Shown: positions 1 through 63,769 of the stretch, in pieces | Layout: each line of letters starts with the position of its first letter | Position numbering within the stretch: position 1 is the first letter of the stretch | Assembly: GCA_012840385.1 (NCBI GenBank) | Contig: DULK01000050.1 | Coordinates: 1 to 63,769 of the forward strand | DNA length: 63,769 nt | Reading direction: 5' to 3' | Origin: Syntrophomonadaceae bacterium | GTDB lineage: Bacteria; Bacillota; DSM-12270; Thermacetogeniales; Thermacetogeniaceae | The notes under the pieces: generated by a model | The model's database searches: none | Told to the model about the DNA's origin: nothing | The model's input: the letters and a program-made list of their open reading frames with translations, nothing else | Position numbers and translations under genes: made by a program

Positions 1-32
1 ACCGTCTCACAAGGATTTCGGGGCAAATTCAA

Positions 33-65
33 AAATCCCCGCAACCCTTGTCGTTACGGGGATTT
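33..65 (-). terminator. intrinsic terminator after the tRNA cluster
   Basis: On the minus strand a perfect stem (AAATCCCCG paired with CGGGGATTT, arms at 57-65 and 33-41) is followed by a run of T. It lies directly downstream of the last tRNA gene and would end the tRNA transcript. Confidence 0.8.
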
Positions 66-77
66 CAGGTTTTTCAA

Positions 78-152
78 TGGTGGGCGCGGGAGGGATTGAA
101 CCTCCGACCTCTTGAATGTGAGTCAAGCGCTCTCCCACTGAGCTACGCGCCC
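78..152 (-). tRNA. tRNA-Val (anticodon CAC)
   Basis: On the minus strand a full cloverleaf is visible. The acceptor stem is GGGCGCG with CGCGCCC, the D-arm begins TAGCTCAGTGGG, the anticodon stem CTTGA/TCAAG encloses the loop CTCACAT, the T-arm carries GGTTCAATCCC, and discriminator A is followed by an encoded CCA. The anticodon CAC reads GUG valine codons. It is the third and last tRNA in transcription order, 7 nt after the CAT tRNA. Confidence 0.93.
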
Positions 153-159
153 CTATCTA

Positions 160-234
160 TGGTGGGCCCACCAGGATTCGAACCTGGAACCAATCGGTTA
201 TGAGCCGAGTGCTCTGCCGTTGAGCTATGGGCCC
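160..234 (-). tRNA. tRNA with CAT anticodon (elongator Met or Ile2)
   Basis: A cloverleaf on the minus strand has acceptor stem GGGCCCA/TGGGCCC, anticodon loop CTCATAA (anticodon CAT), T-arm GGTTCGAATCC and an encoded CCA. The CAT anticodon fits elongator methionine, or isoleucine tRNA whose C34 is modified to lysidine by TilS. I cannot separate these two by eye. It is not an initiator tRNA, because the first acceptor pair G-C is matched and the three-GC anticodon stem pattern of initiators is absent. Confidence 0.9.
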
Positions 235-236
235 TC

Positions 237-311
237 TGGCTCCCCGGGCAGGATTCGAACCTGCAACCCTCCGGTTAACAGCCGGATGCTCTACCGTTGA
301 GCTACCGAGGA
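237..311 (-). tRNA. tRNA-Asn (anticodon GTT)
   Basis: On the minus strand the acceptor stem TCCTCGG pairs with CCGGGGA (with a T-G pair), the anticodon loop is CTGTTAA with anticodon GTT, the T-arm carries GGTTCGAATCC, and the discriminator G is followed by an encoded CCA. It is the first tRNA of the cluster in transcription order and is separated by only 2 nt from the next one, so the three are processed from one transcript. The 220 bases upstream hold no gene I can recognise. Confidence 0.93.
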
Positions 312-534
312 ATACTGCGGCAACTACATTATACGACAAAGCCACCCTTGAGTCAATGTCTGTAAACGCAGAAGCCCGAACCGCCACACCTTTCCCGGGT
401 TTGAGGCACCAGTGATTAAACACTCCCTTTAATAGTATAGATCAAATACAACCCCGCGGCAAATCTTTGTTTATTTCTATATCCTGCTGGAGAGGATATA
501 ATAATTACGAACGCAGGAGGGAGGAGAAAACTTA

Positions 535-744
535 GTGATCGAAGAGAAAAAACGCTGCCAGCAGTGTAATGTATCCCTGGAAATGCTTGGAACAAGGGAA
601 TTTCGTACAGGTGGCACTACGGGCGGTTGGAAACTGCTGTTCGGAGAATGGGCTGAACTGAGGGAAGACATGATTGAACTCGAGATCTGGGCCTGCCCGA
701 AGTGCCGCAGGGTCGAACTGTACCTGCCCGGCACCGGAGATTAA
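535..744 (+). CDS. small zinc-ribbon protein
   Basis: This 69-residue protein begins at a GTG with a strong upstream AGGAGGGAGGAG ribosome site. It carries two CxxC pairs, CQQC near residue 8 and CPKC near residue 54, which would bind one zinc as a ribbon. The stretch between them is rich in glycine and aromatic residues. Similar short zinc-ribbon proteins are widespread in Clostridia as nucleic-acid or protein-binding accessory factors. The gene sits 45 nt before an ABC transporter on the same strand and may be co-transcribed with it. Its specific function is unknown. Confidence 0.7.
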   Translation: MIEEKKRCQQCNVSLEMLGTREFRTGGTTGGWKLLFGEWAELREDMIELEIWACPKCRRVELYLPGTGD

Positions 745-789
745 AAGAAAGCCGGTGAATACCGGTAGAGAAGGGAATGACTACAACCC

Positions 790-1548
790 GTGATTGAACT
801 GAGCAATTTATCGAAGTCCTATGCCCAGGGAAAGGTCAGAGCGGTGGATAACATCAGCCTGACGGTCAGGCCAGGAGAGATCTTCGGTTTCCTGGGGCCG
901 AACGGCGCGGGCAAAACCACGACCATCAAAATGATCGTCGGGCTGCTGCGGCCGGACGCGGGAGAAGTCAGGGTGGCCGGGATAGACATGCTGAAGGATC
1001 CCATTGCCGCCAAACGCCGGATCGGTTTTGTGCCCGACCAGCCGCAGGTCTACGACAGGCTGACAGGAAGCGAGTATCTGAACTTCCTCGCCGACGTCTA
1101 CCAGGTGCCGGATGATGTGCGGCGGGAGCGCATCGAACATTACCTGGAGATCTTTGAGCTCAGGGACGCCGTCGGGGACCTGGTTCAGAGCTATTCGCAC
1201 GGCATGAAGCAGAAGCTCGTTCTGACCGGCGCCCTTCTCCATAACCCGCCGGTCTGGATCATGGATGAGCCGATGGTAGGGCTCGACCCCCGTTCCGCTT
1301 TTCTGCTCAAGGACCTGATGGCCGAACATTGCCGCCAGGGCTACACGGTATTCTTCTCAACCCACATCCTGGAGGTGGCAGAGCGGCTCTGCGACCGGAT
1401 CGCCATCATCAACAAGGGTCGCATCATCGCCTGCGGGACCCTCGAGGAAATCAAAGAACACCGGGAAAAAGAGACCCTGGAAAATATCTTCCTGGAGTTG
1501 ACGGAAAATGAGGGCATTCCTGTCTCTCTTGAAGATCACCTTTCGTAA
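790..1548 (+). CDS. ABC transporter ATP-binding protein (ABC-2 type exporter)
   Basis: This 252-residue ATPase would energise export by the membrane partner encoded next. Walker A GPNGAGKTT is at residues 36-44, the signature SHGMKQK is near 136-142, the Walker B region ends IMDEP near 160, and the switch histidine lies in FFSTHILE. The fold and length match the CcmA/NatA-like single-domain ATPases that pair with ABC-2 permeases. The start is GTG. The 3' end overlaps the permease gene by 41 nt, which indicates translational coupling. The exported substrate cannot be deduced. Confidence 0.93.
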   Translation: MIELSNLSKSYAQGKVRAVDNISLTVRPGEIFGFLGPNGAGKTTTIKMIVGLLRPDAGEVRVAGIDMLKDPIAAKRRIGFVPDQPQVYDRLTGSEYLNFLADVYQVPDDVRRERIEHYLEIFELRDAVGDLVQSYSHGMKQKLVLTGALLHNPPVWIMDEPMVGLDPRSAFLLKDLMAEHCRQGYTVFFSTHILEVAERLCDRIAIINKGRIIACGTLEEIKEHREKETLENIFLELTENEGIPVSLEDHLS

Positions 1549-3172
1549 TTACTACGGAATTTCGGTAATGAAACAAAAGTACGTAAAGGAGAAGCGGGAA
1601 CTTTGGCAGCCTATCCTTGCCGTGATCGGGTTGGGCTTCGGCGGTTTCACCATTCTTTCCCTTTACTATTTAATCAGCCGGGGTCTATACACCGGTGGAA
1701 AAATGCTCGGTGAACCGGCGCTGGGATTGGAGTACGCTCTCCTGGCCTCGGCTTTTCTTATCTTTTTCTTCGGGGTCAGCTCAGTGATCACCACACTCTA
1801 CTTCACCGAAGATGCGCCTTTCCTGGTATCGCTGCCCCTTAAACCCTTCCAGGTAATAGCCGCCAAGTTCTCCCTGGTTATGGCCAACCAGTACCTGGTG
1901 CTCGCCTTTCTATTAATTCCCCCTCTTGTCATCTTTGGTAGGGGAGAAGGGCTCGGCTTCATTTACATACTCACGGCAGTCGTTATTTTTCTGCTGTTTC
2001 CGGTCATCCCCCTCGCCCCTGCGGCGGCCATTGTCATACCCTTAATGAGCCGGGCCGGAAGTAAGCGCCTGAAAGATCTCTTTACAATCCTCACCTACGT
2101 GTTTATGATCGCCTTTGGCCTCGGGCTCCAATTCCTGGTGCAGTACCTGCCAAAAGGGAAAGAGATCGCTTCCCTGCAGGAGATCCTGAAAAACCACGGA
2201 GCGCTGCTAACCCAGTTGGGGAGAGGGTTTCCGCCCGCAGTCTGGGCAACCAAAGCCCTGGCTTATGCCGGTACCGGAGAAGGCCTCTTGAGCCTAGGGC
2301 TTTTCCTCGTGCTTACAGTCGTCCTCCTGGCGCTGATGCTGCTGTTGGGGGAAAGGTTCTTCTACCAGGGGCTGCTGAAAGGTGAAGAGGTCGGCCGGCT
2401 CCGCCGGGCCAAGCGTAAAGTTGGGGTTGCCTGGGGTGCCCGCTCACCCTTCAAGGCTCTTATTCTCAGGGAACACCGCCTTTTTGTTCGAACCCCGGTT
2501 TACCTGATGAACGTCCTTCCGGTGGCGGTGATCGTACCCGTCATTGCGGTTTTGCCGTTGATCACACAGGGTAATCAATTACCTGTTGACAGAATCGCCC
2601 CTTTTTTGGCGACACATCCCTACGTCAAGCTGGTTATCGCGGCAATTACGACCTTTATCGCCGGGACGCTTCCCCTTGCCGCTTCCGCCCTTTCCCGGGA
2701 GGGGCGGCTCTTCTTCATTTCCCGGTTGATCCCGGTTCCGCCGGGAGATCAGGTGAAGGCCAAGTTCTGGTATATCCTCGGGGTTAATTACCTCTGCACC
2801 ATGCCATTTTTTGTACTGGCCGTTGTTATCGCGCGGCTTGGCCCAGGCGATATACTGGCGCTCTTCATCCTCAACCTGGCCGGGACCGCAGCGGTGACGG
2901 CTCTGGGGATACTGATCGATCTCCTGCACCCTTTCTTTGACTGGGACAACCCCCAGCGTGCCGTAAAAAACAACTTAAATGTCCTCTTTGCCATGCTGGC
3001 AACACTGTTGTTTCTGGGCGTTTTCACTGTAGCTGGAGTGGGGCTCGCCCTCGTAGTACCGTGGTGGTCGGGTTTCCTCATCCTATTACTACTGATCGGC
3101 GGAGCGGCGGTTGGACTCTACCAGGGGCAGTTGGTTCTGGCGGAAAAAAGCTATCGGAGCTTAGAAATGTAA
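1508..3172 (+). CDS. ABC exporter membrane subunit
   Basis: This 554-residue protein has about twelve hydrophobic segments in two halves, separated by a charged loop near residue 300 (LRRAKRKVG). The pattern is that of large ABC-2-like permeases annotated as putative ABC exporters. The ATG at 1508 lies inside the end of the ATPase gene, so the two subunits are made from one message. No binding protein is encoded nearby, which fits an exporter rather than an importer. Substrate is unknown; lipids, peptides or drugs are all possible. Confidence 0.85.
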   Translation: MRAFLSLLKITFRNYYGISVMKQKYVKEKRELWQPILAVIGLGFGGFTILSLYYLISRGLYTGGKMLGEPALGLEYALLASAFLIFFFGVSSVITTLYFTEDAPFLVSLPLKPFQVIAAKFSLVMANQYLVLAFLLIPPLVIFGRGEGLGFIYILTAVVIFLLFPVIPLAPAAAIVIPLMSRAGSKRLKDLFTILTYVFMIAFGLGLQFLVQYLPKGKEIASLQEILKNHGALLTQLGRGFPPAVWATKALAYAGTGEGLLSLGLFLVLTVVLLALMLLLGERFFYQGLLKGEEVGRLRRAKRKVGVAWGARSPFKALILREHRLFVRTPVYLMNVLPVAVIVPVIAVLPLITQGNQLPVDRIAPFLATHPYVKLVIAAITTFIAGTLPLAASALSREGRLFFISRLIPVPPGDQVKAKFWYILGVNYLCTMPFFVLAVVIARLGPGDILALFILNLAGTAAVTALGILIDLLHPFFDWDNPQRAVKNNLNVLFAMLATLLFLGVFTVAGVGLALVVPWWSGFLILLLLIGGAAVGLYQGQLVLAEKSYRSLEM

Positions 3173-3384
3173 TTATGTAAACCAATACAGCTTTCATCCA
3201 TTTATGTAGCTGAAGGTGGGGGATATGTGGGCAGGCAGTTCCTGCCGGTGTGAATCTAATATGCAGCCGGTAAGTCGAAAAGATGCTTAGAAAAAAGAGG
3301 TCTGGAAAAGGCCCGGAGGGCGGCTGAGGGTTTGGTAAAAACTGTTGCCAAACTCGGGATATAACGAAAACATTTTCAGGCAGG

Positions 3385-3434
3385 AGAAAAAAGTACCAGC
3401 CCGCCGGTTGAGTCGTGTTGGACCGGCAGGCTGG
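3385..3434 (-). terminator. intrinsic terminator of amt-glnK
   Basis: On the minus strand CCAGCCTGCCGG pairs with CCGGCGGGCTGG (one mismatch) and is followed by TACTTTTTTC. It lies 17 nt beyond the glnK stop codon. Confidence 0.8.
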
Positions 3435-3450
3435 CAGAAATAATAAATGC

Positions 3451-3789
3451 TTAAATAGCGTTCTCACCCGTCTCTCCGGTGCGGATCCTAATCACATCCA
3501 CTACCGGCGTGATGAAGATCTTTCCATCGCCGGGTTCCCCGGTTCTGGCTGCCTTGATTACAGCCTCTTTAACCTTTTCCAGATCCTTCTCGCTGATCAA
3601 AACCTCTATCTTTCTCTTGGGAAGAAAGGGTATGATGTAGGCACGCCCGCGAAACTGCTCCTGAACTCCCTTTTGCTGGCCCCGCCCCTCTATCGAGGTA
3701 ATCGAGATACCCGGGTAGCCAATTTCACCGAGCGCTTCTATAACTTCCTCAAGCCTTTCCTCCCGGACGATGATCTCCAGCTTGAACAA
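3451..3789 (-). CDS. glnK: PII-family nitrogen regulatory protein
   Basis: A 112-residue PII protein that reports nitrogen and energy status by binding 2-oxoglutarate and ATP/ADP, and that typically plugs the ammonium channel encoded beside it. The T-loop segment GRGQQKGVQEQFRGRAY is complete and retains the tyrosine equivalent to Tyr51, while the Tyr46 position is phenylalanine. The B-loop GDGKIF and the C-terminal RIRTGE, both nucleotide-binding, are intact. It follows amt by 33 nt, the classic amtB-glnK pairing. Whether the T-loop is modified in this organism cannot be told from sequence. Confidence 0.95.
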   Translation of the reverse strand: MFKLEIIVREERLEEVIEALGEIGYPGISITSIEGRGQQKGVQEQFRGRAYIIPFLPKRKIEVLISEKDLEKVKEAVIKAARTGEPGDGKIFITPVVDVIRIRTGETGENAI

Positions 3790-3822
3790 GAAAGGCCCTC
3801 CTTTCTCCGATAGTTTAAAACC

Positions 3823-5223
3823 TTACGATGCATTTATCAGGGTCGTGCGCTGGCGCTGAAACTCCGGATAGGCGGGAGTTCCATGCTCGGGAATGTCCAG
3901 GCCGGTCAATTCCTCCTCAGGCGATACCCTGATACCGAAAACCAAATCCATCACCTTGAACAGTATATAACCTAATCCGAAAGCCCATACCACCACAACC
4001 ACCACACCGATGAGCTGGGCGACCAGTTGGCCTAAGCCTCCTCCGTAGAAGAGCCCGGTGACAAAGGGCTTTTCGATTGAATAGACGCCGTAAGTACCGT
4101 CTGCAAACAATCCGACGCTTAACAGGCCCCAGATCCCGTTGAAACCGTGAACGCTCACCGCGCCCACAGGGTCATCAATGCCCCGGGATTCCAAAAAGTA
4201 TACTCCTGCTACAACAATCAGCCCTGCAATTATACCGATAACCACGGCTGCCCAGGCCTCCACCCAGGCTGCCGGTGCCGTGATGGCTACAAGGCCGCCC
4301 AGAGTACCGTTCAATGCCATCCCCAGATCCCACTTCCGGGTTTTTAGGTAAACGGTAATCAATGCCGTCAGGGCGCCTGCCGCCGCCGCGAGGTTTGTGG
4401 TTACAGCCACAACAGCGATCCTGAGGTGGTGTGCACTGAAAGTGCTGCCCGGGTTAAACCCGAACCAGCCAAACCAAAGGATAAAGGTACCCAGTGCGGC
4501 GAGAGCCATATTGTGTCCGATAATGGGGCGCGGTTTGCCGTCACGCCCGTACTTCCCGAAACGCGGTCCTAGTACCATAGCACCCGCCAGGCCCACCATA
4601 CCGCCGATGGTGTGAACAACACCCGAGCCTGCAAAGTCCAAATGCCCCAATCCGAAAGGCAGCTTGGAAAGCCAGCCGCCACCCCATACCCAGTGGGCAT
4701 AAATGGGGTAAATAAGAAGGCTGACGAAAAAGGTGTAGATCAAATAAGCAGGGAACTTAAGCCGCTCGGCGACCGCCCCGGAAACGATCGTTGCAGCCGT
4801 ACCACAGAACACCAGTTGCCAGAAGAAATCCAGGTAAACCCCAACATCATAAGAATCTCCATGCAGAAACCAGTTTCCCGTTCCGATAAATCCCGCCACA
4901 TCCTTACCCTTAAGAAATCCGTAACCTACGGCGAACAACACAAGAGAAGCCACCACAAAGTCGATCAGGTTCTTGCTGAGCAGGTTCGTGGCATTTTTCG
5001 CCCGGCAGAACCCGGTCTCCACCATTGCAAATCCCGCCTGCATGAAGAAGACCAGAAATCCGGAGACAAGCACCCACACATAGTCTACAGGGGCTTCAGC
5101 GTTTTCTTTCAAGGTTTCCGCTCCGGTGGGATCGGCCGCCAGAGCAGTCGATACAAATCCGAAAAGAAGCATTACTAAAAGAAATATATTGAAAATTACC
5201 AGAAAGGTTCGCACCTTTTTCAT
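3823..5223 (-). CDS. amt: ammonium transporter Amt
   Basis: This 466-residue Amt/MEP/Rh-family channel starts with a signal sequence ending near ALA-AD (residues 28-31) and then has eleven membrane segments. Hallmarks are DYVWVLVSGFLVFFMQAGFA at the first helix, VVHTIGG near the pore histidine, GWFGFNPGS, and VHGFNGIWG containing the second pore histidine. It imports ammonium and is inhibited by the PII protein downstream. The ATG follows GGAGGTAGAAAGT. Amt-glnK is transcribed away from the glnA/asnB block but belongs to the same nitrogen-assimilation set. Confidence 0.96.
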   Translation of the reverse strand: MKKVRTFLVIFNIFLLVMLLFGFVSTALAADPTGAETLKENAEAPVDYVWVLVSGFLVFFMQAGFAMVETGFCRAKNATNLLSKNLIDFVVASLVLFAVGYGFLKGKDVAGFIGTGNWFLHGDSYDVGVYLDFFWQLVFCGTAATIVSGAVAERLKFPAYLIYTFFVSLLIYPIYAHWVWGGGWLSKLPFGLGHLDFAGSGVVHTIGGMVGLAGAMVLGPRFGKYGRDGKPRPIIGHNMALAALGTFILWFGWFGFNPGSTFSAHHLRIAVVAVTTNLAAAAGALTALITVYLKTRKWDLGMALNGTLGGLVAITAPAAWVEAWAAVVIGIIAGLIVVAGVYFLESRGIDDPVGAVSVHGFNGIWGLLSVGLFADGTYGVYSIEKPFVTGLFYGGGLGQLVAQLIGVVVVVVWAFGLGYILFKVMDLVFGIRVSPEEELTGLDIPEHGTPAYPEFQRQRTTLINAS

Positions 5224-5493
5224 ACTTTCTACCTCCTCAAGACAAATTGCTCCTACCTTTTAACTAAAAGATTAGGCGATCCTTACCCCCTCTCTTCCGG
5301 TATTTTTCATAATGCCTACTAATTCGAGATCCCCCCTTTCATGACCAAGTTTTTGATCAAGCAAACCTCAGTTAGAAACACCATCGTTCCCTTACAGAGG
5401 TAGCCGCTACCTCCCTGTTTCTGCCGCGATGCAGTCTCCAGCTTTACAAAATTCCCATTCCGGCATGCCCGATAGCTCCATGCCGACCAACTG
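5224..5493 (-). other. amt upstream region
   Basis: No gene is visible in these 270 bases. On the minus strand they contain a 7-bp hairpin GAGGTAG/CTACCTC (5397-5413) and a short hairpin CTGC-ATCGCG-GCAG (5421-5434). The hexaloop of the latter has A at position 1 and G at position 4, like ANTAR target loops. I see no terminator overlapping it, so control of amt by this means is only a weak suggestion. Confidence 0.3.
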
Positions 5494-6516
5494 CTATATC
5501 ACAAAAAGGACGAGGTAGTAAATTGCAATCATGACCAGACCCAAAGGCATGCCGTGCCATGCCCATTCCTGGCTGCTGATTTTTAACTTGTTGGCGGAAA
5601 TAATATTAGGGATATTTCCGGGAATCAACATCCCACCGCTGATTAACAACCCCATCAAAATGGCACCTATTTGAGTGCTGTTCATTTTGTGACTGATTTC
5701 CGCCGCCGCCAGGGTCGCATTATCCAGGACTGCCGACAGCATATTGATCGGGTATAAGACCTTGCTGTCCAGATGAATTAAATATTTGTCGATCACCGGT
5801 TTAAAACCGGCGCCTAGAAACTCTAGTGCCAGAATGAAGACAAAGACCTTGGCTGACCGGAGCAATATCTCAGAATAGGATTCCGTCTCTTGATGATGAA
5901 CATCATCGTCTATTTCCGGGGTACCCCTCCTGATCATGATGCCTCCCAACAGCCCCATCGCCACTATACCGGGAATAATAAGCATCCCCATCTCTTCCGC
6001 AAGGTACCAGAAATCCTGCTCCAACCGGGAGACAACAATGGTCGAAAGCGGTTCGCCGATCGGAGTCAGGACCGCTCCCAGACCGATCGCAAAGCATGCA
6101 ACAACAACCGTGCGTATTTTGTCAGATCTTCTCATGGGTAGATTGCTGATGATTTCTACCAGAACCAGGGCGGCAACGATTGCCGTAATCATGCTTGACA
6201 TCAACCCCAGAGCAATGACCATAAGAAAAATAAATACTTTAAGGGGGATGAAACGCAATACAATATCAAGAACACGCTTGATTCGCCCCTGCAGGATTTT
6301 AAACAGGATACCGGAAAATAAGACTGCAGCTGTAATCATATACAAAAGGTGGTTTTTTAGAATTCCTACAATCAAGCTATTGTTTATAACGCCGGAACAG
6401 ATGGTTGCCAGCAATCCCATGACAAGGAGGAAGAGTTCCATATTATTCTCAACTTTCTTAACAAGGAAAGGTAATGTCAGGATTAAGAGCAGAATGATAA
6501 CCAAACCAATTAACAA
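5494..6516 (-). CDS. DUF1646 family membrane protein (putative cation transporter)
   Basis: This polytopic protein of about 340 residues matches the DUF1646 family as I know it, distant relatives of the ArsB/NhaD-like ion transporters. Duplicated re-entrant-type motifs are visible: LTPIGEPLSTIV near the middle and GNIPNIISA near the end, with about ten membrane segments. I place the start at TTG 6516 behind GGAGGGG; the open frame extends to 6609, but that upstream part is occupied by an intrinsic terminator and lacks a ribosome site. It is preceded by a long two-terminator leader (6571-6825). Substrate is likely Na+ or another cation, but this is inferred. Confidence 0.78.
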   Translation of the reverse strand: MLIGLVIILLLILTLPFLVKKVENNMELFLLVMGLLATICSGVINNSLIVGILKNHLLYMITAAVLFSGILFKILQGRIKRVLDIVLRFIPLKVFIFLMVIALGLMSSMITAIVAALVLVEIISNLPMRRSDKIRTVVVACFAIGLGAVLTPIGEPLSTIVVSRLEQDFWYLAEEMGMLIIPGIVAMGLLGGIMIRRGTPEIDDDVHHQETESYSEILLRSAKVFVFILALEFLGAGFKPVIDKYLIHLDSKVLYPINMLSAVLDNATLAAAEISHKMNSTQIGAILMGLLISGGMLIPGNIPNIISANKLKISSQEWAWHGMPLGLVMIAIYYLVLFVI

Positions 6517-6570
6517 CTCAATCCCCTCCGTCTGATAAACTCCCATCAGAGGCGCTGCGAAGCTAAGAAA

Positions 6571-6616
6571 CGAAAAACCCCTGCTTTCCGGAACCTCTGC
6601 GTTCCTCAAACAGGGG
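6571..6616 (-). terminator. second leader terminator in front of the DUF1646 gene
   Basis: On the minus strand CCCCTG (6611-6616) pairs with CAGGGG (6578-6583), with an inner stem GGAAC/GTTCC, followed by TTTTTCG. It lies between the hexaloop attenuator and the TTG start at 6516, so the leader has two consecutive intrinsic terminators. It also argues against using the upstream TTG at 6609 as start. Confidence 0.7.
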
Positions 6617-6687
6617 CATCACTGCCTGGCCGGTACCGCCGCCCTGCAGACTCCGGCGCAAATCCTTTGGCCTTCGCAACCTCTGGA

Positions 6688-6825
6688 AATGCAAAGCCCC
6701 CGAATAAATTCGGGGACTCCCTTATCCCAACTACCGGCTGCCTCGCCGTATAATAATTTATTTAAAATAATACTCGATTATTTCAGAAATACAACCCTTT
6801 TTTACAAAGTATACATGTATACTTT
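6688..6825 (-). promoter_or_regulatory. attenuator module copy A: palindrome, promoter, two hexaloop hairpins, terminator
   Basis: Reading the minus strand: a perfect 20-bp palindrome (6806-6825), a promoter with -35 TTGTAT (6789-6794), 16-nt spacer and -10 TATTAT (6767-6772), then hairpin P1 CGGC-GAGGCA-GCCG (6735-6748), a short linker, and P2 GGGAT-AAGGGA-GTCCC (6713-6728). The 3' arm of P2 is also the 5' arm of a terminator CCCCGAAT/ATTCGGGG (6697-6715) followed by CTTTGCATTT. P2 and terminator are mutually exclusive, as in ligand- or protein-controlled antitermination. Nearly the same module recurs at 8180-8324 and 9830-9974. Confidence 0.75.
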
Positions 6826-6842
6826 TAGAGAGTTGAGGTAAA

Positions 6843-7583
6843 TCACCCGGCGAGACCGGTACCCCGCAGGACCTTTTCGACATTATTGAGGAAAAGCTCC
6901 TGGAAGGGCCGTATTTTTTCCCAGCGGGCCCTGGTTTCCTGAAGAAGCCTATCCGCCGCTCCGGGCCCGCCGAAATCGACAAGTTCATCGGCATAGAGCT
7001 TTGCCCACTCCTCGATCATTTCCGGAGATACTTCCAGGTGGAACTGGAGCCCCCACGCGTAACCGCCGTAAACATGCGCCCCGTAGACGAACGCCTGGTT
7101 GAGGCACGAATCCCCCTCGGCAAGCAACAATGCCCCCTTCGGCAAGGCAAAGGTATCGCCGTGCCACTGAAAAACCGGCATCTCGGGCGGCATACCGGTA
7201 AAAAGCGGCACCAGCCGGCCTGCCGGAGTCAAACGAACCCGGTACCAGCCGATCTCCTTGACCGGGTTCGGCTCCACTTTTGCTCCCAGCGCCCGGGCGA
7301 TCAGCTGGCCGCCCAGGCAGATCCCCAGGGTGGGCAGACGCATTCTTACCGCTTCCCGTATCAACTCCTGCACCTGGAGAAGATAAGGATAAATCTCTTC
7401 CTCATAGGCTCCCATCGGCCCCCCAAGAATTACGAAGGCATTATGGTTCCCCAGACTTTCCGGCAGGGCCGCCCCCGGCCGGTCCATGCACCTGATATCC
7501 AGCCGCCAGCCTTTTTCAACAAGCACATGCTCAAGCAGCCCTGGGCCCTCACAGGCCACATGCTGCACCACTAACGCCTGCAC
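6843..7583 (-). CDS. class I glutamine amidotransferase (GMP synthase-like)
   Basis: A stand-alone class I glutamine amidotransferase of about 246 residues. The nucleophile cysteine lies in GICLGGQL, the histidine in WGLQFHLEV and the oxyanion/glycine strand in VILGGPMGAYEE, so the triad looks complete. Such single-domain proteins are usually annotated as GMP-synthase-like and may hydrolyse gamma-glutamyl compounds or supply ammonia to an unknown acceptor. I choose GTG 7583 because AAAGGAGG precedes it at the right distance; the open frame continues upstream to 7610. It sits in the nitrogen block, upstream of module A. Confidence 0.85.
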   Translation of the reverse strand: MQALVVQHVACEGPGLLEHVLVEKGWRLDIRCMDRPGAALPESLGNHNAFVILGGPMGAYEEEIYPYLLQVQELIREAVRMRLPTLGICLGGQLIARALGAKVEPNPVKEIGWYRVRLTPAGRLVPLFTGMPPEMPVFQWHGDTFALPKGALLLAEGDSCLNQAFVYGAHVYGGYAWGLQFHLEVSPEMIEEWAKLYADELVDFGGPGAADRLLQETRARWEKIRPFQELFLNNVEKVLRGTGLAG

Positions 7584-7671
7584 AGGACATCCTCCTTTCT
7601 TTCTACCCAACTCACGTTACCCGGGCCCTGCAAAGGCCGCAGAATCTTATCCGCCAGCTGCTCTTTACAGG

Positions 7672-8085
7672 TCATCCGAACCCTGCGCAGTGCTGCCTTT
7701 CAATAGAGGCGGCATTGGCTTTTAAGGCATCGAAGGCAGATACAAGGTGATCGGATTGGGTCACTGCGTCCTGTATTTGTTCTCCTACGGAAGCTACCTG
7801 GGCAGCCGTGACCTGCAGTTCGGCCGCGAAACCGAAGATGAGTTGGCGGATTTTCTCTGCACACACCGCCAGATCGCGATGCAGTCCTGTATAATGTGTG
7901 ACGTCTACCGGCTCGGCCAACTGCCCTGCGGCAAGCCGTTCCATTTCCTTGAGAAGTAACTTTATTTCTTGATTCCCCGGTGCATCCCGGGCCAGACTGT
8001 CTGTAAGAACTGCGCCGTTACTCACCCGAGCACGGCCTCTTTCGCTCAAAACGGTCTTCCCTGCCTTTCGAAACCATGTTGTCAT
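7672..8085 (-). pseudogene. truncated chemoreceptor-like protein
   Basis: The protein (about 137 residues) begins like a soluble methyl-accepting chemotaxis protein: a basic N-terminus, then a HAMP-like helix (LLLKEMERLAAGQLAEPVDV), and a coiled-coil stretch (AELQVTAAQVASVGEQIQDA) typical of the start of a signalling domain. It stops before the receptor hairpin tip, so the CheA/CheW-contacting part is missing and no continuation is visible in the next 60 bases in any frame. I read it as a degraded receptor gene, though a short expressed protein is possible. It has its own attenuator module (copy B) upstream. Confidence 0.6.
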
Positions 8086-8179
8086 CACGGTACTCCCACC
8101 ATCCTTTGGCTTTGGTGCTTCCCTGCAGGACGGCTTACAGGTGATACACTCGATTTACATCCGGCAAAACCGCCGTTTA

Positions 8180-8324
8180 AATGCAAAAGCCCCCGTCGCT
8201 GTTTTACGGGGACTTCCTCATCCCGGTCATCCGGCCGCCTCACCGGAATTATTAATTTTGCTTAATATGATACCCGAACATTTCGTAAATTCAGCCTTTT
8301 CTCGCAAAGTATCATGTATACTTT
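8180..8324 (-). promoter_or_regulatory. attenuator module copy B
   Basis: Same layout as copy A on the minus strand: interrupted palindrome (8306-8324, one base shorter than in copy A), -35 CTGAAT (8289-8294), 16-nt spacer, -10 TATCAT (8267-8272), P1 CCGGT-GAGGCG-GCCGG (8231-8246), P2 GGGAT-GAGGAA-GTCCC (8209-8224), terminator GTCCCCGT/ACGGGGGC (8189-8213) and CTTTTGCATTT. The chemoreceptor fragment starts about 95 nt downstream. Confidence 0.75.
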
Positions 8325-8443
8325 AGAAACTCCCTTACCGGTCAGAAGGGGGGTTCACCAAAAATAAAAATATAAAAAGGGGGGCTTATCCTACCGCACA
8401 TCGGCCAGCGTAAGTACACCTCAGCTACTTTCTTTCATCCCCC

Positions 8444-9655
8444 TCAACCGGGGTCTCTTTCTTCTGTTCCGGCGAACCCCTCGGAGTCAGCATCCAGGTC
8501 AATAAACAGGAAGCGGTCGGCGCCCAGAGGGTAAACGAACGTGCGAATGGGCCGGTGCGACTCCAGATCCAGGTACTCTGCTGAGAGAACCCCTTGTCTT
8601 TTCCGGGCGGCTTCGACTACATAGGGCAAAAAGTACGGCCTCCAGCACCAGTTGCGCCCGACGTACTCGTACTGGGGAAGCCAGTTACCCATGCCGTTTC
8701 TGACGTAGTTGGGCGTTTGCTGGTAGCCGTAACCGTCACAAACATAAACCCTGATCCACGATGGTGACGCAGCGCAAAGCAACCAGCAGAGACACTTATC
8801 CAGTCGGTCTGCAGCGTTCGACAGATCGTTCAACAACGCGTTCATCTGCTCAACGATCTCCAGTTCGCCGCTCCGATGTTTGACCTTTCCGCTTGCATAA
8901 CGATCTAACTCTCGCGCAACCAGAGCGGCAAAACCATCTTCATTCAGAAGTCCCGGTTGCGGAGGGGCGAAGAAATAACCTTGAAAATACCGCACGCCCG
9001 CATCAAGCCCTTCCAGAAACTGTGTCTCGGTCTCCACGCCCTCGAGCATCAACTCTAGGCCCGTTTCCCGGGCAAAAAGGCCAAGAACTTTCAGCAGAGA
9101 ACAGAAGATCGCTTTGTTGCTGGTACCTCCTGATAACGCGGTGCTGATCTTTAAAAAGTCCGGCTTGAGGATAAAAATCCTTTCAAGGTTGTTAAATTCA
9201 AGCCCGAAATCATCGAGCGCAACTTTGCAACCGGCTTCGCGGTATCTGCCGGCGAGTTCGGCCAGATCCTTTGGAGTCACAAAAGCTCCCGCCTCACTTA
9301 TTTCAATCACGATCTGGTCACCAGGTATACCGTACGTTTGTAAGTAGTCAAGGGTCGGGAGACGTTCGGCACGGCCGAGAAACGAACAAGCCCACTGCGG
9401 TTGAATATTAAGGAATACATTTGCTTTGATACCCGTCGCCGCTACCAGCTCCAGGGCTTTCTGCCGTATCAGGCGGTCGGCCTCAACCTTGGCGCCCTCG
9501 GGAACTGCGGGGTCGTGGAAAAAGGGCCCGAGGCTGTAAACGCCGTCCCGTGTCCGTACTCTACCCAGCACTTCATAACCACTTATTTTTCTCGTATCCA
9601 CCGCTATTATCGGTTGAAAGAAAGGGATTATCACATCATCATCCGACAACTTCAT
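8444..9655 (-). CDS. EAL-domain c-di-GMP phosphodiesterase with YkuI-like C-terminal sensor domain
   Basis: This 403-residue cytoplasmic protein has an N-terminal EAL domain (about 1-250) and a C-terminal domain like that of Bacillus YkuI (about 270-395; GYGYQQTPN, NWCWRPYFLPYV). The metal and substrate residues look present: glutamate 28 in a variant YEVLGR signature (EVL instead of EAL), asparagine in FLNIQP, glutamate in VIEISE, paired aspartates in LDDFG, lysine in PDFLKIS, EGVET and YFQGYFFAPP. Loop 6 after DDFG is LEFNNL rather than TGYSSL, so activity may be modest. It would hydrolyse c-di-GMP. Module C lies 175 nt upstream. Confidence 0.9.
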   Translation of the reverse strand: MKLSDDDVIIPFFQPIIAVDTRKISGYEVLGRVRTRDGVYSLGPFFHDPAVPEGAKVEADRLIRQKALELVAATGIKANVFLNIQPQWACSFLGRAERLPTLDYLQTYGIPGDQIVIEISEAGAFVTPKDLAELAGRYREAGCKVALDDFGLEFNNLERIFILKPDFLKISTALSGGTSNKAIFCSLLKVLGLFARETGLELMLEGVETETQFLEGLDAGVRYFQGYFFAPPQPGLLNEDGFAALVARELDRYASGKVKHRSGELEIVEQMNALLNDLSNAADRLDKCLCWLLCAASPSWIRVYVCDGYGYQQTPNYVRNGMGNWLPQYEYVGRNWCWRPYFLPYVVEAARKRQGVLSAEYLDLESHRPIRTFVYPLGADRFLFIDLDADSEGFAGTEERDPG

Positions 9656-9829
9656 CTCGCAACATCCCGCCTATCGTTCACGGCAAGGTCCGTACCCACA
9701 CCCTCACCGGCCTGCACTCCGGTCCGCCAATGGTTTATTATCCTCTTCCTGCGGTATACTGCCTCGCAGGTCCAGCCACCGTGCAGTTCTGGCGTCATAC
9801 CTGATCTACCATTCAAGCAAGCTGAGGAG

Positions 9830-9974
9830 AAATGCAAAGTCCCCGTACGTATTTTTACGGGGACTTCTTCATCCCGGTCATCCGGCTGCCTCACCGGAAT
9901 TATTAATTTTGCTTAATATGATACCCGAACATTTCATAAATTCAACCATTTTTCGCAAAGTATCATGTATACTT
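9830..9974 (-). promoter_or_regulatory. attenuator module copy C
   Basis: Nearly identical to copy B over about 145 bases. Minus strand: palindrome half-sites at 9957-9974, -35 TTGAAT (9940-9945), 16-nt spacer, -10 TATCAT (9918-9923), P1 CCGGT-GAGGCA-GCCGG (9882-9897), P2 GGGAT-GAAGAA-GTCCC (9860-9875), terminator GTCCCCGTA/TACGGGGAC (9839-9864) and CTTTGCATTT. It controls the EAL gene. The 175 bases between the terminator and that gene contain nothing further that I recognise. Confidence 0.78.
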
Positions 9975-10186
9975 AACCCCCTCGGCCAAAACATGACGGC
10001 AGGGTTTATCCGCCGCACACCGGTTTTTCCCTTAAAAGATACACGGCGACCGGATTTATTCGGTTTGTATACGATCGATGCCCGCCGGAAATACAATCCA
10101 CTTTTTTAATGTATAAGTACTTATCAACTGGAAAAGTCATATTTTGAGGGTCCGGCATAATATATTTTGAAAACCGAAAATGAGAA

Positions 10187-10240
10187 CTCTGGCAACGGCG
10201 CCATGAGGTTGAAATTATGTCAACATGGCGCCTTTTATTT
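10187..10240 (+). promoter_or_regulatory. asnB leader: hexaloop antiterminator overlapping a terminator
   Basis: Hairpin CTCTGGC-AACGGC-GCCATGAG (10187-10207, one bulge) has a six-base loop with A first and G fourth. Its 3' arm is part of the 5' arm of a strong terminator, GGCGCCATG/CATGGCGCC (10197-10232) with TTTTATTTTG. The two folds exclude each other. This is the arrangement recognised by ANTAR antiterminators; the first of the usual two hairpins is not obvious here. asnB starts 27 nt later. Confidence 0.65.
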
Positions 10241-10266
10241 TGATAATACCTGAGGTGATGAACCGG

Positions 10267-12108
10267 ATGTGTGGAATAGCGGGTTGGATAGACTGGAAGA
10301 GGGATTTGAGGACACAACTGCCAGTGCTGGAGGCGATGAGCGCCACCATGGCAAGGCGCGGTCCCGACGAGGCGGGAATGTGGATCTCGCCGGAGGCCGC
10401 CCTGCTACACCGCCGCCTGATTGTGGTGGACCCGAAAGGAGGAGGACAGCCGATGGTTCGCCGGCGCGGGGATCGCTCCTACGTCATAGTCTACAACGGG
10501 GAACTTTACAACACCAATGAACTGCGAAGCGAACTGGAGGCGCAGGGTTACACCTTTCAGAGCCATTCCGACACCGAGGTGCTGCTCATTTCTTACATCG
10601 AGTGGGGGGAGCAGTGTGTTGAACGCTTCAACGGCATTTTTGCCTTCGGCATCTGGAGCGAAGCCGACCGCATTCTTTTCCTGGCCAGGGACCGCCTGGG
10701 TGTCAAGCCCCTGTTCTATGCCCGGAAAGGCAGCGCTTTCGTGTTCGGTTCCGAGTTAAAAGCCATCCTGGCCAATCCCTTGATCAAACCTGAGGTGGAC
10801 GCCGAAGGGCTGGCCGAAATCTTTGTCATGGGACCGGCCAGAACACCAGGGCACGGCGTTTTCCGCGGCATTCTGGAACTCAAGCCGGGTTACTGTCTCT
10901 CGTATGGCATCAACGGTATCCGCGAAAGGCGGTACTGGAGCTTGCAGAGCTACCCCCATGAAGATGACCTGGAAACCACCGCCGCCAAACTGCGGGAGTT
11001 GCTCCGGGATACGGTCGAGCGCCAGCTCGTGGCCGATGTGCCGGTCTGCGTGCTCCTTTCGGGCGGACTGGACTCCAGCGCCATCACCGCCTATGCCGCC
11101 CGCGCCTTTGTCCGCAACGGAATGGGGCGGCTGAAAACTTATTCCGTCGACTACAGGGAAAACAGCAAGTATTTCGAACCCAACCAGTACGAGACAAACC
11201 CGGACGCGCCGTGGATAGAAAGGGTATCAAACTTCCTGGGAACGGAACACCATAACATCGTCATTGATACCCCGGAACTGGTGGAGTCGCTTGAAACCGC
11301 GGTACATGCCCGCGACCTGCCGGGCATGACCGACGTGGACGCATCCCTCTACCTCTTCTCCCGGGAAATTAAAAAGAACGCCACAGTGGCCCTCTCCGGT
11401 GAGTCCGCCGACGAGATCTTCGGTGGCTATCCCTGGTTTTACCGGGAGGATAGCCTGAACTGCGGAACTTTTCCCTGGATCCGCATGCTGCCCGAACGGA
11501 TGCGTCTGCTGGCACCAGGAATCCGGGTCAGCATCCGGCCTGAAGAGTACCTGGCGGATCGCTATCATGAGGCACTGGCGGAAGTGCCGCGATTGCCTGG
11601 GGAAAATCCGGCAGAAGCCCGCATGCGGGAGATGCTCTACCTGAACATCACACGGTTTATGCCGATCCTCCTCGACCGCAAGGACCGCATGAGCATGTAC
11701 ACCGGGCTGGAAGTGCGCGTCCCTTACTGCGACCACCGCCTTGCCCAGTACGCCTGGAACATTCCCTGGCACATGAAGACGTCCGGCAATATGGCAAAGG
11801 GCGTCCTGCGTCTGGCTTTAAAGGACGTGCTGCCGGACGACGTGCTGGAGCGGCGGAAGAGCCCTTACCCGAAGACCCACCATCCTGCCTACCTGGAAGC
11901 GGTGCGCACCCTCGCCCTGCGAATGTTAGATGACCCGGCCTCTCCTCTTCGCCCCTTGCTCGATGTCGAAGCCTTCCGCCGGCTCGCCCTTCGAGAGCAG
12001 GATTTCGACCAGCCCTGGTTCAGCCAGCTCATGGGCTACCCCCAGCTTCTGGCATACTACGTCCAGGTCAATATCTGGCTGCGGGATTACAAGGTGTCCA
12101 TAGTCTGA
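10267..12108 (+). CDS. asnB: asparagine synthetase (glutamine-hydrolysing)
   Basis: A 613-residue class II amidotransferase that converts aspartate, glutamine and ATP to asparagine. The ATG at 10267 puts the nucleophilic cysteine at position 2 (MCGIAGW), as required after methionine removal, and is preceded by TGAGGTGATG. The glutaminase domain covers about residues 1-200. The synthetase domain follows, with the ATP-pyrophosphatase loop LLSGGLDSSAI near 260 and SGESADEIFGGY near 380. Length and order match AsnB. The leader carries an antiterminator/terminator pair, which fits nitrogen control together with glnA. Confidence 0.94.
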   Translation: MCGIAGWIDWKRDLRTQLPVLEAMSATMARRGPDEAGMWISPEAALLHRRLIVVDPKGGGQPMVRRRGDRSYVIVYNGELYNTNELRSELEAQGYTFQSHSDTEVLLISYIEWGEQCVERFNGIFAFGIWSEADRILFLARDRLGVKPLFYARKGSAFVFGSELKAILANPLIKPEVDAEGLAEIFVMGPARTPGHGVFRGILELKPGYCLSYGINGIRERRYWSLQSYPHEDDLETTAAKLRELLRDTVERQLVADVPVCVLLSGGLDSSAITAYAARAFVRNGMGRLKTYSVDYRENSKYFEPNQYETNPDAPWIERVSNFLGTEHHNIVIDTPELVESLETAVHARDLPGMTDVDASLYLFSREIKKNATVALSGESADEIFGGYPWFYREDSLNCGTFPWIRMLPERMRLLAPGIRVSIRPEEYLADRYHEALAEVPRLPGENPAEARMREMLYLNITRFMPILLDRKDRMSMYTGLEVRVPYCDHRLAQYAWNIPWHMKTSGNMAKGVLRLALKDVLPDDVLERRKSPYPKTHHPAYLEAVRTLALRMLDDPASPLRPLLDVEAFRRLALREQDFDQPWFSQLMGYPQLLAYYVQVNIWLRDYKVSIV

Positions 12109-12223
12109 CTTTCGCTCGCTGCAGATCCTGGTTGCATTTCCAATTCTGAGGGTGGCATCAAGATGGACAAGGAAGTCTATAAAGAATAAAGAAAATGTAT
12201 TATGTATTTTTGTACGGCTGTCG

Positions 12224-12341
12224 TTGACAATAAAATAGAAGCGAATATAATTAAGAGCAAAGAATAATTGTGTAGGCGCGGTTGTCTACGATCGACCAGG
12301 GTAACGGAGCCCTCCTTCACCAGGAGGGCTTTCACTTTTTT
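12224..12341 (+). promoter_or_regulatory. glnA promoter and two-hairpin attenuator
   Basis: A promoter with TTGACA (12224-12229), 16-nt spacer and TATAAT (12246-12251) is followed by P1 GTAGGC-GCGGTT-GTCTAC (12272-12289), an 8-nt linker, and P2 AGGGT-AACGGA-GCCCT (12298-12313). The 3' arm of P2 lies within the 5' arm of the terminator AGCCCTCCT/AGGAGGGCT (12308-12330), followed by TTCACTTTTTT. Loop P2 has A1 and G4, the signature of ANTAR-bound RNA; P1 has G1 and G4. The remaining 130 bases to glnA show only a ribosome site. The 115 bases between asnB and this promoter hold nothing I recognise. Confidence 0.75.
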
Positions 12342-12471
12342 GGGGCAAGGGAGCTCCTGCTGGTTCTACAGTAGGGGTCTCTTTATTTAAGGCAGGGGGT
12401 GTTGCAAGTTAATATATTGCGTTTCATGCGGTTGATTGATGAAGTTTAAAACATTAATGGGAGGTTAAGCT

Positions 12472-13887
12472 ATGAAACCGGAGGAAGTATTGGCATTTGT
12501 AAAGGAAAAGGGGATAAAGTTCGTCGACCTGAAGTTCAACGACCTGCCGGGACTCTGGCAGCACTTCACCATCCCCGTGGAAGAGCTATGTGAGGACGTT
12601 TTCAAAGAAGGGCTCGGCTTCGACGGATCCAGCATCCGCGGGTTCCAGGAAATCCAGGAGAGCGACATGATCCTGATCCCGGACCCCAGCACGGCCATCG
12701 TCGACCCTGTTTGCAAGGCCCCCACCCTCTCCCTGATCTGCGACATTTACGACCCGATCACAAAGGAACCGTACACCCGGGATCCTCGCTACGTGGCCAA
12801 AAAGGCCGAGGCCTATCTAAAGGAGACCGGGATTGCCGATGTCAGCTACTGGGGGCCCGAAATGGAGTTCTTCATTTTCGACGACATCCGCTTTGACCAG
12901 AACGTCCATTCCGGGTATTACTTCATCGATTCTATAGAAGGGGAATGGAACACCGGCCGTGATGAAATGCCCAACCTGGGGTACAAGCCGCGCTACAAGG
13001 AGGGCTATTTCCCGGTACCGCCCCACGATTCCTTCCAGGACCTGCGCAGCGAAATGGTTTGCACCCTGCTGGAGGCGGGCATCGGCGTTGAGGTACACCA
13101 CCATGAGGTGGCCAGCGGCGGCCAGGCCGAAATCGACATGAAGTTCGACACCCTGACCAGCATGGCCGACAAGTGCATGAAGTACAAGTATATAGTAAAA
13201 AACGTGGCACGGCGCCATAATAAGGTTGTAACCTTTATGCCCAAGCCGCTGTTCCAGGATAACGGCTCCGGAATGCATACCCACCAGTCCCTGTGGAAGG
13301 GGGATACCAATTTGTTTTACGATCCCAACGGGTATGCATTGATCAGCAAGCTTGCCAAGCACTACATCGCCGGACTGCTCCATCATGCCCCTGCGCTGAT
13401 GGCCTTCTGTGCCCCGACGACCAACTCTTACAAGCGGCTGGTTCCCGGATTTGAAGCACCGGTGAACCTGGTATATTCGTCAAGAAACAGAAGTGCAGCG
13501 GTGCGCATCCCGATGTACTCGGAAAGCCCGAAGAGCAAGCGGATCGAGTTCCGGCCGCCGGACTGCACCTGCAACCCCTACCTGGCCTTTGCGGCACTGC
13601 TGCTGGCCGGCCTGGACGGCATCCAGAAAGAGATGGACCCGGGCGATCCCATCGACAAGAATATTTACGAATTGAACGGAGACGATGCAAAAGGGATCAG
13701 GACCGTCCCCTCATCACTGGAAGAGGCCATCGCCGCTTTAGAAGAGGATCACGACTTCCTGATGAAGGGCAACGTGTTCACCTCGGACCTGCTGGACGTC
13801 TGGATCCGGTACAAGAAGGAGCGGGAGATCGATGCCATCAGGCTCCGCCCGCACCCCTACGAGTTCCATCTTTACTTTGATCTATAA
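12472..13887 (+). CDS. glnA: glutamine synthetase type I
   Basis: This 471-residue enzyme makes glutamine from glutamate, ammonia and ATP as a dodecamer. Visible hallmarks are [12 protein letters not shown] near residue 47, the metal-binding [11 protein letters not shown] region, [12 protein letters not shown] (ATP/metal) and RSAAVRIP near the glutamate site. Near residue 398 it has [14 protein letters not shown], resembling the adenylylation loop of the beta subgroup, and the length also fits that subgroup. The ATG follows GGGAGGTTAAGCT. Expression is probably gated by the attenuator upstream. nadE follows after 74 nt. Confidence 0.96.
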
Positions 13888-13961
13888 CTAAAGAAAGGAT
13901 TTCCTGGGGTTGCGTCGAAAAAATAACAAACACATTTTTACCTGCAGGAAGGGGAAAATCG

Positions 13962-15707
13962 GTGCGTATAGCCCTGGCCCAGATTAATCCCACAGTGGGA
14001 GATTTCGAAGGCAACCTCAGCAAAATATCCGGCTACATCAGACGTGCTGCGGAACTGGGGGCCGATCTGGTTTGTTTTCCCGAACTGGCAATTACCGGCT
14101 ACCCGCCGGAGGACCTGCTGCTGAAAACCAGCTTCCTCGAAGCAAATCGCCGTTGCCTTGAGAAACTGGCGGCAGGGACCCAAAACCTCGAACTGACGGT
14201 GGCCGTAGGGTTTGTCGACCTCCAGGAAGGCGAAATATACAACGCTGCCGCGATCATCCATCGCGGCAGCGTACTTGCTGTTTACCACAAGATCTACCTT
14301 CCCAATTACGGTGTTTTCGACGAAAAGCGGTATTTCCGGAGCGGAACCAACGGGCTTGTTTTTACCTGTGCCGGGGTGAACGTCGGTGTCACCGTCTGTG
14401 AGGATATCTGGCATCCGACCGGCCCCGCCGTGCTGGAAACACGCCGGGCCGGAGCGCAGGTAATCCTTAACCTCAGTGCATCCCCCTACCACAAAGGCAA
14501 GCAACAGATGCGGGAAAAGATGCTGGCCGTGCGCGCCGCTGACAACATCAGCTACCTGGCTTACGTGAACCTCGTAGGGGCGCAGGACGAACTGGTCTTT
14601 GACGGAAACAGCCTGATTTTTGATGAACAGGGGAACCTGCTCCGGAAGGGGCCGGCTTTCGAAGAGGATCTCATAGTTGCGGACCTGCAAACAGAGAGAA
14701 TCCTCCGCACCCGCATTCACGACATCAGAAACCGGGAATCCAGGATGCTGCCCGAAGCCCCGGGACATGTCCAGAAGGTTTTTGTTTCCGGGCCTTCCGG
14801 CAGGGCATACCCCCCGCTGGTAGCGCCGGAGGCCAGGCCGGGGAAGGAAGAGTATGAAGAGGCGGCAGAGGTGTACGCCGCCCTGGTTCTAGGGGTCCGT
14901 GATTATGTAAACAAAAACGGTTTTTCCCGTGCCTTCGTCGGATTGAGCGGCGGCATTGACTCCGCCCTGACGGCTGCCATTGCGGTGGACGCCTTGGGAC
15001 GGGAGCGGGTCACAGGTGTATTCATGCCCTCCCCCATCACCTCCGTTGAAAGTCGGGAGGACTCGGAGCAACTGGCCGCCAACCTCGGCATCGAACTGCT
15101 TACCATACCGATCAAAGATATCTATGATGCTTACATGACCGCCATCCTCCCGGTTTGCAGCGGGCGTGTGGCGGACATCACCATGCAGAACATCCAGGCG
15201 CGCATCCGGGGCAACCTCCTCATGGCCTTGACAAACCAGTTCGGCGGAATCGTGCTCACCACCGGGAACAAGAGCGAGATGAGCGCCGGGTACGCCACCC
15301 TTTACGGCGACATGGCAGGCGGCTTCGCCGCCTTAAAAGATATACCCAAAACCCTCGTTTACAGGCTCGCCCACTACCGCAACCGGAAAGCCGGTAAACT
15401 GCTGATACCGCAGCGGATCCTGGAAAAGGCACCTACCGCCGAGTTGCGGCCCGATCAGAAGGACGAAGATGACCTGCCGCCCTACGCGGTCCTTGACCAG
15501 ATCATTGAGAAATACGTGGAACAGGATTACAGCGCCGGCGAGATCATTCAACAGGGCATTGCCCAGGAATATGTACATAAGGCCATTTCCATGATCAACA
15601 AAAGCGAGTACAAACGCAGACAGGCACCCCCCGGCGTCAAGATCACCCACCGGGCCTTCGGCAAGGACAGGCGGATGCCCATCACCAACAAGTTCCGGGA
15701 GAATTAG
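13962..15707 (+). CDS. nadE: glutamine-dependent NAD+ synthetase
   Basis: A 581-residue two-domain enzyme that amidates deamido-NAD+ to NAD+ using ammonia released from glutamine. The N-terminal nitrilase-like amidase (about 1-260) has the glutamate in CFPELAITGYPPED, the lysine in YHKIYLPNYG and the cysteine in VTVCEDIWHP. The C-terminal synthetase has the P-loop GLSGGIDSAL near residue 330 and GNKSE. The start is GTG at 13962 after AGGAAGGGG. Its glutamine dependence explains its place behind glnA; a strong terminator follows. Confidence 0.95.
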   Translation: MRIALAQINPTVGDFEGNLSKISGYIRRAAELGADLVCFPELAITGYPPEDLLLKTSFLEANRRCLEKLAAGTQNLELTVAVGFVDLQEGEIYNAAAIIHRGSVLAVYHKIYLPNYGVFDEKRYFRSGTNGLVFTCAGVNVGVTVCEDIWHPTGPAVLETRRAGAQVILNLSASPYHKGKQQMREKMLAVRAADNISYLAYVNLVGAQDELVFDGNSLIFDEQGNLLRKGPAFEEDLIVADLQTERILRTRIHDIRNRESRMLPEAPGHVQKVFVSGPSGRAYPPLVAPEARPGKEEYEEAAEVYAALVLGVRDYVNKNGFSRAFVGLSGGIDSALTAAIAVDALGRERVTGVFMPSPITSVESREDSEQLAANLGIELLTIPIKDIYDAYMTAILPVCSGRVADITMQNIQARIRGNLLMALTNQFGGIVLTTGNKSEMSAGYATLYGDMAGGFAALKDIPKTLVYRLAHYRNRKAGKLLIPQRILEKAPTAELRPDQKDEDDLPPYAVLDQIIEKYVEQDYSAGEIIQQGIAQEYVHKAISMINKSEYKRRQAPPGVKITHRAFGKDRRMPITNKFREN

Positions 15708-15720
15708 GAACAACCCTCAT

Positions 15721-15743
15721 GCCCTGCAAGCCAGGGCTTTTTT
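15721..15743 (+). terminator. intrinsic terminator of glnA-nadE
   Basis: GCCCTG (15721-15726) pairs with CAGGGC (15732-15737) and is followed by TTTTTT. It lies 13 nt after the nadE stop. Confidence 0.8.
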
Positions 15744-15959
15744 GCTGCCCCCATAGCCCCGCATGCTTGTCTTCAAACAGCGTTGTCAAGATAGTCCAGG
15801 AAAACAACCACCGGAAGCCCACAATAAGCAGGTCCATATCGGGCTGCCTGTTATATTTTCCCCCGGCGAGGGAGCCATAAATGTCAGGGCTTCTCTGCTG
15901 CCTCGCTCGCCTGCAGCGGACTTTCACCACCTGCTTAGCGCCCACGCCGGGCGCCCACT

Positions 15960-15994
15960 AAAAAAGCCCCTCCTGCTTTGGGTTGGGGCTTTTT
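15960..15994 (-). terminator. terminator after rpoD (symmetrical)
   Basis: AAGCCCC (15964-15970) pairs with GGGGCTT (15985-15991), with A-runs on one side and T-runs on the other, so it can act on both strands. It adjoins the rpoD stop codon. The 215 bases between the two terminators here contain no gene I can support. Confidence 0.7.
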
Positions 15995-15995
15995 C

Positions 15996-17093
15996 TTACT
16001 CGAGGTAGTCTTTCAGTTTTTTACTTCGGCTCGGGTGACGCAGTTTTCGCAGGGCCTTCGCCTCAATCTGCCTGATGCGCTCCCTGGTCACCTTGAACTT
16101 CTGGCCCACCTCTTCCAGGGTGCGTGCCTTGCCGTCGTCGAGTCCGAAACGCAGGCGCAGCACCTCCCTCTCCCTGGGGGTCAGCGTCTCCAAAACCTCC
16201 TCCAGCTGCTCCTTTAACAGGATAAAGGAAGCGGCCTCAGCCGGCGCAAGGGCATCCTCATCCTCGATGAAGTCGCCCAGATGGCTGTCTTCTTCCTCGC
16301 CGATAGGGGTTTCCAGGGACACCGGCTCCTGGGCTATCTTCTGGATCTCCCGCACCCGCTCCACCGGGATGTCCATCTCTTTGGCAATTTCTTCAGGAGT
16401 GGGGTCTCTTCCCAATTCCTGCAGCAACTGGCGGTGAACCCTTACCAGCTTGTTGATGGTCTCCACCATGTGCACAGGAATTCTAATGGTACGCGCCTGG
16501 TCCGCAATAGCCCGCGTGATCGCCTGCCTGATCCACCAGGTTGCATAAGTGCTGAACTTATATCCCTTCCGGTAGTCGAATTTTTCTACAGCTTTGATGA
16601 GACCCAAATTCCCCTCTTGAATCAGGTCCAGGAAAAGCATCCCCCGGCCTACATAGCGCTTGGCAATGCTCACAACCAGGCGAAGGTTAGCCTCTGCCAG
16701 GCGCCGCTTGGCCTCTTCGTCCCCTTGCTCAATACGCTTCGCAAGCTCGATCTCCTCCTCGGCGGTGAGCAGGGGAATCCTGCCGATCTCCTTCAGGTAC
16801 ATGCGTACAGGATCATCGATGGCTATCCCTTCCGGAACTGAAAGATCCACCTCGATCTCTTCTTCGGAAGGAACACCATCCCCGTCTTTATCAAGGGCAG
16901 GACCATCTGTTCTGCCGGGCATGATCTCGATCCCCAGGGAGTTGAAATGCTCATAAATGCTGTCTATCTGATCCGGGCTCAAATCGATCCCCTGCAGCGT
17001 ATCCATGATCTCCTGGTAGGTGAGAACTCCCTTTTTCTTGCCTCTCTGGATTAAATCCTTTACTGCATCAACTTTCAGTTGTTCCTCTTTCAT
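15996..17093 (-). CDS. rpoD: primary sigma factor RpoD/SigA
   Basis: A 365-residue housekeeping sigma factor. Region 1.2 ([17 protein letters not shown]), region 2 with the -10-binding [13 protein letters not shown], region 3 and the region 4.2 helix-turn-helix ([20 protein letters not shown]) are complete; region 1.1 is short, as in Firmicutes SigA. I start at ATG 17093, preceded by AGGAGGGATCAAA, rather than the longer frame to 17138, which overlaps the end of dnaG. It follows dnaG by 41 nt, the conserved primase-sigma arrangement of the macromolecular synthesis operon, here without rpsU. Confidence 0.96.
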
Positions 17094-17134
17094 TTTGATC
17101 CCTCCTTCCTGGGACATATGCTGGTACGTGCCTA

Positions 17135-18943
17135 TCAACCCGTACTCTTTAACTTTTCAAGCTCTTGATATAAGGTATGTAATTCTGCCAAGATGTTATT
17201 AATTCCTGCTTGGTCTTGATTCTTTTCACATTCTTGCAACGCCGCTTGACTTCGCTCGATTTCCTGCTTCAACCGCTCTCTTTTTAAAATACGCAGGTAG
17301 TCATCGATCATCCTTTTTTGCTGCTGCCGGTCGATTTCCTGCTCATCCCCTTGCAAGAGCAGGCTGGCTAATTCCGCCTGATCCTCTTCATCGACCCTGT
17401 TCAGGAGTTCGGCCGGGCTCCCCCAGCCAACCTCTGCCACGAGATCCAGGTAACGGCGCAGCTTGCCCTGAAAAACTGCGAGACCCAACTCCTGTTTTAC
17501 CAGTTCCCAGACCTCGGGGTCCAGGCACATAAATCGAAAAAGGCCACGCCTGGCGGCCTCAGATGCGCTTGCGCTCTGATTTACGAAAATTTGTTTGCCT
17601 TGTTCCATATTATATCTAATTTTTTCATTTCTATCCTTTCTTCCCTGCTTCCTGCCAAGGTAGCGCACAAGTTCTGAGCGGATGGCCTCTTCGGAGACCC
17701 CTAAACGTTCCGCCGCCTGCCTGATATAACCCTCCCGCAGCACAAGGTTCTCCACCCTGGCCAGATCCTCCAGGATGCCGCCGACGATCTCGGCCCTTCC
17801 CGGCACGGTTTCCGGATCGTGCTGCCGCATCAACTGCTCTATTTTAAACCCAAGGAAAGACATGGTGCGGTTTTTCAGGACACCGGCAAATGCTTCCCGT
17901 CCGTAGGTCCGCAGGAACTCATCCGGGTCCTTCCCCGCCGGCAGATCCAAAACGGAGACCTGGGCACCCAACTCCTGGAGGTAGCCGGCACCTCTCAGGG
18001 AAGCTGCCGAACCGGCAGCGTCATGATCAAAGGCCAGTACTACATCCCGGGTATACCGCAGCAGCAGCCTGGCCTGCTCGTGGGTAAAGGCCGTCCCCAG
18101 AGAGGCAACGGTATTGGTAAAACCGTGCTGGTGCGCGGTAATGCAGTCCATGTAGCCTTCGACCACCAGGGCCTGCCCCTTTTCCCTGATTGCAGGCGCC
18201 GCAAAATTAATCCCGTAGAGTGTGCGGCCTTTGCTGAACACGAAGGATTCCGAAGAATTCAAATACTTGGGCTGCTCTTCCCCCAGGGCACGACCCCCAA
18301 AACCGAGGCAGCGCCCCTGCCCGTCAAAGATAGGGAAGATCACCCGGCCGGACATGCGGTCACGCAACTGGTCATAATGGCTCACAAACAGCCCGGATTC
18401 GGCTAAAAACCGGCGGTCATACCCCTTTCTGAGAAGAAAGTCCAGCAGTTTGCCGCCGTCCTGGGGAGCAAAGCCCAGCAAAAAGCGCTTCCAGGTCTCT
18501 TCCTTCAATCCCCGTTTTTGCAGGTAGGAGCGAGCCTCCTCCCCTTCCGGTGCCTCCAGTAAAACACTATGATAAAATTCTGCGGCATAGGCGTTTACTT
18601 CGTAATACTTTTCTTTACGGACGTACCTTTCCCGGCTTTGCTCAGAACGGGGCAACTCCAGACCGACCCGGTGTGCCAGGAACTCAACTGCTTCCGGAAA
18701 GGTGAGGCGATCCTTTTTCATGATAAAAGTGAAGGCATTACCACCTGTACCGCAGCCAAAGCAGTAGAAGATCTGTTTTTCAGGGGATACTGTAAAGGAC
18801 GGGGTTTTTTCCGCATGGAACGGGCATAAACCCACATAGTTCCGGCCAGTTTTTTTTAGAACCACATATTCTCCTATGAGGTCAACTATATCGATCCTGC
18901 TGCGCACAGTCTCGAGAAAATCTTCCGGTAGCGGACCCGCCAT
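17135..18943 (-). CDS. dnaG: DNA primase
   Basis: This protein of about 602 residues lays down RNA primers at the replication fork. The N-terminal zinc finger ([11 protein letters not shown] with CFGCG, about residues 38-63), the RNA polymerase/TOPRIM catalytic core with VVEGYMDCI near 262 and FDHDAAG near 308, and a C-terminal helicase-interaction region are all present. I take ATG 18943 after AGGTGATTTCC as the start. It lies between dgt and rpoD in one orientation. Confidence 0.95.
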
Positions 18944-19024
18944 GGAAATCACCTGTTCGCCGTAATCATTACTTAGTTCGCTTCTTTCCCCGCATCTCCT
19001 GCTTTACCAACTAAATGCAAACAG

Positions 19025-20032
19025 CTAATCCGACCAGGCGAAGGGTAAGAAGTATTTCTCAAAGGTCCTTATTGCAAAGCGATCGGTCATGCCCGCCACG
19101 TAATCCACCACACACCGCTCGATCCCCTCTGCTTCGATCTTCTCCTGAAATTCGGGTGGGAGGAATTCAGGCTGCTCCACGTAGAAGCGGTAGAGCATCT
19201 TGATGATGCGCCGCGCCTTCTGCTCCTCCTGTTTTGCCACCGAACCGATATAAACGTTTTTAAACAGGTAGTCCCGGAGGAGGTCCGTGGCCCGCTGTAC
19301 GGCCTCTCCCATCGAGATGGTGTCTTTTTCCCAACTGTTCTCGATCATGTCCACGACCATGGTGTTGATCCGGCTTTTGTGAGATGTCCCGAGCACCTCG
19401 AGGCTTTCCTTTGGGAGGTCCTCTTCCCTGATAATCCCCGCCCGTAGGGCATCGTCAATGTCATGGTTGATGTAGGCGATCCGGTCGGCGATCTTGACAA
19501 TTTGACCCTCCAGGGTGGCCGGTATCCCCGGCCCGGTGTGGTGCAGGATGCCGTCCCGTACCTCCCAGGTCAGGTTCAAACCACCCCTTCCCTCGAGCTT
19601 TTCCACAACCCGCAGGCTTTGTTCGTTATGGCGAAAGCCCGGAGGAAACACCTCGTTCAATGCCTGCTCACCCGAATGCCCGAATGGGGTGTGGCCCAGA
19701 TCGTGGCCGAGGGCAATCGCCTCCGTCAGGTCCTCGTTCAGCCTCAGGGCACGGGCGATGGTCCTGGAGATCTGGGAAACCTCCAGGGTATGGGTGATGC
19801 GCGTGCGGTAGTGATCACCCTCGGGAGCGATAAAGACCTGGGTTTTATGCTTGAGGCGCCGGAAAGCCTTGGAGTGGATGATCCGGTCGCGGTCGCGCTG
19901 GAAAGCCGTCCTCACCTGGCAAGGCGCCTCTTCCCTCTCCCTTCCCCGGCTGCAGGCGCTCAGGGTTGCGTAGCGGGAGAGATACTCCCGCTCTCTTGCC
20001 TCTATTTCGGCTCTTACACATCGCTCCCCCAC
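19025..20032 (-). CDS. dgt: deoxyguanosinetriphosphate triphosphohydrolase-like protein (HD domain)
   Basis: A 335-residue HD-superfamily dNTPase that would cut dGTP or other dNTPs to nucleoside and triphosphate. The N-terminal motif RDRDRIIHSKAFRRLKHKTQ and the metal site GHDLGHTPFGHSGE near residue 112 are intact, and the second HD-type aspartate lies in ADRIAYINHD. This is the shorter dgt-like subfamily common in Firmicutes beside dnaG. Start GTG 20032 follows GAGGGGGTGAGCC. It begins 4 nt after the flavoprotein gene. Confidence 0.92.
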   Translation of the reverse strand: MGERCVRAEIEAREREYLSRYATLSACSRGREREEAPCQVRTAFQRDRDRIIHSKAFRRLKHKTQVFIAPEGDHYRTRITHTLEVSQISRTIARALRLNEDLTEAIALGHDLGHTPFGHSGEQALNEVFPPGFRHNEQSLRVVEKLEGRGGLNLTWEVRDGILHHTGPGIPATLEGQIVKIADRIAYINHDIDDALRAGIIREEDLPKESLEVLGTSHKSRINTMVVDMIENSWEKDTISMGEAVQRATDLLRDYLFKNVYIGSVAKQEEQKARRIIKMLYRFYVEQPEFLPPEFQEKIEAEGIERCVVDYVAGMTDRFAIRTFEKYFLPFAWSD

Positions 20033-20036
20033 GGGC

Positions 20037-20645
20037 TCACCCCCTCTTTCGGATTCGCAAGCCCTCCGTGGCTCTGGCTACCTCTACGATTCGCCGCGCT
20101 AAAATACCGGTGCGTTTGATGCCGTTTTCATCCTGTCCGGCCGGGCTGTGGGCGCAGGCCCCCTGGTGGCCGCAGTCATAATCCCGCAGGCCGTCCCCTA
20201 CCAGGATCATCCCCTGGACAAGCATAAGATCGTGGATTGCCCTGAGGGCGGTCTCCTGACCCCCGAAACGGGCTCCGGCGACGGTGACCCCGCCCCCAAC
20301 CACATTTAAGAGGGCCTTTTCACTGCGGAGCACCCTGGTTTTGTCCCAGAATGCCTTCAACTGGCCGGAGATTGAGCCGAAGTAAACCGGGCTCCCGACC
20401 AGCATGCCGTCGGCCCTGCGCAGCAGTTCGAGAACCTCACCCAACCTGTTACCATCACCGCAACTCCCGTCACAAGGGGTTGCACAGGCATCACAGAATG
20501 GGGAATCAAGGCCGGCAAGAACCTCCGACACCTGGATCAAGCGGGTCTCGGCCCCCATTTCCTGGGCCACAGCCAGTCCCTGGCGCAGTAAAAAGGCCGT
20601 ATTTCCGTCTTTGTTGGGGCTCCCGTTGATTCCCAGAATTAACAA
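20037..20645 (-). CDS. iron-sulfur flavoprotein / NADPH-dependent FMN reductase family
   Basis: A 202-residue flavodoxin-fold protein. The FMN phosphate loop is GINGSPNKDGNT at residues 5-16, SPVYFGSISGQLKAFWD forms the flavin face, and a compact cysteine cluster FCDACATPCDGSCG near residue 51 matches the 4Fe-4S site of iron-sulfur flavoproteins. A further CGHQGAC motif lies near residue 160. These proteins carry out electron transfer in anaerobes, physiological partner usually unknown. The start is TTG 20645 behind AAAGGTGGTGATCGC. It is transcribed with dgt-dnaG-rpoD, 4 nt before dgt. Confidence 0.85.
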   Translation of the reverse strand: MLILGINGSPNKDGNTAFLLRQGLAVAQEMGAETRLIQVSEVLAGLDSPFCDACATPCDGSCGDGNRLGEVLELLRRADGMLVGSPVYFGSISGQLKAFWDKTRVLRSEKALLNVVGGGVTVAGARFGGQETALRAIHDLMLVQGMILVGDGLRDYDCGHQGACAHSPAGQDENGIKRTGILARRIVEVARATEGLRIRKRG

Positions 20646-20726
20646 GCGATCACCACCTTTCCGAGAAGGAAATACGTTAAATTAGTATATACTCCTTTTC
20701 CGGCCGCGGTTCCTTCATTAAAATAA

Positions 20727-20752
20727 AAAAAGAATGCCGGGATAACACCCGG
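20727..20752 (-). terminator. intrinsic terminator after the class V desulfurase gene
   Basis: On the minus strand CCGGG-TGTTAT-CCCGG is followed by CATTCTTTTTTT. It separates the sulfur block from the flavoprotein-dgt-dnaG-rpoD operon. Confidence 0.75.
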
Positions 20753-20826
20753 TAAACCTGTAGAAGAAAACGCTAAAATATTATTTACGGAGAAATCGGG
20801 TCTGGGACCTAACCGGGTTTATAATC

Positions 20827-21978
20827 CTAACAGGTTTTTGAAAGCTGCCTTACGGCGGCGACAAGCCGCTCCACATGGCTTTCATCGTTGAAATAGCCGA
20901 AACTCGCCCGCAGCGTACCCGACGGAAATGTTCCCAGGGCTTTATGGGCCGCCGGAGCGCAGTGCAGTCCGGTACGCACCCCGATCTTGAAAGCCTGATC
21001 AAGGATCGTGCCCGCAAGGGCGACGTCCATTGCATCCAGGGTAAAGGAAACGACACCGGTTTTGGGATCAACGGGATCACAGAACAGCCGCACACCGTCC
21101 ACTCCCTTTAAGCCTTCCACCAGTTGCCGGGCAAGTTCTGCTTCGTGGCTTGCGATGGAGCCTATCCCCACCGACTCAATAAAGCGGATTCCGGCGAGCA
21201 GCCCGGCGATTCCCGGGAGATTGGCGGTTCCCCCTTCCAGGCGCCACGGTAATTCCTCCGGCTGGTAATCGCCTTCAGACTTGATGCCCGTTCCCCCCTC
21301 CCTGAAGGGATCGACGGGGATATCCCTGCCGAGGATTAAAATCCCTACGCCCATCGGGCCCAACAGGCCTTTATGTCCTGGGGCAGCAAGTATATCGATC
21401 CCCATCCTGTCCATATCCACTTCAACAACTCCGGCGCTTTGAGCGGCATCCAGAATCAGGATACCACCCTGCTCGTGAACGATCCCGGCGATTTCACGGA
21501 CCGACGAGAGACATCCGGTTACGTTCGATGCGTGCGAAATTACGGCAAAGTCGATTCCGGCATGACATAACTCGCGGAAGTGATCGAGATCGATCTGAAA
21601 ATCGCCGGTTCCCCGGGCCACCGCCACGGATACCCCCGAACGCTGCAGGCTGCGGAGCGGCCGCATCACCGAGTTGTGCTCGTAGGGGCCGGTAACCACC
21701 CTGTCCCCGGGTTTTATCAGGCCCTTCAGGGCAATGTTGAGGGAGTCGGTGCAGTTGAGGGTAAAGACCACATGCTCGGGGGAAGGCGCGTTGAAGAACC
21801 GTGCCACTGCATGCCTGGCGTCTGCAATGATCCGCTCGGCCTGCTGGGACATATGGTGCGAGGAACGGCCGGGATTGGCCCCGAACTCCCGCATGGTTTC
21901 ATCAACCGCTTTATAAACAGGTTCCGGCTTCGGCCACGTGGTGGCAGCATTGTCGAGATATACGAATGGGCCGTCCAC
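20827..21978 (-). CDS. cysteine desulfurase family protein (class V aminotransferase)
   Basis: A 383-residue PLP enzyme of the SufS-like group that begins YLDNAATTWPKPEPV. The PLP lysine is in APGHKGLLGP near 203, the likely catalytic cysteine in TGLHCAPAAHKALGT near 342, and EGGTG contributes to the cofactor pocket. It would release sulfur from cysteine as persulfide. It starts 5 nt after the ThiF-like gene, so the pair probably acts together in sulfur transfer. It is closely similar to the desulfurase half of the ars-operon protein at 32268-34013. GTG start behind AGGAGGG. Confidence 0.9.
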   Translation of the reverse strand: MDGPFVYLDNAATTWPKPEPVYKAVDETMREFGANPGRSSHHMSQQAERIIADARHAVARFFNAPSPEHVVFTLNCTDSLNIALKGLIKPGDRVVTGPYEHNSVMRPLRSLQRSGVSVAVARGTGDFQIDLDHFRELCHAGIDFAVISHASNVTGCLSSVREIAGIVHEQGGILILDAAQSAGVVEVDMDRMGIDILAAPGHKGLLGPMGVGILILGRDIPVDPFREGGTGIKSEGDYQPEELPWRLEGGTANLPGIAGLLAGIRFIESVGIGSIASHEAELARQLVEGLKGVDGVRLFCDPVDPKTGVVSFTLDAMDVALAGTILDQAFKIGVRTGLHCAPAAHKALGTFPSGTLRASFGYFNDESHVERLVAAVRQLSKTC

Positions 21979-21983
21979 TCCGG

Positions 21984-23009
21984 TTACCCTCCTATGTATC
22001 TCCCGTAAAGACTCCTGGCCACCTGGGGATCTTCGGTTCCGAAAACAATCGCCCTGCCGTCACGGAAAAGAACAATCTCATATTCCCCGCAGCGAAACCT
22101 CAGCAGGTAGGCATTATGCTCCACTTGGAAGATCTTGCTCAGCGTCTCCAGGGTCAGCTCGAAGTTAATTTTGGTGCTCCCCGCCGGCACCACCTGAACC
22201 GCTTTCCGACCGCAGAGGGACGTGGTCATCAGGTCGCCCGAGCGGTTCAACAGGTTGAACTCTTGTTTTTCGCATACGGGACACCCCTGCAGCCGTTCTA
22301 CCGGAGCGATGGTGACGCTGTTGTGCCAGAGCTCGATGAAGGTCAGTCCGCGCGATACCTGATCTTGCTTCCCAACCAGTATTTTCAATGCCTCCGAGGC
22401 TTCCCAGGCCGCAACCATAAAAGCGATCGGGCCAAGCACCCCAACAGTGTCGCAGGTAAACGGCGAGGTGTGCCCCGACACCCCGGGAAAGAGACAGTTG
22501 AAACAGGGGGTGATCCCCGGGACGAAGGTGGCGGTACTGCCATACGTGGCTATACAACCGCCGTAGATCCAGGGTATTCTCATTTTTACGCAGGCCTCAT
22601 TAATCAGCGCCCTTGTGTAGAAGTTGTCAAGCCCGTCGAGCACCACCGTGGCGCCTGAAATTATTTTCTCGACGTTCCCGGAATTTACGTCATCAACCAT
22701 GACCTCGTAATCAACCTCCGAATTTATCCGTGCCAGCCGGTTTTTAGCCGCAACCGCTTTTGGCAGGGAGTTTGCGGCGTCCTCCTCTTCGTAAAGCCCC
22801 TGTCTCTGGAGATTGGTCCAGTCGACAAAATCCCTGTCCACCAGGCAAAGGGAACCCACGCCGGCCCTGGCGAGAATATTTGCAATGTTGCTTCCCAGCG
22901 CTCCCAGGCCGATTACCACCACCCTTGACTGCCTTATCGCCTGCTGGCCGGCCTCACCGATCTCCGATACAAGCGCCTGCCGGGCATACCTCTCAGGTAT
23001 GATCACCAT
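21984..23009 (-). CDS. ThiF/MoeB/HesA-family adenylyltransferase
   Basis: A 341-residue E1-like enzyme that would adenylate the C-terminal glycine of a small ubiquitin-like sulfur carrier (ThiS or MoaD type). The nucleotide loop GLGALGSNIANILARAG is at residues 34-50, DRDFVDWTNLQRQ follows, and two CxxC pairs (CFNC near 172 and CPVC near 240) form a structural zinc site. A further 80-residue C-terminal domain may bind the carrier. No thiS or moaD gene is in the window. A GTG three bases inside the ATG (23006) is better spaced from GGAGGT. Cotranscribed with the desulfurase downstream. Confidence 0.88.
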   Translation of the reverse strand: MVIIPERYARQALVSEIGEAGQQAIRQSRVVVIGLGALGSNIANILARAGVGSLCLVDRDFVDWTNLQRQGLYEEEDAANSLPKAVAAKNRLARINSEVDYEVMVDDVNSGNVEKIISGATVVLDGLDNFYTRALINEACVKMRIPWIYGGCIATYGSTATFVPGITPCFNCLFPGVSGHTSPFTCDTVGVLGPIAFMVAAWEASEALKILVGKQDQVSRGLTFIELWHNSVTIAPVERLQGCPVCEKQEFNLLNRSGDLMTTSLCGRKAVQVVPAGSTKINFELTLETLSKIFQVEHNAYLLRFRCGEYEIVLFRDGRAIVFGTEDPQVARSLYGRYIGG

Positions 23010-23134
23010 CTACCTCCTCTCCCAACATACCCTGGCCTTACGCTGCTTGTTACAGAATACCATTGATATTCTACTAAGTTAATCATATATGTAGGGTTAG
23101 TGGGAAGCAACCACCTCCACGACCTCTTGAACAA

Positions 23135-23584
23135 TTAAATGTAATACATGTAACTATTCTGACTGGTGTGCTTCCTGGACTCCTGCACCAGGTCTTCGAG
23201 GGTGAAGGAATCAAGCACCTCGGCGATGCTGTCCCTCACCTTTGCCCAGACCATGCGCGTGACACACCCTTCGGCCCGTTCGCACTCCTCCGGGTAATCC
23301 TCGCTGACGCAGGCAACCGGCGCAATCGGTCCCTCCAGGGCCCGGATAACCTCACCGACAGTGATGTTTTTCGGCTCCTTCGCCAGTATGTAGCCACCCT
23401 GGGCGCCGCGCACGCTTTTGACCAGTCCGGCCCTCTTCAAAGGCACCATCAGCTGTTCCAGGTAACCCTCCGAGATACCCTGGCGTTCCGCTATGCTGTT
23501 CAAGGTTATGGGGCCCTCGTTTTTATTGAGAGCCATGTCAAGAACCGCTCTTAACCCGTACCGTCCCTTTGTTGATAATTTCAA
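23135..23584 (-). CDS. Rrf2-family transcriptional regulator (IscR-like)
   Basis: A winged-helix regulator of about 149 residues. The typical N-terminus KLSTKGRYGLRAVLDMA, the recognition region SEGYLEQLMVPLKRAGLV and GAQGGYILAK are clear. Three cysteines in ACVSEDYPEECERAEGCV near residue 95 correspond to the Fe-S ligands of IscR-type members. I choose TTG 23584, spaced from AGAGGTGATG and giving the family-typical start. It follows iscS-iscU-fdhD and probably senses Fe-S status and controls that operon. Confidence 0.9.
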   Translation of the reverse strand: MKLSTKGRYGLRAVLDMALNKNEGPITLNSIAERQGISEGYLEQLMVPLKRAGLVKSVRGAQGGYILAKEPKNITVGEVIRALEGPIAPVACVSEDYPEECERAEGCVTRMVWAKVRDSIAEVLDSFTLEDLVQESRKHTSQNSYMYYI

Positions 23585-23618
23585 CTTCATCACCTCTAAA
23601 TGTTGAAACAGTCCCGTC

Positions 23619-24443
23619 CTACCGCCCGGTCACCACCCGTTCCGGGTGGGTATAGACGTTAAACCGTTTTCCTCTGGCGAATCCGACCACCGTTATCCCC
23701 AAATCCTCCGCCAGATCCAGGGCGAGATCGGTCGGCGCAGAACGGGAGATGATTACGGCAATACCCATTTTGGCGGTTTTAAGCAAAACCTCCGAGGAGA
23801 CACGTCCGCTGAAGACGATCAGCTTATCCTCCAAAGGGATTCCTTCAAGGAAGCACTGACCCAGGATTTTATCAAGGGTATTGTGGCGGCCGACGTCCTC
23901 GTGATAGAGAAGGATCTTACCGTCAACCGCCAGGGCGGCGCTGTGAACACCGCCTGTTTTACGAAACAGCTGCGATCTCTCCTCCAACTCTTCCGCCAAG
24001 CTCCGTACATCCGCCGCAGTTACTTTTAAATCTGTAACAATTTTTCTGCACAACAGAGCGTCCGTCGAGAAGTAAAAGGAGGCGCGGCTCCGCCCGCAGC
24101 AGGGGGTGATATAGCGCTTCAGAAAAAGCCGCTCGGCCAGATTGCCGGGTTCCCCCCCGGTGACCACAAAGGCCAACCCCTTTTCCTCATCTATGGTAAT
24201 TTCCTTGAGATCGCTGCGCTTTTGCAGGATCCCCTCGGCGCACAGGAACCCCACCGCCATGTAATCAAGGTGCACAGGAGAGCAGACGATGGTGGCAAAC
24301 TCCTTTGAATTTAGATATATGGTGAGGGCCTTTTCCCGAACGATCAGATCCTCCTGCTCCCGCATCCCGGGGTCCTGCACCCGCAGGACGCGCCGGAAGG
24401 CAGCCGGAACCCCTCTGTCAGGCCTGTTTCCGTTCATTTCCAT
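23619..24443 (-). CDS. fdhD: formate dehydrogenase accessory sulfurtransferase FdhD
   Basis: A 274-residue protein that passes sulfur from the IscS desulfurase to the molybdenum/tungsten cofactor of formate dehydrogenase. The mobile cysteine loop appears as TPCCGRSR near residue 114, a common variant of the CxxC, and HEDVGRHNTLDKI and SGRVSSEVLLKTA are the conserved cofactor-binding motifs. It lies 13 nt after iscU, directly in the ISC operon, which fits its need for a desulfurase. Its presence implies a formate dehydrogenase elsewhere in the genome. Confidence 0.94.
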   Translation of the reverse strand: MEMNGNRPDRGVPAAFRRVLRVQDPGMREQEDLIVREKALTIYLNSKEFATIVCSPVHLDYMAVGFLCAEGILQKRSDLKEITIDEEKGLAFVVTGGEPGNLAERLFLKRYITPCCGRSRASFYFSTDALLCRKIVTDLKVTAADVRSLAEELEERSQLFRKTGGVHSAALAVDGKILLYHEDVGRHNTLDKILGQCFLEGIPLEDKLIVFSGRVSSEVLLKTAKMGIAVIISRSAPTDLALDLAEDLGITVVGFARGKRFNVYTHPERVVTGR

Positions 24444-24456
24444 CGGCGCTGCCCGG

Positions 24457-24843
24457 TTATGCCCTTCCGGCGGCTGCGGAAGCTTTCTGCTTCCAGTCCT
24501 CTATCGCCTTGTGCAGGGCGTCCGCCGCCAGGTTGGAGCAGTGCTTTTTCTGGGCCGGGAGCCCTCCCAGGGCTTTGGCAACGTCGTTGTTAGTCAGCTT
24601 GAGGCCTTCCTCCACCGTCTTCCCCTTGGCAAGCTCGGTCATCATGCTCCCGCTGGCAACTGCCGCCCCGCAGCCGAAGGTCATGTACTTCACGTCATCC
24701 AGCACTCCGTCTTTGACTTTTATATAGACCCGCAGGATATCCCCGCAGACGACATTCCCCACTTCCCCCACACCACTGGCATCGGGAATTTCACCCACGT
24801 TGCGAGGGTTCGTGAAATGCTCCATCACCGTTTCGTTATACAT
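24457..24843 (-). CDS. iscU: Fe-S cluster assembly scaffold IscU/NifU-like
   Basis: A scaffold of about 128 residues on which 2Fe-2S and 4Fe-4S clusters are built. The three ligand cysteines are present in NVVCGD, TFGCGAAVASGS and KKHCSN. I take ATG 24843 behind GGAGGGATGATC. It lies 40 nt after iscS and 13 nt before fdhD, the standard iscS-iscU order of Clostridia. This is the NifU N-terminal-domain type, without extra domains. Confidence 0.95.
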   Translation of the reverse strand: MYNETVMEHFTNPRNVGEIPDASGVGEVGNVVCGDILRVYIKVKDGVLDDVKYMTFGCGAAVASGSMMTELAKGKTVEEGLKLTNNDVAKALGGLPAQKKHCSNLAADALHKAIEDWKQKASAAAGRA

Positions 24844-24883
24844 GATCATCCCTCCTCAGATAATAAGGCTCAAGAAAACCGCC

Positions 24884-26065
24884 TCAACCGGCCCATCCCA
24901 CCGGATGTTTTTGTGCCAGCGGAGAAAAGCTCCGCAGCCGGTTTACAATCTCCGGCAACACCTCGAGCACGTAATCGATATCCTCTTCGTCGTTCGCCCG
25001 CCCCAGTGTCATGCGCAGCGAACCATGAATCAGTTCATAGGGCAGTCCGATTGCCGTCAAAACGTGCGACGGCTCCAGGGCCCGGGAGCTGCAGGCCGAG
25101 CCGGAAGAGGCGGCGATTCCCTTGAGATCAAGGCTTAAGAGCATGGATTCCCCTTCCACGTAAGCAAAGCTGAAGTTGGCGTTGTGGGGGAGCCGTTTCT
25201 CGGGATGCCCGTTTAATCGCACCTCCGGGATTTTCTCCAGGATTCCCCGTACAAGCCTGTCTCTGAGCCGCTTCGTACGGTCATGCTCCTCTTCCAGATC
25301 CCTTGCCGCAATCTCAGCAGCCTTGCCGAAGCCGACGATCCCGATGGTGTTTTCCGTTCCGGAGCGCAGCTTTTTCTCCTGCCCGCCGCCGTGCACCACC
25401 GGAAGCAGCCTGAGCCCCTTTCGCTTATAAAGGGCGCCGATCCCCTTCGGCCCGTAAATCTTATGCGATGACAGTGTGAGCAGGTCAACGCCGAGCGCTT
25501 CCACGTCAACAGGGATTTTACCCGCCGTCTGCACCGCGTCGGTGTGGAAGATCACCTCATGCTCCCTGGCGATCCGGCCGATTTCCTCTATCGGTTCAAT
25601 GGTCCCGATCTCGTTGTTGGCGTGCATGATGCTGATCAGGATGGTATCCCGGCGAATCGCCTTCCTCACATCATCGGGATCGACCATGCCGTACCGGTCC
25701 ACCGGCAAAAAGGTTACCTCGTAGCCGTTTTTCTCAAGATATTTGCAGGTATCGAGAACGGCGTGGTGTTCGATGGAAGAGGTGATGATGTGGTTCCCCT
25801 TCTTGCGCCTGGCCGCTGCTGTGCCTAAGATTGCCAGGTTGTCCGCTTCCGTCCCGCCGCTGGTAAAATAGATCTCTTCGGGACTGGCCTTGATCAAATC
25901 GGCGACCTGCTGCCGCGCTTCCTCCACCCACTTCCTGGCCTCCCGGCCAAAGGAATGGATGCTGGATGGATTTCCGAAGGTATCCTTCATAAACCGGCAC
26001 ATGAGGGAATAAACCTCCGGATGCAGCGGCGTCGTCGCCGCGTGGTCCAGATACACCTTGCGCAT
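24884..26065 (-). CDS. iscS: cysteine desulfurase IscS/NifS
   Basis: A 393-residue PLP enzyme that converts cysteine to alanine and delivers persulfide sulfur to IscU and FdhD. VYLDHAATTPLHPEV at the start, the PLP lysine in SSHKIYGPKG near 203 and the flexible-loop catalytic cysteine in SSGSACSSRALEPSH near 325 are as expected. It is first in the operon iscS-iscU-fdhD-rrf2. A 19-bp perfect palindrome about 90 nt upstream may be the operator for the Rrf2 regulator. Confidence 0.95.
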   Translation of the reverse strand: MRKVYLDHAATTPLHPEVYSLMCRFMKDTFGNPSSIHSFGREARKWVEEARQQVADLIKASPEEIYFTSGGTEADNLAILGTAAARRKKGNHIITSSIEHHAVLDTCKYLEKNGYEVTFLPVDRYGMVDPDDVRKAIRRDTILISIMHANNEIGTIEPIEEIGRIAREHEVIFHTDAVQTAGKIPVDVEALGVDLLTLSSHKIYGPKGIGALYKRKGLRLLPVVHGGGQEKKLRSGTENTIGIVGFGKAAEIAARDLEEEHDRTKRLRDRLVRGILEKIPEVRLNGHPEKRLPHNANFSFAYVEGESMLLSLDLKGIAASSGSACSSRALEPSHVLTAIGLPYELIHGSLRMTLGRANDEEDIDYVLEVLPEIVNRLRSFSPLAQKHPVGWAG

Positions 26066-26151
26066 CTCATGTCATCTCCTGCATTAGTTTATTAAAAAAT
26101 ATCTCCAAATTTATCAAAATAAATCCACAGTAAGACAACCGCAGTTCTTAT

Positions 26152-26170
26152 TCCTATTAAATTAATAGGA
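26152..26170. promoter_or_regulatory. palindromic operator candidate upstream of iscS
   Basis: TCCTATTAAATTAATAGGA is a perfect 19-bp palindrome located 87-105 nt upstream of the iscS start. Rrf2-type regulators bind AT-rich palindromes of this size, and an Rrf2 gene is the last gene of the operon. The connection is inferred. Confidence 0.5.
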
Positions 26171-26341
26171 TTTAATCATAAGATACTAAATCGGTTTCCA
26201 AATGTCAAGCGAATGTTCTGGACAAATGGTTTATTTGAACTACGGGCTCACCTCACTCCAGACACTTGATAGCTCATCCCAATTACGGTGGTGCCGGCAT
26301 AAACTGTTACAAACTATCCCGTTGTCCGTCAGGATGAAGCA

Positions 26342-26605
26342 TTGCCGGGAGGAGTCAGAAAGGAGCTCGTCGCCGCCCTTCAAGAGATGCAGTTCTGGCT
26401 CAGGATCATGCAGGAACATGCGGGGTTGATCAGAAACGGCCTTGATCCTACAGAAGAAAGGCTGTTCAGGGAAGCGGACAGATTCTTCCAGGAGTTCGCG
26501 CCTCTGCGGGCGGAAGCCGAATCCCTGATATCCGTTCGGCCCGATAAAAAAATAGGTGAACTGATCGAGCGCAGCCCGGCCATCGTCGGCAGGCTGAGGA
26601 ATAGG
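26342..26605 (+). pseudogene. DUF2935-like gene fragment
   Basis: Residues such as MQFWLRIMQEHAGLIRNGL and DPTEERLFREADRFFQEFAP match the start of the DUF2935 family as I remember it, whose members are normally about 270 residues long. Here the similarity fades after about 85 residues and the frame ends at 26650 in unrelated sequence. There is no ribosome site at its 5' end. I therefore read it as a truncated remnant rather than a working gene. Confidence 0.5.
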
Positions 26606-26612
26606 AATAGCA

Positions 26613-26705
26613 TTAGCTTTTCTTTTTGCAATAGAAATATGCCCCGATAAAGACAACCAGCAATATCATGAAAAGTTGGGCAACAGCCCTGTCAATAGAA
26701 AACAT
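26613..26705 (-). CDS. 30-residue single-pass membrane peptide
   Basis: A very small gene whose ATG is preceded by GAGGAGGGATAAA, one of the best ribosome sites in the window. The product begins MFSIDRAVAQLF, continues with one hydrophobic helix (MILLVVFIGAYFYC) and ends in KKKS, the signature of a small inserted membrane peptide with a cytoplasmic basic tail. No family is known to me. It lies among gene remnants, which makes its survival notable; alternatively it is itself the surviving 5' end of a lost gene. Confidence 0.5.
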   Translation of the reverse strand: MFSIDRAVAQLFMILLVVFIGAYFYCKKKS

Positions 26706-26814
26706 TTTATCCCTCCTCAATCTAAAAAAATATTCACACTAAAACTATTCTCTAAATGATGCAAAAAACCTTCCACAAATAGAAATCTAGCCTTATTGCA
26801 TAGCCTGGTTTACG

Positions 26815-26985
26815 CAACCGGTTTTCCGTCAGGGATGAACGATGGGAATGGAAGTCTTACCGATTGATAACCTGTCAAGCAGTTTGGCGATGCCGGGAAA
26901 GAGATAGTCCGCTCCCAACACCCACGGCCATTGCCGAAAAATCAAAAGGTTAAGAAGCGATCCAAAACTGAAAGCTTAATGGAAA
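26815..26985 (-). pseudogene. remnant of an ACR3 arsenite efflux gene
   Basis: Bases 26842-26985 are nearly identical to 31608-31749, the 5' part of the intact ACR3 gene, in the same orientation, and 26820-26838 match its extreme 3' end (around 30707-30725). The piece is thus an ACR3 copy from which almost the entire middle has been deleted, with small indels breaking the frame. It records a duplication of the arsenite pump followed by decay. The rest of 26706-27080 contains only a GGGCCC-rich tract and no gene. Confidence 0.82.
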
Positions 26986-27080
26986 ACAGTAACAGCCTGG
27001 GCCCTGGGGGCCCCCCATTACCAGTAGATCGTAATCATTCGTTTCAATCATTGCCTTGCTTGCTGCTATCACCTCAATTC

Positions 27081-28169
27081 CTAACCCTTGAAGAGGTCGC
27101 CTGTACAGACCCGGAAAAACGTTTTACCGAACACGGTTAGCCAGCAGAAGGCCAGCAAGCAATAGCATAGAAACCCGTAGAATCTGAGCGGTGAGCATTG
27201 GAAACCTGCGGCAATTGAGAAGGTTGCCCCGGCGTAGGCGCCGAGCGGAAAGGTGAACGCCCACCAGGAAAGCGCGAAGGGCAGGTTCTTACGCAGGATA
27301 TTGGTAAGGGTAACAATACCTGCCACAACGAGCCACCAGAAGCCGAAGCTCCAGTAGATCAGACCGAAGATTTTTATTACCGGCAGGGCAAGGCTTCCCA
27401 GCCAGGGGGCGCTGACCGTTCCCAGATTTAGCAGGGCAAGAGTACCCGCCCCGATGGGCCCCAGGTAGATCCAGGTGGTGGGGATCAAAGCCCCCGGAAG
27501 AGGCGGAGCAACAATAAATCTATAGAAACAGATCACCGCCAGGAATATGAAGAGAAAGAAGCCGGTCCCCCAGGATGCGTAATTTATCAGCAGCAGCAAC
27601 TTCTGAAAAGATTGCGGCCAGTACGGAATGAGTTTCGCACCGGCAATGGGTGCCACGATCAGACTCACCGGCGGCATAAACCAGGCCGGATTCAGATCGG
27701 CAACCGTTACCCGGTTGAACAAATTGATAACCGGTGTGATGACGGCAAAGGCCAGGGCCAGGATTCCCCCAGATACCCAGCAGACCTTGGCGATCCTGAC
27801 CGCCAAATCCACGCCCAGGTATTCGGTACCTATAACCAGGAAATCTGCCGCCAGCACCAGACACCCGATCGGCATCGTGGCGTAGAACTGCCCTGTAATG
27901 GGATGCTGCAGGTCACGCAGGGATTGCTCTGTGAAGCAAAACCAGCGCAGGGTCCAGGGAACAATAAGCGCGCAAAAGAGGAGGATGTTGATCACCCATA
28001 ACCAGGCTGCCACGTTGTTTAACCAGGGCCAGTAGCAGGAATAGTATTTGCTGGTGACCGCGAAGATTCCCGTCCCCATAACAGAGGCAAACCAGGCCGG
28101 GGCAAAATTTTTTATAACCTTGGTCAAACCCTTCATCCCGGGTTCCTGCAACTGCACCTTTGCTTCCAA
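27081..28169 (-). CDS. SLAC1/TehA (TDT) family anion transporter
   Basis: A 362-residue protein with ten membrane helices in the repeated hairpin pattern of the tellurite-resistance/dicarboxylate transporter (TDT) family. FAPAWFASVMGTGIFAV at the first helix, QFYATMPIGCLVLAADF and GTGFFLFIFLAVICFYRF are typical. Members move C4-dicarboxylates, sulfite or other small anions passively. TTG start 28169 follows GGAGAGATTGTA. The two-component system immediately upstream on the same strand is likely its dedicated regulator. Confidence 0.85.
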   Translation of the reverse strand: MEAKVQLQEPGMKGLTKVIKNFAPAWFASVMGTGIFAVTSKYYSCYWPWLNNVAAWLWVINILLFCALIVPWTLRWFCFTEQSLRDLQHPITGQFYATMPIGCLVLAADFLVIGTEYLGVDLAVRIAKVCWVSGGILALAFAVITPVINLFNRVTVADLNPAWFMPPVSLIVAPIAGAKLIPYWPQSFQKLLLLINYASWGTGFFLFIFLAVICFYRFIVAPPLPGALIPTTWIYLGPIGAGTLALLNLGTVSAPWLGSLALPVIKIFGLIYWSFGFWWLVVAGIVTLTNILRKNLPFALSWWAFTFPLGAYAGATFSIAAGFQCSPLRFYGFLCYCLLAFCWLTVFGKTFFRVCTGDLFKG

Positions 28170-28324
28170 TACAATCTCTCCTTTCCAAACCTCCAGGCAA
28201 GGCGCCGCCTTCTTTCGCTTTCATTTTAGAAAGATTGCTCCCGGTAATCACTGCACGATCTTTTCGCACTTCTGGATTATTTTTAGGTTGGCAGGTGAAT
28301 CCATAAAAATCGAAAAAAAAGACA

Positions 28325-28351
28325 TAAAAAAAAACCGGATTTATTTCCGGT
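28325..28351 (-). terminator. intrinsic terminator after the response regulator gene
   Basis: On the minus strand ACCGGAAATAAATCCGGT forms a hairpin followed by nine T. It ends the kinase-regulator operon before the transporter gene. Confidence 0.75.
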
Positions 28352-28368
28352 ACGGAATATCAAATGAA

Positions 28369-29115
28369 TTATCTACGCTCGATTTCTTTTTTTCTATAGC
28401 GGGCGGGTGTTAAACCGGTTTTTTTCTTAAACAGGCGTGAAAAATAATTGGCATCTTCGTAGCCCACCTGCCCGGCGACTTCGGAGATAGAAAGGGAGGG
28501 ATCGGTTCTGAGCAGTTCTTTGGCCTTATCCAATCTTGTGGCCGTGAGATAATCGGTAAACGTCCGTCCCTGCTCCCGGCGAAATAAATAGGAAAAATAG
28601 GCGGGGCTGAGGTGAACCTGCCGGGCCACTTCCTCCAGTGTCAGCGGCTTCATGTAGTTCTGCAAAATGTAGGCAGCCGCCGACTTAACGAACTGCCGTG
28701 GTCTGGTCAAACCGACATCAGGCCCGGCTGCAGATGGCCGTACGGCCGATAGTTCTTCGAGGCAAGCACCGATTGCCCGCTTGAGTTCGTCGGGATGCAC
28801 CGGCTTGACAAGGTAGTCTTTGGCGCCGCAGCGAACGGCCGCCCGGGCGTAATCAAAGCGTGCGTACGCCGTCAAAAAGATTATCCTGGTTTGAGGGTTT
28901 ACCTGCTTGATCTTTTGGGCGGCGGCAATCCCATCCAGACCGGGCATTTTAACATCGAGCAGGATGATCTCCGGGCGGTACCGCCCGGTTAAAGCGATCG
29001 CCTCCTGACCTGTCGCGGCTTCCAGGACGGCAGCAAAGGAAAAATTAAGGTTTTTAATCATCTGCTTGAGCCCGCGGCGGACGATGGGCTCGTCATCTGC
29101 CAATAAAATCTTCAT
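28369..29115 (-). CDS. response regulator with AraC-type DNA-binding domain
   Basis: A YesN-type regulator of about 248 residues. The receiver domain (about 1-120) has paired acidic residues in LADDEP, the phospho-acceptor aspartate in IILLDVKMPG and the lysine in KDYLVKP. The C-terminal 100 residues form an AraC double helix-turn-helix (LEEVARQVHLSPAYFSYLFRR and ISEVAGQVGYEDANYFSRLF). ATG 29115 follows GGCGGAGAG. It overlaps the end of the kinase gene and should activate the SLAC1-type transporter gene downstream. Confidence 0.92.
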   Translation of the reverse strand: MKILLADDEPIVRRGLKQMIKNLNFSFAAVLEAATGQEAIALTGRYRPEIILLDVKMPGLDGIAAAQKIKQVNPQTRIIFLTAYARFDYARAAVRCGAKDYLVKPVHPDELKRAIGACLEELSAVRPSAAGPDVGLTRPRQFVKSAAAYILQNYMKPLTLEEVARQVHLSPAYFSYLFRREQGRTFTDYLTATRLDKAKELLRTDPSLSISEVAGQVGYEDANYFSRLFKKKTGLTPARYRKKEIERR

Positions 29116-30313
29116 CTCTCCGCCCATCTCCGGTTGTGAAAGGGATCCGGAGCGTCACCTCCGTACCCCTGTTCTTTTCGCTTTTGATGCGGATCCCGTA
29201 GCCTTCGCCGAAAAGGGCGAGGCAGCGTTTATGAACATTCGCCATCCCTATTTCCCCTGATTCCTCGAATATCTCTTTCCGGTTAAGCCTCCCGGTGATT
29301 TTTGCGAGCTCTTCCGGCGTCATTCCGACACCGTTATCCCTCACGTGAAATATCAGATCCCGGCCCCGCACTTCCGCCTGCAACTCCAGGCGGCCGATCC
29401 CTTCATAAGGCTCCAATCCGTGGATGAGGGCATTTTCCACCAGGGGCTGCAGCGACAGTGCCGGTACCCGGGCATCCAGGAGGGCATCGGGGATATCGAT
29501 CACCACCTGAAGCCTGTCTTCAAAACGTGTTTTTTGGATGAAGAGGAGGCTGTTTACTGCTTCCATCTCATCCCTGAGAGAGGTCAGCAGGTCGTTGACG
29601 CCGAGCCTGGAGCGGAGCAGGTTGCTCAGGGCATTGATGATATCCGGCGTTTTCCTGGCACCCTCCAAATAAGAGAACATCTGGATCGTATTAAGGGCAT
29701 TGAACAGAAAATGGGGATTGATCTGCGAACTGAGGGCACGCAATTCCGATTCCAGCAGAGCCTTTTCTATTTCAGCCTGTCTGACTTTTGCCTGGGCAGA
29801 TCCCAACCGGATGAAACAGTTGCTGATGGCATAAAGGGTCTCCCCAAGCAGCAGGATCTCTTCGCGCTTTTTAACCGGCACTTCTTCGTAATATCTCGAC
29901 AAACGTTCCCGGTTCAAACCCAGGTCCGCAACCTTCTGCAGGACCTTGCCGGTATCGACGGTACCGTCATCTATTCTTATCTCCCCTGTGGCCAGCGCTC
30001 CAATAGGGCCCCGTTCTCCTTGTAAAGGAACGGCAAGGACGTACAAACCGGCATGACAGGGAAAAAGGTGGTACCTGCGCGGATCGAGGTAAACACATCG
30101 CCTGGCAGTCTCCCGGCACCGCTGATAGCCTACCGGATGATTGCGTATGAGGCGGCAGAAATTGCACTGTTGTTTGTTAATCGGGGTAATGACATATGTC
30201 CCGGAACAGCTTACATACTTGATCCAGAGCCGATAAAAATTGCTTAAATTCTCAAGCACCGGCTGGATGATATCTTGATTTTGTTGAAAGGGGGTGTTGG
30301 CATAAGCTTCCAC
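29093..30313 (-). CDS. PocR-domain sensor histidine kinase (LytS/YesM type)
   Basis: A 406-residue soluble kinase. Residues about 15-180 form a PocR ligand-binding domain with the conserved cysteines CNFCRLI, RRCVYLDP and FPCHAGLY. A coiled linker leads to the phospho-acceptor histidine in SSQINPHFLFNALNTIQ near 209, and the ATPase part has LQPLVENALIHGLEP and VRDNGVGM. PocR domains sense small organic acids or diols. No membrane segment is present, so it detects a cytoplasmic compound. GTG start 30313; operon with the regulator. Confidence 0.92.
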   Translation of the reverse strand: MEAYANTPFQQNQDIIQPVLENLSNFYRLWIKYVSCSGTYVITPINKQQCNFCRLIRNHPVGYQRCRETARRCVYLDPRRYHLFPCHAGLYVLAVPLQGERGPIGALATGEIRIDDGTVDTGKVLQKVADLGLNRERLSRYYEEVPVKKREEILLLGETLYAISNCFIRLGSAQAKVRQAEIEKALLESELRALSSQINPHFLFNALNTIQMFSYLEGARKTPDIINALSNLLRSRLGVNDLLTSLRDEMEAVNSLLFIQKTRFEDRLQVVIDIPDALLDARVPALSLQPLVENALIHGLEPYEGIGRLELQAEVRGRDLIFHVRDNGVGMTPEELAKITGRLNRKEIFEESGEIGMANVHKRCLALFGEGYGIRIKSEKNRGTEVTLRIPFTTGDGRRDEDFIGR

Positions 30314-30466
30314 AAACCCACCCCTTTTGATATTTCCGACCGAGATTCTGTTTTCCTGCTTTCTTTTATATTACCTGTTTTGCCAATATTTTTCTATCAC
30401 ATCTTAATAAAAGCATGATAAGGCTTCAAGCTTTTTCAGATAAGAAATACCCGGCTCCCAGTTTCC

Positions 30467-30480
30467 CGTGGTACCACCCA
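30467..30480 (-). promoter_or_regulatory. isolated T-box-like sequence
   Basis: On the minus strand TGGGTGGTACCACG agrees with 12 of 14 positions of the T-box antiterminator consensus. No clear stem I, specifier loop or adjacent terminator with T-run was found, and the next gene downstream is the sensor kinase rather than an amino-acid gene. It could be a remnant or chance, since it also contains the palindrome GTGGTACCAC. The rest of 30314-30639 shows nothing I can name. Confidence 0.25.
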
Positions 30481-30639
30481 TTGCCAACGGCACCATCTTC
30501 TTTTTTCTTGGGCCCTGTTTACGGCGGCATCATGGGCTTCATCCCTGATCGGCGGTTTTGTTTCCAACAGAGGCTTTTGCTTGGGACCGTCCGGGAGGAG
30601 ATAGCATGAAATGAAGTAAAGAGATCGGCTGATCATATC

Positions 30640-30675
30640 GGAGGGGCAGGTGTTCGCGCAGTAACCTGCCCCTCC
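30640..30675 (-). terminator. 12-bp hairpin downstream of the ACR3 gene
   Basis: GGAGGGGCAGGT pairs perfectly with ACCTGCCCCTCC just beyond the ACR3 stop codon. No T-run follows on the minus strand, so it may act as a transcript-stabilising end or a weak terminator for the ars operon. Confidence 0.5.
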
Positions 30676-30695
30676 TACAATAAGTATACATATTT

Positions 30696-31766
30696 TTATG
30701 CTACAGGTTTTCCGTCAGGGGTGAAGTATTTACGTGAAAATGCCAAAGCCACGTTGACAAGGCCGATCATCACAGGCACTTCGATCAGCGGGCCGATGAC
30801 GGCGGCAAAGGCCTGCCCCGAGTTGATTCCGAATACGGCCACCGCCACCGCGATGGCCAGCTCGAAGTTATTGCTGGCAGCAGTAAATGAGAGGGATGCG
30901 GTCTGGGCGTAACCGATTCCTGCCCTCCGGCTGATGAAGAAGGATACGAAGAACATGATCACAAAATAGAACAACAGCGGGATGGCGATTCTTACAACGT
31001 CCAGGGGCAGGTTTACGATATATTTTCCCTTCAGTGAAAACATGATAATGATGGTGTAGAGCAGTGCAATGAGCGCAACAGGGCCGATCTTCGGGATGAA
31101 ACGCTTTTCGTACCAGTCCTTCCCTTTTGCCGGCATCAGGGTAAACCTGGTAATCAAACCTGCCAGGAAGGGAATTCCCAAATAGACAGCAACACTTTTG
31201 GCAACTTCGGCCATCGATACGTGGATGACGGTGATGTGCTCGGATAAATGGAGCCATTGCGGTACCAGCGTGATGAAAAAGTAGGCATAGATCGAGTAGA
31301 AAAAGACCTGAAAGAGGGAGTTAAAGGCCACCAGGGCGGCTGCGTATTCATTATCCCCGTGCGCCAGGCTGTTCCAGACGATGACCATGGCGATGCAGCG
31401 GGCGAGACCAATCAAAATAAGTCCGATCATATACTCGGGGTACCCGCGCAAAAAAACGATGGCCAGGATAAACATCAGGACGGGACCGACGATCCAGTTC
31501 TGAACCAGCGATAACCCCAATACCCTGGTGTTTTTAAAGACTTTGCCCAGTTCTTCATATTTAACTTTTGCAAGCGGCGGGTACATCATGACAATCAATC
31601 CTATGGCGATGGGGATGGAAGTCGTACCGATTGATAACCTGTCAAGCAGTTTGGCGATGCCGGGAAAGAGATAGCCGCTACCAACACCTACGGCCATTGC
31701 CAGAAAAATCCAAAGGGTTAAGAAGCGATCCAAAACTGAAAGCCTGGCTGATGTTCCTTCTGTCAT
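30696..31766 (-). CDS. acr3: arsenite efflux transporter ACR3
   Basis: A 356-residue membrane protein of the ACR3 (bile/arsenite/riboflavin) family with ten helices that extrudes arsenite, driven by the proton motive force. Characteristic stretches are [19 protein letters not shown] near residue 40, the conserved cysteine region [13 protein letters not shown] near 125, and [17 protein letters not shown] near 290. ATG 31766 follows AAGGAGGAAGTTTTG. It is the last gene of the ars operon. A decayed duplicate of this gene lies at 26815-26985. Confidence 0.94.
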
Positions 31767-31884
31767 CAAAACTTCCTCCTTGCTTGAAATCTGTAAGAAT
31801 GTTTTCAAACTACAGTATCTAATTTAAAATCGTTAAAAGATGTCAAGTAAAACGGGAGCTTATACCCATCTTTTTTTTCAAAAA

Positions 31885-32100
31885 TCAGACCGGACCCTGC
31901 ATTTTCTTGCTGTCGATATCCTGGCGTTTAAACATCAGGTGTTGGTATGGAGTCAAAGGCTCCCCATCCTCGTACATGATCTCGGTAAAATAGGTGCAGT
32001 CGCCGCTTGCCTCGATATCCGGCTGTGTGAGTATCTTCTTGAACCAAACACATTCTTTTTGCATGGGCGAAAAGAGCCCGCACTGTACGCATTTACTCAC
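31885..32100 (-). CDS. small cysteine-rich protein, paralogue of the one at 34572-34790
   Basis: About 71 residues beginning KCVQCGLFSPMQKECVWF, with a further cysteine in SGDCTYFTEIM and a C-terminal PYQHLMFKRQD. The spacing Cx2C...C...C-x-YF suggests one metal or Fe-S site. The same frame of residues appears in the protein at 34572-34790. GTG 32100 is preceded by AGGAG at good distance. It sits between the desulfurase-FeS fusion with its 51-residue companion and ACR3, so a role in arsenic handling is likely by context. No family name is known to me. Confidence 0.7.
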   Translation of the reverse strand: MSKCVQCGLFSPMQKECVWFKKILTQPDIEASGDCTYFTEIMYEDGEPLTPYQHLMFKRQDIDSKKMQGPV

Positions 32101-32115
32101 ACGCAACACTCCTTT

Positions 32116-32271
32116 CTATTTTTTCCCGTCCAGACAGCTAATCTCCTTTTTTATCTTGGGCCAGAGGACAAACTGCAGGTATTGCCAGGCTTGCTCCCCG
32201 TCATGATCCGTGAGAATCCCCTGCAACCTGACCACTTCCTCCGGTTCCAATACTATAAACACCTTTTTCAT
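32116..32271 (-). CDS. 51-residue conserved-looking small protein in the ars operon
   Basis: The gene begins at ATG 32271, which overlaps the stop codon of the upstream fusion gene (ATGA), and a GGAG lies before it within that gene. The product starts MKKVFIVLEPEEVVRLQGI, looks like one beta strand plus two helices, and ends ISCLDGKK with a single cysteine. Translational coupling and the tight packing (15 nt to the next gene) argue that it is real. Function is unknown; it could regulate or assist the fusion enzyme. Confidence 0.65.
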   Translation of the reverse strand: MKKVFIVLEPEEVVRLQGILTDHDGEQAWQYLQFVLWPKIKKEISCLDGKK

Positions 32272-34013
32272 AAAGGAAATTCCTCCCCTCTGGGCAGCAG
32301 AGCCTCAAGATATTCCGCCAGCTGTTTCTCAATGGCCGCTTTCTGCCGTGCATATGAAGGTTCCTGAAGAGTTGGGCAGTTTTCCAGCTTATAGGTCCCC
32401 TGGATCATGCCAGACGCAAAGGCAAGGCAGGTAAGCTCTCCACACTTCCTGCAGTTGGTGCGCGGCAGGTGTTTGTAGAAAGAGAAAGGGCTGAGTTGAA
32501 TCTGGGGCTTTGTGCTCGGAACTATCCTGTCCCTTTCTGCATAAACCTTGTTAAGAATCTTGATGACGGCGTCAAAGACCTCTTTTGCCTTTGCCAAATC
32601 TTCCGTTTTCCCCAGGGTCATTTGAGTGGGTTGCAGCACCACAGGACGACCCTCATAGGAAAAGGTGAAGCTCTTTTCCTCCTGGTTGTAGTTCCCCCGC
32701 AATACTGCGTTTAGATAAGGGAACAGTTCCTCTATATCTCTTGGGAGTGAGGCTACAACCCGGATCTTTTTCTCGTCGGAAAAGCACGGAGATGTCTGCC
32801 GAATCCTGTAACCTGTTACGAAATCCCCCGTGGCAGCTTTTTCTTCTGCATGAGAAGGCCGATGCCCCGCCTTCTTGGCTATCTCCTGAACGGCTTCGAT
32901 AAAATAGTCAATTTCTTCCGGAGTGTTGAAAAACCCAGGGCTGACCCGTACCGTCCCCCGCTCAATCGTTCCAATGGTTTTATGGGCTTCCGGGGCGCAG
33001 TGCAACCCTGTCCGGACCATAATCCCAAACACCTCGTCAAGAACGGTTCCCACCTCTTCAGGATTGACGTCCAGGACGTTGAACGATATCACACCCACCT
33101 GACGGTCGGGGTCAAGAACACCGTAAAGTTCAATGCCGGCAATCTGTTGCAGCTTTTCCAAGATCATGCCGGTAAGCATCTGTTCTTTTTGCCTTATAAC
33201 CTCTATTCCCGTCTCTAAAATGAATTCAAGAGCCGCACCGAGGCCTGCTATGCCGGGGCCGTTGGGTGTTCCCGTTTCAAAGCGGCCCGGGAGAAACTCC
33301 GGTTGAAAGGGTGACAGCGAACTGCTGCCGGTACCTCCTTCTAGAAGCGGCTCCAGTGTCAATCCCGGCGAAATGTAGAGGGCACCGGTCCCCTGGGGTC
33401 CCAGCAGCCCCTTATGGCCGGGAAATGCCAGTAAATCTATATTTGAAGATCTGATATCGATGGGGTAAACTCCCGCCGTCTGTGCGGCATCCACGAGAAT
33501 AACGGCGTTGTGCCGGTGGGCGATTTCCGAGAGTTCGGCAATGGGGAAAAGGGTCCCTGTAACGTTTGAGGCATGTGTGCAGACAAGCAGGCGCGTGTTC
33601 GGCCGAAAGGCTTTCTTTACCGCATCCAAACTGATTTCCCCATACCGGCTGCAGACCACTTCAGTTAAAGAGATAATCCCCTTCTGTTCCAGGGTCTTTA
33701 AAGGTCGCCAGACCGAATTGTGCTCCATGCTGCTGGTGATCACATGATCTCCCCTGCGCACAATCCCTTTGATCGCCAGGTTCAATGCCTCGGAGCAGTT
33801 CTTAGTAAATACAAAGCGGGAAGGATCATCAACATTAAACAGCCTAGCCAGCTTAGCGCGACATTCCTCAATGATGCCAGTTGCCTCCAGGCTGCGCCGG
33901 AAGCTCCCCCTCCCCTGGCTGGCGCCAAAATGGCGCAAGTATTTATCAACAGCCACGTAGACTCTCTCCGGTTTAGGCCAGGAGGTGGCGGCATTGTTAA
34001 GGTAAACCTCCAC
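32268..34013 (-). CDS. cysteine desulfurase-like enzyme fused to a 4Fe-4S domain (ars operon)
   Basis: A 581-residue fusion. Residues 1-380 are a class V cysteine desulfurase: VYLNNAATSWPKPERV, PLP lysine in FPGHKGLLGP near 203 and catalytic cysteine in TGLHCAPEAHKTIGT near 343. About 130 residues of unassigned alpha/beta sequence follow, then a 4Fe-4S motif of the CFeSP/RnfB type, NCRKCGELTCLAFASG with a fourth cysteine in ENCPTL (about 520-552). The desulfurase family is normally about 380 residues. Position between arsR and acr3 suggests sulfur chemistry on arsenic or repair of arsenite-damaged clusters. GTG start after AAGGGGGG. Confidence 0.8.
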   Translation of the reverse strand: MEVYLNNAATSWPKPERVYVAVDKYLRHFGASQGRGSFRRSLEATGIIEECRAKLARLFNVDDPSRFVFTKNCSEALNLAIKGIVRRGDHVITSSMEHNSVWRPLKTLEQKGIISLTEVVCSRYGEISLDAVKKAFRPNTRLLVCTHASNVTGTLFPIAELSEIAHRHNAVILVDAAQTAGVYPIDIRSSNIDLLAFPGHKGLLGPQGTGALYISPGLTLEPLLEGGTGSSSLSPFQPEFLPGRFETGTPNGPGIAGLGAALEFILETGIEVIRQKEQMLTGMILEKLQQIAGIELYGVLDPDRQVGVISFNVLDVNPEEVGTVLDEVFGIMVRTGLHCAPEAHKTIGTIERGTVRVSPGFFNTPEEIDYFIEAVQEIAKKAGHRPSHAEEKAATGDFVTGYRIRQTSPCFSDEKKIRVVASLPRDIEELFPYLNAVLRGNYNQEEKSFTFSYEGRPVVLQPTQMTLGKTEDLAKAKEVFDAVIKILNKVYAERDRIVPSTKPQIQLSPFSFYKHLPRTNCRKCGELTCLAFASGMIQGTYKLENCPTLQEPSYARQKAAIEKQLAEYLEALLPRGEEFPL

Positions 34014-34103
34014 GGATTGCCCCCCTTTTCAATCCATAGCAGGCTCCAGAGATGTTGCTGCCAACCACGGCAAAATGAGTTTTCTCCGGATGGGCTCGCC
34101 TGA

Positions 34104-34451
34104 TCACTTTGCTTCGGGGTTTAAACATGCCGCTAATTGTTCGATTTCTTCTTGCTTCTCCTGGAAATCATGCATGATCACCCGGTCAATGCAGGCGAGG
34201 AAATCTTTTATACACCGCGTCCGGATCCGGTACAATATTCTTGTTCCTTCCTGGCGGGAGGTGACAAGGCCGGCGTTTTTGAGAACGGCAAGATGCTTGG
34301 AAACGGCGGGTTGCTCGCAGCCAAGAGCCTCCACCAGTTCGCAGACGCACTTTTCCGCCTCCGGGTCGAGTTGATCAATGATTTTCAGCCGCAGCGGGTT
34401 GGCCAGGGCCTTGGCGACCTGAGTGCGAAGATCGTAAATGTCTTTTGCCAT
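34104..34451 (-). CDS. arsR: ArsR-family arsenic-responsive repressor
   Basis: A winged-helix repressor of about 115 residues. The metal-binding cysteine pair is in KCVCELVEALGCEQPAVSKHL, with a third cysteine close by, matching the ArsR arsenite site at the start of the recognition helix. Additional cysteines near the C-terminus (RCIKDFLACID) may also bind As(III). I start at ATG 34451 behind AAAGGAGTGGTCGGT. It is followed after 90 nt by the desulfurase fusion and presumably represses the whole ars operon. Confidence 0.92.
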   Translation of the reverse strand: MAKDIYDLRTQVAKALANPLRLKIIDQLDPEAEKCVCELVEALGCEQPAVSKHLAVLKNAGLVTSRQEGTRILYRIRTRCIKDFLACIDRVIMHDFQEKQEEIEQLAACLNPEAK

Positions 34452-34571
34452 ACCGACCACTCCTTTCCCCAACGATGTCGGCCATAACCGTTCCCTTTTT
34501 GTTTGCCATGCTTTGAGCAGACCCCACTATCGCTTCCGGCCACCCCTCCGGGATGGCTACGTGGGAAGGTG

Positions 34572-34790
34572 TCATTTTCTCGTAGCAATTTCCGTCTCCC
34601 GGATCAGCAGGTACTGGTAGGTGCTGTATTTTTCCTCCGGCATGATCTGGCTGAAGTAGCGGCATCCCCAATCCCATGCCGTTTCGTCGGGCTTCATGAC
34701 GCGGTTATATTTAAGGCAAAGGCATGCCCCTTCAGGTTCTATTTTCTCGGCAAGAGCGCACTCCCGGCAGGTTCTTTTCACCGCCCTCAT
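34572..34790 (-). CDS. small cysteine-rich protein, first gene before arsR
   Basis: 72 residues starting RAVKRTCRECALAEKI, with CLCLKYN, GCRYFSQIM and STYQYLLIRE. It parallels the protein at 31885-32100 (same Cx2C, CxYF/RYF and YQ-L blocks), so the two flank the ars genes as paralogues. Five cysteines could hold a zinc or Fe-S centre or bind arsenite directly. It lies 120 nt upstream of arsR on the same strand. No known family is recognised. Confidence 0.7.
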   Translation of the reverse strand: MRAVKRTCRECALAEKIEPEGACLCLKYNRVMKPDETAWDWGCRYFSQIMPEEKYSTYQYLLIRETEIATRK

Positions 34791-34939
34791 CCCTTTCCAG
34801 GCTACTTATTCACTAAATTCCTATATGTTAATATTATTATAATGTTCGCAAAAAAACAATAACCTATTACCGGTTTAACAAATTTCGGTTTGCCCCAACT
34901 CTTGTTAAATAGCGGCATTCCGGCGAAAACCGGTGTACA

Positions 34940-37078
34940 TTACGGGTGCGGCTTGAGCCGGAGCAGCCGGACCCCGTTCAGGGTCACCAGCACCGAAGCC
35001 CCCATGTCGGCGAGAATGGCCAGCCAGAGGGTCAGCCAGCCGGGGAAAACCAGCAGCACGGCAGACAGCTTGACAATCAGGGCAAAGGCGACATTCTGCT
35101 TAATTACTCTCACTGCCGCTTTGCTCAGGCGGATACAGAAGGGGAGTCTGGACAGGTCATCCGCCATCAGGGCGATATCCGCGGTTTCCAGGGCGACGTC
35201 CGTTCCCGCCCCACCCATGGCAATCCCCACCGTGGCCAGCGCCAGAGCCGGCGCATCGTTGATCCCGTCACCCACCATAGCCACCTTGCCGTATTTTTCG
35301 ATCAGCTTTTTCACGGCCTCCACCTTGTTTTCGGGCAGCAGATCGGCCTCGAACTCGTCGATCCCCAACTGCCCCGCAATGGCTTTGGCGGTGGCGGCAT
35401 TATCGCCGGTCAGCAGGGCGGTTCGCACACCGGTTCTCTTCAGCTCCCGGACGGCATTTTTGCTCGTCTCTCTAACCTGATCGGCTACTGCAACGACCCC
35501 CAGGGTCTCTGTTTCGGTCCCCACGATCATCGCCGTTTTTCCCTGCTCCTGGAGCCGCTCCAGGAGCGGCTTGATCCGGCTCACCGGGGCCCCGATCTCC
35601 TCAAACAACCTGGAACTGCCCATGTAATACACTCTGCCGGCGACCTCCGCCCGGGCGCCTTTTCCGGCGATGGCCTGAAAATTCTCCACCCGGGACAACT
35701 CGAGCTTCATCTCCCCGGCCTTTGCCACAACAGCTCTGGCCAGGGGATGTTCGGAAAGCAGCTCGATGCTGGCGGCCAGGGCCAGCAGCCCGCGCTTATC
35801 CTGCCCTCCTGTGGGGATCACGTCCGTCACCACCGGCTTCCCGACCGTCAGCGTCCCGGTTTTGTCGAAAGCAACCACAGCCAGGGCGCAGGCCTCTTCC
35901 AGATGAATGCTGCCTTTAATCAACACCCCGTTGCGGGCGGCGTTTCCGATGGCCGCCACCAGGGCAACCGGGGTTGATACCACCAGGGCGCACGGGCAGG
36001 AAACCACCAGCAGGGTCAGGCCCCGGTAAATCCAGGGGCCCCAGGATTGTCCCAAGGCAAGAGGAGGCAGCAGAACAATAACCGCCGCCAGCGCCAGGAC
36101 GACAGGAGTGTAAACCGCTGCGAAGCGATCCACAAAGGCCTGGGATGGAGCGCGCCGGGTTTGAGCCTCCGCCACCATGTGAATGATTCTGGCAATGGTG
36201 GTATCGTTGACGAGCCTGGTTACTTCAACCTCGATGGCGCCTTCCTGGTTCAGGGTACCTGCAAAGACCTCATCCCCTACCCCTTTTTCTACCGGAATTG
36301 ACTCCCCGGTAATGGCCGCCTGGTCGACGGCGGAATTTCCTCTGACGATCCTGCCGTCCATGGCGATCTTTTCCCCGGGCCTGACGATCATGATGTCGCC
36401 CACCCGAATTTCGTCGACGGGAAGCAGGATTTTTTTGCCGTTGCGCCTGACCAGTGCCTCCCTGGGGGCAATGCTCATCAACTCCCGGATCGACTGGCGG
36501 GCCTTTTCCATGGTATACGACTCCAGGGTGTTGGAGACAGAGTAGAGAAAGGCCACCACCGCACCCTCGGACCACTCCCCGATCGCCGCCGCGCCAATCA
36601 CCGCCACGGTCATCAGTACGTTCATGTCGAACCGGAGCTTTTGAAGGCTGAACCATGCCCGCAGGGCAGTGGCCGCTCCCCCGATCACCATCGCCGCCAG
36701 GAAAAAGGCTATGGAGAAAGGGCTCTGAGTGCTGGTGAATTTCGCAATCCAGCCCGCCAGGAGGGCGGTCCCCGACAAACCGGTGATAAGGAGGCGCTTG
36801 TGCCGCTGCCAGAAGGTCTGTTCAACGGGAGTTTCCCCTTCCGGCCGGGCGATGATGTCATGCCTGGCGCCCTCCCGGATAACCGCCTCAGGGTCAAATC
36901 TTCCCTCAACAGTCAACCTAGAGGCGCCGAAATTGAGTTCCGCCCTGGTAACTCCAGGGATCGCCGCCACGTCTTTTTCAAACCTGGCGGCACAGTCGAT
37001 TCAGGTAAGGCCGGAAAGCTTGAAAACGATCTTTCCTTCCTTCCCGGACGCAACCTTGAAGGCATCTGCCGGCATCAT
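34940..37078 (-). CDS. cadA: Cd/Zn-type P1B ATPase with in-frame TGA (probable selenocysteine) in its metal-binding domain
   Basis: A 712-residue metal-pumping ATPase if TGA at 37001-37003 is read as selenocysteine (residue 26). The N-terminal HMA domain then reads KLSGLT-U-IDCAARFEKD, with TGA exactly where the first cysteine of GxTCxxC belongs. Downstream motifs are complete: [33 protein letters not shown] and a final-helix DMGA region typical of Zn/Cd/Pb pumps. The ATG overlaps the cadC stop and follows AAAGGGGGC; the alternative GTG 36970 beyond the TGA has no ribosome site and would cut the HMA domain in half. Other explanations are a point mutation or base error. Confidence 0.8.
36962..36992 (-). 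promoter_or_regulatory. SECIS-like hairpin after the in-frame TGA
   Basis: In the message, beginning 8 nt after the TGA, eight pairs (UGCCGCCA with UGGCGGCG), one G-G mismatch and four pairs (GUUU with AGAC) close a five-base loop GAAAA. The loop begins 21 nt after the UGA and has G first, which fits the bacterial SECIS rules (distance 16-37 nt, small apical loop with an early G). Fold judged by eye. Confidence 0.55.
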
Positions 37079-37455
37079 TCCATGCCCCCTTTGAGTTGCC
37101 GGATGATCGTCTCTATCAGTTCCGCTATCTTCCTGTCTTTCAGGCTGTAGAAAACGATTTTCCCTTCCTTGCGGTATTTGGCCAGTCCGATGTTCCTCAA
37201 GAACCGGAGGTGGTGAGAAGCGGCCTGAACGGTGGAACCGATCAGGTTGGCCACATCGCAGACGCAGAGCTCTTCTTTGGAAAGGGCATAGATGATTTTC
37301 AACCTGGTATCGTCGGCCAGCGCCTTAAAAAACAGGGACATGCCCTCCGTCACCGCCACCTCTTGCTTCAACCGGTTGACCTTTTCGGCATCGGAACAGA
37401 AAATTTCACAGACATCCGGAGTAAAACCTTCCCTGACAAACCGGCGATTGACCAT
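37075..37455 (-). CDS. cadC: CadC/ArsR-family metal-responsive repressor
   Basis: A 126-residue SmtB/ArsR repressor of the CadC type. N-terminal cysteines CEIFCSD near residue 16 and the alpha-helix pair ELCVCDVANLIG near 63 form the thiolate site for Cd(II), Pb(II) or Zn(II). The recognition helix is VQAASHHLRFLRNIGLA. ATG 37455 follows AAAGGGTGATCCC. Its stop codon overlaps the ATPase start (ATGA), so repressor and pump are made from one transcript, the classic cadCA arrangement. Confidence 0.93.
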   Translation of the reverse strand: MVNRRFVREGFTPDVCEIFCSDAEKVNRLKQEVAVTEGMSLFFKALADDTRLKIIYALSKEELCVCDVANLIGSTVQAASHHLRFLRNIGLAKYRKEGKIVFYSLKDRKIAELIETIIRQLKGGME

Positions 37456-37495
37456 GGGATCACCCTTTCAAAAGTCATTCGGGTCGCTTTATTAA

Positions 37496-37542
37496 AACAT
37501 GTACTTTAGTGTTATAATATTCCTTTCCGTTAAAACTGTCAA
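37496..37542 (-). promoter_or_regulatory. cadCA promoter with operator candidate
   Basis: On the minus strand TTGACA (37537-37542), a 17-nt spacer and TATTAT (37514-37519) form a near-consensus promoter. Immediately after the -10 lies an imperfect inverted repeat, ACACTAAAGTACATGTTTTA, a likely CadC binding site covering the transcription start. Confidence 0.7.
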
Positions 37543-37654
37543 CGGGAAAATGACCCGGTCACCGCTTCAAAAATCGGGGGGTATGCCTTCGCAATATCTC
37601 CCCCCCGCCACCGCAATCCCGGCCATCATCGCGGCCGGGGGCGATCCGGGCACA

Positions 37655-37687
37655 AAAAAAGCCCGGCTCGGCAGGAATGAGCCGGGG
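37655..37687 (-). terminator. intrinsic terminator after the C_GCAxxG_C_C gene
   Basis: On the minus strand CCGGCTC pairs with GAGCCGG, followed by GCTTTTTTTG. It lies 24 nt past the stop codon at 37711 and insulates the cadC promoter. Confidence 0.8.
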
Positions 37688-37710
37688 CAAACAGCATTAG
37701 TCTTCCGGAA

Positions 37711-38166
37711 CTAACCTCTCACAGACCTCAATTCTCTCACGATGATCCGCGCCGTTTCTTCGGCAACCTCACCGGTGAAGGAGATGCACTGCGCCATGTG
37801 CTCAGGCGAGCCCAACTCCATCCCCTTGGTCAGAACCCGGCAGCAGGTGCTCCTGTGGCGTTCCTTAAAATTATCGTGCAGTTCTTTCGCGAGCTCCATC
37901 GCCTTTTGTACTTTGGCATCCCCCGGCTCGGTCCGGCCGAAGAACAGCCCCAGGGCCATGATTCCGCCCACCAAAGCCCCGCAGGTGCAGCCGGATCCCC
38001 CCATCCCGACGGGAAAGCCTGAAGCCATGGCAATCACGTCATCGGGCACCGGCATGTTAAATTCATCCCTGATGGTTTTGACAATCGCCTCGGAACAGTA
38101 GAACTCTCCATCCCGGTAATAGGCCTCAGCCTTTTTCCGGATCCTCTCAAGATCGATTTCCGCCAT
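37711..38166 (-). CDS. C_GCAxxG_C_C family redox protein
   Basis: A 151-residue protein of the family named for its cysteine pattern: FYCSEAIVKTI near residue 24, GSGCTCGALVGGIMALGL near 60, TCCRVL near 105 and AQCISFT near 123. The family is frequent in anaerobes and is thought to bind an Fe-S centre or act in thiol redox chemistry; it often accompanies oxidoreductases. Here it follows a 4Fe-4S QueG-like protein by about 90 nt and the two may be one operon. Exact function unknown. Confidence 0.85.
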   Translation of the reverse strand: MAEIDLERIRKKAEAYYRDGEFYCSEAIVKTIRDEFNMPVPDDVIAMASGFPVGMGGSGCTCGALVGGIMALGLFFGRTEPGDAKVQKAMELAKELHDNFKERHRSTCCRVLTKGMELGSPEHMAQCISFTGEVAEETARIIVRELRSVRG

Positions 38167-38254
38167 AATGGATTCCCCTCTTTTAACGTCTTTTTATGAT
38201 CATTCGCCCGCTGCCGATAATTTTCCTTCATGTCTGCTATTCCATTTTGGAATA

Positions 38255-39163
38255 CTATGAGGATGTGCGCTGTGCGGACCTGCGCCGGTTTTTGGCGGCC
38301 GCCCGGCCGGCGGGGCAGAAGATCAGGCACCTGCCGCAGAAGCTTGCCCCGAAGTTCCCTTCGGCGTGCTCGCTGTTGGTGAGGGCGGGGTCGCGCCGGT
38401 GCCACTTATAGTCATACATGATGCGGGAGTCGATGACCGCGGGGCGCGGAACATCGATCTTCGGCTGAAAAGGCGCCCCTTCCCAGAGCCTGGAACTGTA
38501 CCCCTCGGCCATCCAGGCGCAGGCTTCGCAGTCGACAACACCGTATACGAACCTTTTCCCGTCAATGACGACTTCCCATTCCTCGTTCTCCTTGATGGCG
38601 CCCGCAGGACAGTTTTTCACACAGGCCATGCAGCGCCTGCAGGTATTCAGGTCCTGATCCAGCACCCGGTCGGGCTCTAGTTCCGCATCGGTTAAAACGG
38701 CGATAAAGCGTTGCCTGGGGCCGAATTCGGGCGTCAGAACCAGGCCCTGCCATCCGAAAGTGCCCAAACCCGCGGCCACCGCGGCGTGCCGGAAGGAAAT
38801 CGGGCCGTGATGGCTTATTTTCTCCCAGTAGTGCTCCCCTCTGGCCGGAATGGGCAGGGCGAGGTAACCGTTGTCTTCAAGGTAGCGGGTTACCCGGTAG
38901 GCCAGGTAGTCCAGTTCCCGGTTGAGGTAGGCATACCCGAACATATTGTACGAGTAGTTGGAAATCCCCCTCGCCATTACCTCCAAACTGGCGTCCGGTA
39001 TATGCAGGCTCAGCACGACCACGCTTTTAACCTCCGGGAACTGGTCCACCGCCCTGAAGCCGGGCTTGAGAGCAGCATCCAGCCTCGCGGCGGGTGTAAT
39101 ACCGACCAAATCGGCACCGTGGTCCCGAGCAAAGCGGCGCAGGTATTCTGTAAACTCTTTCAT
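38255..39163 (-). CDS. QueG-like 4Fe-4S double-cluster protein
   Basis: A 302-residue soluble protein related to epoxyqueuosine reductase and to the catalytic part of reductive dehalogenases. The N-terminal cobalamin-type fold has VVVLSLHIPD and AAGLGTFGWQGLVLTPEFG. Two 4Fe-4S motifs follow, CRRCMACVKNCPAGAI near 192 and FCGRCLIFCPAGR near 280, plus an extra CEACAW between them. It is shorter than QueG and lacks its HEAT-repeat tail, so queuosine synthesis is not assured; a stand-alone cobalamin/Fe-S oxidoreductase is equally possible. ATG 39163 follows GGGGGAAGTAAG. Confidence 0.8.
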   Translation of the reverse strand: MKEFTEYLRRFARDHGADLVGITPAARLDAALKPGFRAVDQFPEVKSVVVLSLHIPDASLEVMARGISNYSYNMFGYAYLNRELDYLAYRVTRYLEDNGYLALPIPARGEHYWEKISHHGPISFRHAAVAAGLGTFGWQGLVLTPEFGPRQRFIAVLTDAELEPDRVLDQDLNTCRRCMACVKNCPAGAIKENEEWEVVIDGKRFVYGVVDCEACAWMAEGYSSRLWEGAPFQPKIDVPRPAVIDSRIMYDYKWHRRDPALTNSEHAEGNFGASFCGRCLIFCPAGRAAAKNRRRSAQRTSS

Positions 39164-39297
39164 CTTACTTCCCCCGTTTCTCGATTCTTCTCAATGGTTA
39201 ATTGATGACCGCAGCCGGGAACCTCTGGTGTTCCCGGTAATCCTTCTTTTTACCTCAAACAAGAATAGCCGGAAAAAGCTGTTTGACCCTCTTGAAA

Positions 39298-40224
39298 TCA
39301 ATCATAAAGGTCGGTGCTCAGGTAGCGCTCCCCGGTATCGGGCATGATGGCCACGATCAGCTTACCCCGGTTCTCCGGACGCCTGCTCAGCTGGAGCGCG
39401 GCAAAGGCGGAGGCGCCGGAGGAGATGCCGACCAGGAGCCCCTCTTCCCGGGCAAGGCGGCGGGATGTTTCATAGGCATCCTCATCCGTTACGGTGATGA
39501 TTTCGTCAACCACCGCGCGGTCGAAAACATCCGGAATGAAACCGGGCCCGATCCCCTGGATCTTGTGGCGGGCGGGCTTCCCGCCGGAGAAAACCGGGGA
39601 GCGAGCGGGTTCAACACCTATTGCTTCAATGTCCGGCCGCAGCTCCTTCAGACTGCGGGCGATACCCACCACAGTTCCCCCGGTTCCCAGTCCCCCCACG
39701 ACAACGTCTACCGTTCCCTCGGTATCCCTCCAGATTTCCATTGCGGTGGTTTCCGCGTGCATCCTCGGATTATCCTCGTTCGCAAACTGGTTCGGAATCC
39801 AGGCACCGGGGATCTCCCGCGCCAGTTCTTCTGCCTTCCGCACCGCTCCGGGAATGAGCTCGTCGGCGGGAGTTAACACCACTTCGGCGCCGTAGGCCCG
39901 AAACAACTTGACCCTCTCGATGCTCATGCTTTCCGGCATCGTCAAGATCACGCGGTATCCCCTGACCGCACCGACCAGGGCCAGGCCAACCCCGGTATTG
40001 CCACCCGTAGGTTCGATGATGGTTGTCTTTCCCGGAGCAATAATCCCCCTGCGTTCCGCCTGTTCGATCATGGATAAGGCGATGCGGTCCTTGACGCTCC
40101 CTCCCGGATTAAAGCTTTCAAGTTTCACGACTACTCTCGCCAGGGAATCCTTTGTCAAACGGTTCAGCTGCACCAGAGGCGTTCCCCCGATCAGCTTTTC
40201 GACCGATTGTGCAATCCGCATCAT
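39298..40224 (-). CDS. cysK: cysteine synthase A
   Basis: A 308-residue fold-type II PLP enzyme that makes cysteine from O-acetylserine and sulfide. The PLP lysine lies in [15 protein letters not shown] near 45, the substrate loop in [12 protein letters not shown], the phosphate cup in [12 protein letters not shown] and a cofactor serine in [12 protein letters not shown]. Length and motifs are those of CysK. ATG after AAGGGGGATTT. It lies 28 nt downstream of the methyltransferase genes and so may be cotranscribed with them. Confidence 0.95.
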
Positions 40225-40252
40225 AAATCCCCCTTAATATCCCACAATTGAA

Positions 40253-41287
40253 CTAATCATGGCTCCCAATCCCCTTTACCGCTTTTGTCATCGCCTGGAT
40301 GTTTTCCAGAGGTGTCGAGGTACTCAGCCCGCAGGCGGGAGAAATAATGTCTACCCCATCCCGGACCAGCCTTGCCGCCTGTTTGGCAACCCTGTCGGGG
40401 GACCCGAACTGCAGCAGGTAGGTGCTTAAATTCCCCATGGTGGTGAGCTGGGGAAACTCCTGTTTCAGAGAGCGCAAACTTACCATCGCATCCGTGCTGA
40501 TGGCATCGGACTTAATCCGGGGAATGAACGCCTTCACGGTATTCATATTTCCGCAAATGTGCACGATAACCGGCACCCCAAATGAACGGATGCCGTCAAT
40601 GACTTTGTTGAGATATCTGACCGCGTATTCTTCAAATATTTTTGGTCCCAGGATCTCCCCGGTAGCAGTGGGATCTCCGATGGAGATTAACGTCACCCCG
40701 TTTTCCACCATTAACCGGGCGTATTCGATCAAAAGGTCGCTTACGTACTCCATCACCCGGTGGGCATTCTCCCTGTCTTTTCTAAGCTCTTTTAAAAAGC
40801 GCATAGGGTCCACGATAGAGGCAGCGGTGCTGACCGGCCCCGTAAGATTCCCGATCACAGGAACATCGGGGTACTTTCTGGACAGGCGGTAACCGGCCTG
40901 GATGACAGTATTGATTCTCCCTGATCTTGCGAGTTTTTTTACGTCTTCAAACTCCACCTTGGAAACGGATGGGTAAATCTCCCTGGCGATCTTGGGCTCG
41001 CACGACAGAGAACCGAAGTTGATCTCGCTTCCCAGCACCTCAGCTTCAACCGTCAGGCAAAAGGGGATGCCGAGGTTCTCAAAGCCGGTAATCTCATGGA
41101 CATCACCGGCAAGCTCCGCCATGAGTTGATCATCGTGATGCGCTTCGGGGAGGGTATGCCCCGTCCTGTTCATCACCTCCACAACGGCGGCATTCATCAT
41201 CCCCCCGGTGCAGATAACCGGCGGCCGCTCTACCCGCTCTTTTCGCAAAACTCTGAGCAACCGCTCTTTAGGGCTCAATGCGTTCAC
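40253..41287 (-). CDS. UroD-family methylcobamide methyltransferase (MtaA-like), second copy
   Basis: A 344-residue barrel protein of the uroporphyrinogen decarboxylase superfamily in its MtaA/MtbA branch, which moves methyl groups from a corrinoid protein to a thiol or to tetrahydrofolate. Zinc ligands are suggested by VIVHICGNMNTVKAF near 243 and the cysteine in ISPACGLSTSTPLENI near 320, the His-x-Cys...Cys pattern of the methyltransferases rather than of heme enzymes. It begins 2 nt after a homologous gene with which it shares the fold but limited identity. The methyl acceptor is not known. Confidence 0.85.
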   Translation of the reverse strand: MNALSPKERLLRVLRKERVERPPVICTGGMMNAAVVEVMNRTGHTLPEAHHDDQLMAELAGDVHEITGFENLGIPFCLTVEAEVLGSEINFGSLSCEPKIAREIYPSVSKVEFEDVKKLARSGRINTVIQAGYRLSRKYPDVPVIGNLTGPVSTAASIVDPMRFLKELRKDRENAHRVMEYVSDLLIEYARLMVENGVTLISIGDPTATGEILGPKIFEEYAVRYLNKVIDGIRSFGVPVIVHICGNMNTVKAFIPRIKSDAISTDAMVSLRSLKQEFPQLTTMGNLSTYLLQFGSPDRVAKQAARLVRDGVDIISPACGLSTSTPLENIQAMTKAVKGIGSHD

Positions 41288-41289
41288 CT

Positions 41290-42357
41290 TTATACCCCTC
41301 TTTCCAGGACCTCAAGACTTACCGGATAGCCTATCTCTCTAACTGTATCAAGCATTGCGTGGATATTTTCGAAGGGCGTCTCGGTCGGGAGGCTGCACCC
41401 TGAAGCAACAATATAACCCTTCGGATTGTCGTGGGCATTCCTGACACACTCGATCACCGCTTTGCGAACATCCCGCGGAGTGCCCTGGAGCATTACCTCG
41501 GAAGGTTTTACATTCCCCATCAGGCGAACCCTGTGTCCAACCTTCTGTTTCGCCTCCAGGAGATCGGCGGCGTTGTCGATGCTGATGCAATCCGCACCTG
41601 CATCGGCCATCATCTCCCATATCTGCCTGGTCTTCCCGCAGATATGGAGAGTAACCGGCTTGCCCCTGGAGTGAATGTGGTCGATCAACCTCTTTAAGTA
41701 AGGAAATGAGAATTCCCGGAACTGCTCGGGGCTGATCACGGTACAGGAGGACATGGCATCGGTCAGGCTGGGGGTGCAGCCGGCATCGATGATGGCATCC
41801 GCATACCTCAAATTCGTTTCCAGGGAAACTTCCAGCAGCTTGTGTACCGCCTCCGGGTTTTTTATTGTGAGTCTGGTCAGCTGCTCGGTGCCGATCAAAA
41901 AGGAGGCATTGGTAAAGGGGCAGGTCAGGGCCCCCGTTACAATGACTTCCTCCCCCACCTCGTCAACGGTTATCTTCATGGCCTCCAGATGGGCCGGCAG
42001 GTTCCCGTCCTTATACGGGTCCGCGGGCTTCAGCTTATCTATTTCGGAGATGTCGTTGATTGCCGGAGCTTCCAGGTAGGCAGTCTCGTCCAAGGGGTAG
42101 CGGACCCTGGCGCCCATCGCCTCCGCCTGGGTATAGAGGTCGGTAAAGATTCTAATAATGTCATACCTGAAAAGCTTATAGGCCTCTATGTGGGCCCTGG
42201 CGATAAGCTTCCCGTTCCCCCTGAATTCAGATACTTTAACCCCGATCACCCTTGCCGCGGTATTTCCCACGATGGGGACGCAGGGCAACCGGTCGATCAT
42301 TTCTCCCCGATTGTAAGCAGTCATCCTTTCAATTGGAGTCATCCGGTCCTTTACCAT
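41290..42357 (-). CDS. UroD-family methylcobamide methyltransferase (MtaA-like), first copy
   Basis: A 355-residue member of the same superfamily. VTLHICGKTRQIWEMM near 230 and VASGCSLPTETPFENI near 325 give the His-x-Cys...Cys zinc site. The N-terminus TPIERMTAYNRGEMIDRLPC is typical of corrinoid methyltransferases. The ATG at 42357 overlaps the stop of the corrinoid protein gene, so both are translated together. In acetogens related pairs act as donor-specific and acceptor-specific methyltransferases; which one this is cannot be told. Confidence 0.86.
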   Translation of the reverse strand: MVKDRMTPIERMTAYNRGEMIDRLPCVPIVGNTAARVIGVKVSEFRGNGKLIARAHIEAYKLFRYDIIRIFTDLYTQAEAMGARVRYPLDETAYLEAPAINDISEIDKLKPADPYKDGNLPAHLEAMKITVDEVGEEVIVTGALTCPFTNASFLIGTEQLTRLTIKNPEAVHKLLEVSLETNLRYADAIIDAGCTPSLTDAMSSCTVISPEQFREFSFPYLKRLIDHIHSRGKPVTLHICGKTRQIWEMMADAGADCISIDNAADLLEAKQKVGHRVRLMGNVKPSEVMLQGTPRDVRKAVIECVRNAHDNPKGYIVASGCSLPTETPFENIHAMLDTVREIGYPVSLEVLERGV

Positions 42358-43013
42358 CAAACAGCGCCTCCAACCAGTTTTCTGGCAAGCTTAACGGCCT
42401 CGGCGGCATTTTCGGCGTAGCCGTCCGCTCCGATCCTGTCGGCAAAGCTCTGAGAAACCGGCCCCCCGCCGATCATCACCTTGAACCGATCCCGGACGTT
42501 TTCCGCTTCCAACAACCTGATAACCTCTTGCATTCCGTCCATGGTGGTCGTCATTAAAGTAGAGATTCCGATTATTTTAGCGCCGGTTTTCCGAGCCTCG
42601 TCCACAAATTTTTTAGGCGGAATATCTCTCCCGAGATCAATCACTTCAAAGCCGGAGGTTTCAAGCATGATCTTCACAAGGTTTTTACCGATATCGTGCG
42701 TGTCCCCCTCGATCACGCCGATAACGACTTTATACCTAGGCCCTTCTCCATTGGGTTTGATGTGCGGTCTCAGGACATCCAGCCCGGCGTACATGGCATC
42801 GGAGCATATCAGCAGTTCCGGTACAAAATACTCCTCCTCCTCAAAAAGCCGCCCGGCCCTGCACATCCCGTCTGAAAGTCCTTTCTCTATAGCCTCGTAG
42901 GCATCCAGATTATTCTCCACAATGGCTTTAGCAACGGCGACGGCCCTTTCTTCGTCCATTTCCACTACGGCATCCGAAAGCTCTCGAAAAAGGCGTTCTT
43001 TTAACTGGGACAT
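42357..43013 (-). CDS. corrinoid (cobalamin-binding) methyl-carrier protein
   Basis: A 218-residue MtbC/MtgC-type protein that carries a methyl group on its cobalamin. An N-terminal helical cap (about 1-85) precedes the Rossmann domain with the base-off cobalamin motif GDTHDIGKNLVKIML near 107, followed by GISTLMTTTMDGMQE and GGGPVSQSFADRIGADGY. It is first of three coupled genes together with two methyltransferases. No dedicated reactivator or MttB-type methyltransferase is nearby. ATG follows GAGGAGGATTTTTC. Confidence 0.92.
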   Translation of the reverse strand: MSQLKERLFRELSDAVVEMDEERAVAVAKAIVENNLDAYEAIEKGLSDGMCRAGRLFEEEEYFVPELLICSDAMYAGLDVLRPHIKPNGEGPRYKVVIGVIEGDTHDIGKNLVKIMLETSGFEVIDLGRDIPPKKFVDEARKTGAKIIGISTLMTTTMDGMQEVIRLLEAENVRDRFKVMIGGGPVSQSFADRIGADGYAENAAEAVKLARKLVGGAV

Positions 43014-43152
43014 GAAAAATCCTCCTCTTGTAGGTTAGTTTTTCCGGTATCAGGCAAGCCGGTTACACCTGCCTTCGGACCGGCGTAAAGTCCAAACCTG
43101 TAGCTTAAGCAGTATCACCCTCATTGCCCCTCTCTCCGGACAGTTCCAACTA

Positions 43153-43190
43153 AGAACAAAAGGCCAGGCAAGCTCGTTCTTACCTGGCCT
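43153..43190 (-). terminator. intrinsic terminator after the DUF2292 gene
   Basis: On the minus strand GGCCAGGTA pairs with TGCCTGGCC, followed by TTTTGTTC. It separates DUF2292 from the corrinoid operon. The 130 bases between this terminator and the corrinoid gene contain a hairpin GCCGGT/ACCGGC (about 43050-43080) whose role is unclear. Confidence 0.75.
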
Positions 43191-43208
43191 CCGGTCTGTC
43201 CGGTCAGC

Positions 43209-43391
43209 TCAAGAGAATCGAATCTTCTCGTTTTTTTCTATTTGTACCACCCTCCCGTCTTGCACAACCACGGTTACACTTCCGTATCGCAGATCTTTTA
43301 AGAGCAAAAGCAGCGATTTCAACCATGGCAACTGGGTAGAAGCTTTTAATATTTCACTTTCCTTTTCGAGAGATAAATGCTTGGTTCCCAT
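43209..43391 (-). CDS. DUF2292 (YezD-like) small protein
   Basis: A 60-residue protein whose second half, LRYGSVTVVVQDGRVVQIEK, is the hallmark of DUF2292. Members are small beta-rich proteins that occur beside sulfur assimilation genes; Bacillus YezD is an example. Here it is divergent from metY and shares its promoter region, which strengthens a link to sulfur or methionine supply. Biochemical role is unknown. Confidence 0.85.
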   Translation of the reverse strand: MGTKHLSLEKESEILKASTQLPWLKSLLLLLKDLRYGSVTVVVQDGRVVQIEKNEKIRFS

Positions 43392-43451
43392 CGCAAACTA
43401 TCTCCACTCAGGAATTCCTAGTGTGTGACTATGTTTACTATACTATGGGAT

Positions 43452-43521
43452 ATTATACGTCGCCGGAGGATAAGTGTCAAGATTTTTTGTATTGACACTG
43501 CACTTTTTGTGTGCGTATAAT
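43452..43521. promoter_or_regulatory. back-to-back promoters of DUF2292 and metY with inverted repeat
   Basis: Plus strand: TTGACA (43492-43497), 18-nt spacer, TATAAT (43516-43521). Minus strand: TTGACA (43475-43480), 17-nt spacer, TATAAT (43452-43457). The two -35 boxes are the arms of an inverted repeat, GTGTCAA and TTGACAC separated by about ten T-rich bases, so one regulator bound here could control both genes. The 175 bases from here to metY show no further element. Confidence 0.75.
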
Positions 43522-43679
43522 ATCGATAATATTTCCATCTCAAGTAAATCAATTATAATTATAATATTTTCTGTTTAATCAACTGCTGATGCGGCTAACC
43601 CGGCGGCGAACCGAAATTCCGCCACCGCGAAGGGAATTCAAGAAAAAACCGTTACTTTAATCCCTTTGAAGATTATTAA

Positions 43680-44981
<1,302 letters not shown>

Positions 44982-45032
44982 TAACGGTCCGGCCAGTCTA
45001 TCACCCAATTTTAATCAGAAAGGAAGACCCCA

Positions 45033-45950
45033 ATGCCGATCAAGGTACCCGACAATCTACCGGCTGCCGAAATTCTCAGCAATGAAAACATCTTTATCAT
45101 GCACGAAGAGCGGGCGGTTCACCAGGACATCCGTCCTCTCAGAATCGCCCTGCTGAATCTGATGCCGACGAAAATCGTTACCGAAATCCAGATCTTAAGA
45201 CTGCTTGGAAACACACCACTGCAGGTGGAGATGGTCTTTCTGCACCCGGAAAGCTATACTTCAAAGAATACACCGCAGGAGTATTTAATCAGGTTTTACA
45301 ACACCTTCAGGGAAGTAAAGGGAGAAAAGTTCGACGGCCTGATCATCACCGGAGCCCCGGTGGAGCAGATGGAGTTCGAAGAGGTGGCGTACTGGGAGGA
45401 ATTAAAGGAAATAATGGACTGGAGCGTGCACAATGTCTTTTCAACCCTCCATATCTGCTGGGGGGCGCAGGCCGGGCTTTACCACCATTACGGAATTCCG
45501 AAATATCCGCTTGAGAAAAAAATGTTCGGTGTTTTCCCCCACACCGTCACCAAAATGAACGTGAAACTGCTCCGGGGCTTCGACGACGAGTTCTACGTTC
45601 CTGTATCCCGGCATACAGAAGTGAGAAGAGAGGACATCGAAAAGGTGCCGGAACTGGAGATCCTTTCCGAATCAAAAGAATCCGGGGTTTACCTCGTCAC
45701 GGCGAAAAACGGCAGACAAATCTTTGTAACCGGGCATGCCGAATACGATCCCCTGACTTTGAAATGGGAATACGAACGCGATCTCGAAAAAGGCCTTGAT
45801 ATCGATATTCCGAAAAATTACTTTCCCGGCGACGACCCGAATCATTCTCCCAAAGTGAACTGGAGAAGCCACGCCAACCTGTTATTCTCCAACTGGTTGA
45901 ACTACTACGTATACCAGGAGACGCCCTATGATTTAAACGAAATAAGATAA
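45033..45950 (+). CDS. metA: homoserine O-acetyltransferase (MetA type)
   Basis: A 305-residue MetA-fold acyltransferase that activates homoserine. The nucleophile cysteine is in [16 protein letters not shown] near 142 and the oxyanion/substrate loop is [14 protein letters not shown]. The glutamate at the position equivalent to 111 (VEQ, in place of the LGL of succinyl-specific enzymes) predicts acetyl-CoA as donor, consistent with the O-acetylhomoserine enzyme encoded upstream. This specificity rule comes from published MetA work; no measurement is implied. ATG after AGAAAGGAAGACCCC. Confidence 0.93.
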
Positions 45951-45992
45951 GAGTATTCGGATAGCATTGCCGAGATTTCAAAAAAGGGGCCG

Positions 45993-46027
45993 CTAAAAAA
46001 AGCTGCCCCAAATTTATGTCTTGGGGC
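45993..46027 (-). terminator. intrinsic terminator of metNIQ
   Basis: On the minus strand GCCCCAA pairs with TTGGGGC with a loop of about nine bases, followed by AGCTTTTTTT. It lies between the converging metA and metQ genes. Confidence 0.75.
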
Positions 46028-46057
46028 AACCCTTACCTTCCATTACAACCGCCATTC

Positions 46058-46882
46058 CTAAAAAGCGGGGACGACGCTTCCGTTGTACTTCTCTTCCAGG
46101 AACTTCTTCACTTCCGGTGACTGGACGGCCTTCCCGAGCTTTTTAATGGCATCCTTGTCCTTATCCTCCGGCCTCACCACCAGCACGTTGGCAAAAGGAG
46201 AATCCTTCGGCTCCATAAAGATGGCGTCCCGGGCCGGTACCAGATTGGCCTCGAGGGCGTAGTTGCTGTTGATTACGGCGAGATCCAGATCCTCAAGGGC
46301 TCTCGGGAGCATGGCCGCATCCATCATCTGGATCTTCAGGTTCTTGGGGTTGCTGACTATATCCCGTTCTGTCGCAGTAACCCCGACTCCTTCCTTGAGT
46401 TTGATCAGCCCGGCTTTTTCGAGCACCGCCAGCGCCCTGCCGCCGTTGGTGGTGTCGTTGGGAATCCCTACCGTCGCTCCATCCTTAAGTTCATCAAGGC
46501 TCTTAATCTTTCTGGAATAAACCCCCATCGGTTCGGTGTGGACCTTTACCGTCCAGACCAGGTTGGCATTGTTCTTCTTGTTGTAGTCCTCCAGGTAGGG
46601 AATGTGCTGGAAGAAGTTGGCATCAATCTGGCCGTCCTTCAGGGCGGGGTTCAGCAGCACGTAATCGGTAAATACCTTGATCTCAAGGTCGATATTCTGT
46701 TTCTTCAACATGGGCTTCACAATTTCCAGTATCTCTGCATGGGGCTTCGCCGTGGCCCCTACCACCAACTTTGTTGAAGCAGCACCGCTGCCGGAAGTGG
46801 TCTTTTCGGTCTTGCCGCCGCATCCGGCCGCCACAGCGGCGATCAATCCCAGACTAATTATGAGTGCCAAAAACTTTTTCAC
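46058..46882 (-). CDS. metQ: methionine ABC transporter substrate-binding lipoprotein
   Basis: A 274-residue NlpA-family lipoprotein that captures methionine outside the cell. The signal peptide ends with a lipobox (VAAGC near residue 21). Motifs PHAEILEIVKPML, FQHIPYLEDYNKKN and PNDTTNGGRAL are those of MetQ. GTG start 46882 follows GGAGGTAGAAAG. It is last in the metN-metI-metQ operon. Confidence 0.94.
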   Translation of the reverse strand: MKKFLALIISLGLIAAVAAGCGGKTEKTTSGSGAASTKLVVGATAKPHAEILEIVKPMLKKQNIDLEIKVFTDYVLLNPALKDGQIDANFFQHIPYLEDYNKKNNANLVWTVKVHTEPMGVYSRKIKSLDELKDGATVGIPNDTTNGGRALAVLEKAGLIKLKEGVGVTATERDIVSNPKNLKIQMMDAAMLPRALEDLDLAVINSNYALEANLVPARDAIFMEPKDSPFANVLVVRPEDKDKDAIKKLGKAVQSPEVKKFLEEKYNGSVVPAF

Positions 46883-46886
46883 CTTT

Positions 46887-47555
46887 CTACCTCCTCTTGT
46901 TAATTACTTTTGCCGCCAGGGTATCCCCCAGCATTTGAATGCCCTGAACCAGAATGATCAGCACTATTACGGTTGCCCACATCACCGGGGTTTCATAGCG
47001 CTGGTAACCGTAATAGTAGGCCAGAGTACCGAGACCACCCCCTCCCACAATTCCCGCCATGGCCGAGTAGCCGACCAGGCTGATGGCCGTTATGGCAACA
47101 CCAAGGATTAGCGAAGGCTTGGCTTCGGGGATTAAAACCTTGCAGATCACCTGCCAGGCACTGGCTCCCATCGACAGGGCAGCCTCGATCAACCCCCAAT
47201 CGATTTCCTTCAGGGATGTCTCCACCAGCCTGGCCACGAAGGGAATGGCTGCCAGGGTAAGCGGGACGATAGAAGCAACGGTGCCAATGGATGTCCCGAC
47301 GATCAGCCTGGTTAACGGGATCAAAAGAATCAGAAAAATAATAAAAGGTATGGATCTGGTCGCATTGACCACCGCCCCCAGCACCCGGTTCACGCCCCTG
47401 TTCTCGAGGATGTGTCCATCAGAGGTGGTCACCAGAATTACCCCCAGGGGCAGCCCGAAAAGGTAGCTGAAAAAGGTGGAGATCAGCACCATGTACAGGG
47501 TTTCCCAGGTTGCCAGCAAGAGTTTGTCAACAAACCAGGTATTCGGCTCAATCAC
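46887..47555 (-). CDS. metI: methionine ABC transporter permease
   Basis: A 222-residue membrane subunit with five helices. The ATPase-contact loop ([20 protein letters not shown], about residues 125-144) carries the EAA signature, and [21 protein letters not shown] is typical of MetI. GTG 47555 overlaps the metN stop by 8 nt, and metQ follows 4 nt later, so the three subunits are tightly coupled. Confidence 0.94.
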
Positions 47556-48600
47556 CGTTCAACACCTCGATTTCCAGGTTCAAACCCCGCAGGTAATTCA
47601 GGGCCTCTTCCAGCAATGCGGGTTCGCCCAGCAACTCCAGGGTCAGGTTTCCAAAGGGTTTCCCTTTGATCCGGTCTATGTTGCCGTAGAGGATGTTGGC
47701 CTTCACATCGTATCTTTGTACCATGGAAGAGATCACCGGTTCACCGGCCGACTCCCCTACGAAAGTCACCCTGATCAGCCTTGCCGTTGTGTTGCCTTCC
47801 ACCGGCCGGGAACGGTGCAGCAGTTCCTCCGGGATATCCCGGTTCATCACGGTGTTGATGAAATTTCGGGAGGTAGGGGTGCGCGGGTTTGAGAAGACCT
47901 CCAGCACATCCCCCACCTCCACTATCCGGGAATTGTCGATAACCGCCACCCGGTCGCATATCTCTTTGATCACGCTCATATCATGGGTAATCAACAAAAT
48001 CGTCAGGTTCAACCTGCGGTTGATATCCTTGAGCAGGCCGAGGATCGAGCGGGTGGTTTGGGGATCCAGGGCAGACGTGGCCTCATCGGAAAGCAGGACC
48101 TTGGGGCCGTTCGCCAAGGCCCTTGCTATCCCCACCCTTTGTTTCTGCCCGCCGCTCAACTGGCCGGGGTAGGCCTTGGCCTTATCGGCAAGGCCCACTA
48201 GTTCCAGCAACTCCTGAACCCTCCTGACCGCCTCGCGGCGGGGAACCCCCGCTATCTCCAGCGGAAACATGACGTTGTCGAACACGGTGCGCGAGGAAAG
48301 AAGGTTGAAATGCTGAAAGATCATTCCGATCTTCTGCCGGGCGGAACGGAGTTCCCGGCTGCTTAAAGCGGTGACATCCTGCCCGTCAACAATAATCTGC
48401 CCGCTCGTAGGCTTTTCCAGCATGTTTATGCAGCGCACAAGGGTGCTCTTGCCGGCTCCGCTCAGGCCGATGATGCCGAAGATCTCTCCCCTCTCCACGG
48501 AGAGGCTTACGTTATCAAGGGCCCGAATCTCCTGCCCGGGAGCGGTATAGATCTTGGTGAGGTTTTTGATTACAATCAACTCCGGTTTCCCCCAACCCAA
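47548..48600 (-). CDS. metN: methionine ABC transporter ATP-binding protein with NIL domain
   Basis: A 350-residue ATPase. Walker [10 protein letters not shown], signature [15 protein letters not shown] and Walker [14 protein letters not shown] are intact. The C-terminal 80 residues form the NIL/ACT regulatory domain that binds methionine and inhibits transport when the cell is replete. The frame opens at TTG 48600; TTG 48579 (just before [10 protein letters not shown]) is an equally plausible start. I find no S-box in the 220 bases upstream. Confidence 0.94.
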
Positions 48601-48823
48601 TAGTAATTATCAAACAGGCCATTGGCCATTCGATAAGAATGTTATTCGGTTAAGAATTTACAAAATCCTCTCTAAGAATTTAAACAGGCAGGATTTATTT
48701 ACACAGCCAGGCGAATTTGTCACAAAAAGCCGATGTGTTTAAGAGAAAACTCGGTATTACAAGGGATCGTGCCGGAAAAGATGGCGGCGACGGAACCACC
48801 TCGGGAATTTGGTGATATCCCAC

Positions 48824-49828
48824 TTAAATGGCCTTGGTATTCAACCAACCGGTTATATCATCAATAAAAGCTTTTCTTTCCGGGGCACCGGCCGCTATGC
48901 GGCCTATCCTGTTCACCATGGCATCCTTTCGGAAGGGATGGCCATGCAGGGCCGCCGAGAGTTCTTCGACCAGGCCGCAGTCCAGGGCATCGGAGTAAAT
49001 AACCGCTTTCGTGATAAGGCCCTCCTCAACGCTCAACCCGATCTCGATCTCCCCCCAGGCAAACCTGTTCCGGAAGGAAATATCAAAATCGGGTGTTTCG
49101 CCGTATCTCCATTCCCAGGAAGCATGTTTTTGATACAGTTCTTCAACCTCATCCAATGCACGATCCACTTGAATTTCTTCGACTTCTCCACCATAAAAAG
49201 CTTTGAAACTTTCTTCCAGGCTTTTGATCATGGAATTAATTGATATATCCGGATTGATGCTTGATAAATTACCTACCCTGGCCCGGACGGAGTCAACCCC
49301 TTTGGAGGCTATTTTTTCCTTTGATACCTTCAGGTAACGGGAGAGTTTTGTCAGGTCTGTATTGATGAGCAGCGTGCCGTGATGCAATGCCGATTTCGCT
49401 TTGAAGCTAAAGGCGCTGCCGGAAAATTTCTTTCCTCCCACCGTGAGATCGTTTCGCCCGGAGAACTCTGCGTTTACGCCAAACTGATTGACTGCATTCA
49501 ATATGGTTTGCAGTTGCTTTTCCAAATCGTAAAGTTCCCTGTCCATGATAAAAGTGAACATCAAAGTACCTAAATCCTGAAAAACAGCTCCCCCGCCCGA
49601 TATTCTGCGTGCCAGTTTGCCGCCATCTTCTTCGAGTTCCCGGCACCGACACTCCTTCCACGGATTCTGATGCTTCCCGATCATGACTGTAGTATCAACC
49701 TGCCATAAATAGAAAATCACTTCATTCTCAGAAACGTGATTGAGCAGATACTCCTCCACCGCCATGTTGTACCATGGGTCATAACAGGAAGACCTGATCA
49801 CCTTAGTCTTCAGTTTTTCCGCCGCCAT
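48824..49828 (-). CDS. lplA: lipoate-protein ligase
   Basis: A protein of about 334 residues that attaches lipoate to carrier domains such as GcvH or E2 subunits. The N-terminal catalytic domain has RRISGGGAVFQDLGTLMFTF near 75 and GRNDLTVGGKKFSGSAF near 125, with the conserved lysine; the C-terminal accessory domain is present, so it should both activate and transfer lipoate. I take ATG 49828 behind TTTAGGAGAGAAGAG. It follows lipA by 38 nt, giving a salvage-plus-synthesis pair. Confidence 0.92.
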   Translation of the reverse strand: MAAEKLKTKVIRSSCYDPWYNMAVEEYLLNHVSENEVIFYLWQVDTTVMIGKHQNPWKECRCRELEEDGGKLARRISGGGAVFQDLGTLMFTFIMDRELYDLEKQLQTILNAVNQFGVNAEFSGRNDLTVGGKKFSGSAFSFKAKSALHHGTLLINTDLTKLSRYLKVSKEKIASKGVDSVRARVGNLSSINPDISINSMIKSLEESFKAFYGGEVEEIQVDRALDEVEELYQKHASWEWRYGETPDFDISFRNRFAWGEIEIGLSVEEGLITKAVIYSDALDCGLVEELSAALHGHPFRKDAMVNRIGRIAAGAPERKAFIDDITGWLNTKAI

Positions 49829-49866
49829 CTCTTCTCTCCTAAATTTAATGTCAAATATTGCACCTG

Positions 49867-50745
49867 TCACGTACAGGGATACATTTCATGTCCGGTCTTT
49901 TCCCAGAGTTTGTGCGCATGGTACGAACTGCGCACAAAGGGCCCGGACTCAACATGGACGAACCCCAACTTGAGGGCTTTTTCTTTATAAAGAGCAAATT
50001 CTTCGGGCGGTACAAAGCGCGCTACCGGCAGGTGATCCTTCGAAGGCTGCAGGTACTGCCCGATGGTTAGAACATCGCATCCCACACTCCGCAGGTCCTG
50101 CATAACCGCAACAACTTCGTCGAAATCCTCGCCAAGGCCGACCATCAAGCCGGACTTCGTATAAATGCCGGGGTCTTTTTCTTTTACGTGCTTCAAGAGC
50201 TCGAGACTGCGCCTGTAATCGGCACGAGGACGGACAACGGGGTAAAGCCGCTGAACGGTTTCGATGTTATGGTTGTAAACGTCGGGTCTGGCTTCGATAA
50301 CAGTATCGATAGCCTCAACATTTCCCTGAAAATCAGGGGTCAGGACCTCGGTTGTCGCCGCGGGCAGGCGGCGGTGCAGGGCATCCAGTGTGGCGGCAAA
50401 ATGCCCCGCACCGCCGTCCGGCAAGTCGTCACGGGTAACGGATGTGACCACCACGTGGCGCAGCTTAAGAGCCGCAGCCGCCTCTGCCAGTCTCTCCGGC
50501 TCATCCGGGTCAGGGGGCTTAGGTGTTCCCTTGGTGACGGCGCAGAACCTGCAGTTCCTGGTGCAGCGGTCGCCGAGAATCAGGAAAGTGGCGGTCCCGG
50601 CTGCGAGACACTCGCCCTGGTTGGGACACAGGGCGCTTCCGCAAATTGTGTTGAGGCCGTATCTCTCCAGAATTTTTTCGGTAGCATACATTTTTCCTCC
50701 GGAGGGCAGTTTTTTGTGCAACCATTCAGGAAAATGAGAAGACAA
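49867..50745 (-). CDS. lipA: lipoyl synthase
   Basis: A 292-residue radical SAM enzyme that inserts two sulfurs into octanoyl groups. The auxiliary cluster cysteines lie in [12 protein letters not shown] near 36, the radical SAM motif is RNCRFC within [10 protein letters not shown] near 65, and the terminal RSSYHAHK holds the serine ligand of the auxiliary cluster. TTG start behind AAAGGAGGAATCCCG. It follows the two transsulfuration genes by 53 nt on the same strand. Confidence 0.95.
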
Positions 50746-50798
50746 CGGGATTCCTCCTTTTTATACGGTTTTGCCGCCATACATCTCTGCTGTTACCT

Positions 50799-51935
50799 TT
50801 AATTCTCAAGGGCCTGGGCAAGATCTCCCTGCAGGTCTTGGAAATCCTCGAGCCCTACTGAGAGGCGTACCAGATCAGGGGTCAATCCCAGGTCGCGGCG
50901 CATCTGTTCCGGCAGGGCGCCATGCGACATCGTTGCCGGAAGGGAGACAATGCTCTCCACTGCTCCCAGACTGGACCCGATGACCGGTATGCGCAGCCTG
51001 TTGATCAGCTTACGTGCCTTCACCTCGTTTTGCAGCCGGAAAGAAAGGACACCGCCACCACCCTCCGCCTGGCTAAGGTGAAGCTCCCTGCCTGGGTGCC
51101 CGGTCAGGGTGGGGTAATAAACATCGACCACCCACGGTTGGTGAGAGAGCCAATCGGCCAATAGAGCCGCAGTTCGCTGCTGCTGATCGATCCGAACCTT
51201 CAACGTCCTGATACCCCGCAGGATCAACCAGGAGTCATGGGGGCCCAGAACCCCGCCGGTACAATTTTGAATAAACCCGACCTCCTTTGCCAACCGCCGA
51301 TCATCGGTTACCACAATGCCCGCCAGGCAGTCACTGTGACATCCTAAATATTTTGTGGCGCTATGAACCACCAGGTCAACACCCATCTCAAGGGGCCGCT
51401 GGAGATAGGGCGTCATCAAGGTGTTATCGGCGATGGTGATAATGCCGTGTTCCCGGGCTAATGCCGAGGCTTTGCGCAAATCGGTTATTTTCATCAGCGG
51501 GTTGGATGGGGTTTCTAAAAAGAGGGCCCGGGTTTCCGGCCTGATTGCTTTCTTAATACAGTCAATTTCGGTGGTATCAATAAAATCAACCCGAAAACCG
51601 AAACGGGGCAGCAACCGGTGTGCCAGGCGGAAGGTCCCACCGTAAACATCCCGCGACACAAGGAGGTGGTCCCCAGATGAAAAGAGACAGAAAACCGCAT
51701 TGATGGCCGCCATCCCCGAAGCAAAGGCGAAACCATATTTACCCCCTTCCAGTTTGGCAACCGTCTCTTCCAAAACGGCCCTGGTGGGGTTGCCCGTTCT
51801 GGTATACTCCCACCTGCCAACCGTATCCAGATCCTTCTGGGCAAAGATGACACTCTGGTAAATAGGGGTGCTGACCGCCCCTGTGGCCTCATCAATTTCG
51901 TTACCGGGGTGAATAAACTTCGTACCCGAGCCCAT
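50799..51935 (-). CDS. metC: transsulfuration PLP enzyme, probably cystathionine beta-lyase
   Basis: A 378-residue Cys/Met-metabolism PLP enzyme. YTRTGNPTRAVLEETVAKLEG, the PLP lysine in HSATKYLGCHSD near 197 and SLGAVESIVSLPATMSH near 325 place it in the cystathionine synthase/lyase group. It lies 17 nt downstream of a homologous enzyme, and the pair is preceded by a SAM-I riboswitch, the same layout as Bacillus subtilis metI-metC; by analogy this second gene would be the beta-lyase giving homocysteine. Substrate specificity cannot be read reliably from sequence. Confidence 0.85.
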   Translation of the reverse strand: MGSGTKFIHPGNEIDEATGAVSTPIYQSVIFAQKDLDTVGRWEYTRTGNPTRAVLEETVAKLEGGKYGFAFASGMAAINAVFCLFSSGDHLLVSRDVYGGTFRLAHRLLPRFGFRVDFIDTTEIDCIKKAIRPETRALFLETPSNPLMKITDLRKASALAREHGIITIADNTLMTPYLQRPLEMGVDLVVHSATKYLGCHSDCLAGIVVTDDRRLAKEVGFIQNCTGGVLGPHDSWLILRGIRTLKVRIDQQQRTAALLADWLSHQPWVVDVYYPTLTGHPGRELHLSQAEGGGGVLSFRLQNEVKARKLINRLRIPVIGSSLGAVESIVSLPATMSHGALPEQMRRDLGLTPDLVRLSVGLEDFQDLQGDLAQALEN

Positions 51936-51952
51936 GCTGTCCCTCCTCTTTT

Positions 51953-53098
51953 TTAGAATTCTAACGCCTGGCTCAAGTCGGCTTCCAGATCATCGGGGTG
52001 CTCCAACCCTACGGAAAGCCTTAGCAGGCATTCGCTGATGCCCAGGCGTCTCCGCACCTCTACAGGTACATCCGCGTGCGTCTGGGTTTCCGGATAGGTA
52101 ATAAGAGATTCCACTCCTCCGAGGCTTTCGGCAAAAGAGATAATCCTCAGCCTTTTCAGGATCTCAGGAACCATCTCCATGGATTTTACTTCGAAAGAGA
52201 GCATGGCGCCAAACCCGCCGGCCTGTTTGCGACAAAGATCATATCCGGGGTGATCCGGTAAACCGGGGTAGTAGACCTTCTTCACGGCGGGATGTTGCCG
52301 GAGAAATCGGGCGAGGCGAAGGGCAGAAGCTTGCGCCCATTCCAGCCGGACGGCAAGGGTTTTCATCCCCCGCAGGAGCAGCCAGCAGTCCTGCGGTCCG
52401 GGAATGGCCCCGGCGGCGTTCTGGATAAATGCGAGCTTCTCCCCCAATTCCTCACTATTGCTGACAACGAGACCGGCCACCACATCGTTGTGACCGCCGA
52501 TGTATTTGGTAGCGCTGTGCAGGACAAGATCAGCACCCAACTCCAGGGGACGCTGCAGGTAAGGTGTGAAAAAGGTGTTGTCCACGATCACCAAAAGCCC
52601 CTTTTGTGTGGCAAGATTGATCAGGGCTTTCAAGTCAACAATTTTCATGAGAGGGTTGGTGGGTGTCTCTACAAAGACGGCCTTGGTTTTCGGAGTGATG
52701 CAATGGTCCAGGGATTCCAGGTCCGTAAAATCCAGAAAAGAAAAGGTAAGGCCGTAATCCGCACAAAGGGTTGTGAAAAGACGATAAGTGCCGCCGTAGA
52801 GATCGTCCGAAACCAGAAGATGATCGCCGGGCCGGAAGAGAAGCATCACCGACATGATGGCCGCCATCCCCGAAGCAAAAGCTAACCCGCGCCGCCCTCC
52901 TTCCAGGTTGCAGATCCCATCCTCAAGGGCCTGGCGGGTGGGGTTCCCCGTGCGGCTGTAGTCAAAACCCGTGCTCCGGCCCAGCCCCGGGTGACGAAAA
53001 GTTGCCGTTTGATAAACAGGCATACTGATGGCTCCTGTCCTCTCATCCCGGCCGACCCCCACCTGGACAAGCTTTGTAGCTAACTCCACCTTGCCCAC
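51953..53098 (-). CDS. metB: transsulfuration PLP enzyme, probably cystathionine gamma-synthase
   Basis: A 381-residue enzyme homologous to the next gene. YSRTGNPTRQALEDGICNLEG, the PLP lysine in HSATKYIGGHNDVVAG near 200 and SLGGVESLITYPETQTHADV near 328 are typical of the family. As first gene under the S-box it is likely the gamma-synthase that joins activated homoserine with cysteine. The frame opens at GTG 53098, but GTG 53089 is better spaced from GAGAGGTGG. Together with metY the organism has both direct sulfhydrylation and transsulfuration routes. Confidence 0.86.
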   Translation of the reverse strand: MGKVELATKLVQVGVGRDERTGAISMPVYQTATFRHPGLGRSTGFDYSRTGNPTRQALEDGICNLEGGRRGLAFASGMAAIMSVMLLFRPGDHLLVSDDLYGGTYRLFTTLCADYGLTFSFLDFTDLESLDHCITPKTKAVFVETPTNPLMKIVDLKALINLATQKGLLVIVDNTFFTPYLQRPLELGADLVLHSATKYIGGHNDVVAGLVVSNSEELGEKLAFIQNAAGAIPGPQDCWLLLRGMKTLAVRLEWAQASALRLARFLRQHPAVKKVYYPGLPDHPGYDLCRKQAGGFGAMLSFEVKSMEMVPEILKRLRIISFAESLGGVESLITYPETQTHADVPVEVRRRLGISECLLRLSVGLEHPDDLEADLSQALEF

Positions 53099-53117
53099 CT
53101 CTCAACAAATAAAATTA

Positions 53118-53268
53118 AACCCCCTTCCGGATTCCAGAAGAGGGGCTCTTCCCTTCTCCTCTTCTTATCTCTCCGGAAATTCCGGCGGGAATTGGCACCT
53201 TCCAGGCAAAGCCCGGTGGTTGCCGAAGGTTCCTCGGGCCCTTCCCTCCCCTTCTCTTGATAAGAAGC
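53118..53268 (-). promoter_or_regulatory. SAM-I (S-box) riboswitch with terminator
   Basis: On the minus strand the aptamer (53161-53268) shows the P1 arms CTTCTTATC and GATAAGAAG, then AAGAGAAGGGGAGGGAAGGGCCC, GAGGAACCTTCGGCAACC, and GGTGCCAATTCC, all core S-box blocks. It is followed by a terminator CCCCTCTTCTGG/CCGGAAGGGG (about 53127-53152) with TTTAATTTT. High SAM would stabilise the aptamer and stop transcription before the two transsulfuration genes. Confidence 0.93.
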
Positions 53269-53285
53269 TGCGAGTATCGCTCTAT

Positions 53286-54137
53286 TTATTGTTTTTCCAC
53301 GTTCTTTAACGATTCCGGTTCATCACCGATAACCTCGTTGAGGCTGCCCGTGCGGTATCCGTCCAGGTCGAGAGCGACGTAAGTAAATCCACAGGCCTTC
53401 ACCTCCCGGGAAATCTGACGCAGCAACTCCGGCTCCAATACCCCGGGCATCTCGTCAGGGTCGATTTCAATTCTGGCGACAGTTCCGTGGTACCTGACCC
53501 TCACGTTTTTAAGGCCCAAGCCAGCTAGCCTGTCTTCTGCCCGGTCAACCATCTCCAGCTTTTCCAGGGATAAAGGCTCCCCATAGGGGATTCTGGATGC
53601 CAGGCAGGGCCTGGCGGGCCGGTCCCAGTTTTTCAAACCGAGCAACCTGGCGATCTGGCGAATCTCATTTTTTTCGAGACCACAATCCTGCAGAGGACTT
53701 CTGACCATCTCAAAGCTCCGGACGGCCGCAAGGCCGGGGCGGTAATCCCGGGTATCGGAGTTGTTGGAACCCTCCAGCACACTCCTGTACCCTTCACGGC
53801 GCGCCAATCCTGTCAGCAGTTCAAAAGTATGGCGTTTGCAGTAGTAGCAGCGCTGCGGGGTGTTCGCCACAATCTGTGCATCCTGAAGCTCATCGGTCTC
53901 GATGATGCGGTGAGGTGCCTGCAACTCCCGGGCGATCCTTACGGCGGTTTCCAGATCCCTGTGCGGCATGAGAGGAGAACGCACCGTCACGGCCAGGACG
54001 TTCTGTTTCCCAAGGCAGTCGGCGGCAACCTTGAGCACAAGAGAGCTGTCCACCCCGCCGGAAAAGGCCACCACGACCCTTTCTAGCTGTGTTATATTAC
54101 GGGAAAGGTTTGCCAGCTTTTCCTCCAGTTTACCCAT
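53286..54137 (-). CDS. larE: ATP-dependent sacrificial sulfur transferase LarE-like
   Basis: A 283-residue PP-loop enzyme. The ATP loop AFSGGVDSSLVLKVA is near residue 27, RCYYCKRHTFELL near 95, and ARPCLASRIPYGEPLS near 178 retains the cysteine that LarE sacrifices to build the nickel-pincer cofactor of lactate racemase. The rest of the lar genes are not in the window, so its product may serve another enzyme. Its gene has its own promoter (about 54245-54275) and lies upstream of the S-box transcription unit. Confidence 0.9.
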   Translation of the reverse strand: MGKLEEKLANLSRNITQLERVVVAFSGGVDSSLVLKVAADCLGKQNVLAVTVRSPLMPHRDLETAVRIARELQAPHRIIETDELQDAQIVANTPQRCYYCKRHTFELLTGLARREGYRSVLEGSNNSDTRDYRPGLAAVRSFEMVRSPLQDCGLEKNEIRQIARLLGLKNWDRPARPCLASRIPYGEPLSLEKLEMVDRAEDRLAGLGLKNVRVRYHGTVARIEIDPDEMPGVLEPELLRQISREVKACGFTYVALDLDGYRTGSLNEVIGDEPESLKNVEKQ

Positions 54138-54244
54138 ACCAAAACACCCTTTTTCAATTTACCTGCTCTTATGTCCTCTCGAATACGAGAGGTGAGGACT
54201 GCGTACCGCACAGGATATAACCAATGTAAATACGTATATTGCAT

Positions 54245-54275
54245 ATTATACTACTAGGATTAATATATTTTGTCA
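54245..54275 (-). promoter_or_regulatory. larE promoter
   Basis: On the minus strand TTGACA is followed at 17 nt by TAGTAT and at 20 nt by TATAAT, within an AT-rich stretch of partial dyad symmetry (AATATATT). It lies about 110 nt upstream of the larE start. Confidence 0.65.
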
Positions 54276-54303
54276 AGCCTATTTTTCGGCCACCTTCCGC
54301 GCA

Positions 54304-54336
54304 AAAAAATCTCCCCCGAGACTAAACCGGGGGGTC
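54304..54336 (-). terminator. intrinsic terminator of the copper-linked small-gene operon
   Basis: On the minus strand a GC-rich stem (CCCCCCGG with CTCGGGGGAG, slipped pairing possible) is followed by ATTTTTTTGCG, 10 nt after the stop codon of the 58-residue gene. Confidence 0.75.
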
Positions 54337-54345
54337 TGAAAATTT

Positions 54346-54522
54346 CTAATGACAGCGACCACTCCGCTGCTCCGGGCGATCGTGTTGCGGTGAACCGTCA
54401 TGAGGCTCAGAATCCTCTTTGCGTCCGGTCGCCGCCATATGTCCACAGCAACCGCCACGCCGGAACATGAAGAACAGCATGACTCCGATAGCCACTATCG
54501 CCAGCCAAAACCATTGCTCCAT
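54346..54522 (-). CDS. 58-residue membrane-anchored Cys/His-rich protein
   Basis: ATG 54522 is preceded by GGAGGGGGTGTAAGA. The product has one N-terminal helix (WFWLAIVAIGVMLFFMF), then FRRGGCCGHM and a hydrophilic histidine-rich tail ending in GRCH. Three cysteines and five histidines in the tail suggest soft-metal binding. The gene starts 2 nt after the ICMT-like gene ends and closes a run of small genes behind copA and csoR. I know no named family; the context points to copper. Confidence 0.7.
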   Translation of the reverse strand: MEQWFWLAIVAIGVMLFFMFRRGGCCGHMAATGRKEDSEPHDGSPQHDRPEQRSGRCH

Positions 54523-54524
54523 TC

Positions 54525-55169
54525 TTACACCCCCTCCAGGGAGTTAACCGCCCTGTTTTTTCTGAAAGGCAAAAATGCCGGAGTTCTGTTTTTATATAAG
54601 ACATAAGCCTCCCCGAATTCGCTTTCTACTTCCTGTTCCTCTTTGTAAGCCAAACGGACATAAATCAAAACTATAAACGGGAACATCGCCAGCCCGGCCA
54701 GCGTCGGCCACTGAATAAGCAGGCCGGCAGTAAACAGAATCAATCCCAGGTACTGTGGATGCCGCACGTAACTGTAGATTCCATCTGTAACCAATCCCCC
54801 ACGCGAACGGTGAATTTTCAGCCACCCGACGGCCACCAGGGCCATTCCCGCCATCATAAACAGCGAACCCAGTTGACAGATAACGAGGGCCCACCTCTGG
54901 CCAAAAAGCATGGTTGCCCAGAGGTGGCCGTTGGTGTGAGAAAACGGCTGCAAAGTGGGGAACTTTGCTCCCAAAAGGCTTGTCAGGATGTAAATTGTTA
55001 AAGGATACCCGTACATTTCTGTAAAAAGGGCAACTATAAAAGCAGTTAAAGCGCCGAGCGAACGCCATTCCCGTTTTTTCCTGGGACGCAAGCAGGATGC
55101 AATAAATATCAAAAAGAACAGGCTGTTGAATATAACCAGTCCCCATAAACCGTAGTCATAGGGTTTCAT
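54525..55169 (-). CDS. isoprenylcysteine carboxyl methyltransferase-like membrane protein
   Basis: A 214-residue protein with about six membrane helices. The C-terminal half has YSYVRHPQYLGLILFTAGLL near 137 and the EEQEVESEFGEAYVLYKNRT region near 183, the SAM-binding pattern of the ICMT/PEMT family. Bacterial members of this family often cluster with heavy-metal resistance genes, as here, but their substrates are mostly unknown. ATG after GGAGGAGAGGTGATTTTCT. Same strand as the copper genes. Confidence 0.8.
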   Translation of the reverse strand: MKPYDYGLWGLVIFNSLFFLIFIASCLRPRKKREWRSLGALTAFIVALFTEMYGYPLTIYILTSLLGAKFPTLQPFSHTNGHLWATMLFGQRWALVICQLGSLFMMAGMALVAVGWLKIHRSRGGLVTDGIYSYVRHPQYLGLILFTAGLLIQWPTLAGLAMFPFIVLIYVRLAYKEEQEVESEFGEAYVLYKNRTPAFLPFRKNRAVNSLEGV

Positions 55170-55218
55170 AGAAAATCACCTCTCCTCCATAATCCAAGCC
55201 AGGGGTGATCCCAAAAAC

Positions 55219-55590
55219 TTATATCTTTGCCGGAGACACCTCTCCATGATGCTGCCGGTGTAGTTCTAGCATTGACGGATCTTGCATCATCCCGCCCATA
55301 TACTGCAGCGTCCGGTTACCCTCTTTTTGATTTTGACCATTATAGTAGGGACAATTTTTAAGCATCTGCTGCGTTGCTCTTTCTCCCGCACCATTATGGC
55401 ATTGCTGGGACATCTCCTGGTGTAATTTTGACCAATCGTCATCCGTTTTTGCCGGCGTCTGATATCCTACCTTTGCTGCAGCAGGCGACGACACTCCCTT
55501 GGCGGCCGCATCCGCTCTATACCATAAGGTGCCGAAAACACCCGCCAGCAGCAGGAGACCGACCAGTAAATAACTAACTCTCTTGAGCAT
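55219..55590 (-). CDS. secreted Met/His-rich small protein
   Basis: 123 residues with an N-terminal membrane or signal helix (VSYLLVGLLLLAGVFGTLWY, cleavage possible at ADA-A) and an extracytoplasmic part containing QQCHNGAGER, NCPYYNG and a methionine/histidine-rich end, MGGMMQDPSM with HRQHHGE. Such residues bind Cu(I) well. The position between the ICMT-like gene and DUF2933 in the copper block supports a periplasm-side copper role. No family is recognised. ATG after GGAGGAAAG. Confidence 0.75.
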   Translation of the reverse strand: MLKRVSYLLVGLLLLAGVFGTLWYRADAAAKGVSSPAAAKVGYQTPAKTDDDWSKLHQEMSQQCHNGAGERATQQMLKNCPYYNGQNQKEGNRTLQYMGGMMQDPSMLELHRQHHGEVSPAKI

Positions 55591-55646
55591 CTTTCCTCCA
55601 CCCCTCTCTATAAAGTAGCACCACTACGGAACCACCCCTGGAAAAA

Positions 55647-55874
55647 TTATTGGGACTGCTTTTGTACCTCGGTCCTCTGGCCGTGGCAGCTATCACCGCG
55701 ACCCAGCACCCCGCGCATCATGAGCAGGTGCAACAGCGGGCAGGCAAGTATCATTAACCAGCCAAGCGAAAAGCCGCCTGATTTGATTCCCCAGAATAAG
55801 CCGATTAACATTACGGCACAGCATAAAATCATCATCCACATGTGGCCCCGGTGTGCTCCGTGATTATGATCCAT
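55647..55874 (-). CDS. DUF2933 family small membrane protein
   Basis: 75 residues beginning MDHNHGAHRGHMWMM, followed by a hydrophobic hairpin and the family motif LACPLLHLLMMRG near residue 45. DUF2933 proteins are short, histidine-rich and usually encoded beside copper-transporting ATPases and ICMT-like genes, as here. ATG after GGAGGGGGATGAGTT. A metal-binding or chaperone role is inferred from context only. Confidence 0.82.
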   Translation of the reverse strand: MDHNHGAHRGHMWMMILCCAVMLIGLFWGIKSGGFSLGWLMILACPLLHLLMMRGVLGRGDSCHGQRTEVQKQSQ

Positions 55875-55995
55875 AACTCATCCCCCTCCAGTTTTTCATC
55901 AACTTATAAATCAATTATGAAGCAAGTGTGTGTAAGAGTTTTTATTAAAGTATCAAGAAATTGTGAAAAATAAAGGAGCGATATAACAAAATCCC

Positions 55996-56268
55996 TCAAC
56001 GAATAAACCTCAGCAACACCTGGTTCAGTTCTTCAACCGCTCTTTCTTCTTCCCCCGATCGTATGGCGTTAACCACACATCCCTTGATGTGGCGGTCAAG
56101 GATCAGCATACCGACACGGTTCAGGCCCTGCCTGGCCGCCGCCAGTTGTGTCAAAACATCAATACAGTAACGGCCCTCCTCGATCATGCGCTGGATGCCC
56201 CTAATCTGCCCTTCTATCTTCCGCAGCCGCTGGAGCAGATCATCTTTCTCCGCCTCGTAAGAATTCAA
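55996..56268 (-). CDS. csoR: copper-sensing repressor CsoR
   Basis: A 90-residue all-helical DUF156 repressor. The Cu(I) ligands are visible as cysteine in EGRYCIDVLTQ near 35 and the histidine-cysteine pair in DRHIKGCV near 60-64, the Cys-His-Cys set of CsoR rather than of nickel or formaldehyde sensors. Two matching operators lie in front of copA and in a promoter pointing the other way. TTG start behind AGGAAGGGCAG. Confidence 0.92.
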   Translation of the reverse strand: MNSYEAEKDDLLQRLRKIEGQIRGIQRMIEEGRYCIDVLTQLAAARQGLNRVGMLILDRHIKGCVVNAIRSGEEERAVEELNQVLLRFIR

Positions 56269-56328
56269 CTGCCCTTCCTCCTTAACAAAAAGGTTCTCTT
56301 ATTGTACTGACTGTAAGCAGAGATGAGC

Positions 56329-56550
56329 TTAACCCACTACCTTCTTTTTAACGTAAGGAATGACGATCGGCATCGTTATAATCATAGTCAGGATAAAAAC
56401 CCACACCGTCCCTCCTATCCGGGCTACCACCGTATAGCTCCTCCCGGTAAGAAATGTACCTGCCAGGAAAAGGGCGGCCAGAGCCAGTGAAATCCCGGTG
56501 TAGATTACCGCCGCCAGCCGCGCCGCTTTTGCCTCCAGATCCGGCACCAC
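56329..56550 (-). CDS. two-helix membrane protein next to copA
   Basis: About 73 residues with two hydrophobic helices (IYTGISLALAALFLAGTFL and VFILTMIITMPIVIPYV) and a C-terminal KKKVVG. The resemblance is to the small DUF1634-like proteins with two or three helices, but I am not certain. GTG 56550 is best spaced from GTGAGGTGATT; the frame opens at 56556. It lies between copA (33 nt upstream) and csoR in one orientation. Confidence 0.65.
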   Translation of the reverse strand: MVPDLEAKAARLAAVIYTGISLALAALFLAGTFLTGRSYTVVARIGGTVWVFILTMIITMPIVIPYVKKKVVG

Positions 56551-56583
56551 AATCACCTCACTTTGAACCTCTGGTTTGATTAG

Positions 56584-59121
56584 CTACACAAGCCTCTCCC
56601 GGAGGGAAGGCCGGAACCGCTTTAAAAGGAGCGTATTTAACGTCACCGATACCGAACTCATGGCCATGAAAAAGGCTGCCAGTTCGGGGCTGACGATGAG
56701 CCCGGTAAAGGGATACAGGACTCCGGCGGCAATGGGAATCCCCAGGGTGTTGTACAGGAAAGCCCATACCAGGTTCTGCCTGATCTTACCCATGGTCGCC
56801 CTCCCGATTTCGATAGCTCCTACCACATCGCGCAGGTCATCCCTGATCAGGATAATGTCCCCCGTCTCCTTTGCCACATCGGTTCCGGAGCCGATGGCAA
56901 TCCCCACGTCCGCCTGGGCCAGGGCCGGAGCATCGTTGATCCCGTCACCCACCATGGCCACCTTGAGCCCCCTGTCCTGAAGCTTTTTAACTTCTTCGGC
57001 CTTGTCCTGGGGCAGCACCTCGGCCAGCACGGTCTTGATCCCCACCTGTCGGGCAATGGCCTCGGCCGTGCGGCGGTTGTCTCCGGTGATCATGGCCACC
57101 TGAATGCCCATTTTATGCAGGCGCTCTACAGCCACCTTTGTGCTTTCCTTTAGAGTGTCGGCCACGGCGATCACACCGGCGGCCTTACCGTCAACGGCCA
57201 GCAACATGGCGGTCTTGCCTTCCTCTTCCAGTTCCTCCATCCGGGCTGCCAGGTCACCTATGTTGATGTTTCTCTGCTGCATCAAACGGCGGTTGCCCAA
57301 AAGGATCTCCCGCCCCCGGTACACGGCCCGTACGCCGTGGCCCGGAATGGCTTCGAAGTCCCGGACATCCTCGATATTGAGACCTTCGTCGCGGGCTCCG
57401 CGGACAATGGCCTCCCCAAGGGGATGCTCGGACGGTTTTTCAGCCATGGCGGCCAACCTCAGAACCTCTTGGTTATCGAACCCCTCCGCCGCAATAATAT
57501 CGGTGACGGAAGGTTCCCCTTTGGTCAAGGTCCCCGTTTTATCAAAAACTATAGCATTCAGCCTGCTGCTCTCTTCAACCGCATCGGCGCCTTTAAAGAG
57601 GATCCCGTTTTCGGCGCCCTTACCCGTCCCGGCCATGACCGCACTGGGAGTGGCCAACCCCAGGGCGCACGGGCATGAAATCACAAGGGTGGTTACCGAC
57701 AACAGGAGTGCGAATCCGAAGACCCCCACCTGGGCCAGACTAAAGGGTGAAAGGATAAAGCGGCTGCCGGGCAAGAAGAAAGCGTTATATCCTATAAAGA
57801 ACCAGAAGAGGAATACAATGAGGGCCAGGACATGAACCCCGGCAATGAAATGACCTGCCACGAAATCGGCGAGCCTTTGGATGGGTGCCTTGGACGCCTG
57901 GGCATCCTCCACCAGCTTGATGATCTGGGCGAGTGTCGTCTCGCTCCCCACCCGGGTAGCCCTGAACTTGAAAGAACCGGTCTTGTTGATAGTCGCTCCA
58001 ACCACCTGGGCCCCGGGGCGTTTCTCCACAGGGATGCTTTCGCCGGTAATCATCGATTCATCCACGGCCGAATAACCCTCAATCACTTCCCCGTCCACCG
58101 GGATGCTTTCGCCGGGACGAACCACTACAATGTCCCCCACCTCCACCTCATCGGCTGCAATCTCGATCGCCCGGCCGTCCCGGACAACCCGTGCGGTTCT
58201 GGCCCGCAGGCTCATCAGCTTCCTGATGGCCTCGGAAGTCCGGCCGCGGGTAAGGGCCTCCAGGTAGCGCCCGAGCACGATAAAGGCTGTCAGCAGAGCG
58301 GCCGACTCAAAGAAGGTCGCGCCACGGCCGCCGAAACCCGCATTGGGCCACAGGGTATTGATTGTAGCTATCAGGTAAGCGGCGCCGATACCTGTGGCAT
58401 AAAGGAGGTTCATGTCGGTGGTGCCCCGTTTAAGACCGTTCCAGCTGTGCACGAAAAACTGCCAGCCGGGGATAAAGGCTACCGGTGTAGTCAGGGCCCA
58501 AAGCACATAGACGTTGCCCAGGAATTTTGGTACAAAGTACGGGAAAATCCACAGATCGCGGAACATGCCCACCATAACCAGAATCGCCAACGGCCAGGCG
58601 ATCCACATATTGCGCCGCTGGTACCTGATCTCCCGTTCCCGGGCCTCTTTCTCCCGGTCGAGTGCCTCCTGGCCCGTCAGCTTTTCCGAAGCCTCGTAAC
58701 CAAGGGCATTGATCTCCTGCTTGATGCGGGATTTGTCAACGGCACCCGGGTAGAACCGGATCTTTGCCGACTCCGCCGGGAGGTTGACCACCACCGAAGT
58801 TACTCCCGGCAGAGCTCTAAGAGTTCTTTCCACCCGGGCCACACAGGCAGCGCAGGTCATACCCCGAACAGTCAAGAGCACTTCTTCCTCCGGAACCTCG
58901 TAGCCGATCTCCTGGATGGCCTTGACCATTTGAGGCACGCTCACCCGGTCCGGAAGGTAATCCACAGCGGCCTTCCCGGCTACCAGGTTCACCCGGGCTC
59001 CCTCCACTCCCGGGATGTTTTTCAGGGCCTTTTCCACCCTGGCGACACACGCCGCACAGGTCATACCCCGTACGGGCAAGGTCACTCGGGCGAGCTCTGT
59101 TCTTTCTGCCGCGGTTTCCAT
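56584..59121 (-). CDS. copA: Cu(I)-exporting P1B ATPase
   Basis: An 845-residue copper pump with two N-terminal HMA domains, each with an intact GMTCAACV metal site (near residues 20 and 88), eight membrane helices, [10 protein letters not shown], the membrane metal site [26 protein letters not shown] and [12 protein letters not shown]. The sixth-helix CPC and the final-helix MSSVSVTLN region are Cu(I)-type. ATG 59121 follows ACCGGGGGTGAATGTC. It is the first gene of the copper block and has a CsoR site over its transcription start. Confidence 0.96.
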
Positions 59122-59151
59122 GACATTCACCCCCGGTAAGGATGTGTTTCT

Positions 59152-59210
59152 CTACCCGGTATGGGTATACTCTCTATCTTTATTATGCATCTATCAACAG
59201 AACATGTCAA
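59152..59210 (-). promoter_or_regulatory. copA promoter with CsoR operator
   Basis: On the minus strand TTGACA (59205-59210), a 17-nt spacer and CATAAT (59182-59187) precede GTATACCCATACCGGGTAG (about 59152-59170), a GC-rich dyad with TACCC/GGGTA arms like known CsoR sites. Confidence 0.75.
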
Positions 59211-59258
59211 GTATTAAGCTAAATATAACGCACATATATGAAGTTTTTGTGAAGCCGC

Positions 59259-59287
59259 TTGTCTATACCCCCGCTGGGTATTATAAT
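59259..59287 (+). promoter_or_regulatory. copper-responsive promoter with CsoR operator in the spacer
   Basis: TTGTCT (59259-59264) and TATAAT (59282-59287) are separated by exactly 17 nt consisting of ATACCCCCGCTGGGTAT, an almost ideal CsoR site. Transcription would run rightward, opposite to copA. Confidence 0.78.
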
Positions 59288-59318
59288 AAAATCGTCCAAC
59301 AGGAAAGGAGGGATCGCA

Positions 59319-59375
59319 ATGCTGAGGAAAAGATATATGCTCAGGCCTGTTGCCCACTGCAGCGGTGGCCATTAG
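59319..59375 (+). CDS. 18-residue peptide behind the CsoR promoter
   Basis: ATG 59319 is preceded by AGGAAAGGAGGGATCGCA, a very strong ribosome site, and lies about 25 nt after the expected start of the copper-responsive transcript. The peptide is MLRKRYMLRPVAHCSGGH, basic with one cysteine and two histidines near the end. It may be a functional copper-binding or leader peptide, or the surviving start of a lost gene. Real translation is plausible but unproven. Confidence 0.4.
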   Translation: MLRKRYMLRPVAHCSGGH

Positions 59376-59443
59376 CGTCGTCATTTCCGGATAAGATCTC
59401 CTGTTACTCAATGTAACACCCCCTAATCGTTGTGGCTGTTTGA

Positions 59444-59493
59444 AGCCCCGCATCAGGCCGGTTTAAGCCGGTTTGTTGTGGGGCTCATTTTTT
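59444..59493 (+). terminator. terminator of the copper-responsive short transcript
   Basis: AGCCCC (59444-59449) pairs with GGGGCT (59480-59485), with an inner GCCGG-TTTAA-CCGG-type stem, followed by CATTTTTT. It would end a transcript of about 200 nt from the CsoR promoter. Confidence 0.65.
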
Positions 59494-59495
59494 AC

Positions 59496-59866
59496 TTCCT
59501 TAAAACCTGCGTCACACGGTATCCGAACCCCATCTGCTCCATCGATGATGCTCCGGTATTTCACAATGTTATTGTACCTCGCGCGTTGGCGGCCATATTC
59601 AATCCCCCACCCTATCCGAGTCGGAACGGTATGATAGTACATTAAGCGCTGCGAGGGTGACGCATATCGACCAAACAGATTATCGCCAATATGCAAGACC
59701 AAGGGCTTGATTTTGGAAGGGTAGAGATCATATTTGAAAACGTAATTAAATGAAAGCGGGGCGGATATTATACGAAAACTTAACAAAAACTTAACATTTT
59801 CACTCGATCCAAAAGCCATTTTCAAACGTCTATATTATAGAAGCATGATAAAGGGAGACTCACGCC
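59496..59866 (+). other. gene-free region upstream of the ECF sigma gene
   Basis: No gene is evident. At 59780-59796 two TTAACA hexamers are separated by five bases (TTAACAAAAACTTAACA), the spacing of PhoP-type direct repeats in Firmicutes. A weak -10 (TATTAT or TATATT near 59830) lies downstream and could serve the sigma gene. Confidence 0.4.
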
Positions 59867-60451
59867 GTGTCTTTTGTAAGATTACTCAGGGGATTATTTA
59901 AGAAGGGAGAACCGTGCACTCCCGGGGTTATTGAGCTCCTCTACCGGTGGTACGGACGGTCTGTCTACTACGCTTCTTATTATGTCCTCCACGATTGCCA
60001 CCTCGCCGAAGACATCACCCAGGAGGTTTTTCTTACTGCTCTAAACAAGCTGAATACTCTACGAGACCCAACAAAAGTCGAGGCCTGGCTGATCAGAACC
60101 GCCATCAACCGGTCGTGTGATTTGCTCCGGAAAAATCGACCTATGTTAACGCTGGACGAGATTGCAGATAAGCAGGAGGAAGATATGGTATTGTACCGTC
60201 TCCTGGAGAGCGAGAACAAGAAAGAAATCCTTGAGGCCCTCTCCCTGCTGCCTACACCAAACCAGGAGGTCGCCTATTACAGGTTTTACCGCGGGATGAA
60301 TTGCCGGGAAATATCGGAGATCCTTGAGATTCCCGAAGGAACGGTTAAATCCCGCCTGAAAAGAGCAGTGGAGCTTGTTGCCGAGTATCTCGAAAAGGAG
60401 GCCAGCAAAGAAAATGTTCCAGGAAAAGAAACTGGAAAAAATGATCGCTGA
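59867..60451 (+). CDS. ECF-type RNA polymerase sigma factor
   Basis: A 194-residue extracytoplasmic-function sigma factor. Region 2 (LYRWYGRSVYYASYYVLHD through EDITQEVFLTALNKL, about 28-70) and region 4 (LPTPNQEVAYYRFYRGMNCREI with EGTVKSRLKRAVELV, about 130-175) are joined by a short linker, and region 3 is absent. GTG start 59867 follows AAAGGGAGACTCACGCC. The next gene overlaps it by 38 nt and encodes a membrane protein with the look of its anti-sigma factor. Confidence 0.9.
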   Translation: MSFVRLLRGLFKKGEPCTPGVIELLYRWYGRSVYYASYYVLHDCHLAEDITQEVFLTALNKLNTLRDPTKVEAWLIRTAINRSCDLLRKNRPMLTLDEIADKQEEDMVLYRLLESENKKEILEALSLLPTPNQEVAYYRFYRGMNCREISEILEIPEGTVKSRLKRAVELVAEYLEKEASKENVPGKETGKNDR

Positions 60452-61157
60452 TGCCGTCAAAGCCCGCATCCTTGCCGCCCCTCCCCCGGATCTGGAACGC
60501 ATCTGGGCAGGCATTAACCGGAAAATCCGCAGGCAACGCGCCATAGAAGCGGGCAAAAGGGTCCTCGCCCTCGCCGCGGTACTCATTCTTTTCGCAGGGT
60601 TCTATTCCATATTTCACCCCGAGCCGGTGCGGGCCATCGGTAAAAAGGTCTGGTACAGCTTCGGCACCATCTTTCGAGGGCATACCGGAAACGTCACCAT
60701 GTCCTATACCAGCCTGGGGCCAAACCCCCCGGAACAGCCGTGCAACGTGTCGCCGCAGCTGGAACAATCCCTCTCGGCGGTAGCAGCAAAGTGCCCCTTT
60801 AAATTATTGGTGCCGGGGTATTTGCCGCACGGATTTACTTTATCCCGGGTCAAATATTATCCCGAAGGCAAAGGGTTCGCCAGGGTTGAACTCTACTACA
60901 CATCGGGGGAGAAGTGGCTGCTCATTGTTCAATGGAAGGCGGAGAACCAGGGCATCGGCTACTCTTTCGACACCGATGATACGGTGGTCAGCGATGTTAC
61001 CGTACGAGGCAATCCCGGAAAATTGTATTACAGGCAAATCAACGGCGGCTACAGCCAGCTTGCATGGGCCGAGAGGGATCGCAATTACAGAATAGGAGGT
61101 GCAATTAGTCCATCGGAAATTGAGCGTGTCGCCTCTTCACTCCGCCAGCTGAACTAA
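60414..61157 (+). CDS. anti-sigma factor with extracytoplasmic DUF4367 domain
   Basis: A protein of about 247 residues: a cytoplasmic helix-rich part (1-55), one membrane helix (VLALAAVLILFAGFYSIF near 60-77) and an external domain in which CPFKLLVPGYLPHGFTLS and the following beta-rich stretch match DUF4367. This is the common design of ECF anti-sigma factors in Clostridia: the inner part holds the sigma factor, the outer part senses the envelope. ATG 60414 lies inside the sigma gene, so the two are coupled. Confidence 0.82.
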   Translation: MFQEKKLEKMIADAVKARILAAPPPDLERIWAGINRKIRRQRAIEAGKRVLALAAVLILFAGFYSIFHPEPVRAIGKKVWYSFGTIFRGHTGNVTMSYTSLGPNPPEQPCNVSPQLEQSLSAVAAKCPFKLLVPGYLPHGFTLSRVKYYPEGKGFARVELYYTSGEKWLLIVQWKAENQGIGYSFDTDDTVVSDVTVRGNPGKLYYRQINGGYSQLAWAERDRNYRIGGAISPSEIERVASSLRQLN

Positions 61158-61353
61158 TAACCGGGAGGTCACCATCTCCGGCGGCTACAATGCCACTGCC
61201 TACAACACCGTTTCCGTCACAGGGGAACACAACTTGACCGTAACCCCGGGGTATTACTACAGGACCATGGCCAGGCACCAGTGCTACAACAACGGCAGCT
61301 ACGACCCCGTTCCACCGGCAGTTTCGACATCCGGTTATATCTACGTGTATTAA
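61153..61353 (+). pseudogene. C-terminal remnant of a secreted protein
   Basis: An open stretch of 66 codons without a start reads as a well-formed extracellular beta-rich C-terminus (REVTISGGYNATAYNTVSV and PGYYYRTMARHQCYNNGSY) and ends at TAA 61351. It begins directly at the anti-sigma stop codon. The coherent composition indicates a once-translated gene whose 5' part was lost by deletion. No family can be named. Confidence 0.6.
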
Positions 61354-61860
61354 ACCTATTGTGATTCTGCTGCAAAAGGTCCATTTGAGTTCATTGAAAG
61401 CCGATATCTAGTGTTCTGTTTGGCTATCAACTACTAAATGCACTTGCTTGGACGGCTGAATCGGTGTTTCTGCAGTGGAATCAATTATGAAATAAGGAGA
61501 AGCGAAGTAACGATTCCGGGAGGTGATGAAAAACACAGATTCGTTTGTATACTTCGTCTAAAAGAACGGCCCCGGTGAACCGGCAGGCCGTAAACCAACG
61601 GTTCAACCAGGGGCGAGTACCCTTCCTTTGCAGAGCAAAGGTGCAGGCAACTTTATTTTAGATTTTAGCCTGGCACTCGACTTTGTAAAGGAAGGCCACC
61701 TGGGGCTTTGGTCAGGGGAGGTGGTGGATAATAGTAAAGTCTTACGAAAAAGAGGCCGCAGCAAGAAGGTAGACTTGGCATAAATTTTAGTGAGAAAAGC
61801 TAGTTCGATGCATAAACCCTTTAGGTTGCTAAATCAAAAATATCCAAGGAGGAGAAACTG
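61354..61860 (+). other. non-coding region upstream of the amidase-like gene
   Basis: No gene is visible in these 507 bases. A densely base-paired part is listed separately at 61564-61700. Upstream of it is plain AT-rich sequence, and immediately before 61861 is a good ribosome site (CCAAGGAGGAGAAACTG). Confidence 0.5.
61564..61700 (+). ncRNA. candidate structured RNA or leader
   Basis: Two nested stems are obvious: GCCCC (61569-61573) with GGGGC (61610-61614), and GAACC (61577-61581) with GGTTC (61600-61604). Downstream, CCTTCCTTT (61621-61629) can pair with AAAGGAAGG (61687-61695), or part of it can form the local hairpin CCTTTG-CAGAG-CAAAGG (61625-61641); the two pairings exclude each other. 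No known RNA family is recognised and no terminator was seen. Confidence 0.4.
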
Positions 61861-63150
61861 ATGTTAGAAGATGCCCGCTTGGCAGAGAAACTTAGTGCCC
61901 GGTGGCGAGCGGTGTTGGTGGCGGTGCTGGCAGTGGTGCTGCTGGCGGTTCCAGCAATGGTAGGATTTGCGGCAAGCAAAACGGTTGTGGACAATAGCGA
62001 TGAGAAACAGGTAAAAGACGTTATTAGGCAGTATTTTACATGCTGGTTCGAAACGATGATGGAAGGAAGAGAACGTGATTTTTCTGCCATTATGGAAGAT
62101 ACCGTCAGTACGTATTTCATGAAAAAACTTATAGCTCATGATCTCCTGATCGATAAGCAGTGGGAGTTCTACCGGATGAACTTGAATTACTCAAACCTAA
62201 ATGTGTCTCCGAATGCTACTGCGAACGCAACCGTAATTTTGGATTACGATTACCGCACTATAGGGCAGGAGGTTACCACCAGTGTCTGCAATATCGAGTA
62301 CCGGTTTAAGTTGAATAAAAGCGGAGAAAAGTGGAAGATTACTGAGATTATGGTGGATACCAAAGAGTTTGCTAATTTCCAAGCTGATCTGAGGGATTTT
62401 GCTGCAAAGAGGGGATTTTCCTTAGCGAGCAAGGAAGCCATCGACCGCTATTTTGCTTACCGGGCGGAAGACGCAAAGGAGTTCAGGGCATTGAAGGAAA
62501 AATGGTCGAGTGTTCTCCCTACCTCGGAAGAACAAATGGGCTCCCCGGTAAATCCGATGGCTACGTTTTCCTACGACTCTGCCAAAGGTTCAAGGTATGC
62601 CCAGAAGTACGCACCGGAGGGGCAGGACAGTACCATAAGGCTATTCTACTACGTACCTGGTGGGGACTGTACCAATTTTGTCTCCCAGTGTGTTTGGGCG
62701 GCTTACGGCGGTTGGGTGGAAGGGGATGATACCAAGAGTAAGGAAAACATCCGCAACTGTGTTAGAATGGTCGCCGGTATCTGGCAGGGTGGCAGCGGCG
62801 GAGGAACACCTAACTGGGAACAGGTCTTGAAATTTTTTAACTATGTGATCAGTTCTAAAACATATGGACCGAAGGGGAATAAGTTCGCCGAATCTGTAGC
62901 AAAATCGTTTCCTTTAACCAACATACAGGTCGGTGATGTTCTGCAGGTTAAGCGGGGCAGCAATGGAACTTACGGGCACTCGGTATACGTTAGCGTCATC
63001 AAGGGTAGCACACCGGACAAAATTTTTGTTTGCCAGCATAGCAGTGATATCAAAAACAGGACATTGGAGAATTTAATAAATGGCTGGGGCGGTCCGAATA
63101 CGTGCTACATTAGAGGTGTACACTTCTCCTCGGCTCAATTTCAAAAGTAA
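61861..63150 (+). CDS. cell-surface amidase-domain protein (Amidase_6 type)
   Basis: 429 residues with a membrane anchor or signal helix (AVLVAVLAVVLLAVPAMVGFA near 17-37), an NTF2-like extracytoplasmic region (about 45-180) and a C-terminal putative amidase domain: YYVPGGDCTNFVSQCVWAAY near 262 with the probable catalytic cysteine, GTYGHSVYVSVI near 378 with the histidine, and DIKNRTLENLI. Such domains hydrolyse peptides or cell-wall amide bonds. ATG follows CCAAGGAGGAGAAACTG. It lies downstream of the ECF sigma pair, a possible regulator. Confidence 0.82.
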   Translation: MLEDARLAEKLSARWRAVLVAVLAVVLLAVPAMVGFAASKTVVDNSDEKQVKDVIRQYFTCWFETMMEGRERDFSAIMEDTVSTYFMKKLIAHDLLIDKQWEFYRMNLNYSNLNVSPNATANATVILDYDYRTIGQEVTTSVCNIEYRFKLNKSGEKWKITEIMVDTKEFANFQADLRDFAAKRGFSLASKEAIDRYFAYRAEDAKEFRALKEKWSSVLPTSEEQMGSPVNPMATFSYDSAKGSRYAQKYAPEGQDSTIRLFYYVPGGDCTNFVSQCVWAAYGGWVEGDDTKSKENIRNCVRMVAGIWQGGSGGGTPNWEQVLKFFNYVISSKTYGPKGNKFAESVAKSFPLTNIQVGDVLQVKRGSNGTYGHSVYVSVIKGSTPDKIFVCQHSSDIKNRTLENLINGWGGPNTCYIRGVHFSSAQFQK

Positions 63151-63168
63151 TTTGAGAGGAGTGATTCT

Positions 63169-63747
63169 GTGAAAAAGAAAGTGGCAATGCTGTTAGTTAT
63201 ATTTACGGCAGTGGTCCTGGCATTAGGATGCATGAAAAACGCGACCAACGAATCCAGGAAGAACCCGCCGGCAGCGCAAGGTGGAAGCGAGCTTGCGCCA
63301 GTAGCAAAAAGCGGGGAGCACGAAAATTTTAAGATTCTCGAGAAGCGCCTGACGGCAGAGGATATCGCTGAATGCAAGCAAGTCATTGAGAGATATTTTG
63401 AGGCTTTAAGGACGCATAACTTTGAGTTATACAATTCCGCTGTTGCCGATGGTTGGAAAGTAAAGTCCGGCGACCCGCAAGTTTTGCGGATAAAAGAGGC
63501 TAAAGTCTACCGGATCAACGAGAATCCCAGGTGGTTTAATTTGGAAAGCATACAGGAGGGGGGAGCGGGAATTTCCCGGCTATCCGGCAAGACCTGGTAT
63601 AAGGTTGCCATACTAAATGTCGATCAACTGCTGGTCCGGGCTTACGAAAACTCAAAGGAAGTCTGGCGTGACGAAAGCAACATTGACTACATCCTGGTCA
63701 AAGAAAAGCCGGAGTCGCCATGGGTTATTTTAGACGCTGGTAGGTAG
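63169..63747 (+). CDS. lipoprotein with NTF2-like domain
   Basis: 192 residues with a lipobox signal peptide (VVLALGC near residue 20) and, after a flexible Lys/Asn/Ser linker, a domain beginning ECKQVIERYFEALRTHNFEL that looks like an NTF2-like (DUF4829-type) fold. The same type of domain occurs in the upstream amidase protein. GTG start behind GAGAGGAGTGATTCT, 18 nt after that gene, so the two form an operon. Function unknown, probably cell-envelope related. Confidence 0.75.
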   Translation: MKKKVAMLLVIFTAVVLALGCMKNATNESRKNPPAAQGGSELAPVAKSGEHENFKILEKRLTAEDIAECKQVIERYFEALRTHNFELYNSAVADGWKVKSGDPQVLRIKEAKVYRINENPRWFNLESIQEGGAGISRLSGKTWYKVAILNVDQLLVRAYENSKEVWRDESNIDYILVKEKPESPWVILDAGR

Positions 63748-63769
63748 TTGCAGCAGATCGTTGAAATCC

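Follow-up and report, generated by a model that had tools for sequence, protein, structure and literature searches.

Three leaders on the minus strand of the window (the whole 63,769-nucleotide stretch of DNA from a Syntrophomonadaceae bacterium analysed here), m1 at 6688-6825, m2 at 8180-8324 and m3 at 9830-9974, each carry a module, termed module I, that is highly likely to be an ANTAR-type transcription-attenuation leader of a nitrogen regulon, read via a single ANTAR protein and combined with an operator for a putative DNA-binding nitrogen regulator. The anatomy and homology of the leaders, their phylogenetic co-occurrence with an ANTAR gene and their target genes are established. Genes behind the modules had been described in an earlier note as unrelated, which they are not really: the signal common to the leaders is most likely nitrogen status.

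Leader anatomy and gene neighbourhood

The window is a nitrogen neighbourhood. It contains genes for an ammonium transporter (Amt; 3823..5223, minus strand), a DUF1646 transporter-like protein (5494..6609, minus strand; PF07854, E 2.7e-120), whose start codon is not fixed and whose listed ORF overlaps its leader, a glutamine amidotransferase (GATase; 6843-7610), a 138-aa chemoreceptor remnant (7672..8088, minus strand), an EAL-YkuI_C c-di-GMP phosphodiesterase-like protein (8444..9655, minus strand), asparagine synthase (asnB; 10225-12108) and type I glutamine synthetase (glnA; 12472..13887, plus strand). The sister genome G002 encodes an intact soluble chemoreceptor of 278 aa (MCPsignal); the 138-aa protein shares 80% identity with its N-terminal half and lacks the signalling domain. 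Because of this partial match, the "chemoreceptor-like" gene of the window is a truncated form.

All three module I leaders follow the same order, from operator palindrome through -35 element, 16-nt spacer, -10 element, P1 and P2 to the terminator, so that the shared order, spacing and structure reported earlier are borne out. The promoters are of sigma-70 type. In the DUF1646 leader m1, the promoter TTGTAT-16-TATTAT (6767..6794) is followed by the P1 hexaloop hairpin with loop GAGGCA (6735..6748), the P2 antiterminator hairpin with loop AAGGGA (6713..6728) and terminator I (6695..6718). The corresponding elements are CTGAAT-16-TATCAT (8267..8294), P1 with loop GAGGCG (8230..8247), P2 with loop GAGGAA (8209..8224) and terminator I (8187..8215) in m2, and TTGAAT-16-TATCAT (9918..9945), P1 with loop GAGGCA (9881..9898), P2 with loop GAAGAA (9860..9875) and terminator I (9837..9866) in m3, all on the minus strand. 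The P2 stem is GGGAU/GUCCC in each copy, and the 3' arm of P2 doubles as the 5' arm of terminator I; the loop sequences and the overlap of P2 with the terminator had thus been read correctly from all three copies.

The extent first assigned to the DUF1646 leader holds for module I, but the leader is longer than described, with a second dual-hexaloop and terminator unit, module II, at 6577-6649. This unit comprises P1 with loop AGGGCG (6636..6649), P2 with loop AGTGAT (6615..6626) and terminator II overlapping P2 (6577..6617), all on the minus strand, and thereby combines dual hexaloops, the canonical A1 and G4 bases and a P2-overlapping terminator. Module II is a canonical ANTAR element, with the consensus YYGC-ANNGNN-GCRG and GGY-AGYGAU-GCC and an overlapping second terminator, and it lies 3' of terminator I in most leaders. 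By sequence reading, it seems degenerate or truncated within the window in the leaders of the EAL and chemoreceptor genes.

Two further leaders in the window have a dual-hairpin form. The ammonium transporter leader (5365..5434, minus strand; model R2, E 2.7e-11) is of module II type, with a P1 loop AUCGCG, a 7-nt P2 loop AGCGGCU and a weak overlapping terminator. The glnA leader (12272..12332, plus strand) has P1 GUAGGC-GCGGUU-GUCUAC, P2 AGGGU-AACGGA-GCCCU and an overlapping terminator. An ANTAR dual hairpin was rejected for the asnB leader, in which a single hexaloop with an overlapping terminator is seen (10190-10232); asnB is a possible ANTAR-type target. When pairs of hexaloop hairpins overlapped by a terminator were scanned for, with rules fixed post hoc from the first copies, five window sites reached a score of at least 42, against none in 40 dinucleotide shuffles; the glnA leader and the second module of the DUF1646 leader were recovered as well.

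Loop code, folding and the nature of the regulator

The published loop rule for ANTAR targets specifies A at position 1 and G at position 4 (PMC3369931; PMC8164766). Across modules I and II, homologues included, 51/51 loops have G at position 4, and 51/51 begin with a purine (A in 25, G in 26). The six-base loops of module II largely conform (A1 in 20/23, G4 in 23/23). Module I has G4 in 28/28 loops, with A at position 1 in 5/28 and G in 23/28, and therefore departs from the published A1 in most of its loops. Its two stems of at least 3 bp, hexanucleotide loops, linker of 2-25 nt and intrinsic terminator overlapping P2 are those of ANTAR targets.

If module I were read by another RNA-binding protein and only module II were the ANTAR site, this would account for module I loops that are mostly GARGNR, not A1, and for the consistent difference between the loops of the two modules, each type being conserved. 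We consider such a division of labour improbable. A and G interchange at position 1 among orthologous glnA leaders (GCGGUU and GCUGUU versus AAGGUU and AAGGCU), some module I loops do begin with A (AAGGCA, AAGGGA, AAAGGA), and G4 is invariant. The two-hairpin geometry and the terminator overlap are as in module II, and the distribution of module I tracks the ANTAR gene. Because G4 is the sole base-specific contact in the EutV-RNA structure (PMC8934654), and because of the A/G swaps in the glnA leaders, we treat module I as working in an ANTAR-like manner, as a variant and not as a strict member of the class.

A DUF1646 gene among the targets, and the occurrence of modules in front of several unlike genes, would also suit ligand-binding riboswitches, either of a new class or of the Na+-I type (DUF1646 motif), which other bacteria carry in front of a DUF1646 gene (White et al. 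2022, PMC9337991). The Na+-I option, raised in the earlier note, found no support in the Rfam scan: no Rfam 15 family matched this stretch at gathering score, and none that is relevant appeared at E values up to 10. Unlike the Na+-I riboswitch, the leaders present two hexaloop hairpins and no aptamer; beyond these hairpins no junction or pocket is conserved, and their conserved loop base is the ANTAR contact. Riboswitches are thus a very unlikely explanation.

The full RNA favours the terminator by 10-12 kcal/mol, and P1 and P2 form when the transcript ends at P2. The P2 stem is invariant across 14 homologues and P1 varies almost only from C-G to U-G, so the earlier statement that pairing is kept while bases vary was too strong, and with so little variation in the stems, the covariation evidence is weak. 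A case for strong covariation was accordingly dropped once the pair counts came out weak; one double change was found, in P1 of module II. The terminator tails (UUUGCAUUU) are short, and such weak tails could fit fixed attenuators without a regulator, whose hairpins would set basal expression only. Against this stand the invariance of the GGGAU 5' arm of P2, which lies outside the terminator, and the retention of purine 1 and G4 in the loops, none of which a plain terminator needs, and we give fixed attenuation barely any weight.

Homologous leaders, operator and ANTAR gene

The RNA evidence thus points to ANTAR-type leaders, and their distribution agrees. A search of the whole 2.70-Mb genome found no module I copies beyond m1, m2 and m3. 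Described as near-identical, the copies deserve this term for m2 and m3 (92% identity, with similarity over ~145 bp) but not for m1 (76% to m3). This likeness might suggest a mobile or repetitive element inserted regardless of genes, an idea that is next to untenable given that the genome-wide search returned three copies only, each just upstream of a same-strand gene, and that relatives carry copies before orthologous nitrogen genes.

We searched 20 genomes of the family together with 41 genomes of other families, and the module I leader recurs in sister genomes and others of the family. Five genomes (G002, G003, G005, G006 and G011) have a homologous leader before nifH, and eight have one before ammonium transporters; further targets in relatives are genes for P-II, a nitrogenase-component-1-like protein, amino acid permeases, a class-III aminotransferase and glutamine amidotransferase. 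Signalling genes are also among the targets, namely EAL-YkuI_C in G011 and the chemoreceptor in G002, and DUF1646 is preceded by module II in G001 and G002. True nifH is absent from G001 and from the genome studied here, and the regulon therefore persists without nitrogenase. Several leaders contain units in series: the nifH leader of G006 has two copies of module I and one of module II, and the amt leader of G005 has one of module I and two of module II. Serial ANTAR elements have a precedent in Desulfotomaculum acetoxidans, where six units contain 13 of them (Ramesh et al. 2012, PMC3369931).

A single ANTAR protein is encoded in the genome, a 209-aa receiver-ANTAR protein (PF03861, 85 bits) whose gene adjoins a glutamine synthetase gene on a contig other than that of the window. 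Its closest solved relatives are EutV and the mycobacterial putative antiterminator of structure 1s8n, which we take to be Rv1626. Clostridial NitR is an ANTAR regulator whose gene lies directly beside a glutamine synthetase gene; the arrangement here is alike, and unlike for NitR, a whole leader set can be assigned to the ANTAR protein by co-occurrence. Module I (E<=1e-3) occurs in nine family genomes, and in 9/9 of these an ANTAR gene is linked to glutamine synthetase; at the same threshold it is absent from 7/7 ANTAR-less family genomes and from the 41 genomes of other families, single absences carrying little weight where assemblies are incomplete, as some are. In the family genome G004, an ANTAR protein is linked to glnA, yet there is no clear module I, and by tblastn the glnA-ANTAR linkage is spread more widely than module I. 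The proposal that one regulon is read via a common RNA-level signal, with an ANTAR protein as the possible reader, is hence supported by the homologues before nif, amt and P-II genes, by the ANTAR co-occurrence and by the lack of copies elsewhere in the genome. As a separate observation from sequence reading, the receiver domain looks degenerate, its usual acidic pair and phospho-acceptor Asp being replaced; the Asp is kept in some relatives.

An inverted repeat, AAGTATACATG(T)ATACTT, lies upstream of the promoter in all three leaders: AAGTATACATGTATACTT in m1 (6807..6824) and AAGTATACATGATACTT in both m2 (8307..8323) and m3 (9958..9974), all on the minus strand. The pattern AAGTATN5-6ATACTT has three matches in the 2.7-Mb genome, precisely at m1, m2 and m3. 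An operator-like site of glnA, ATGTATTATGTATTTTT, with three mismatches, lies at 12195..12211 on the plus strand; exact operators occur in the orthologous glnA leaders of G006 and G011, and in G010 the operator adjoins the asnB-glnA region. Elsewhere in the genome, close variants stand before a glutamate-synthase-like and a carboxylase-like gene and before an ABC transporter whose leader is module II-like, the names of genes on contigs C7 and C37 coming from sequence reading only. For the operator-like sites of contigs C15 and C70, no connection with nitrogen genes is evident. The operator lies ~55 bases 5' of the inferred start, a position that suggests action via an activator. The common DNA operator would add a further layer of control beyond the RNA modules.

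Proposed mechanism and its setting

Binding, the direction in which control works and the role of nitrogen as signal are inferred from these features. In the proposed mechanism, the nascent RNA would by default fold the terminator hairpin and transcription would halt. When nitrogen is limiting, the one ANTAR protein of the genome would bind the P1 and P2 hexaloops, and P2, held folded, would block the terminator and allow the polymerase to read through. Several leaders would present two or three such antiterminator units in series, and a putative DNA-binding nitrogen regulator would act on the AAGTAT...ATACTT operator. Stabilisation of P2 against the terminator is the established ANTAR mechanism, and its operation in these leaders is put forward here as a proposal.

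ANTAR control of nitrogen genes is already known: ANTAR RNAs precede P-II, amt, nif and gln genes, and nitrogen regulons have been described in Desulfotomaculum acetoxidans and Pelobacter (Ramesh et al. 2012, PMC3369931). The leaders studied here are a variant of that kind. Like the dual-hexaloop antiterminators of EutV/eutP, NasR/nasF and AmiR/amiE, they have a pair of short hairpins whose six-base loops each carry G4, a short linker, a P2 hairpin exclusive with the terminator, several units per transcription unit and amt, P-II, nif and gln targets. The new parts, which set them apart from published ANTAR antiterminators, are a first loop base relaxed to any purine (G in most module I loops), the two unit types in the fixed order I to II, the shared DNA operator, and targets that include signalling genes (EAL-YkuI_C and the chemoreceptor), DUF1646 and GATase. 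More tentatively, and with less than even confidence, we propose that the glnA-linked ANTAR protein with its degenerate receiver could be a phosphorylation-free nitrogen sensor with a relaxed loop code (R1, G4), acting on two to three serial antiterminators before nitrogenase and ammonium-uptake genes, with chemotaxis and c-di-GMP genes in the same regulon and the DNA operator as an extra gate.

With this reading, three puzzling leaders become legible as a nitrogen regulon, in a bacterial family that has received little study. The published A1/G4 rule is perhaps too strict, and searches based on A1 could have missed such sites. The position of the ANTAR gene beside glutamine synthetase raises the possibility that glutamine synthetase is linked to the control of nif by ANTAR. 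The ion transporter, the truncated chemoreceptor and the c-di-GMP enzyme very probably belong under a nitrogen-starvation programme, and DUF1646, the EAL-YkuI_C enzyme and the soluble chemoreceptor thereby gain a physiological setting.

The asnB leader and other features of the window

The asparagine synthase gene asnB has a leader (10190-10232, +) containing a single hexaloop hairpin, UGGC-AACGGC-GCCA, with an overlapping terminator. Its loop, AACGGC, carries the A1 and G4 of the published ANTAR loop rule, and no clear P1 was seen in this leader. The chemoreceptor gene at 7672-8088 (-) is truncated and lacks the signalling domain; the related genome G002 encodes an MCP of 278 aa whose N-terminal half shares 80% identity with the truncated product. 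An ordinary SAM riboswitch lies at 53162-53266 (-).

Operator-like sites elsewhere in the genome

Two overlapping operator-like palindromes lie 5' of a glutamate-synthase-like gene (C7:15183-15200, L181), which apparently has no ANTAR leader. Upstream of an ABC transporter ATPase gene, an operator variant accompanies a module II-like hairpin/terminator (C36:14811-14971; L164, L180).

Leaders in related genomes

In G006, nifH is preceded by two complete tandem operator-promoter-module I units (L040 5603-5933). In G005, what appear to be the final codons of a DUF1646 gene come after the leader of the ammonium transporter gene amt (L035 13300-13700), which suggests that DUF1646 was deleted between leader and amt.
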